Positions 1-26,335 of a DNA stretch of 26,335 bases are shown piece after piece (within the stretch, counting starts at the first letter, position 1; the number at the start of each line of letters is the position of its first letter). The stretch comes from a virus. A program made the translations under genes and the position numbers. The notes below the pieces were generated by a model. That model ran no database searches, was not told where the DNA came from, and saw only the letters and a program-made list of their open reading frames with translations. Location of the stretch: positions 1-26,335 of IMG/VR virus record IMGVR_UViG_3300037089_000069; one strand, 5' to 3'.

Positions 1-1
1 T

Positions 2-145
2 GACACGCTGGAAGAGGCTCAGGGCCGGTGCATGGAAGCCGCCGAGAACTTCAAGTGTAAAGGAAAGACCTTCAATAAAGACACATTCAATGAGCTGAAT
101 GAAATCAGTGAGAAGTGCGCGAAACTAGGAATCGAAAAGCTATGA
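2..145 (+). CDS. 3' end of an unidentified phage protein (partial)
   Basis: An open frame enters from the left edge and stops at a TGA that overlaps the ATG of the next gene (ATGA). The visible 47 residues are hydrophilic and helical, with two cysteines (CMEAAENFKCKG). By position, just before internal virion proteins, it may be a virion or tail-related protein. The visible part is too short for a family call. Confidence 0.6.
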   Translation, partial: DTLEEAQGRCMEAAENFKCKGKTFNKDTFNELNEISEKCAKLGIEKL

Positions 146-483
146 CCATCACCTGTAAGCGAACCGATGACGGCTGGGTTGTGACGGGGACCGAGAACGG
201 GAATGTTGCCGCGACGCTCACGCTGCAGAAGGTGGGAATCTACCTGATGCTGCATAACACCATCAATCTGTGGACGCCAAGAACGGTCAGGATTTACAGA
301 GAGGTCTTGAAGTGGATAAAAGAAGGCGCAAAGGCGACAGGAATTAAGTTCATCATTACGGCGAATGTATTCAAAGACGATCTCCCTAAGAAGGAGAAAT
401 ACTGGCGCATGATGGGCATGGATATCTTTACAGAGTTTGAATACAATGGTGTCCGGCTCAGAGCAGCCGGGATGGAGTTGTAA
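142..483 (+). CDS. Small acetyltransferase-like protein, positional counterpart of T7 gp13
   Basis: 113 aa. I chose the ATG that overlaps the preceding stop by 4 bases; an upstream GTG at 115 is also in frame. The pattern is an N-terminal beta region, a central segment resembling a GNAT-type helix (residues about 50-70, VRIYREVLKWIKEGAKATG), a strand (FIITANVF), then a helix starting with the WRMMGM segment. Many T7-like phages carry a GNAT-like protein immediately before the internal core proteins, and T7 gp13 sits at this place. The acetyl-CoA loop is not clear, so catalytic activity is uncertain. It may be an assembly factor or a host-modifying enzyme. Confidence 0.5.
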   Translation: MTITCKRTDDGWVVTGTENGNVAATLTLQKVGIYLMLHNTINLWTPRTVRIYREVLKWIKEGAKATGIKFIITANVFKDDLPKKEKYWRMMGMDIFTEFEYNGVRLRAAGMEL

Positions 484-484
484 T

Positions 485-1033
485 ATGGGCGATATGGGAG
501 TAGGCGAGTTTCTCACAGCATACGGTGCGTATATTGCGGCAGGGGTAGCGGTGGCAGGATCGGCAGTATCCACCGTAGCTTCAGTTCAGCAGGGCAAGAC
601 GGCAAAGGACACGGCTGATTATAATGCAGCGGCTCAGAACGCCACGGCGAAGAGTATCCAGGACAAGGCCACTCAGGACGCCGCTGACCAGAGGCTAAAA
701 ACTCAGCGCATGGTCGGCACTCAGATTGCCAACGCCGGAGCTGGGGGGATTGACCCGAACACCGGATCACCGCTTGAGGTCGAATCCCAGACGAAGGAAT
801 GGGGCGAGCTTGACGCCTTGAGGATCTTGAAGAAAGCCTCCGATGATGCTTGGGGTTACACCACTCAAGCGGGGATCACTTCTTATCAGGGCGGTCAGCA
901 GCAGACAGCAGCCTACGCGACGGCTGGCTCAACGTTGCTCGGTGGCGCGTCAAAGGCATATTACGGGCTGAGTCAGACAACGGGCGGCACGCCAACGCCG
1001 ACGCCCATAAATACTGGAACCAATTACCAGTAA
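485..1033 (+). CDS. Internal virion protein, T7 gp14-like
   Basis: 182 aa, starting at ATG 485 two bases after the previous stop. A hydrophobic, Ala/Val/Gly-rich membrane segment spans about residues 10-33. It is followed by a long Ala/Gln/Lys-rich helix (about 38-70) and a glycine-rich segment (NAGAGGIDPNTGSP). In T7-like phages the gp14-type protein has an N-terminal hydrophobic region and is ejected into the host outer membrane, where it forms part of the DNA-translocation channel. Size, composition and position before two very large virion proteins support this role. Direct sequence similarity to T7 gp14 is not evident by eye. Confidence 0.6.
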   Translation: MGDMGVGEFLTAYGAYIAAGVAVAGSAVSTVASVQQGKTAKDTADYNAAAQNATAKSIQDKATQDAADQRLKTQRMVGTQIANAGAGGIDPNTGSPLEVESQTKEWGELDALRILKKASDDAWGYTTQAGITSYQGGQQQTAAYATAGSTLLGGASKAYYGLSQTTGGTPTPTPINTGTNYQ

Positions 1034-1041
1034 GGATAAAT

Positions 1042-2862
1042 ATGAAACTTGAAACTTATACGCCTAACCAAGTAAGCCCCAACACCCTCCCCACACCTCA
1101 GATGCCGGGGAATGATCCTGTCGCTCAGGCCGGAGAACGCTTGGGTCAGACGATAGAGAACACCGGCGGCATGATGCAGGAGCTGGCCTACAAGCACAGA
1201 GTTGAGGCCGATGCCGCAATGGTTCAGGGGAGGTTGGCCCTGACAAACAAAGCGGTATTCGGGATGCTCAGTGATCCCCAAACCGGCCTTCTGAATAAAA
1301 AAGGCGAAGATGCCCTCGGCATGACCGCCGGACTGGTATTAAAAGAGGGCGAGGTCAGTGACGTTGTCTCCGAAGGGGCTGACAGATTCAAGGGAATATC
1401 AGAATCGGCCATGGAGGGCCTTACGCCTGCTCAACAAAAACTTCTCCGTCCTTACCTTACACAGTTGGAAAAAGAAACAAGCCTAAGTCTGATGCGTCAT
1501 GAGGCAAGAGAGGGTCAGGCCGTCAAGGCTAAAAACGCTGAGTCCCTTGTGGACTCCGAGAAGCAACTGCTCGGAACGTATTATACTGATATTGTCAACG
1601 ACGAAAAAGGCGTGCCTATGATGGGGCCTCAGTTTGACAGCCACTTGAAGAAAGGTCAGGCGGCTGTCATTGATGCCTTTGCAATTCAGGGATACCATAA
1701 TAGCGCGCCTGGAAGCCCTGTCTATAACGGCGTGATGAAATTCAAGTCAGATGTCTACACCACGGCCTTTGAGCAGATTGCCAAGACAGGCAATCCGATG
1801 ATGGCACAGCAGCTCTTGAACCGATACGCTGGGGAGATGGAACCCGGTCAGGTCATGCGGTTGCAGGGCGAATTACAGCCAAAGATAGAGGCCTACGCGG
1901 TAGAGGGACTTATCACCACGGCGGAGGGCAAGGCCAAGCAGAATCCAGAAGACCCTTACGATATTGAAAAAGTCTATGAAGCCGTAAAAGCCGAGACGAA
2001 AGACCCTCACATGCGCAAGCTGGCTTATGCTGAACTTGAGCATAACAAACACATGCACGATCAGGGAACGGCGGAGCGTTACGATGCAGCCGCCGGACAC
2101 ATCCTAAAGCAAGCCCATGAATCATGGGATAAATTTCAGGAAGCCAATATTAATAATATAAAGAAATCAGAGCCATTTGGCAAGCTGACCGAGATGCAGC
2201 AGTCAAAACTTCTGGGCATCCTCGAGGCTGAAAACTGGAAGATTCACTCCCATAATGAAACGATGACCGGGGAGCGAAGGAAACTGGCTCACGAAGCCAA
2301 CCGGGATGTGAAGGCCGCCCAAGAAAAGACTGCTAATTTTTATTATGGTAATCAGGACTTATTAGCATCTATGACAAAGGAGCAATTTAACGCACTAAAC
2401 GTTACTCACTCTGACTTTAAGCAGCTGAGTGCGCTAAAACAAAAACTGACCAAGCCAGAGAACCTACACTCGGCATCCGCTGCGTCAGGGATCGTAAATC
2501 GAACCATTGATAAGATCCCCGGCCTGACCACAGAACAGCAGCTCAAATATCACCGGGCAGTCCAAAATTCTATAAATGCAGAGTCAGATAGATTGAAACG
2601 TGCCTTGTCGCCACAGGAAACCGAGGAGGCCACGGTTAAGGCCATGCAGACCGTAGCCGTTGAAGAACCTACGCCATGGTATGTTCCCGGCAAAACAAGG
2701 AAAGTTGAGAAGCGGCGGGTCGAAGTGAAAGCAGGAGAACAGACCAAGTCTGCACCTATGACCTCAATGCCTCCTGCTGCACAACACAAGGGGCGGACGA
2801 TCACGGACACCGACACTAAGAAACGCTACAAGAGCGATGGGAAAAGTTGGGTGGAGATTTAA
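1042..2862 (+). CDS. Internal virion protein, T7 gp15-like
   Basis: 606 aa, starting at ATG 1042 behind a TAAGGAT ribosome site. An upstream extension to 850 is possible in frame but would overlap the previous gene by almost 200 bases. The protein is almost entirely charged and alpha-helical, with no obvious membrane segment. It ends in a short beta-rich tail (about residues 584-606, containing KKRYKSDGKSWVEI). This composition and position match the ejected core protein gp15 of T7-like phages, which forms the periplasmic part of the ejection tunnel with gp16. The call rests mainly on synteny and architecture. Confidence 0.65.
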   Translation: MKLETYTPNQVSPNTLPTPQMPGNDPVAQAGERLGQTIENTGGMMQELAYKHRVEADAAMVQGRLALTNKAVFGMLSDPQTGLLNKKGEDALGMTAGLVLKEGEVSDVVSEGADRFKGISESAMEGLTPAQQKLLRPYLTQLEKETSLSLMRHEAREGQAVKAKNAESLVDSEKQLLGTYYTDIVNDEKGVPMMGPQFDSHLKKGQAAVIDAFAIQGYHNSAPGSPVYNGVMKFKSDVYTTAFEQIAKTGNPMMAQQLLNRYAGEMEPGQVMRLQGELQPKIEAYAVEGLITTAEGKAKQNPEDPYDIEKVYEAVKAETKDPHMRKLAYAELEHNKHMHDQGTAERYDAAAGHILKQAHESWDKFQEANINNIKKSEPFGKLTEMQQSKLLGILEAENWKIHSHNETMTGERRKLAHEANRDVKAAQEKTANFYYGNQDLLASMTKEQFNALNVTHSDFKQLSALKQKLTKPENLHSASAASGIVNRTIDKIPGLTTEQQLKYHRAVQNSINAESDRLKRALSPQETEEATVKAMQTVAVEEPTPWYVPGKTRKVEKRRVEVKAGEQTKSAPMTSMPPAAQHKGRTITDTDTKKRYKSDGKSWVEI

Positions 2863-2865
2863 TTA

Positions 2866-5800
2866 ATGGCATTCGTATTTGAAGATCAGCCGACACCGCA
2901 GACCGGGAAATATGTCTTTGACGATGAGCCGAAGACAGCGAAGCCCGATATGCCTGATCCTCATAATCAATACAGCGATATGTGGAAAGCAGAGCAGGAC
3001 GCGAAGCTCGGTCGATCTGCCATAGTAGCATCCGGTTATGATCCTGAAAAGCAAGGCAAGTATAACAAGGATGCCAAGGATATGAACCTGCATCCTGCCC
3101 TTGCCAAGCAAGCCACAATCCCTACTGACGCGGATGCTCTACACAAAAAGATGGATGAATTTCATAAGACCGCCGGAACGAAAACCGGGGAGTTCCTCTC
3201 CGATCCCGACAACGCGAAAGTGGCGCATGACAAGATACCCCTTTTGCAGATGATTGAGAATATCTTCCATCCGGCTCCCATGAAGCATAATCAGAAAGAC
3301 GCCGAACCATGGAGCTTTGACAAACCCACGGAATCTCCGGAAACGGTAAAGGGCCGCGCAGAGGGCGCACTATCGGCGGCAACGGGATTCCTTTCATGGA
3401 TACCCGGCGGGCTGTCTTTCTTTGATCCTGACGCGAATATGTCCCTTTCAGACAGGGCTAACCTTGCGAAACAGATACAGGAAAAGCTGACTTACAAGCC
3501 CTCGACCAAAAAAGGGGAGGAAGTCGCCGGGGAATTCGCGCAACCCTTCACATACCTTACTGAAAAAGGCAATCAATCCCGTGATGAATGGTATCGGTTA
3601 GCCGATGAAGCCCAGATGCGAGGCGACAAGAAGACCGCCGAAATCTACCGGGGGCTGGGCCTGACCGCAGGAATAGGCGGAGAAGCCTTACCCTTCCTGA
3701 TTCCATTATTAAAAGAACACCTTAACAAGATAGTGGACGGCGGCAAGAAGATGGGGCCGTTGAAAGACCGCGCCCCTGAAACAGCCAAAGCCTTTGTTGA
3801 CGATGTGACCGAGGAGCATCCGCCCATCAAGACCCCTCTTTCCACGGTTGACGAAATACTTGAAACGTCAGGGAAAACCCCGGCTGACCTTAGTGACGAA
3901 ACCGCCTACTGGGAGACCAAGTTCGAGGGAGATGACAAGGTTGACCTTCCCGTATCCGATATTGTGATGAATGCAGACCATATCACCCCAGAACATATAG
4001 ACGACATGAGCGTTGAGGGTGTGCCTTCCGTAAATGAGGCTGAGGCTCTCAAACCGAAGGAGGAGGCACAAGGGGAGGGGGAAGAGAAGAAAGCCCAGCC
4101 TGAGCCTTCTGGTGAAGCCGGAGGGGCCAAAGCAGCCGACATCCCTGCCAAGATGGAAGCCCTTGAGAAAAAGCGGAGCAAGTCCAAGGGTAAAGCAACC
4201 GGTCCGCAAAACCTTATTTCCTTCATCAAGAATCTCGGCTTTGTCGACCTGGGAGAATTTGGAGATAAAGGAAAGACCGCCTGGGAAGCAGAACACGGGA
4301 AAGGCAAGGCCAAGAATAAGTCGTTTGAAGAAGGAGACGTCAAGGCCGTCGCCCGACTGAAAGGCGCTAAAACGACATGGGATGAAGTCGCCCAGCAGAT
4401 GAATGATGGAGGCTGGACGCATCCGGACGGCAAAGAGTGGGATGGAAAAGAAGTTTACAACATGGTCGCCGATGGAAGGGCAAGAAATATCTTTACTCCT
4501 GAAAACGCCGATGTTATGATCGACCGTCAAATAAAAGGAATGGAAAATGAATACTACGACCAACTCGCAGAAGAAGAAGGAATTGACACCGGAGCAGCAA
4601 GAGAAAGCGTATCAAATAGCCAAGACCGTTTTGCTGAAGAGATTAGAGCGGAAGGGCTTATTGAAACAGAAAACGAAGAAGCAGCCTTAAAAGAAGCAGA
4701 GGACTTCTTCTCCAACCTCAAAGAAAAACCCAAAGGCGACATCCAGACCGAAATCCCCGGTACATCCGAAGCAGAGAACTTTGACCTTCAGAACCCCGAA
4801 ACTGAATGGGGCAAGCTGAAGCCCAAGGCCGACATGACGCCAAGCGAAGGGCTGTTTGGAAACGAGAGGGGAGCCATCGACTTAGAGCCAGCCGTCAAGA
4901 TGGCCAGAGAAGCCCTTGACAAAATAAGAGAAGGCAACAAGTCCTCAAAGTATGGAGAAGCCCTCAGAGCCTTCTTTACAGGCGCAAGAGACTCCCGAAT
5001 CGCCGGAACGAACCAACTCAGAGACGCTCTAAGGAAGCTAATCCCTGATTACCGTGACCAGGAAGCCCTTAGCCTTATGAGGGACTTCAAGAATAAAGAA
5101 GATAAGTTACGGGCAAAACGCGACGAATACGAAAAATCAGACGACCCTAATCTTAAAAAGGTCATTCCTCTTATAGATCGCGCCCTCAATCCTACCCCTA
5201 AGATGATCGAAGCTGATAAGCAGATGACCGCCTATTTCACAGAACGCTTAGAGGAAGGCAAGAAGTTAGGCATCATTGACAGCTCGATCACTCCTGAGCA
5301 ATACATAACACATTTGCTCGAACCAGAAGAAGCAGTCGGCAAGCCCAAGGGGAAGGGAGGAGGGGGCGGCGGAAAGATAGGGCGGAACCTCTCGTTTGCA
5401 AAGAAAAGAAAATATGAAACGATCCTCGATGCTGTTGAGAATCCTGGGGTAAAAGTCAAGACCCTGAACTCGCTTGACGCCCTGACAATCTATGGTGACA
5501 AGCACGCAACCGCCGTGGCAACCCGGCTCTTAGTGAATGAACTCAAAAACACGGATGTGGGCAAGTGGGGATTCAGAAACTCCGATAAGATCCCGCGCGA
5601 ATGGGTTGAGTTAAGCCCTGGCCGTGAGTTATTCAGAAACCGGATTCCCTATCTGGATGAAGAAGGAAAGCCCGCCATAGCCACCCAAAACCTTTATGTC
5701 CCCCAGAAAGTAGCCGATGCCCTGGCTCCGATAATCGACCCGGCAAGCATCTCCAACATTCCGGGATTCAGGGCAGGAAGATTGTATCAATTTTATATCA

Positions 5801-7257
5801 AATCCGTTGAACTGGGGCTGTCGGTATTCCATATAAAGGCTTTGAACATCACAGCCATGAACAACGAAAAGATGTCAGCTCTCATTAAAAGCCATAAACA
5901 GGACATGGAGTCCCCTGAGTTTAAGGGAGAAGAGCTGGACCTGATAAAGCACGGCGGAACAACCTCAATTTTGGGGAGAACGATTGAAGCACATAAGGCA
6001 GCGCAGGCTTCAACCTTCCCAACAAGACTGGAGATGATAAGAAATCTTCCGGGGATTAAGCAGGCAGATCAAGCCGCACAATGGCTTACTCATCAGACTT
6101 TTGACGTAATGCAGAGAAAATTTAAGGTAACGGGGTATGCCTCGCAAAAAGCTGCTTGGATAGCCAAACATCCTAACGCAACCCCAGTGGAATTGACACA
6201 GGCAAAGAGAGACATTGCAAAAGAGGTAAATGGAGCATTCGGTGGCCTGCATTGGGAAAATATGGGCATCAATAAGAACACCCTTGAGATCAGCCGCGCC
6301 CTCATGCTGGCCCCGGACTGGACCTTCTCCAATGTCGTGAACGCTAAATATGCTTTCAAGGGTGGACCGGCGGGAACGGCGGCTCGAAAGTTTTGGGTCA
6401 AATCGGCAGTAACCGGATGTATACTTACCCAGGCGCTTAGCCTTGCAGTTTCAGGACAGCTTTCAGATCATGCCACTGAGGTATTCTTAGGGAAAGATAA
6501 GAACGGCGAGGATGTCTATTCCAACATGTTCTTTGCCGGTGCGCCGAAAGATGCAACCACACTCTTTGAAAACATCAGGCAATTCGGAGCCATTGAAGGA
6601 CTGGCTCATTCTATTGCGAGTAAGTTGGGGCCATTGGGAAGAACGGCCATGGAGCTGGGAACTAATAAAAACTGGATGGGCAAAGATATTGTGCCGCCCG
6701 GAACTGGTTTTGTAGGGGGGACATTAAAGGCCGGAGCAGAAGTGGCCTCTAACCTTGCGCCCATTCCTTTCAGTGTCAGTAACGTCGCTAAGATGATAAC
6801 GGACCCGGACGAGAAATACGGAGCATGGGACTATCTTTCAATCGCGGGCGGAACTCCCCCCAGGCATTTATCGGACATTGAAAGAAATATTTATGATGTG
6901 CAGCGGCAAGAGGATAAAGAAACCGCCGACCAGCGAAAGATAAACAGGCGCATCACAAATAAGAAGAGGATGGGTAGGGACCTCAGCGACGCCGAGCAGG
7001 AATCCTACGACAAGCTCCCTGATGCAGAAAAGAAATCCATAGCCAAGGATGCCGCGCTGTCACCGAAGGAAGCGGCGTTCTCACATCTTCCCGCTATAAA
7101 GGCCGTCAAGATATGGAATGATGCTAATGACAAAGACCGGGATTTGCTGTATGATATGTACCAGAAGCGCATCGAAGCCCACAGGGAAAGTCTGAAGGGC
7201 GACGAGCTTGATAAATTCGACAACATCATCGAAGCAGCTGAAGCGAGGAAATTATGA
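2866..7257 (+). CDS. Very large internal virion/DNA-ejection protein, T7 gp16-like
   Basis: 1463 aa, starting at ATG 2866 three bases after the previous stop. The N-terminal third is rich in Lys, Glu and Asp. The centre is helical, with a polyglycine linker at about residue 830 (KGKGGGGGGKIG). The C-terminal third is more hydrophobic, with a possible membrane segment around residues 1180-1205 (VTGCILTQALSLAVSG). Length and position match the largest ejected core protein of T7-like virions. T7 gp16 carries an N-terminal lytic transglycosylase domain; I see no convincing catalytic glutamate motif here, so peptidoglycan cutting may be done by another protein or be absent. Function is inferred from position and size. 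Confidence 0.65.
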   Translation: MAFVFEDQPTPQTGKYVFDDEPKTAKPDMPDPHNQYSDMWKAEQDAKLGRSAIVASGYDPEKQGKYNKDAKDMNLHPALAKQATIPTDADALHKKMDEFHKTAGTKTGEFLSDPDNAKVAHDKIPLLQMIENIFHPAPMKHNQKDAEPWSFDKPTESPETVKGRAEGALSAATGFLSWIPGGLSFFDPDANMSLSDRANLAKQIQEKLTYKPSTKKGEEVAGEFAQPFTYLTEKGNQSRDEWYRLADEAQMRGDKKTAEIYRGLGLTAGIGGEALPFLIPLLKEHLNKIVDGGKKMGPLKDRAPETAKAFVDDVTEEHPPIKTPLSTVDEILETSGKTPADLSDETAYWETKFEGDDKVDLPVSDIVMNADHITPEHIDDMSVEGVPSVNEAEALKPKEEAQGEGEEKKAQPEPSGEAGGAKAADIPAKMEALEKKRSKSKGKATGPQNLISFIKNLGFVDLGEFGDKGKTAWEAEHGKGKAKNKSFEEGDVKAVARLKGAKTTWDEVAQQMNDGGWTHPDGKEWDGKEVYNMVADGRARNIFTPENADVMIDRQIKGMENEYYDQLAEEEGIDTGAARESVSNSQDRFAEEIRAEGLIETENEEAALKEAEDFFSNLKEKPKGDIQTEIPGTSEAENFDLQNPETEWGKLKPKADMTPSEGLFGNERGAIDLEPAVKMAREALDKIREGNKSSKYGEALRAFFTGARDSRIAGTNQLRDALRKLIPDYRDQEALSLMRDFKNKEDKLRAKRDEYEKSDDPNLKKVIPLIDRALNPTPKMIEADKQMTAYFTERLEEGKKLGIIDSSITPEQYITHLLEPEEAVGKPKGKGGGGGGKIGRNLSFAKKRKYETILDAVENPGVKVKTLNSLDALTIYGDKHATAVATRLLVNELKNTDVGKWGFRNSDKIPREWVELSPGRELFRNRIPYLDEEGKPAIATQNLYVPQKVADALAPIIDPASISNIPGFRAGRLYQFYIKSVELGLSVFHIKALNITAMNNEKMSALIKSHKQDMESPEFKGEELDLIKHGGTTSILGRTIEAHKAAQASTFPTRLEMIRNLPGIKQADQAAQWLTHQTFDVMQRKFKVTGYASQKAAWIAKHPNATPVELTQAKRDIAKEVNGAFGGLHWENMGINKNTLEISRALMLAPDWTFSNVVNAKYAFKGGPAGTAARKFWVKSAVTGCILTQALSLAVSGQLSDHATEVFLGKDKNGEDVYSNMFFAGAPKDATTLFENIRQFGAIEGLAHSIASKLGPLGRTAMELGTNKNWMGKDIVPPGTGFVGGTLKAGAEVASNLAPIPFSVSNVAKMITDPDEKYGAWDYLSIAGGTPPRHLSDIERNIYDVQRQEDKETADQRKINRRITNKKRMGRDLSDAEQESYDKLPDAEKKSIAKDAALSPKEAAFSHLPAIKAVKIWNDANDKDRDLLYDMYQKRIEAHRESLKGDELDKFDNIIEAAEARKL

Positions 7258-8399
7258 CATTAGCCGCAATAATGCCCACAGCAACATTCTTGGGATCAGG
7301 ATCGACGGGAGCGATGTTCTTCCTCTTCAATTTTTACGATGATTCCGAAATCTCCGTAATCACGACTGACCCCTCGGGAGCGCAGAGGACTTTGATCCAG
7401 AATACGGAATACACCGTCGCAGGGGCAGGAACGACCACGGGGGGCAGCATACAACTGATCGGGATCGATCCCACGACCCATTTACAGGTCAATGTCGCCA
7501 TTCTCTCCGGTTGGTCCCTGACTGTCAAGAGGACGCTCCCTATTGAGCAGGATGTATCTCTTTTACCCGCCTATCTCCCGAAGGTGATTGAAACAGCCTT
7601 TGACTACCTGACGATGATCTGTCAGCAGCAGCAGACGCTTATCCTTGCTGGAATACCCGGAGTGCCTGGGACGCCCGGATTGGCCGGATCAACTTGGTAT
7701 AATCAGGCCGGAGCGCCGAATGTCTCAGTCGGCGTCAATGGAGACTATGACCTGGATACGACCTCTTATAATATTTACAAGAAGGTCACGGGGTCATGGA
7801 CGCTTCTTGGCAATATCAGAGGGCCGCAGGGACCCGCAGGCACGAATGGAACGAATGGGACCAACGGCACGAATGGAAGCAACGCGGTTGGAATCACCGC
7901 AGGAGCTATGATTGATTGGCCCACGGAGACGGTCCCCGATGGCTGGCTTGAACGAGACGGGTCATCTCTTCTCAGGACAACGTATGCGGCCTTATTCGCT
8001 GTCATAGGAACGATTTACGGAGCCGCCGATGGTTCCCATTTTAATCTTCCAGACCATCGCGGGAAGTTTATGCGCGGGTGGGCGCATGGACAAACAACTG
8101 ATCCAGACAGTGCAACGCGGACAAAGGTCGGAGCCCCAGGATCAACCATGACAGCAGGCGACCATGTAGGAACTGAACAGGCCGGACAGGTCATTGCTCA
8201 TGATCATGGAGCCGCTGGAACCCACGCACATACTCTTCCCTGTGGGGGTTGGGGGGAAGTTATAGGGAACCTCGCTCCTTATGGGGATGGAATCAGCACA
8301 ACCCCGACAAGTCCGGCCGGAAGTCATTCCCATGCGCCTGTGGGGGGGGATGAAACCAGGCCGGTCAATTATTATGCAATGCCCATTATTAAATACTAA
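7254..8399 (+). CDS. Tail fibre/adhesin with T7 gp17-like N-terminus, collagen-like stretch and tail-collar domain
   Basis: 381 aa, coupled to the previous gene by an ATGA overlap. Residues 1-125 show the pattern of the T7 tail-fibre virion-attachment domain: FLFNFYDDSEISV, a turn with QNTEYTV, then LTVKRTLPIEQD and YLPKVIETAFDYLTM. Residues about 190-208 are collagen-like (GPQGPAG, then GTNG repeats encoded by 9-base repeats). From about residue 213 there is a phage tail-collar domain (IDWPTETVPDGWLERDG, then FNLPDHRGKFMRGW). The C-terminus is His- and Gly-rich and ends in YYAMPIIKY, typical of collar-type adhesin tips. It should attach to the tail and bind the host surface. Confidence 0.85.
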   Translation: MTLAAIMPTATFLGSGSTGAMFFLFNFYDDSEISVITTDPSGAQRTLIQNTEYTVAGAGTTTGGSIQLIGIDPTTHLQVNVAILSGWSLTVKRTLPIEQDVSLLPAYLPKVIETAFDYLTMICQQQQTLILAGIPGVPGTPGLAGSTWYNQAGAPNVSVGVNGDYDLDTTSYNIYKKVTGSWTLLGNIRGPQGPAGTNGTNGTNGTNGSNAVGITAGAMIDWPTETVPDGWLERDGSSLLRTTYAALFAVIGTIYGAADGSHFNLPDHRGKFMRGWAHGQTTDPDSATRTKVGAPGSTMTAGDHVGTEQAGQVIAHDHGAAGTHAHTLPCGGWGEVIGNLAPYGDGISTTPTSPAGSHSHAPVGGDETRPVNYYAMPIIKY

Positions 8400-8421
8400 G
8401 CAAAGACAAAAGGAGGATAAT

Positions 8422-8769
8422 ATGAAAAAGATTCAAGTTTTACTGGTAGCGGTTTTCTTTCTGCTCTTGTCCACTATGGCAGGGGCGGCAGGCCCGGTCC
8501 CCACTTTCGGGCAGCAGACCTGCTCCGGAACGGCGGCACTTCTCTGGGCGGGCCAAAGCACATCAATTCAGGCGCGGCAGAGCGTGTTCATCCAGAACTT
8601 CTCTGCATCGATATACGTCTATATCGCGCCTTCCAGCACAATCACAACGGCAAACGCCGGATTGTATTTGGCGCCGGGTGGTGGTATAGTCGTTGAGGAT
8701 CGGAACGAAGGATGGTACTGCCTGACGAGTGGTTCCCTTGCAACTGTAGGGTTTACCATAGTCTATTAA
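8422..8769 (+). CDS. Small secreted or periplasmic protein with Sec signal peptide, unknown function
   Basis: 115 aa. The start is fixed by AGGAGG at 8411-8416 and ATG 8422. Residues 1-24 form a classical signal peptide (MKKIQVLLVAVFFLLLS, then MAGAAG as the likely cleavage region). The mature part is beta-rich, with two cysteines (QQTCSG and WYCLTSG) that could form a disulfide. It has no other transmembrane segment. It lies directly after the tail fibre and before a second signal-peptide gene. It could be an accessory surface or exclusion protein, or a tail-associated protein with a cleaved leader. I do not recognise the family. Confidence 0.75.
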   Translation: MKKIQVLLVAVFFLLLSTMAGAAGPVPTFGQQTCSGTAALLWAGQSTSIQARQSVFIQNFSASIYVYIAPSSTITTANAGLYLAPGGGIVVEDRNEGWYCLTSGSLATVGFTIVY

Positions 8770-8779
8770 GGAGGCTTCA

Positions 8780-9809
8780 ATGAAACGACGAATCTTTATT
8801 TTCATATTCCTTTTGATGATTGCCGCGTTCCCGGCGAGGGCGGATTACTTCTTCGGCCCGGGATCTACCGGAACAGGCTCCATGACCTACCCTGGTATCG
8901 GTATCCCTTACACCGCTGACGGTGCATCATGGGGGGCGTCCTTCGGCGTGGGTAACGTTACAAAATGTTTCTGGCGGGACTGGGTCAAACGGCCAAGCGT
9001 GTGTCGAGTGCTTTCATGGCGACGGCATTATGCTGAACAGCACAAATGCATCTACCTACGGAATAACAAATCTCCTAATTCACCACAATAAGTTTTATGG
9101 TTTATGGCCTTATGGAGCGACAGCGGCAATATATCTGTCGGGAAATTTCGGGTATCAAAATATTAATGGAGCATGGATTTATGACAATGTAATTGCCTTT
9201 GATACTACGGCAAATCAGGTATGGAGTCCTGGGGCGATTGATGTTGCCGGTTCTGATGAAGGGGTACAAAATAATATCAATATTTATAATAACACCATCG
9301 CTATTGACGGTTATCCAGGAGGTAATAATATTATTATAGGCACTGCAAGCAACGTCACAATCAAGAACAACATCATCACAGGAGGGCAATATGGTGTTGC
9401 CATATCTCCCTCGGCAGGTTCGGGTATCGCTATAGACTATAATCTATATTACAATAACAGTGGCTCTTTAATATGGGATAGAAGGGCTTCCGTAAATACG
9501 GATTGCACGACCATTGCGGGGTGTCAAGCCTCTCCAATGTTGCAAGAAGCACACGGACATGTTGGTAATCCGCAGTATACTACAGCCCCGAACGGGACAT
9601 TTGGACACGGCAACTGGAATATACAATCCAACTCAGCCGCTATCAATGTAGGGCTTGATTTATCTGGTTCTTTCACAACTGACTTCCTCGGTACTACGCG
9701 ACCAACAGGAGCAAACACTTGGGATATCGGTGCTTACGAATACGGGGCAGGCGGTGGCTCCACAGGTTCCTCCCTCTCCGGCGGCAGAGGTGCAGGCGCG
9801 AGATGGTAA
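8780..9809 (+). pseudogene. Secreted right-handed beta-helix protein, frameshifted at a G6 run
   Basis: The gene starts at ATG 8780 behind AAGGAGG, with a signal peptide (MKRRIFIFIFLLMIAAFPARA). The start frame runs out at 9091. The convincing downstream protein is in the +1 frame, open to 9809. It has repeated Asn- and Gly-rich rungs (LLIHHNKFYG, AWIYDNVIAFD, INIYNNTIAID, VTIKNNIITGG, IAIDYNLYYNN) and the DIGAYEYG ending common in pectate-lyase-like beta-helix proteins. The frames join neatly if one G is removed from the six-G run at 8931-8936, giving a product of about 342 aa. It may be a sequencing error, a natural null or a slippage switch. The function could be polysaccharide binding or cleavage. 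Alternatively the downstream frame begins at GTG 8922 without a signal peptide. Confidence 0.7.
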
Positions 9810-9835
9810 CTTCAAAACGATTGAAGGAGAAGTAA

Positions 9836-10207
9836 ATGGAAGATGTGAACATTACAGTATGCCCTCTACATGGCGAGATGGATAAGAAAATAACTACTGT
9901 GCTTACCAATCAACTCACCTATATGCAGAGGCAGGCAGATACCAGCGCAGTGGTGGACCGGATAGAGCATAAAGTTGATAATGGGCTAACGTCTGCCGTC
10001 GTTGAAACGAAAGAGCAGGTACAGGCTCTGCATGACAAGATTACCGTCCTTGAGGACTTTGGATGGTTTAGAGAGTGGGTTACTGACTTGAGGAACAACG
10101 TCTTTAAGTATCTTCTGAAATGGGCATTCGTTGGTGGGGCTATCTCCATCGGGTATGTCGTCTTAATGATTTATGGCCAGAAATTCATGGTGAGGTTCAT
10201 GGGATGA
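9836..10207 (+). CDS. Coiled-coil protein with C-terminal membrane anchor, possible holin or lysis accessory
   Basis: 123 aa, with ATG 9836 behind AAGGAGA. The N-terminal motif is CPLHGEMDK. Residues about 20-75 are predicted coiled coil, and one membrane segment lies near residues 96-115 (WAFVGGAISIGYVVLMIYG), followed by a short basic tail. The layout, a cytoplasmic coiled coil followed by a C-terminal anchor, recalls XhlA-type haemolysin/holin accessory proteins. It is the first gene of the lysis block and overlaps the next gene by ATGA. A lysis role is inferred from context only. Confidence 0.65.
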   Translation: MEDVNITVCPLHGEMDKKITTVLTNQLTYMQRQADTSAVVDRIEHKVDNGLTSAVVETKEQVQALHDKITVLEDFGWFREWVTDLRNNVFKYLLKWAFVGGAISIGYVVLMIYGQKFMVRFMG

Positions 10208-10341
10208 ATGACTACCTCGAATCCCTCGGTAAGTGGCAGGTTCTTTATATCGAAAAGTTCTGGCAGTTCCAGGCGATGTATCAGCGATACGGAATAGGAA
10301 AGGTGATTGAGAAATGGCAGACCGCAATCCGAGTGACTTGA
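10204..10341 (+). CDS. Small aromatic-rich protein of unknown function
   Basis: 45 aa. ATG 10204 overlaps the previous stop, and the 3' end overlaps the endolysin start by 28 bases. The sequence is amphipathic and rich in Trp, Tyr and Phe (MNDYLESLGKWQVLYIEKFW). It has no membrane segment or recognised motif. Its position between a membrane protein and the endolysin suggests a co-expressed lysis accessory, but no function can be assigned. Confidence 0.55.
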   Translation: MNDYLESLGKWQVLYIEKFWQFQAMYQRYGIGKVIEKWQTAIRVT

Positions 10342-10715
10342 GCCTACCCATGCAGATCAAATACAGCGCGTGGGAGCAGGGAATGAAGCAAGCAAATGAC
10401 GACCACATCCTGACATGTACCCGACGATCTCAGGCCGAGCAGAACGCGCTGTGGGCAGAAGGAAGGGCATTTGAAAACGGTCAATGGGTGATTGTCGATC
10501 CTCATGCGGTTAGGACGTGGACGCTGAACAGCCGACATCTTACCGGCGACGCCTTTGACTTCTGCATCATGGTCAATGGAAAGCCAGATTGGGCAATGGC
10601 ACATAAAGATTTGTGGGACAAGGCCATCGAAATCGGGAAGTCGGTAGGCCTGTCGCAGGTCGTCAACCATAACGGAAAGGTGATGGAATTTGCCCATCTC
10701 CAGGAGGACGTATGA
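10314..10715 (+). CDS. Endolysin, M15-family L-Ala-D-Glu type peptidase
   Basis: 133 aa, ATG 10314. It shows the M15 zinc-peptidase signature: CTRRSQAEQ near residues 35-43, SRHLTGDAFDF with zinc ligands H75 and D82, and EFAH near the C-terminus with catalytic E125 and third ligand H128. This matches the short peptidoglycan L-alanoyl-D-glutamate peptidases used as endolysins by many phages. There is no signal peptide, so release to the periplasm should need a holin. It overlaps the small genes on both sides, consistent with a translated lysis cassette. Confidence 0.88.
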   Translation: MADRNPSDLSLPMQIKYSAWEQGMKQANDDHILTCTRRSQAEQNALWAEGRAFENGQWVIVDPHAVRTWTLNSRHLTGDAFDFCIMVNGKPDWAMAHKDLWDKAIEIGKSVGLSQVVNHNGKVMEFAHLQEDV

Positions 10716-10786
10716 AGTATCTCGCAATCAGCATACTCTGGATATTGGTGCTGGTTGCGTGCAGACCGGAATTGTACGGGAGATGA
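10712..10786 (+). CDS. 24-aa lipobox peptide after the endolysin (candidate mini-lipoprotein)
   Basis: A short open frame begins at ATG 10712 behind CAGGAGGA and overlaps the endolysin stop (ATGA). It encodes MKYLAISILWILVLVAC followed by RPELYGR. The N-terminus is a short signal sequence ending in a lipobox (LVAC), which would leave a 7-residue lipidated mature peptide. Rz1-like spanins and colicin lysis proteins are small lipoproteins encoded near lysis genes, but this is far shorter than either. The ribosome site, coupling and lipobox argue for translation. Confidence 0.5.
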   Translation: MKYLAISILWILVLVACRPELYGR

Positions 10787-10798
10787 AAGGAGAAAGTT

Positions 10799-11002
10799 AT
10801 GCCAATACTTACATTCATCGTTGTTGTCGTGGTTATCGGGGTTATTATGTGGCTCATCAATACATATATCCCGATGGAAGCAAATATTAAAAAGTTTCTT
10901 AACATTGGGGTGATTATCCTTCTGGTGCTTTGGCTTCTTTACGCTGTTTTTGGGGGAAGTCTGGGGAGCATCAATACGATGAGGATCGGCCCGATCAGGT
11001 AG
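10799..11002 (+). CDS. Two-helix membrane protein, Thivi_2564-like family
   Basis: 67 aa, ATG 10799 behind AAGGAG. Two membrane helices lie at about residues 4-23 (FIVVVVVIGVIMWLI) and 35-52 (IGVIILLVLWLLYAVFG), joined by NTYIPMEANIKKFLN. This spacing, including the NTYIPM turn, matches the small Thivi_2564-type membrane family found in phages and Proteobacteria. The function is not established. Beside an endolysin, a two-helix protein of this size is a reasonable holin or pinholin candidate. Confidence 0.75.
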   Translation: MPILTFIVVVVVIGVIMWLINTYIPMEANIKKFLNIGVIILLVLWLLYAVFGGSLGSINTMRIGPIR

Positions 11003-11036
11003 GTAGAGCTACGGCTCAGAAAGGAAAGGTGAAAGT

Positions 11037-11456
11037 ATGAAATCGGTATTTTGTGCAAAGGCAGGCTCGACATTGAGCGCAGTGGCAAAGATTGCTATTC
11101 AGGGAGCAGGGATCGTGATCTTCGCAAACAACCCAGTCTTGGCGGCCTCTATTATCCCGGCGGCTGAGGCAATCCAGAAGGCCGTTGACGGGGGAACAGA
11201 CAACGTGGCGATGAACCAGATGCTTCAGCAAGGGATTGCCGATCTTGTGACTCACAGTTCAGACAATCCGGCAATCAAAGCAGAGATCACGCTGGCCTTG
11301 AGCCTTCTCAATTTCAACGTGGCCAAGCCACCCATTTTGAGCAATGCGAGTCTGATAGACCTCGTGGATACATTCGTTGCGGGGCTGAAGGCGGCAGTTC
11401 CGGTGGTGGTCGCTCCTCCGGTGGTAGCACCAGCCGCGGTGGCTCCGGTGGCGTAA
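11037..11456 (+). CDS. Ala/Pro/Val-rich protein of unknown function in the lysis region
   Basis: 139 aa, ATG 11037 behind GGAAAGGTG. Residues about 14-43 are moderately hydrophobic (AVAKIAIQGAGIVIFANN, then PVLAASIIPAAEA). The middle is an amphipathic helical region. The last 20 residues are low-complexity Val, Pro and Ala (VVVAPPVVAPAAVAP). There are no catalytic motifs. The stop overlaps the next ATG (TAATG). It may be membrane-associated; I do not recognise a family. Confidence 0.65.
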   Translation: MKSVFCAKAGSTLSAVAKIAIQGAGIVIFANNPVLAASIIPAAEAIQKAVDGGTDNVAMNQMLQQGIADLVTHSSDNPAIKAEITLALSLLNFNVAKPPILSNASLIDLVDTFVAGLKAAVPVVVAPPVVAPAAVAPVA

Positions 11457-11887
11457 TGAAGTCAGGATTCCAGACACCGCTTGACGTGAAACTTCGGGAG
11501 GGCAGCGACAAGATATGGGTCGTTGTCTCTCCCCTGAAGTATTTCAGTGAGCTATTGAACACGCTGATCATCGTGCCGCCGTGGTTTGAGACTGAACCTA
11601 CCGAGACCGAGAAGTATCTTTTTGAAACGGACTTTGCCTCAGTTCCTCGCGTTCCCGTGATATACGACGCATGGGGTGACAGGGCGCACAGGGAGGCCAC
11701 TCTACACGATTATCTCTATCGGATCGACTCTATCCCCGTGGTGACGGAATCGCTGGCTAACAGCGTCTTTCTGGAAGCCATGAAATCCACAGGGAAGCCG
11801 TGGTGGATCGCCTATGGAATGTATTATGGGGTTTGCCTCGGAGGATTTTCTGCATACCATAAATTGAAAGTGAGGGACAAAATATGA
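11456..11887 (+). CDS. DUF1353 family phage protein
   Basis: 143 aa, starting within the previous stop (TAATG). The DUF1353 pattern is clear: an N-terminal strand region, FETDFASVPRVP, then AHREATLHDYLYR and a later helix (VFLEAMKSTGKPWWIAYGMYYGV). The conserved His and Asp in LHDYLY suggest a metal-binding or hydrolase-like fold, but the function of this family is not established. These genes often sit in phage lysis or tail-end regions, as here. Confidence 0.75.
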   Translation: MKSGFQTPLDVKLREGSDKIWVVVSPLKYFSELLNTLIIVPPWFETEPTETEKYLFETDFASVPRVPVIYDAWGDRAHREATLHDYLYRIDSIPVVTESLANSVFLEAMKSTGKPWWIAYGMYYGVCLGGFSAYHKLKVRDKI

Positions 11888-12108
11888 AACCTGAAAATGT
11901 CATCTTACTAAAGAAGTGGTTTTACGGATTGTTCTCGACGGCGATATCAGCGGCGGCTAATACCGTGGTTGTCATGATCGTGGCTCCCGAAACGTTCAAC
12001 ATCGACGAGGGGTTGAGTAAGGTATTCACAGTGGCTGGAATCTCTGCTCTGGTGGCGGTGGCTAACTATCTCCGCCAATCTCCCCTACCATCCGGAAATA
12101 ATCCGTAA
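11884..12108 (+). CDS. Small two-helix membrane protein, holin-like
   Basis: 74 aa, coupled by an ATGA overlap to the DUF1353 gene. Two hydrophobic segments are seen, at about residues 14-33 (LFSTAISAAANTVVVMIVAP) and 47-62 (VAGISALVAVANYLRQ), ending in SPLPSG. Phage proteins with the same pattern (a KWFYGL start, PETFN and YLRQSPLP) are common and usually unnamed. A holin role is likely from size, topology and being last in the lysis block, but is not proven. Confidence 0.7.
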   Translation: MKPENVILLKKWFYGLFSTAISAAANTVVVMIVAPETFNIDEGLSKVFTVAGISALVAVANYLRQSPLPSGNNP

Positions 12109-12122
12109 TCCACTCACAAAAA

Positions 12123-12138
12123 TAGAACGAATGTTCTA
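12123..12138. promoter_or_regulatory. Perfect palindrome TAGAAC-GAAT-GTTCTA, candidate operator
   Basis: Two perfect 6-bp arms flank a 4-bp spacer. The core GAAC-N4-GTTC has the shape of LexA boxes described in Firmicutes and some other phyla (CGAACRNRYGTTYC); 12 of 14 positions agree. It lies 52 bases upstream of the -35 box at 12190 and after the lysis genes. It could bind the small HTH protein encoded next, or a host regulator. There is no T-run, so it is not a terminator. Confidence 0.4.
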
Positions 12139-12189
12139 CGTTCCGCATAACCCGCCGATTTCCTTCATAATCTTTTTTAATAATAAAGC

Positions 12190-12217
12190 TTGACAATACC
12201 TTTATATATGTTATTCT
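12190..12217 (+). promoter_or_regulatory. Sigma70-type promoter for the HTH regulator operon
   Basis: TTGACA at 12190-12195, a 16-base spacer, then TATTCT at 12212-12217. The region around it is AT-rich. It precedes ATG 12241 and a GAAAGGAGA ribosome site, giving a leader of about 15-20 bases. It is one of only two clear consensus promoters on the + strand in the window. It probably drives 12241-13189 and perhaps genes beyond. Confidence 0.6.
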
Positions 12218-12240
12218 GCCTTCAACGAAAGGAGACCACC

Positions 12241-12459
12241 ATGATAAAATACCGAATATCAAGAAAGCGGGTCGAGTCCAAGATGGCAATCCTGAAATTA
12301 AACTATACCGACCTCGCTAAAAAGATGGGCGTGTCCCGTCAGATGATGAATTACATTATGACGGACGGATCAAAGAGCTACGCCCCGAAGTTGGCAAAAG
12401 CCCTTAACTGCATTCCATATGATCTGATTATCACCATCAAGAAAGGGGTAGCGAAATGA
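12241..12459 (+). CDS. Small helix-turn-helix (XRE/Cro-like) regulator
   Basis: 72 aa, starting at ATG 12241 behind AAAGGAGA; an earlier in-frame TTG at 12190 lies inside the promoter and is rejected. Residues about 20-64 form an HTH_3-type domain: NYTDLAKKMGVSRQMMNYIM, then a helix with SYAPKLAKALNC and the closing segment IPYDLII. The gene follows its own promoter and a palindromic site, which suggests autoregulation and control of the switch from late to early genes. It is much shorter than CI repressors and closer to Cro in size. Confidence 0.75.
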   Translation: MIKYRISRKRVESKMAILKLNYTDLAKKMGVSRQMMNYIMTDGSKSYAPKLAKALNCIPYDLIITIKKGVAK

Positions 12460-12863
12460 AACGATACCTTGTCAAAATGGCAGACCGTAATGAGGAGATA
12501 ATCCCAAAAGTCGATTGCTGGATGCGAAGGTGGATCTGGTGGATCATCTTACCGATGGCCTTATGGCTGGTGATCGGGGCGATTATTGGATGTGGTTTCC
12601 GAGAGCCAGACATTGAGCAAACCGTAACGGTATCTTCATATCTAAACAATACATGCCGGGTGGAAACTTGTATCTGGATCAAGCGCGGCTTAAACCCCTT
12701 CTACATTGGCCATGGTCATTTAGAATATTACGATAATTCATATTCCGTCCCGTGCCAGGCCGTCCCAAGCGTAAAAAAGAGTCAATATTTAATGGCAGAA
12801 ACAGTGTTGTTAAAAATCAAAGCCAGCATGAATCACATTCATAAATGTGAATACGCCGATTAA
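12456..12863 (+). CDS. Membrane-anchored protein of unknown function
   Basis: 135 aa, ATG 12456 coupled by ATGA to the HTH gene. One membrane segment lies at about residues 25-46 (WIWWIILPMALWLVIGAIIG), followed by CGFRE and a soluble part with several cysteines (NTCRVETC, VPCQAV, HKCEY). The GC after the hydrophobic stretch looks like a lipobox, but the 22-residue leader makes lipidation doubtful. The Cys-rich part is probably periplasmic. Superinfection exclusion or host modification is possible given its place in the regulator operon; this is speculation. Confidence 0.6.
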   Translation: MKRYLVKMADRNEEIIPKVDCWMRRWIWWIILPMALWLVIGAIIGCGFREPDIEQTVTVSSYLNNTCRVETCIWIKRGLNPFYIGHGHLEYYDNSYSVPCQAVPSVKKSQYLMAETVLLKIKASMNHIHKCEYAD

Positions 12864-12940
12864 AGTGATCGGGGTGATGTCTGTGCCGATTTACAGATTC
12901 TTAAACTGGATATTTTAACTCAAAAGGAAGGGAGAAAACA

Positions 12941-13189
12941 ATGAATCAAGAACTAAAAACAAAGCCGATGCTGGTGGACAGCAAGGCGATCAAGGCCAAG
13001 CGCATCAACAAGAAAATATCGAAGTCGCTTAACCAGGAGTGGTCATTCGTGCCGAGTATTTACACGGACTTTCTACGGCTCGTCGGCAACGTGCTGCTGA
13101 TTCCCGTAGCGCTGGTGATCGGCCTGCTGGAAGGAATCCATGCCGGAGTTATCAAGGGGCTTGAAAAGACACTTTCAACGTATCGGTAA
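12941..13189 (+). CDS. Small basic protein with one membrane segment, unknown
   Basis: 82 aa, ATG 12941 behind AGGAAGGGAG. The N-terminal 30 residues are strongly basic (SKAIKAKRINKKISKS). A hydrophobic segment lies at about residues 44-66 (LRLVGNVLLIPVALVIGLLEG) and the tail is short and amphipathic. A basic N-terminus followed by a single membrane helix would place the charged part in the cytoplasm. The 77 bases before it carry no clear promoter. No family recognised. Confidence 0.6.
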   Translation: MNQELKTKPMLVDSKAIKAKRINKKISKSLNQEWSFVPSIYTDFLRLVGNVLLIPVALVIGLLEGIHAGVIKGLEKTLSTYR

Positions 13190-13194
13190 AGTGA

Positions 13195-13251
13195 CCTCTA
13201 CGTCGGTGTAGGGGCGAGAGGGAACCGGGCGCGGATGAACGCCCGGAACCC
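13195..13251 (+). promoter_or_regulatory. Two tandem RNA hairpins before the methyltransferase gene
   Basis: Hairpin 1 pairs CCTCTAC (13195-13201) with GTAGGGG (13208-13214), 7 pairs with one T-G wobble and a 6-base loop. Hairpin 2 pairs GGG-AA-CCGGGCG (13220-13231) with CGCCCGG-AA-CCC (13240-13251): 7 pairs, a 2x2 A/A internal loop and 3 more pairs, with an 8-base loop. Only TTTAAAAAGG follows, so termination would be weak. They lie about 20 bases before the GTG start and may tune its translation or stabilise the mRNA. Confidence 0.45.
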
Positions 13252-13269
13252 TTTAAAAAGGAGAGGGAA

Positions 13270-13995
13270 GTGAAACCATATTACCAAGAGGACGGGATTA
13301 CCATCTACCACGGAGATTGCAGGGACATCCTGCCGCACCTTGAGACGGTGGACTTGGTGCTGACCGATCCAATTTATGGCGTTGGTTTTAAATATGAATC
13401 TATCGAAGATACTCCTGAAAATTTTGACAAGACGGTGGTCCCTGTAATGAATAATCTTGCATCACGTTTCCCGATGGCTCTTTTTATGAGCATGAAACAA
13501 ATGAAAAAGGTTCCTGACTTTAAGTGGGTTCTTTGTTGGCATAAACCGGGTAGCACACGAAGAAACGCTGTCGGTGGTTGGTCTATTTGGGAGCCGATTT
13601 TCCTATATGGGAATGAGTGGCGGGTAGCAAATGACGCGATTACTCTTCCAGATTGCGTGAACCACGACAAAGGCAATGACCATCCGTGTCCAAAACCATT
13701 AAAACTCTTTAAATGGTTGTTATCGTTACATGACGGAAATGTCCTCGACCCCTTCATGGGTTCAGGAACAACCTTAGTAGCCGCTAAACAATTAGGACGC
13801 AAAGCCATTGGGATTGAGATTTGCGAGGATTATTGCCGGATCGCAGTAGAACGCCTTAAGCAGAATTGTTTTGATTTTTCCAGTGGATCAAATCCAAGAG
13901 AGGCATCGTATCACGAAAAACCTTCTCCATCTTTGGATGGCAGGAATCACACAACACAATTAAGTTTGATTGATGATGAGCATCGGAAGGATTAG
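13270..13995 (+). CDS. DNA N4-cytosine/N6-adenine methyltransferase with an altered C-terminus
   Basis: 241 aa, starting at GTG 13270 behind GGAGAGGG. Catalytic motif IV is TDPIYG (residues 32-37) and the AdoMet-binding motif I is DPFMGSGTT (160-168). Motif IV preceding motif I marks the beta-type order. CWHKPG, HPCPKPL and GIEICEDYC support the family. It would methylate A or C in a short DNA site, either to protect phage DNA from restriction or for regulation. After the usual end (ERLKQ, then NCFDF) about 35 residues run antisense to the HNH gene at 13856-14428. That tail seems to have arisen when the HNH gene arrived. A second methyltransferase C-terminus lies at 14468-14536. Confidence 0.85.
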   Translation: MKPYYQEDGITIYHGDCRDILPHLETVDLVLTDPIYGVGFKYESIEDTPENFDKTVVPVMNNLASRFPMALFMSMKQMKKVPDFKWVLCWHKPGSTRRNAVGGWSIWEPIFLYGNEWRVANDAITLPDCVNHDKGNDHPCPKPLKLFKWLLSLHDGNVLDPFMGSGTTLVAAKQLGRKAIGIEICEDYCRIAVERLKQNCFDFSSGSNPREASYHEKPSPSLDGRNHTTQLSLIDDEHRKD

Positions 13996-14428
13996 CAAAA
14001 CATCTTACAGGAATTTTATGATGGACGGTATTGGCTTGAATCTTACAAATTTTACACTTTCCCTTGGATCGTCGTCTGGCTTCAATTCGAGCAGACTTCC
14101 ATCCACAACCCCTTGCGTTTCGATTTCCTCCGTTCCACCTTGGATGATTTTCTTGCCTGTTATTTTCGGACTGCCATTGAGCCATGCAATCGTAATCACA
14201 AAAGGTTTTTTCAGCATGGAAATTGCTGGCTGGCCGGGTAACTTCCTTTCCGCAATAGTCACACTTTTTTGTAAGTTTATTCTCTGGCTTACAGTGCTTG
14301 TTTCCTCCCTGATGATAACACGCAGAAGAACAATAAATGCGGTTAAGGCTTTGAAAAGACTTAAAAGTATTTCCGCAAGTAGGACACGTTTTTTCAATAG
14401 AATGAATTTCGTTTTTAAATCTTGGCAT
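13856..14428 (-). CDS. HNH endonuclease with two N-terminal zinc ribbons (probable homing endonuclease)
   Basis: 190 aa, the only minus-strand gene in the window. The first zinc ribbon uses C15/C18 and C33/C37; the second uses C56/C59 and C77/C81. An HNH nuclease domain lies at about residues 123-165: CKIC, VHHKIP, N155 in HHQSNLIVLC, and CDSCH. Zinc ribbons followed by HNH are typical of free-standing phage homing endonucleases. Its 3' part overlaps the methyltransferase by 140 bases in antisense. It reads against the surrounding genes, looks AT-richer, and has its own promoter-like sequence. It probably cuts methyltransferase alleles that lack the insert. Confidence 0.82.
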   Translation of the reverse strand: MPRFKNEIHSIEKTCPTCGNTFKSFQSLNRIYCSSACYHQGGNKHCKPENKLTKKCDYCGKEVTRPASNFHAEKTFCDYDCMAQWQSENNRQENHPRWNGGNRNARGCGWKSARIEARRRSKGKCKICKIQANTVHHKIPVRCFANPSDAHHQSNLIVLCDSCHPKMEKVFRDTMPLLDLIHWKNQNNSA

Positions 14429-14434
14429 AGAGCT

Positions 14435-14462
14435 AATTTAATCATTAAAAATACTTTGTCAA
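14435..14462 (-). promoter_or_regulatory. Promoter for the HNH gene, possibly giving a leaderless mRNA
   Basis: On the minus strand TTGACA (14462-14457), a 16-base spacer and TAAATT (14440-14435) are followed after 6 bases by ATG (14428-14426). Transcription would start at or near the start codon, and no Shine-Dalgarno sequence is seen. The -35 box spans the apparent edge between the insert and methyltransferase-like sequence. Confidence 0.4.
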
Positions 14463-14467
14463 GGGGC

Positions 14468-14536
14468 GGTATTGAGATTGAGCAGAAATACTGCGATATC
14501 GCCATTGAAAGGCTTAGGCAGGGGATACTTCTATGA
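14468..14536 (+). pseudogene. Detached C-terminal fragment of a DNA methyltransferase
   Basis: This frame reads GIEIEQKYCDIAIERLRQ then GILL and stop, the usual last residues of a phage DNA methyltransferase. It matches the intact gene's own end (GIEICEDYCRIAVERLKQ at 13810-13863) at 12 of 18 residues and 37 of 54 bases, so it is homologous but not a recent copy. Its TGA overlaps ATGATG of the next gene, the tight coupling expected for the original end of the methyltransferase gene. It is probably the old 3' end, cut off by the HNH insertion. Confidence 0.7.
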
Positions 14537-14790
14537 TGCAAACTGAACTAATGTTTTCAATGCCACGCCCCGGAGACCTTTTCACGGCGGGGAGTCAGAA
14601 TTATCGCCTCTATGAAAGGTTACTGATGGGAAGTGTTACGAATGCAGAAATAGTCAGAGACATGGGAATATTTAACTCGACTGGCAGAGCGTCCGACATC
14701 AGGAAAGTCCTGAGGCCGCACCTGATGGATATCAAAGCAACGAGGATCCACGATGGACTATTTGAATACACTTTGAAGGGGAGGGAATGA
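14533..14790 (+). CDS. Small winged-helix-like phage protein
   Basis: 85 aa, starting at ATG 14533, which overlaps the stop of the methyltransferase remnant. Residues about 23-80 read like a small DNA-binding HTH: YRLYERLLMGSVTNAEIVRD, then GIFNSTGRASDIRKVLRPHL and a closing beta hairpin (ATRIHDGLFEYTLKG). Similar short proteins are common next to phage methyltransferase and recombination genes. DNA binding is inferred from the pattern and the target is unknown. Confidence 0.6.
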   Translation: MMQTELMFSMPRPGDLFTAGSQNYRLYERLLMGSVTNAEIVRDMGIFNSTGRASDIRKVLRPHLMDIKATRIHDGLFEYTLKGRE

Positions 14791-14954
14791 TGACCAACGA
14801 AATACTTACTAAGCGCGACGATTTGTACCGGTGGATGGTGGATTTTATTGAGAATGCAGAATTTGAACCAGGCAATGGAGATGAGGAAATAGCAAAACTA
14901 ATCCTACAGGAGGCCGCAGAAATCGAAATACTTATCAATACTGAAGGGGATTGA
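14787..14954 (+). CDS. Small acidic protein, unknown
   Basis: 55 aa, starting at ATG 14787 (or the adjacent ATG 14790) with an ATGA overlap. The product is helical and acidic (GNGDEEIAKLILQEAAEIE) and has no known motif. Coupling on the 5' side and GGGGAGGG just upstream support translation. No function is proposed. Confidence 0.55.
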   Translation: MMTNEILTKRDDLYRWMVDFIENAEFEPGNGDEEIAKLILQEAAEIEILINTEGD

Positions 14955-14989
14955 CAGACATTAAACAACTTTTAAGAGAAGGGGGAATT

Positions 14990-16009
14990 ATGGAAAACGA
15001 AGTTATGAGGTATGAAGGGGGCGCATTGACAGCAGTTCAAGTCAGGGCGCAAGTCAATTTAATTCAGGACGTGATGAAATCTGTCATGCAGAACGGCCAA
15101 CATTATGGAGTTATCCCCGGAGCCGGAACGAAGCCGACTCTACTGAAGCCGGGAGCGGAAAAGCTCATGCTGACATTTCATCTTTCACCAGACCCCATTG
15201 TCGAAGATTTATCGACAGGTGACGCTATGAGATACCGCGTGACCTGCCGGATATGTGACCGGGAAGGCCGTTTCCTGGGGTCTGGGTTGGGAGAGGCCAG
15301 CAGCGACGAAGAAAAGTATAAATGGCGCGCGACGGTCTGCCCGGAAGAGTATGAGGCCACCCCGGAGGATCGTAAGCGGTTAAAATGGAAAAAAGGATAC
15401 GGCGACAAACCAGCCTACAAGATCGACCAGATTCGGACAGAACCCGCAGACATTGCCAACACCATCTTAAAGATGGCAAAGAAACGCGCCTTAGTAGATG
15501 CAGCCCTGACCGTCACCGCGGCCAGCGACATCTTCACCCAGGACATTGAGGATATGCCCCCGGAACTTCTCGGAGGAAAGCACGAAGAAAAACCACCCTT
15601 GAAAGAACCCCAAAAGAAAGAGGCTGCCACAAAACCAATGAAAGAACCCCAAAAGAAAGAGGCTGCCACAAAACCAACCCAGACCGTGACCGCCCTTATT
15701 CAGAACCTGGCTGCTAAAGAAGGTGAGAAGAACGGCAAAAAGTATAAGCGCTTCATCATTACAGACACCAACGCCGTGGATTACGTCACCTTTGACACCA
15801 CCATTGCCGAGAACGCGAAAAACGCCCATGCAAGCGGCGTGTCTGTCAACATCGGGTTTGTGACCGGGAAATTTGGGAACGACATTAAAGAGCTCACATT
15901 GAATGTGCCGGAGGAGGATGCGGCGATGGGATCTCTGGACGGAACCGGATGCCCTGGGATGGATGCCCTGGGCCAGATTAAGGCTTTACAGCCTGATGCT
16001 GACTTTTGA
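14990..16009 (+). CDS. Putative phage ssDNA-binding/annealing protein with C-terminal OB-like domain
   Basis: 339 aa from ATG 14990, behind AGAAGGGGGA; an in-frame TTG at 14951 would overlap the previous gene. Residues about 15-190 form a conserved phage domain: MQNGQHYGVIPGAGTKPTLL, KPGAEKLMLTFHL, then GLGEASSDEEKYKWR and a helix with ILKMAKKRALVDAAL. A low-complexity Lys/Pro/Ala linker holds two copies of KEPQKKEAATKP. The C-terminal 100 residues look like an OB fold (KNGKKYKRFIITD, YVTFDTTIAENAK). Next to a PD-(D/E)XK exonuclease, it fits a single-strand annealing or recombination mediator role. The family assignment is from pattern and context, not a confirmed match. Confidence 0.55.
   Translation: MENEVMRYEGGALTAVQVRAQVNLIQDVMKSVMQNGQHYGVIPGAGTKPTLLKPGAEKLMLTFHLSPDPIVEDLSTGDAMRYRVTCRICDREGRFLGSGLGEASSDEEKYKWRATVCPEEYEATPEDRKRLKWKKGYGDKPAYKIDQIRTEPADIANTILKMAKKRALVDAALTVTAASDIFTQDIEDMPPELLGGKHEEKPPLKEPQKKEAATKPMKEPQKKEAATKPTQTVTALIQNLAAKEGEKNGKKYKRFIITDTNAVDYVTFDTTIAENAKNAHASGVSVNIGFVTGKFGNDIKELTLNVPEEDAAMGSLDGTGCPGMDALGQIKALQPDADF
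15600..15677 (+). repeat. Tandem perfect duplication, 2 x 39 bases, in the linker of the annealing-like protein
   Basis: Copies at 15600-15638 and 15639-15677 are identical and in frame. Each adds 13 residues (KEPQKKEAATKP plus one) to a linker between two domains. Perfect identity points to a recent slippage duplication. Confidence 0.9.
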
Positions 16010-16553
16010 CGCTGCAAATCATATTTACACGATGGCCGGCCATCCGGTCCCGTCGGTAACTCAAATCCTGGCCGATATGGGATTGATCGACACAACATGG
16101 TTTGACGAATGGAGCCGGACCCGTGGCCGTATGGTTCATCGGGTTGTCGAATTGCATCTATCCGGGGAATTGGACGAGGAAAACCTTGACCCTATTTTAA
16201 TGCCTTACCTGGACGCATGGAAACAGTTTGAGGTGGATACTAAATTTGCGCCTACGGCTACCGAGGCGCCCCTTTACAGTATCGTTCATCAATTCGCAGG
16301 CACACCAGACTACATTGGAGTTTTAAATGGCTGTGAGGCCGTTGTGGACGCTAAGAGTGGGGCAATCTACCGAGCCACGGCCTTACAGTTGGCAGGATAT
16401 GAGGTTTTGGCAGGGAGGCCGCTTAAACGGTTCGCCTTGCAGCTCATGGATACGGGGAAATACAAATTGACATCATTCACCAGCCGCCAGGACAGGGGGA
16501 TTTTCCTTGCAGCCCTGGCGGTATGGCAATGGAAAAATAACGGGAGGAAATGA
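15996..16553 (+). CDS. PD-(D/E)XK superfamily exonuclease, RecB/Cas4-like
   Basis: 185 aa from ATG 15996, overlapping the previous gene by 14 bases. The nuclease core is complete: GRMVHRVVE (H48) near the N-terminus, GTPD (D105), VVDAKSG (D118, K120) and QLAGYEV (Q131, Y135). This is the usual order of the PD-(D/E)XK phage exonucleases that resect dsDNA ends. With the preceding annealing-like protein it would make a two-component recombination pair like Exo/Beta. The length suits a single-domain nuclease; I see no iron-sulphur cysteines. Confidence 0.8.
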   Translation: MLTFDAANHIYTMAGHPVPSVTQILADMGLIDTTWFDEWSRTRGRMVHRVVELHLSGELDEENLDPILMPYLDAWKQFEVDTKFAPTATEAPLYSIVHQFAGTPDYIGVLNGCEAVVDAKSGAIYRATALQLAGYEVLAGRPLKRFALQLMDTGKYKLTSFTSRQDRGIFLAALAVWQWKNNGRK

Positions 16554-16554
16554 T

Positions 16555-17193
16555 ATGGACCAGAACGAAATTCAAGAAAGAGCATTGACCTTGCCGGAAC
16601 AGGCAAAGGTTATCGTCATCAAATCACATGATGATTATGTGAAGGCCGGGGAAATTCTCCTGGTCATCAAAGACCTAAGAAAAGAGATCGATTCCTTCTT
16701 TGATCCCATTTGTAAGAAAGCATTTGAGACTCATAAGGAGGCTGTGGCGCAAAAGAAACGCGCCGATGCTCCCCTGGTAGAGGCCGAGGGAATCATCAAG
16801 CCCCGGATCTCCACATGGAACGCCGAGCAGGAACGTGTCCGCCAAGCCGAGGAAAGGCGGCTACAGGAGATCGCCAGAAAAGAGGAAATCGACCGTAAAC
16901 TGGCTGAGGCCATAGCCGCCCCGGTAGAAGAGCAGGAAACCATCCTGAACGAGCCCGTCTATGTTGCTCCGGTCATCGTTCCGAAGGCCGTCCCGAAGGT
17001 TCAGGGCGTGTCCATGTCAAAACGCTGGACATTCAAGATTGATGACGAGGCCAAAATTCCACGCGAATATCTGTCAGTAGATTTAATCAAGATCGGCGCC
17101 GTCGTCCGGGCGCTGAAAGACCAGGCTAAAATCCCAGGCATCAGAATCTATGCAGAGGACGTTGTTATGGCCGGAAGGAGGGCAGTCGCATGA
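16555..17193 (+). CDS. Conserved phage coiled-coil protein of unknown function
   Basis: 212 aa, ATG 16555 behind GGGAGGAA. Residues about 10-75 show a conserved phage pattern (LPEQAKVIVIKSHDDYVKAG, LRKEIDSFFDPICKKAFETH, KKRADAPLVEAEGIIKP). A charged coiled coil follows (about 85-125). The C-terminal 65 residues form a small domain (SKRWTFKIDDEAKIPREYL, VRALKDQAKIPGIRIY). Relatives are common beside phage recombination genes, so a DNA-transaction role is likely but undefined. Confidence 0.6.
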   Translation: MDQNEIQERALTLPEQAKVIVIKSHDDYVKAGEILLVIKDLRKEIDSFFDPICKKAFETHKEAVAQKKRADAPLVEAEGIIKPRISTWNAEQERVRQAEERRLQEIARKEEIDRKLAEAIAAPVEEQETILNEPVYVAPVIVPKAVPKVQGVSMSKRWTFKIDDEAKIPREYLSVDLIKIGAVVRALKDQAKIPGIRIYAEDVVMAGRRAVA

Positions 17194-17333
17194 ACGGCTA
17201 CACCTTAAAACCTACCCCCAAGCGTCGCAAATCCATCCTCGCCCGGTTGCTTTATAGATGGGGCTATGCGTTACACAGGTTGCCGAAGAAGCACACGAGA
17301 AAGAGGAAAGCAACCCCGCAGGAAGGGGGGTGA
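17190..17333 (+). CDS. Small strongly basic protein
   Basis: 47 aa, starting at ATG 17190 (ATGA overlap) behind GGAAGGAGGG. It is rich in Lys, Arg and His (PKRRKSILARLLYRWGYALH). It could bind nucleic acid. No family recognised; supported by a good ribosome site and coupling. Confidence 0.5.
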   Translation: MNGYTLKPTPKRRKSILARLLYRWGYALHRLPKKHTRKRKATPQEGG

Positions 17334-17337
17334 AACG

Positions 17338-17481
17338 ATGAAACAACGGTGGATTCGAGACACATTACGATACGGAACGGGCATAACAAAACACGGAGTC
17401 CGTAAGTGGTGGAATCCCATGAGATTGTTCAAGGGTAAATTGTATTATAAGCACATAAGATTGGAGGATGTTTTCAAATGA
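17338..17481 (+). CDS. Small basic Trp-rich protein
   Basis: 47 aa, ATG 17338 with GGAAGGGGGG upstream. The sequence (MKQRWIRDTLRYGTGITKHG, then WWNPMRLFKGKLYY) is basic and aromatic. The 3' end overlaps the next ATG. No known domain. Confidence 0.5.
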   Translation: MKQRWIRDTLRYGTGITKHGVRKWWNPMRLFKGKLYYKHIRLEDVFK

Positions 17482-17777
17482 ACGAATCAACGAGGAAGGC
17501 ACTGACTGATACAAAAAAGGATGCTTTGATAAATTATTTGGGCGAAACTCATTCTTTTCGCAGAAGAGATTTTAACACTCCCGACGACGCAGACGCTCTC
17601 AGAAGGAAGATGGACGAGAAGGGGGATTGGGAAGAGTTTATACAATCAATCTACGGCAGATACCCACATTCTATTATAAAAGTTGGGTTAGGAAAATTTG
17701 CTTACTACCTCATGGAGAACTTCAACGAACTCTGTGGACAATGGATTGAGGAGAAAAACAATGGAAGATATTTATAA
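17478..17777 (+). CDS. Hypothetical phage protein
   Basis: 99 aa, ATG 17478 with GGAGGATG upstream, overlapping the previous stop. It is charged and probably helical (DADALRRKMDEKGDWEEFIQ, KFAYYLMENFNELCG). There are no membrane segments or catalytic motifs. It belongs to a run of small genes between the recombination and replication blocks. Confidence 0.6.
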   Translation: MNESTRKALTDTKKDALINYLGETHSFRRRDFNTPDDADALRRKMDEKGDWEEFIQSIYGRYPHSIIKVGLGKFAYYLMENFNELCGQWIEEKNNGRYL

Positions 17778-17859
17778 GAAACGATGGGAATATATTAAAG
17801 AAGATGCAGATGGTATGAATGTCATAGAAATCTTCACAAAAAACACTGGTTGGAGGTGA
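17761..17859 (+). CDS. Tiny open frame, 32 aa, uncertain
   Basis: ATG 17761 lies inside the end of the previous gene, and the TGA falls 3 bases before the next start. The product is MEDIYKKRWEYIKEDADGMN plus a short tail. AAACAATGG precedes it with no strong ribosome site (GGATTGAGGAG is near, about 9 bases upstream). It fills an otherwise empty 85-base gap, which mildly supports it. Confidence 0.35.
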   Translation: MEDIYKKRWEYIKEDADGMNVIEIFTKNTGWR

Positions 17860-17862
17860 GGG

Positions 17863-18546
17863 ATGCAGAGATATGAATTAGCCAAAGATGAAACTTATGT
17901 AGGCATACGGACATCCCAAAATGGCGATTACGTCCTATACTCCGACGCACTTGCCAATATTGAGCAATACCTCAAATATGGTGTGAATATCTGTGACCTT
18001 AAAGCCGAGATCGCCGAGTTGCAGTCCGCACTCGCCGAGCGCGACGAGAGGATACGGGGGCTGGAAGAGGCAGGATCAAAGGCTTACCATATCCCCCAGA
18101 AATACTCGGAGGCATTGGGAAAGGTCAAGGAACTCGAAGCGGATATTTCTAATAGTTATTCCGTCATTGAATCATTAGGCAATAGAAACCAAGCCCTGAA
18201 GGTGGAGAATGAGGGGTTGAAGGTAGAGTTAAAAGGATGTGAGGGGGATTATAAATTTGAGTATGAAAAACGCAAGGAACTCGAAGCGGAGAATGAGAGG
18301 TTGAAAGCATGGAAGACATCGTGGTTGTTGGATAAGCATTACGGATTAGTGCAGAAGGTACAGGAACTCGAAGCGGAGAAGGTTATTCTTGTGAATGACA
18401 TCAACTCGTCAACCACGACGTTTCTTGCATTGGAAGCCCGCATCAAGGAACTGACGGATGCGTTGGAGTGGGTACAGGCGCGTTATGATATCTACACGCC
18501 TGATGATGTTAAGAAAAAGGTCAATGCCGCGCTGGGGGAGAAATGA
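17863..18546 (+). CDS. Long coiled-coil protein with internal repeats
   Basis: 227 aa, ATG 17863 behind TGGAGGTGAGG. Residues 45-190 are nearly continuous heptad-type coiled coil. A KELEAEN/QELEAEK unit recurs, encoded by near-identical AGGAACTCGAAGCGGA sequences at about 18128, 18275 and 18362. The C-terminus (YDIYTPDDVKKKVNAALGEK) is a separate short motif. Similar phage proteins vary in coiled-coil length, and this one probably grew by internal duplication. A scaffolding or tethering role is possible. Confidence 0.6.
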   Translation: MQRYELAKDETYVGIRTSQNGDYVLYSDALANIEQYLKYGVNICDLKAEIAELQSALAERDERIRGLEEAGSKAYHIPQKYSEALGKVKELEADISNSYSVIESLGNRNQALKVENEGLKVELKGCEGDYKFEYEKRKELEAENERLKAWKTSWLLDKHYGLVQKVQELEAEKVILVNDINSSTTTFLALEARIKELTDALEWVQARYDIYTPDDVKKKVNAALGEK

Positions 18547-18854
18547 GGCGCCGGTCACCTACCCCAGAAGCCCTCTTGACCAGGTCCATACGGTCTTTAC
18601 TTAATGCCGCCGGGATATTCCATTACAAGAACCATGGAGGACTGGGATCTGCCCCTGGCGTCCCCGACATCGTCGGCTGCTACAAAGGCCGAATGATAGC
18701 GATCGAAGTCAAGGCTCCAAAGGGATACCTCAGCGACCATCAGATTGAATTTCTAAAGAGGATAAACGAGGCCGGCGGGCTGGCGTTTATGGCAAAGGAC
18801 ATCGACACGGTTATTGAGAAGCTCGGGCTTCAGGACAGGTTCTTAATAAGATGA
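18543..18854 (+). CDS. VRR-NUC domain nuclease
   Basis: 103 aa, ATG 18543 with GGGGGAGA upstream and an ATGA overlap. It matches the VRR-NUC branch of the PD-(D/E)XK nucleases: GVPDIVGCYKGR (D42), IEVKAPKG (E55, K57), a conserved Q67 in SDHQIEFLKRI, then GGLAFMAKDIDTVIEKL. Phage VRR-NUC proteins are thought to act on branched or flapped DNA, possibly resolving Holliday junctions. It is the last gene before a new promoter, closing the recombination block. Confidence 0.85.
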   Translation: MRRRSPTPEALLTRSIRSLLNAAGIFHYKNHGGLGSAPGVPDIVGCYKGRMIAIEVKAPKGYLSDHQIEFLKRINEAGGLAFMAKDIDTVIEKLGLQDRFLIR

Positions 18855-18862
18855 AAATCCCC

Positions 18863-18891
18863 TTGACTTTACGAAAAGCCGGGCGTATAAG
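18863..18891 (+). promoter_or_regulatory. Strong sigma70-type promoter
   Basis: TTGACT (18863-18868), a 17-base spacer, then TATAAG (18886-18891): 5/6 matches in each box at optimal spacing. The expected start near 18898 coincides with the first base of the long stem of the RNA described at 18898-19003. Confidence 0.7.
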
Positions 18892-18897
18892 GGAATT

Positions 18898-19003
18898 GCG
18901 AGGATGTAAAAGTGAGATTGAATAAAATAAAACCAGCGAATAGAAGCCCCTTTGAGAAAAAGATGATCTCACCGTCATCCTCGCGCTCACTGGGGCTTTT
19001 TTC
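18898..19003 (+). ncRNA. Candidate structured small RNA or attenuator leader with pseudoknot potential
   Basis: Stem 1a pairs GCGAGGATG (18898-18906) with CATCCTCGC (18976-18984), 9 perfect pairs. Stem 1b pairs GTGAGAT (18912-18918) with ATCTCAC (18966-18972), 7 perfect pairs. The A-rich loop holds AAGCCCC (18944-18950), complementary to GGGGCTT (18992-18998) just after stem 1, so a pseudoknot can form. Without stem 1 the same GGGGCTT makes a terminator helix before six Ts. The unit has its own promoter, ends in a terminator and precedes the replication gene at 19021. It could be a trans-acting sRNA or a cis attenuator. No known RNA family recognised. Confidence 0.6.
18944..19002 (+). terminator. 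Intrinsic terminator-like helix with T6
   Basis: AAGCCCC-TT-TGAG (18944-18956) pairs with CTCA-CT-GGGGCTT (18986-18998): 7 + 4 pairs around a 2x2 internal loop. An inner GATGA/TCATC hairpin (18962-18966 with 18975-18979) is possible. Six Ts (18997-19002) follow. It is mutually exclusive with, or pseudoknotted to, the 5' stem of the RNA. Confidence 0.55.
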
Positions 19004-19020
19004 GTTGGTGAAGATTATAT

Positions 19021-19713
19021 ATGAATAAGTCGCCTTGTTTCCCGATGTATCCATCAGATTTTTACGGAGATCCGAAGGTTAGGATAATGTCGCCGGACGC
19101 TAAAGCCTACTACGCCTTGCTCTTGATGAACATATGGGACTACGATACCCAGTATTCCATGCCTTCCGACGATGCGACCATCGCGAAAATTCTTGAAATA
19201 AATTTAGAAAAGTGGATGAAACTACGCGAAGAAATATTTTTATGTTTTACTGAGAAAAACGGAAGAATCACGTCACGCCGCCTAAAGCAAGAAAAGGACA
19301 AGCAAGTTAAGTATCGGAAAACACAATCAGATAAGGGAAAATTAGGAGGCCGTCCACAGAAAGCCGTAGCTTTACCGGAGCTTAACCACGGTGAACCCGT
19401 TGTAAAGCCTCCTAACCCTAACCCTAACCCTAACCCTAAAAAAGATAAAAAGACTTATGCGCTCGACTTTGAAGCTTTTTATCAAGCCTATCCAAAAAAG
19501 AAAGCAAAAGACGAAGCATGGAAAGCATGGAATAAAAGAAACGGAGATATGCCAGCCATTGAAATATTACTTGATGCTATAAAAAATCAAACACTTACGG
19601 AAGATTGGCAAAAAGAAAAAGGGAAATATATACCATTCCCGGCAACTTGGATTAACCAGGGCCGGTGGGCGGATGACGTTGGAGTTGTCAAAAAGGACAA
19701 GACATGGAATTAA
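19021..19713 (+). CDS. DUF1376-type replication protein, probable initiator or helicase loader
   Basis: 230 aa, ATG 19021. Residues 5-100 show the DUF1376 pattern: SPCFPMYPSDFYGDPKVRIM, then AKAYYALLLMNIWDY and a winged-helix-like core. A basic linker follows (KYRKTQSDKGKLGGRPQK), then a Pro-Asn run from telomere-like DNA (PNPNPNPNPK). The C-terminal domain has DFEAFYQAYPKKKAKDEAWK and PFPATWINQGRW, a pattern common to phage replication proteins that bind or load the DnaB-type helicase. The helicase lies just downstream. Expression is likely governed by the leader RNA structure. Confidence 0.75.
   Translation: MNKSPCFPMYPSDFYGDPKVRIMSPDAKAYYALLLMNIWDYDTQYSMPSDDATIAKILEINLEKWMKLREEIFLCFTEKNGRITSRRLKQEKDKQVKYRKTQSDKGKLGGRPQKAVALPELNHGEPVVKPPNPNPNPNPKKDKKTYALDFEAFYQAYPKKKAKDEAWKAWNKRNGDMPAIEILLDAIKNQTLTEDWQKEKGKYIPFPATWINQGRWADDVGVVKKDKTWN
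19411..19440 (+). repeat. Telomere-like repeat (CCTAAC)4-CCTAAA inside the replication gene
   Basis: Four exact CCTAAC units plus CCTAAA encode PNPNPNPNPK in frame. The opposite strand carries four GGG tracts with TTA loops, the arrangement known to fold into a telomeric G-quadruplex. Confidence 0.9.
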
Positions 19714-20012
19714 CAAAAGCAATCAGCGAAGATATATCAAAAGAGATTGAGTATTATTATTCAGATATAGGCGAGATGAACCGCCTTAAAATGAGATTTT
19801 CAGGAGATTTAATGAAGCAATGGAGTGACTACTTTATAAGATATGACATGGAAATGATAGCAGGATTAAGGGGGGATCAATTTAGACATGAAAAAAGACT
19901 TAGCGAATTACGAAGGACCGGACCGGGTCGTGCCAGCGTCGGAACTGGCGTTGAAGTTTGCGAACGAGCCGGACTGTTTAATCAACCTAAAATCTGGTCT
20001 CCCTACCCTTGA
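19704..20012 (+). CDS. Hypothetical protein overlapping the helicase gene
   Basis: 102 aa, ATG 19704, overlapping the replication gene by 10 bases. The first 60 residues (MELTKAISEDISKEIEYYYS, MRFSGDLMKQWSDYFIRYDM) look like a real helical protein. The last 42 residues lie in the +2-shifted frame over the helicase N-terminus and look composition-driven (RRTGPGRASVGTGVEV). The 125-base overlap is unusual here. The protein may be intact, or its natural end lost by mutation. No family recognised. Confidence 0.45.
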   Translation: MELTKAISEDISKEIEYYYSDIGEMNRLKMRFSGDLMKQWSDYFIRYDMEMIAGLRGDQFRHEKRLSELRRTGPGRASVGTGVEVCERAGLFNQPKIWSPYP

Positions 20013-20670
20013 TAAAGCCATGGGTGGGTTCAGGGACGGGGAGTTGATAACTATTTCAGGATATACTAAAAACGGCAAGACGCTCCTGGCTCAGACTTTA
20101 ACGGCATCTTTTATAGAGCAAAGGCACTTCCCGTTATGGTTTTCCTATGAGGTCCCAACACGGCAATTCATAAAGCAATTTCCGTTTGTGCCTCATCTGT
20201 TCATGCCGACTGAATTAAAGGCCCATGCTATGGATTGGGTAGAAGAACGGATACTTGAGTCGCTTCAAAAATTCAACACCAGGGCGGTATTTATCGACCA
20301 CCTACATTTCCTATTCGATCTCGGTCGGTCCCGAAACGCTTCCTTGGATATTGGGCAGGTGATTAGAAAGCTTAAAATGATCGCCATCCAGAACGAGATA
20401 GTGATTTTCCTGCTCTGCCATACCCAACAGCCGAAGGAAGGAAGCGAGGGGCTTGGTTACGAGAAAATCCGGGATTCATCTTTTGTTGCCCAGGAATCAG
20501 ACAGCGTGATCATGATCGCACGAAAGACGGAAGTAATGCCGAATTATGCAGAGGCAAGGGTGGAATTTCACCGGCGAACTGGCGTTATGAAAGAAATGGT
20601 TTATCTTGAGAAAAAAGGATGGTGGCTTACCGAAAGGAGTAACGAAGATGAAAAGAAAGCCGACGATTAG
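19888..20670 (+). CDS. DnaB-like replicative helicase (RecA-fold ATPase)
   Basis: 260 aa, ATG 19888 with AGGGGGGAT about 14 bases upstream. The C-terminal helicase domain is seen alone: GLPTLDKAMGGFRDGELITI, Walker A GYTKNGKT (residues 58-65), Walker B FIDHLH (135-140) and a later strand with CHTQQP (about 175-180). The RDSSFVAQESDSVIMIARK segment matches DnaB/RadA-like ATPases. It lacks the DnaB N-terminal domain and any primase. It should unwind DNA at forks, with the 19021 protein as likely loader, or act like the DnaB-like recombinases of phages. Confidence 0.8.
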   Translation: MKKDLANYEGPDRVVPASELALKFANEPDCLINLKSGLPTLDKAMGGFRDGELITISGYTKNGKTLLAQTLTASFIEQRHFPLWFSYEVPTRQFIKQFPFVPHLFMPTELKAHAMDWVEERILESLQKFNTRAVFIDHLHFLFDLGRSRNASLDIGQVIRKLKMIAIQNEIVIFLLCHTQQPKEGSEGLGYEKIRDSSFVAQESDSVIMIARKTEVMPNYAEARVEFHRRTGVMKEMVYLEKKGWWLTERSNEDEKKADD

Positions 20671-20797
20671 CATTATCTATCCCGAGAAATACCCAAATGA
20701 AACAGTCGAGGAAATCATTGAGCATTGCCGGCAGGCGTATTACAGGCTCGGCTGTGACAAGTTTCCCGACTTCAAGAAAGAAGAGGTAACCCCATGA
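20648..20797 (+). CDS. Small hypothetical protein
   Basis: 49 aa, ATG 20648 behind AAAGGAG, overlapping the helicase end by 23 bases. It begins MKRKPTISIIYPEKYPNETV and continues as an amphipathic helix with EEIIEHCRQAYYRL. No known domain. It is the first of a chain of tiny coupled genes. Confidence 0.55.
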   Translation: MKRKPTISIIYPEKYPNETVEEIIEHCRQAYYRLGCDKFPDFKKEEVTP

Positions 20798-20952
20798 AGA
20801 AGATACTCAAGTATATAGGCGTGACGGTCGTGATCATCCTGGTCTGCGTGGTGTTCTATAACGCGCTGCTGAGGTGGACGTTCGTTTATTCGGAGAAACA
20901 GGGTGGCGTTTGGAGGTGTGACAAGTGGACAGGATATTGCGAGTTGCAATAG
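20794..20952 (+). CDS. Small membrane protein
   Basis: 52 aa, ATG 20794 (ATGA overlap) behind AAGAGGTAA. A membrane segment spans residues 6-25 (KYIGVTVVIILVCVVFYNAL), preceded by MKKIL. The C-terminal part has two cysteines (VWRCDKWTGYCELQ), which could form a periplasmic disulfide. No family recognised. Confidence 0.55.
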   Translation: MKKILKYIGVTVVIILVCVVFYNALLRWTFVYSEKQGGVWRCDKWTGYCELQ

Positions 20953-20962
20953 GAGGAAAGAG

Positions 20963-21199
20963 ATGAGTGAATTCAGAACATACTGGAAGAAATTAAAATG
21001 TCCTGATTGTAGCGGTATCTTTACGGCGGTATTACGAAACAAAAGAGACGAGAAGGCCGCTAAATGTGGGGGATGGAACCATGAAATACAAGGAAATATA
21101 TGTAAAAGGATTGGAGATCGACAGATATTGCTTGATGAAAAAAAACTCATTTATATCTCCAAACCGACAACATTCAACTCCATAGGAGGGGAGAGATGA
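20963..21199 (+). CDS. Small Cys-containing protein, possible zinc ribbon
   Basis: 78 aa, ATG 20963 behind AGGAGGAAAG. KCPDCSG (residues 11-17) with later single cysteines (AAKCGG, GNICKR) could make a zinc knuckle. The remainder is basic. Function unknown. Confidence 0.55.
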   Translation: MSEFRTYWKKLKCPDCSGIFTAVLRNKRDEKAAKCGGWNHEIQGNICKRIGDRQILLDEKKLIYISKPTTFNSIGGER

Positions 21200-21369
21200 G
21201 CGACGACATTGACCGGCTGCCGATAAAATCAAAAGATAGGTATTTTATGCGTTATTACCAGGACATTATTGACAATAAAAGAGAAAGGTCAGATAGGGTG
21301 ATTGAGGAAATGGCGGATGCTTTAAAGGAGTATAAAAAGCTCTTACGAAAGAGAGGGGGAGAGAGATGA
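21196..21369 (+). CDS. Small charged helical protein
   Basis: 57 aa, ATG 21196 (ATGA overlap) behind GGAGGGGAGAG. It is rich in Lys, Arg, Asp and Glu (DNKRERSDRVIEEMADALKE) and probably one or two helices. No motif. Confidence 0.5.
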   Translation: MSDDIDRLPIKSKDRYFMRYYQDIIDNKRERSDRVIEEMADALKEYKKLLRKRGGER

Positions 21370-21458
21370 GCGATTTATCAACGGCAATTGTGATGCTTGG
21401 GCTTTTCGCCTTGATTGGGTTTACGTTATATTTGATTACAAAGGGGTTGGGAAGATGA
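21366..21458 (+). CDS. 30-aa single-span membrane peptide
   Basis: ATG 21366 overlaps the preceding stop (ATGA), with GAGGGGGAGAG upstream. The peptide MSDLSTAIVMLGLFALIGFT then LYLITKGLGR is one transmembrane helix with a basic C-terminus. It is too short for homology, but coupling and ribosome site support translation. Confidence 0.45.
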   Translation: MSDLSTAIVMLGLFALIGFTLYLITKGLGR

Positions 21459-21523
21459 CCAAGGTCTGCTCAAAGTGTGGGGTGATGATATTTAAACTTT
21501 TAAAAACAGGAGGAGAAAAATGA
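21455..21523 (+). CDS. 22-aa CxxC peptide, uncertain
   Basis: ATG 21455 overlaps the previous stop and its own TGA overlaps the next ATG, so both ends show ATGA coupling. It encodes MTKVCSKCGVMIFKLLKTGG then EK. CSKCG resembles half of a zinc ribbon. It may be a translated link to the next gene or a degraded zinc protein. Confidence 0.35.
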   Translation: MTKVCSKCGVMIFKLLKTGGEK

Positions 21524-22077
21524 AAGAAGCGATTTGTGAGTTGGAAAGCATTAGTCCTTATAGCCAATCAAAGCATTATGAAATTGATAGGTTGCAAAAA
21601 GAATTACCAAAAGATTACGAGGTAAGAACATGGCGTGAGAGACTCCACGTAAATGGAGACGGCTTTGTTTTTATGCCCCCAATGGCATTTAAAAATTGTG
21701 TATCCGAAGCGGCAAAATATTTATCTATCCAAATACCCGGAAAAGGAAAATCAACATATACGAAGCATTTTGAAGCGGGGGTTATGGTCACAGAGGGCAT
21801 CGTCTTGCCGGTTAAAAAAGACGATGTTGCTGGAGAATGGTTTTTTGTGCCATCAGATGGGAAACGTGGTGGATCAAAACGAGTCCCTAAATGTTTCCCG
21901 GTAATACCGAAGTGGAAAGGCGCCGTCACGTTTTACATACTTGACGAAACCATAACACAGGATGTTTTGCATGAGCATCTTGAGGAAGCAGGTAAATTTA
22001 TAGGGGTTGGAAGATTCCGGCCTCGCAATAATGGCTTTTATGGGCGGTTCAAGGTCAATGAGATTGTTTGGGGATAA
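21520..22077 (+). CDS. Conserved phage protein with RAMP-like features (inferred)
   Basis: 185 aa, ATG 21520 behind CAGGAGGAG. It begins CELESISPYSQSKHY. Residues 45-66 (DGFVFMPPMAFKNCVSEAAK) recall the conserved helix entry of RAMP proteins, where a short Pro-containing strand leads into a helix. The end, FIGVGRFRPRNNGFYGRF (160-177), resembles the glycine-rich loop of Cas7/Csm3-type RAMP folds. It has no visible Cas partners and no nuclease residues. Homologues appear widespread in phages as unnamed proteins. It is the gene immediately before the first repeat tract. RNA binding is inference only. Confidence 0.55.
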   Translation: MKEAICELESISPYSQSKHYEIDRLQKELPKDYEVRTWRERLHVNGDGFVFMPPMAFKNCVSEAAKYLSIQIPGKGKSTYTKHFEAGVMVTEGIVLPVKKDDVAGEWFFVPSDGKRGGSKRVPKCFPVIPKWKGAVTFYILDETITQDVLHEHLEEAGKFIGVGRFRPRNNGFYGRFKVNEIVWG

Positions 22078-22084
22078 TGTAACT

Positions 22085-22194
22085 GGGGCCAGACTTGATG
22101 CGACCAGGCGTGGCGCGACCGGGCCGGGCAAGACGGGGATAGACGCGACAAGGCGTGGACAGACGCGACAGGACGCGACAAGACAAGGCAAGAT
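22085..22194 (+). repeat. Pentanucleotide-phased repeat tract, NNGRC x 22
   Basis: Read in steps of five, 22 consecutive units all have G at position 3 and a purine at position 4; 18 have C at position 5. The first two bases vary (GCGAC, CAGGC, GTGGC, AAGAC, AAGGC and others). GCGAC occurs five times. A 15-base set (GCGACMAGGCGTGGM) occurs twice, 45 bases apart. The tract fills the gap between two genes and ends 11 bases before GGAGGGG of the next gene. Confidence 0.85.
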
Positions 22195-22215
22195 AATAAT
22201 TTAAAGGAGGGGCGA

Positions 22216-22707
22216 ATGGAAAAGAAAAGTATCAGAGAGGCAAGTGTCGACACAAGGTTATTATATCAAAGGCTCTCGCAAATGGAGATAGGTGATTTCG
22301 TAAAATACTCGGAACTTAATAAGATTATTGGTCGTGATGTCCAGAAGGAAGGGCGCGGCTATATGAACACGGCGAGGATCATAGTGGAGCGTGAAGATGG
22401 AAAAACCTTCGGCGTTATAATCAACGAGGGGCTTAAATGCTTAGACAGTAAAGAGATAATTAACACGGCTGCTTTCTCAATCGGCCACATCAAGCGTACA
22501 TCACGGAGATCAATTAAGCGGATTTCTTGTATAGCCGATCTTTCCACATTACCTAACGAGGAAAAAATTCGACTCAACACTTATGCTTCTGTGTTGGGTG
22601 TTATGGCAATGATATCAAAAGGGAGCAGTATTAAAAAGATAGAACAAAAAGTGCAGGAGACTCAAGAACAGCTTCCATACGTCAAGACGTTGGAGGCCTT
22701 TAGATAA
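22216..22707 (+). CDS. Conserved phage protein of unknown function, flanked by repeat tracts
   Basis: 163 aa, ATG 22216 behind AAAGGAGGGG. The N-terminal segment (LYQRLSQMEIGDFVKYSELN, GRDVQKEGRGYMNTARIIVE) looks like a small winged-helix or regulatory domain. A basic motif, IGHIKRTSRRSIKRIS (about residues 94-109), and a helical C-terminus (NTYASVLGVMAMISKGSS, QLPYVKTLEAF) follow. The pattern is common in unrelated phages but unnamed. The Arg-rich motif suggests nucleic-acid binding. Both flanks carry five-base repeats, so the protein may bind them; this is untested. Confidence 0.6.
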   Translation: MEKKSIREASVDTRLLYQRLSQMEIGDFVKYSELNKIIGRDVQKEGRGYMNTARIIVEREDGKTFGVIINEGLKCLDSKEIINTAAFSIGHIKRTSRRSIKRISCIADLSTLPNEEKIRLNTYASVLGVMAMISKGSSIKKIEQKVQETQEQLPYVKTLEAFR

Positions 22708-22715
22708 TGCATAGT

Positions 22716-22790
22716 GAGATGGGTCGCGACGAGGTGGCTTTTGGTTTGGTGTGTCTGGGCGCGACAAGACCGGACAAGACAACGCAAGAG
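22716..22790 (+). repeat. Second pentanucleotide-phased tract, about 15 units
   Basis: Fifteen five-base units with G at position 3 in 13 and a pyrimidine at position 5 in 14. Clean units include GCGAC (twice), AAGAC (twice) and CGGAC; the middle is T-rich and degraded (TTGGT twice). It follows the 163-aa gene as the first tract precedes it. Confidence 0.7.
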
Positions 22791-22816
22791 ATTAAAATCC
22801 TATTGCCGGAGGAATA

Positions 22817-22993
22817 ATGACCGTAATAACTTTGACCGTTACCAATCTCAAGGGAGAGCCAAGAGACTTTGATGTAGATGTTTCAGCCCTTTATGGGATC
22901 GGCCTGTCCGAAGGGAGATATCTTCGGGTTGTGTGTGAATTCGATAAGAAGGGCGAACCAGTTAACGTCCGGTTGGTGAAGGTCAATGACTGA
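22817..22993 (+). CDS. Small beta-rich protein, unknown
   Basis: 58 aa, ATG 22817 behind CCGGAGGAA. MTVITLTVTNLKGEPRDFDV and YLRVVCEFDKKGEPVNVRLV suggest alternating beta strands, perhaps a small OB or SH3-like barrel. It overlaps the next gene by 8 bases. No family recognised. Confidence 0.55.
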   Translation: MTVITLTVTNLKGEPRDFDVDVSALYGIGLSEGRYLRVVCEFDKKGEPVNVRLVKVND

Positions 22994-23195
22994 CGCCATG
23001 TACTTCGGAAGAAGTGAGATATTGAGATGCTTAACGAGGCTGGGCATATGCTCTTCATGGCGTAGTGTCCAGCGTAGGAAGAAGGCTGGGACCCTCTTGT
23101 TGCGATATACTCCAGAGGGCCAGCCGTTTATCCTCGAAAAAGAAATACTGCAGCAGAAAATAAAACAGTCAGAAATAATCCTCGAAAAGTCATAA
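22986..23195 (+). CDS. Small putative HTH (Xis/MerR-like) DNA-binding protein
   Basis: 69 aa, ATG 22986 overlapping the previous gene. MYFGRSEILRCLTRLGICSS, then SVQRRKKAGTLLLRYTPEGQ and PFILEKEI, fit a short winged HTH of the excisionase/MerR type: helix, turn, basic recognition helix, hairpin wing. It lies just before a control region with three 11-base iterons and a palindrome, which are plausible targets. It may control the terminase genes or mark the packaging site. Confidence 0.5.
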   Translation: MTDAMYFGRSEILRCLTRLGICSSWRSVQRRKKAGTLLLRYTPEGQPFILEKEILQQKIKQSEIILEKS

Positions 23196-23201
23196 AATCT
23201 G

Positions 23202-23233
23202 CATTTGTCACCCATTTGTCACTAGCGTGTCAT
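23202..23233 (+). repeat. Three 11-bp-phased iterons (core TGTCA), candidate operator or pac site
   Basis: CATTTGTCAC occurs at 23202-23211 and 23213-23222, and a degenerate AGCGTGTCAT at 23224-23233. The spacing is 11 bases, one helical turn. Another TGTCAC spans the terminase start codon (23274-23279). Location just upstream of the small terminase gene fits a packaging or operator site. Confidence 0.55.
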
Positions 23234-23249
23234 CTTGCAATTCAAAAAA

Positions 23250-23269
23250 GGCTATAATATCATATAGCC
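23250..23269 (+). promoter_or_regulatory. Palindrome overlapping a TATAAT box before the terminase genes
   Basis: GGCTATA (23250-23256) and TATAGCC (23263-23269) are perfect 7-base inverted arms around ATATCA. TATAAT (23253-23258) lies within it. No good -35 box is seen at normal spacing, so activation by a protein bound at the iterons is possible. A start near 23265 would leave a leader of about 8 bases. Confidence 0.45.
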
Positions 23270-23272
23270 AAC

Positions 23273-23722
23273 ATGTCACTACTTACCCCTCAAGAAAACG
23301 AACAAATCACCAAGGAGGTTATATGTGAGACCCGTCGTCAGTTTGAGAAGGCTGGTTGGAAGGTCCCTCGTATCGCGAAGGAGCTTGCCCTTATCGGCTT
23401 CTCTGACATCCAGGACTATGTGATTGTTGATGAGGGCGGCGCGCTGCAGGTGCTCCCCCTCGACACACTCAAGAAGAACAAATCCAGGGCCATTAAGAAG
23501 GTCAGAGAGAAAACCATCATCACCGAATCCAAGGATGGCGAGAAGATTTACAAGACCTCGATTGTCGAGTTTGAGCTTCACGACAAGATGGACTCGCTCC
23601 GGCTCGGGGTGGAGATCATCGGCATCAAGAAGCCCAAAGAGATCAAACTATCCGGGACCGTGAACCTTGCCGACGTATTGAATGCAGCGCGTGAGAGGGC
23701 GAATGCAAAGCCAAGCGATTGA
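23273..23722 (+). CDS. terS: Terminase small subunit
   Basis: 149 aa from ATG 23273; no Shine-Dalgarno is seen, and the promoter position suggests a nearly leaderless mRNA. The protein follows the small terminase pattern: an N-terminal helical DNA-binding part (RIAKELALIGFSDIQDYV), a central acidic-hydrophobic segment (VIVDEGGALQVLPLDTL) and KTSIVEFELHDKMDSLRLGV near the end. It should recognise the packaging site on concatemeric DNA and hand it to the large subunit, whose gene overlaps by 20 bases. Confidence 0.75.
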   Translation: MSLLTPQENEQITKEVICETRRQFEKAGWKVPRIAKELALIGFSDIQDYVIVDEGGALQVLPLDTLKKNKSRAIKKVREKTIITESKDGEKIYKTSIVEFELHDKMDSLRLGVEIIGIKKPKEIKLSGTVNLADVLNAARERANAKPSD

Positions 23723-25178
23723 TTATCAACTTGAGATGGCCAAGGACCTGGCGGGGTTCGCTAAAGACCCCTACGGCTTCGTGCTGTATGCCTTTCCATG
23801 GGGTAGTGGCGAGCTGAAGAACTTCTCCGGCCCGGAGGATTGGCAGATAGACTTGCTCAAGGCGATAGGCTCAGAACTCCTCACGGCTAACGAGGCGATA
23901 CAAATAGCAACAGCCTCTGGTCATGGCATCGGGAAATCGGCGCTCGTCTCCTGGTTGATCCTGTGGGCTTTAAGCACCATGACGGACACCCGGGGCGTTG
24001 TGACGGCCAACACCGAGACCCAGCTTAAGACAAAGACCTGGGCTGAACTGGCCAAGTGGCATAGACTTTTCATTGCGAATCAATGGTTCACCCTCACCGC
24101 TACGGCAATCTACTCCTCTGATCCCAACTACGAGCGTACCTGGCGGATGGATATGGTCCCGTGGTCGATCAATAACACAGAGGCTTTCGCTGGACTGCAT
24201 AACATCGGCAAACGTGTTGTCTTGATCTTTGATGAAGGATCCGTGATCCCCGACAAGATATGGGAAGTTTCTGAGGGGGCCTTGACTGATGCCGACACTG
24301 AGATCATCTGGGCGGTCTTTGGGAACCCGACACAGAACCAGGGACGATTCAAGGATTGCTTTGGTAAGCTGAAGCGCCGATGGATTCATAAGCAGATCGA
24401 CAGCCGGAGCGTCAGGCTTACAGACAAGAAGCAGATTGACAAATGGATTGAGGACTACGGTCTGGATTCTGACTTTGTGAAGGTCCGTGTCCGTGGCATG
24501 TTCCCGTCCATCTCTGCCAAGCAGTTCTATTCCGTCGAGGATGTTGACGCGGCCCTGGGGAAGTCCCTCAGGCCGGAGCAATACAACTTCGCTCCAAAGA
24601 TCATCACGGTTGACCCTGCATGGGAAGGCGACGACATGATGGAGATTGGTATGAGGCAGGGGCTGTCTTTCCGTATTCTCCGCACTATTCCAAAGAACGA
24701 CAACGACATCCAGATGGCCAACCTGGTCAGCCAGATCGAGAAGGACGAGGACGCCGATGCGGTGTTCATCGATGGCGGATTCGGGACCGGGATCATCTCC
24801 GCAGGCCGTACCTGGGGGAAGTCATGGCAGATCGTATGGTTCGCAGAGAAGTCTGCAAACCTTGGCTGTCTGAATAAGCGCGCCGAGATGGCCACGGAAG
24901 CTAAACGATGGCTCAAGGACGGCGGTGCTATTCCCGACGACAAGGAGCTTTATGAGGATATTCTCTGCCCTGAGACCGTACCGAGGACGGACGGCAAGAT
25001 CCAGCTTGAATCCAAGAAGGAAATCAAGAAGAGGCTCGGCAGGTCCCCCGGAAAGTTCGATGCGTGGATACTTTCCTTTGCGTATCCGGTCAGCCCGAAG
25101 CAACGAGGCGGACACGGGTTAGAGGCTGATCAATCGAATGTCCACAGTGACTACGATCCTTTCAATAACTTACCTTAA
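23703..25178 (+). CDS. terL: Terminase large subunit
   Basis: 491 aa from ATG 23703 behind GAGAGGG. The ATPase domain has Walker A GHGIGKS (residues 73-79), Walker B VVLIFDEGS (172-180) and coupling motif FGNPT (207-211). The RNase H-like nuclease domain has acidic residues in IITVDPAW, VFIDGGFG and KFDAWILSFAYP. It drives DNA into the prohead and cuts it. The stop TAA (25176-25178) overlaps the start of the portal-like duplicate segment, so its last residues may have been reshaped by recombination. Confidence 0.92.
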   Translation: MQSQAIDYQLEMAKDLAGFAKDPYGFVLYAFPWGSGELKNFSGPEDWQIDLLKAIGSELLTANEAIQIATASGHGIGKSALVSWLILWALSTMTDTRGVVTANTETQLKTKTWAELAKWHRLFIANQWFTLTATAIYSSDPNYERTWRMDMVPWSINNTEAFAGLHNIGKRVVLIFDEGSVIPDKIWEVSEGALTDADTEIIWAVFGNPTQNQGRFKDCFGKLKRRWIHKQIDSRSVRLTDKKQIDKWIEDYGLDSDFVKVRVRGMFPSISAKQFYSVEDVDAALGKSLRPEQYNFAPKIITVDPAWEGDDMMEIGMRQGLSFRILRTIPKNDNDIQMANLVSQIEKDEDADAVFIDGGFGTGIISAGRTWGKSWQIVWFAEKSANLGCLNKRAEMATEAKRWLKDGGAIPDDKELYEDILCPETVPRTDGKIQLESKKEIKKRLGRSPGKFDAWILSFAYPVSPKQRGGHGLEADQSNVHSDYDPFNNLP

Positions 25179-25365
25179 TCCCTCGGCGACGCTGGCCAGC
25201 AGGACGCTACGATCCGGCCTTATGGCTGGCATGACCTCCCCTGCACGGCCATGGTTCAAGATCGGCACGGTTGATCCTGACATGGCAGATCACGGCAAGT
25301 TCAAGAAGTGGCTCTATGATGTCGAGACCGGGATGAGGGATATCTTCACAGGAGTGACACAATGA
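25138..25365 (+). pseudogene. Displaced internal fragment of the portal gene
   Basis: Residues from NPSATLASRTLRSGLMAGMT to VETGMRDIF match the portal at 26116-26285. The DNA of 25177-25346 is about 89% identical (18 mismatches in 170), many of them synonymous. The portal N-terminus (about 68 codons) and everything after MRDIF are missing. The frame is open, has its own ATG at 25138 inside terL, and its TGA overlaps the next ATG, so a 75-aa peptide could still be made. It is most likely a recombination scar. Confidence 0.85.
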
Positions 25366-25589
25366 ATCTGCTCAAGCCCTTAAAGAATCAACGCGGCTGT
25401 TTCGGCGGCGGACCAGCGGCTCCACCTCCTCCGGCGCCGATCCCGGATCAGAACACGGCGGCGGTGCAGGCGGTGATGACCGACAATGACAGACGCAAGA
25501 GAGTAGCAGCATCCAGCACGTTATTGACAAGTCCGGAGGGCATCACGGCCCCGGATAAGAATAAACCGACCAGCCTCTTAGGGTCGTAG
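25362..25589 (+). CDS. Small phage structural-module protein, unknown
   Basis: 75 aa, ATG 25362 (ATGA overlap). A glycine/proline-rich stretch (CFGGGPAAPPPPAPIPDQ) is followed by a helix (DNDRRKRVAASSTLLTSPEG) and a KPTSLLGS ending. Short proteins with this ending are common between terminase and portal genes in phages. The role is unknown; perhaps a head-assembly factor. Confidence 0.65.
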   Translation: MNLLKPLKNQRGCFGGGPAAPPPPAPIPDQNTAAVQAVMTDNDRRKRVAASSTLLTSPEGITAPDKNKPTSLLGS

Positions 25590-25602
25590 AAAGGAACAGA
25601 AA

Positions 25603-25911
25603 ATGGTTGATAACTTAGTGATGGTACTCGTTCAAGGATCGACCTTGATGGGGAAGCTCGAAGAGCAGGGCGGCAAGCTACGTCTCAACGGCCCCATGAG
25701 ATTCCAACTTATGAAGAATCCCCAAAACCCGAATGAGGGCATGATGGGATTAGAGTGGTTGCCCGGCAAGCCAGCCTTCGTCGTCCTCAAGGATTACGGC
25801 TTCTATTATCCTGTGAAGGACAAACAACTTGAAGGCCTCTACATCCAGGCGACTACAGGGATTCAAATAGCTCCCGGAAACGTGGGGCTTAACTCTGCAA
25901 GGGTGAATTAA
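25603..25911 (+). CDS. Hypothetical beta-rich protein before the portal
   Basis: 102 aa, ATG 25603 behind AAAGGAACAG. Alternating strands (VDNLVMVLVQGSTLMGKLEE, GLEWLPGKPAFVVLKDYGFY) suggest a small barrel. There are no catalytic motifs. Its stop ends directly before the portal ATG, implying co-expression with head genes. Confidence 0.6.
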   Translation: MVDNLVMVLVQGSTLMGKLEEQGGKLRLNGPMRFQLMKNPQNPNEGMMGLEWLPGKPAFVVLKDYGFYYPVKDKQLEGLYIQATTGIQIAPGNVGLNSARVN

Positions 25912-26335
25912 ATGGCAGAAGCACGACCAGACAGCCCGTCGAACAGTTGGCTCGTAAGGGATCACTTCCAGCGAAGGTTCAACTCCATGGAGCAGGAGAG
26001 AACTTCGTTCCTTCCTCATTGGCAGGAGATAGCCGATTTTATCCGTCCACGGTCAGTCCGCATCAACACGACGGTCGACAGCTCGAAGGGCAATAAGGCG
26101 AACCAGAGGATCATCAATCCCTCGGCGACGCTGGCCAGTAGAACGCTGCGCTCCGGGCTTATGGCTGGCATGACCTCTCCCGCCCGTCCATGGTTCAAGA
26201 TCGGCACAGTTGATCCCGACATGCAGGAGCACGGCAAGTTCAAGAAGTGGCTCTATGACGTAGAGACCGGCATGAGGGATATCTTCGCCAAGTCGAATCT
26301 CTATCAGGTGCTGCCCTCGGTCTATGGGGCGTTGT
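25912..26335 (+). CDS. Portal (head-tail connector) protein, N-terminal part
   Basis: ATG 25912 follows the previous stop directly; 141 codons are present before the window ends. RDHFQRRFNSMEQERTSFLP, then HWQEIADFIRPR and SATLASRTLRSGLMAGMTSP, are characteristic of the head-to-tail connecting protein family of T7-like podoviruses. The portal forms a dodecamer at one capsid vertex and is the channel for packaging and ejection. A second partial copy lies at 25177-25346. Confidence 0.88.
   Translation, partial: MAEARPDSPSNSWLVRDHFQRRFNSMEQERTSFLPHWQEIADFIRPRSVRINTTVDSSKGNKANQRIINPSATLASRTLRSGLMAGMTSPARPWFKIGTVDPDMQEHGKFKKWLYDVETGMRDIFAKSNLYQVLPSVYGAL

Follow-up and report, generated by a model that had tools for sequence, protein, structure and literature searches.

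Does the gap between the nuclease gene and the replication-initiation gene of this phage hold an RNA that controls replication, and if so, how would it act? The window is a virus record of 26,335 bases. It looks like a fragment of a podovirus-like phage genome, and its large terminase is ~50% identical to the terminases of epsilon15-like podoviruses. The candidate RNA region (18863-19003) is preceded on the + strand by a gene for a VRR-NUC / Holliday-junction-resolvase-like nuclease (18543-18854; Pfam PF08774, phrog_93). It is followed, also on the + strand, by a DUF1376-type replication initiation/primosomal gene (19021-19713) that matches phrog_9327 (E 6.5e-26), phrog_9474 and phrog_270, with PF07120 slightly under its cut-off. 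This initiator gene has a Shine-Dalgarno sequence GGTGA at 19007-19011 (+), and a DnaB-like helicase gene (19888-20670, +; PF03796) lies further 3′. Elsewhere, the otherwise tightly packed early region contains a 320-nt gap without a clear gene, at 21200-21519. Overall, 18863-19003 is best read as a leader that would act as a transcription attenuator for the phage replication genes, a reading to which we assign a probability of about 0.45.

A putative sigma-70 promoter, TTGACT-17-TATAAG (10/12), was found on the + strand at 18863-18891, with its -35 element TTGACT at 18863-18868, a 17-nt spacer and its -10 element TATAAG at 18886-18891. Transcription is predicted to start (+1) at 18898, where a 9-bp stem, S1, begins. 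The near-consensus promoter and the predicted start at the foot of the stem, both put forward in the preliminary description, are thus present as sequence features. The + strand of the window carries three sites scoring at least 10/12 against 2.85 expected, so the promoter by itself is not above chance; its weight comes from the predicted +1 falling at the foot of S1. The promoter may be used.

The 5′ strand of S1 (GCGAGGATG, 18898-18906) contains an AGGA Shine-Dalgarno motif and pairs with the 3′ strand CATCCTCGC at 18976-18984. A second stem, S2, is formed by GTGAGAT (18912-18918), which includes the GTG start of a 38-codon open reading frame, and ATCTCAC (18966-18972). All pairs of the 9-bp and 7-bp stems described previously were recovered (9/9 and 7/7). 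Further elements are X (GAAGCCCC, 18943-18950), the 5′ arm of a terminator or of a pseudoknot, and X′ (GGGGCTTT, 18992-18999), followed by a run of six Ts (18997-19002). The segment 18992-19002 would provide the 3′ arm and U-tract of an intrinsic terminator. An AAGCCCC/GGGGCTT pairing followed by six Ts had been reported; both are present, but X is 8 nt long rather than 7 (AAGCCCC corresponds to 18944-18950). The terminator hairpin is the strongest on the + strand of the window (-24.4 with T6; the next best, -19.3, has a poor T-run). It gains further pairs, TGAG/CTCA and GATGA/TCATC, the latter reusing part of the 3′ strand of S1. As in an attenuator, an intrinsic terminator is thus predicted between the promoter and the gene to be regulated.

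The 106-nt stretch has a minimum free energy of -31.9 kcal/mol (z -4.03). None of 200 shuffled sequences was equally stable, and of the 1500 windows folded over the contig on either strand, at most a few rank ahead of it. Its architecture was also searched with a joint descriptor requiring a stem of at least 8 bp and, crossed with it, an X/X′ pairing (at least 6 bp) that abuts T5. This descriptor had a single match in the window and a single one in 150 Markov-randomised 26-kb strands; the loci of related phages that were searched with it gave just one more, at an unrelated place. Among the 106-nt folds of the window, a different one stands out most for its stability (13161-13266, - strand, z about -6); it lies in the gap ahead of a gene for a DNA methyltransferase at 13270.

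Inverted repeats ahead of a replication initiator gene, together with possible CCTAAC iterons at 19411-19434, might also suggest that the stems act as DNA, as an operator or origin element, or that a plain operon terminator is accompanied by chance complementarity. However, the T-run abuts X′ exactly, the stems are nested and the random rate is low, all of which favours RNA; in addition, the arms are 47-69 nt apart, which is atypical of operators. Among the readings weighed here, this one appears the least probable.

Folding calculations support two competing structures. With nested pairing only, the pair probability is 0.997 for S1/S2 as compared to 0.003 for X/X′, so that S1/S2 wins at equilibrium. 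Forcing the terminator gives -27.0 kcal/mol for the full RNA as compared to -31.9 for the full-transcript fold, and the terminator hairpin alone gives -24.5 kcal/mol. The S1/S2 fold with X/X′ unpaired has an energy of -23.8, to which the X/X′ duplex would add -13.0 before any pseudoknot penalty. The computed exclusion between the S1/S2 fold and the terminator hairpin is incomplete, since X/X′ can pair as a pseudoknot. Such a pseudoknot would be energetically possible and comparable to the nested fold, without being favoured over it. The preliminary description had proposed alternative folds, stems or terminator, with a possible pseudoknot, and the computation agrees, with this qualification. 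When the transcript is folded as it grows, S1 is completed at position 18984, ahead of the synthesis of X′. Masking the 5′ strands of S1/S2, either up to the stop codon of a 24-codon open reading frame or at the GTG, makes the terminator the predicted fold.

These results can be combined into a model of attenuation. RNA polymerase coming from the 18863 promoter or from the upstream genes would reach the intrinsic terminator (18943-19002). The Shine-Dalgarno sequence of the initiator gene begins 5 nt past the T-run, and the initiator ATG follows that run at a distance of only 18 nt; this leaves no space for another promoter, so that transcription of the initiator gene must cross the terminator. 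The initiator and helicase genes would then be reached by read-through only. The loop strands of the terminator have complementary sequences in the 5′ half of the leader (S1/S2). When S1/S2 forms first, the terminator would be disfavoured, as X/X′ would then be limited to pseudoknot pairing, and read-through would be expected. Should the 5′ strands be masked, for instance by a ribosome on one of the two small open reading frames, by a protein or by an RNA, the terminator would fold and a ~105-nt RNA would be released. The masking event as trigger, termination at the hairpin and formation of the pseudoknot are model-based predictions.

We favour this attenuator because S1/S2 and the terminator are both strong and mutually exclusive, with S1 made before X′, and because masking flips the fold. 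The terminator is also the strongest of the + strand, the initiator and then the DnaB-like helicase lie downstream, and the architecture is rare by chance. On the other hand, X/X′ could still pair alongside S1/S2 as a pseudoknot, in which case S1/S2 may fail to prevent termination. The terminator could also be made irrelevant for the downstream genes by an antitermination system of the phage.

It had been stated that nothing in the arrangement codes for protein. This is unsafe, as two small open reading frames had been overlooked. The first, of 24 codons (MKIPLTLRKAGRIRELRGCKSEIE, 18851-18925, +), begins at an ATGA that it shares with the stop of the VRR-NUC gene and ends within the loop of S2. 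The second, of 38 codons (18912-19028, +), possibly spurious, starts with the GTG of S2, has its AGGA Shine-Dalgarno in S1, passes through the terminator and overlaps the start of the initiator gene. Neither matches any family in PHROGs. Both may be chance occurrences. Either could be a leader peptide, and the two would offer a means of operating the switch. The 24-codon frame is rightly placed for such a peptide, but it has neither a regulatory codon run nor homologues, and its start would fall outside the transcript if the 18863 promoter is used.

One or both frames might instead be real small genes or leader peptides in a mainly translated region, with the pairing serving as a ribosome-coupled element or simply as a terminator. 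The ATGA overlap, the AGGA suitably spaced before the GTG at 18912, the overlap of the 38-codon stop with the replication ATG, and the small protein genes found in the same gap of relatives (see below) point in this direction. Against this, there are no family matches, chance alone is expected to yield open reading frames of such lengths, and the 38-codon frame has a codon score below that of 97% of real-gene windows, inside the out-of-frame range. We consider this interpretation improbable. An elaborated form of the attenuator, in which ribosomes arriving from the preceding gene via the overlapping 24-codon frame, or else the pseudoknot, control entry into the replication genes, would make the onset of replication depend on translation of the early operon and would represent a new RNA class without known relatives. 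It is a speculative proposal, which we regard as slightly less probable still.

Homologues of the RNA were searched for by pattern, BLAST and covariance model; none was found in the viral, phage and plasmid collections or in a sample of 793 genomes, of which 395 belong to the phylum of genome G371 and 398 to that of genome G022. Exact and gapped pattern scans of viral contigs gave either no matches or matches that did not share the RNA on inspection: nine loci (L117-L125) merely carry other GGGGCTTTTT terminators, and one (L113) has the Shine-Dalgarno-GTG start alone in common. With blastn, only short chance matches to phages and plasmids were obtained. The covariance model, R1, which was built from a single sequence and reaches fairly close relatives only, returned weak matches only over the related loci and the 793 genomes. 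Two of them (L126, L127) appear to be A-rich chance matches, that in L127 covering an apparent coding start. A third (L073, E 0.03) lies 185 nt 3′ of a VRR-NUC match, over a CCTAAA repeat that is part of the initiator gene in other relatives.

Telomere-like CCTAAC/CCTAAA repeats of this kind occur at 19411-19434 of the window and at positions 1325 of L002, 3421 of L003, 1915 of L110 (minus strand) and 2423 of L073. Where checked (window, L002-L004, L110), they fall in the linker of the initiator gene. Because the CCTAA DNA motif is kept while the residue changes from PN to PK, the repeats may be origin iterons, beyond encoding a protein linker.

Using the DnaB-like protein as bait, no relatives were found. 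The initiator has relatives in L002-L004 (~52%) and L110 (50%), and the nuclease in L005 and L006 (~60%); the RNA is absent from all of these loci. The lack of homologues and the relatives that have the same replication gene without the RNA weaken the attenuator reading. The corresponding gap is occupied by an int-alpA RNA (RF02996) in two relative lineages, L002-L004 (413-477, 2509-2573 and 394-458, respectively) and L006 (3472-3541), by a zinc-finger open reading frame in L005, and by a small basic protein gene (66-aa open reading frame) in L110. These int-alpA RNAs precede a DUF1376-like gene, from which an HNH gene separates them in L002-L004, and do not have the integrase-alpA setting suggested by the name. 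The nuclease-initiator gap seems to be a recurrent slot for small RNAs.

The int-alpA RNAs, which Rfam places in the class of sRNA genes and which lie upstream of the DUF1376 gene, speak for another explanation, namely a stand-alone trans-acting phage sRNA, an RNA-coding "moron" cassette between two early genes, with the downstream genes served by antiterminated or leaky transcription. The promoter, the terminator and a start predicted at the base of S1 would make up a self-contained ~105-nt unit. However, no homologue was found in the collections searched, the promoter scores no better than chance, and antisense matches within the window reach 10 nt at most, which is the chance level. No convincing target was seen near gene starts, the -35 kcal/mol match at 19021 being the RNA's own X/X′. 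We hold such an sRNA to be rather unlikely, though it is the main alternative to the attenuator. The two options of the preliminary description, an attenuator-like leader and a stand-alone sRNA, stay the leading ones, both as predictions from sequence and folding; its interpretation is thus supported in part.

If the RNA is an attenuator, phage replication genes would be under the control of an RNA switch and not just of repressors and antitermination proteins, and the nuclease-initiator gap would be a recurrent small-RNA site in this phage group. Currently, the locus provides one plausible candidate without known relatives.

Finally, the candidate was compared with known systems. At the gathering threshold of Rfam, no riboswitch or sRNA family matched, and permissive thresholds gave nothing credible. 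The riboswitch-like option of the preliminary description is thus unsupported, there being no ligand logic either. The top permissive match, the SpF01 Streptococcus sRNA (RF02425), has similar AAGC...GCTTTTTT ends, but its 20.3 bits (E 3.2) against a gathering score of 55 correspond to chance. A ToxI-like RNA of a type III toxin-antitoxin system, in which a pseudoknot unit is repeated in tandem ahead of a ToxN gene, was rejected: the window holds a single copy and no toxin gene, and the downstream gene is a replication initiator. The RNA does not match the int-alpA model even at E up to 5, and its sequence and stems differ; it nevertheless resembles int-alpA as a small structured RNA with an outer stem and an internal domain, with a U-run in the family consensus, and its position corresponds to that of int-alpA in the matching gap of L002-L004 and L006.

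In the translation-coupled attenuators of the trp/his type, an upstream fold and a terminator exclude each other ahead of the regulated gene. The phage leader shares this arrangement, with a possible leader frame ending before the terminator. It differs in having no amino-acid codon run, in regulating replication genes and in its crossing arms, which permit a pseudoknot; its candidate leader frame is putative and may start before the +1 of the promoter. The C4-type immunity leaders of phages P4 and P1-P7 are short structured RNAs with premature termination ahead of replication genes. Here, no second complementary target segment above chance was found in the window and there is no Rfam match, but the candidate has in common with these leaders a short structured RNA and a predicted premature termination before phage replication genes.
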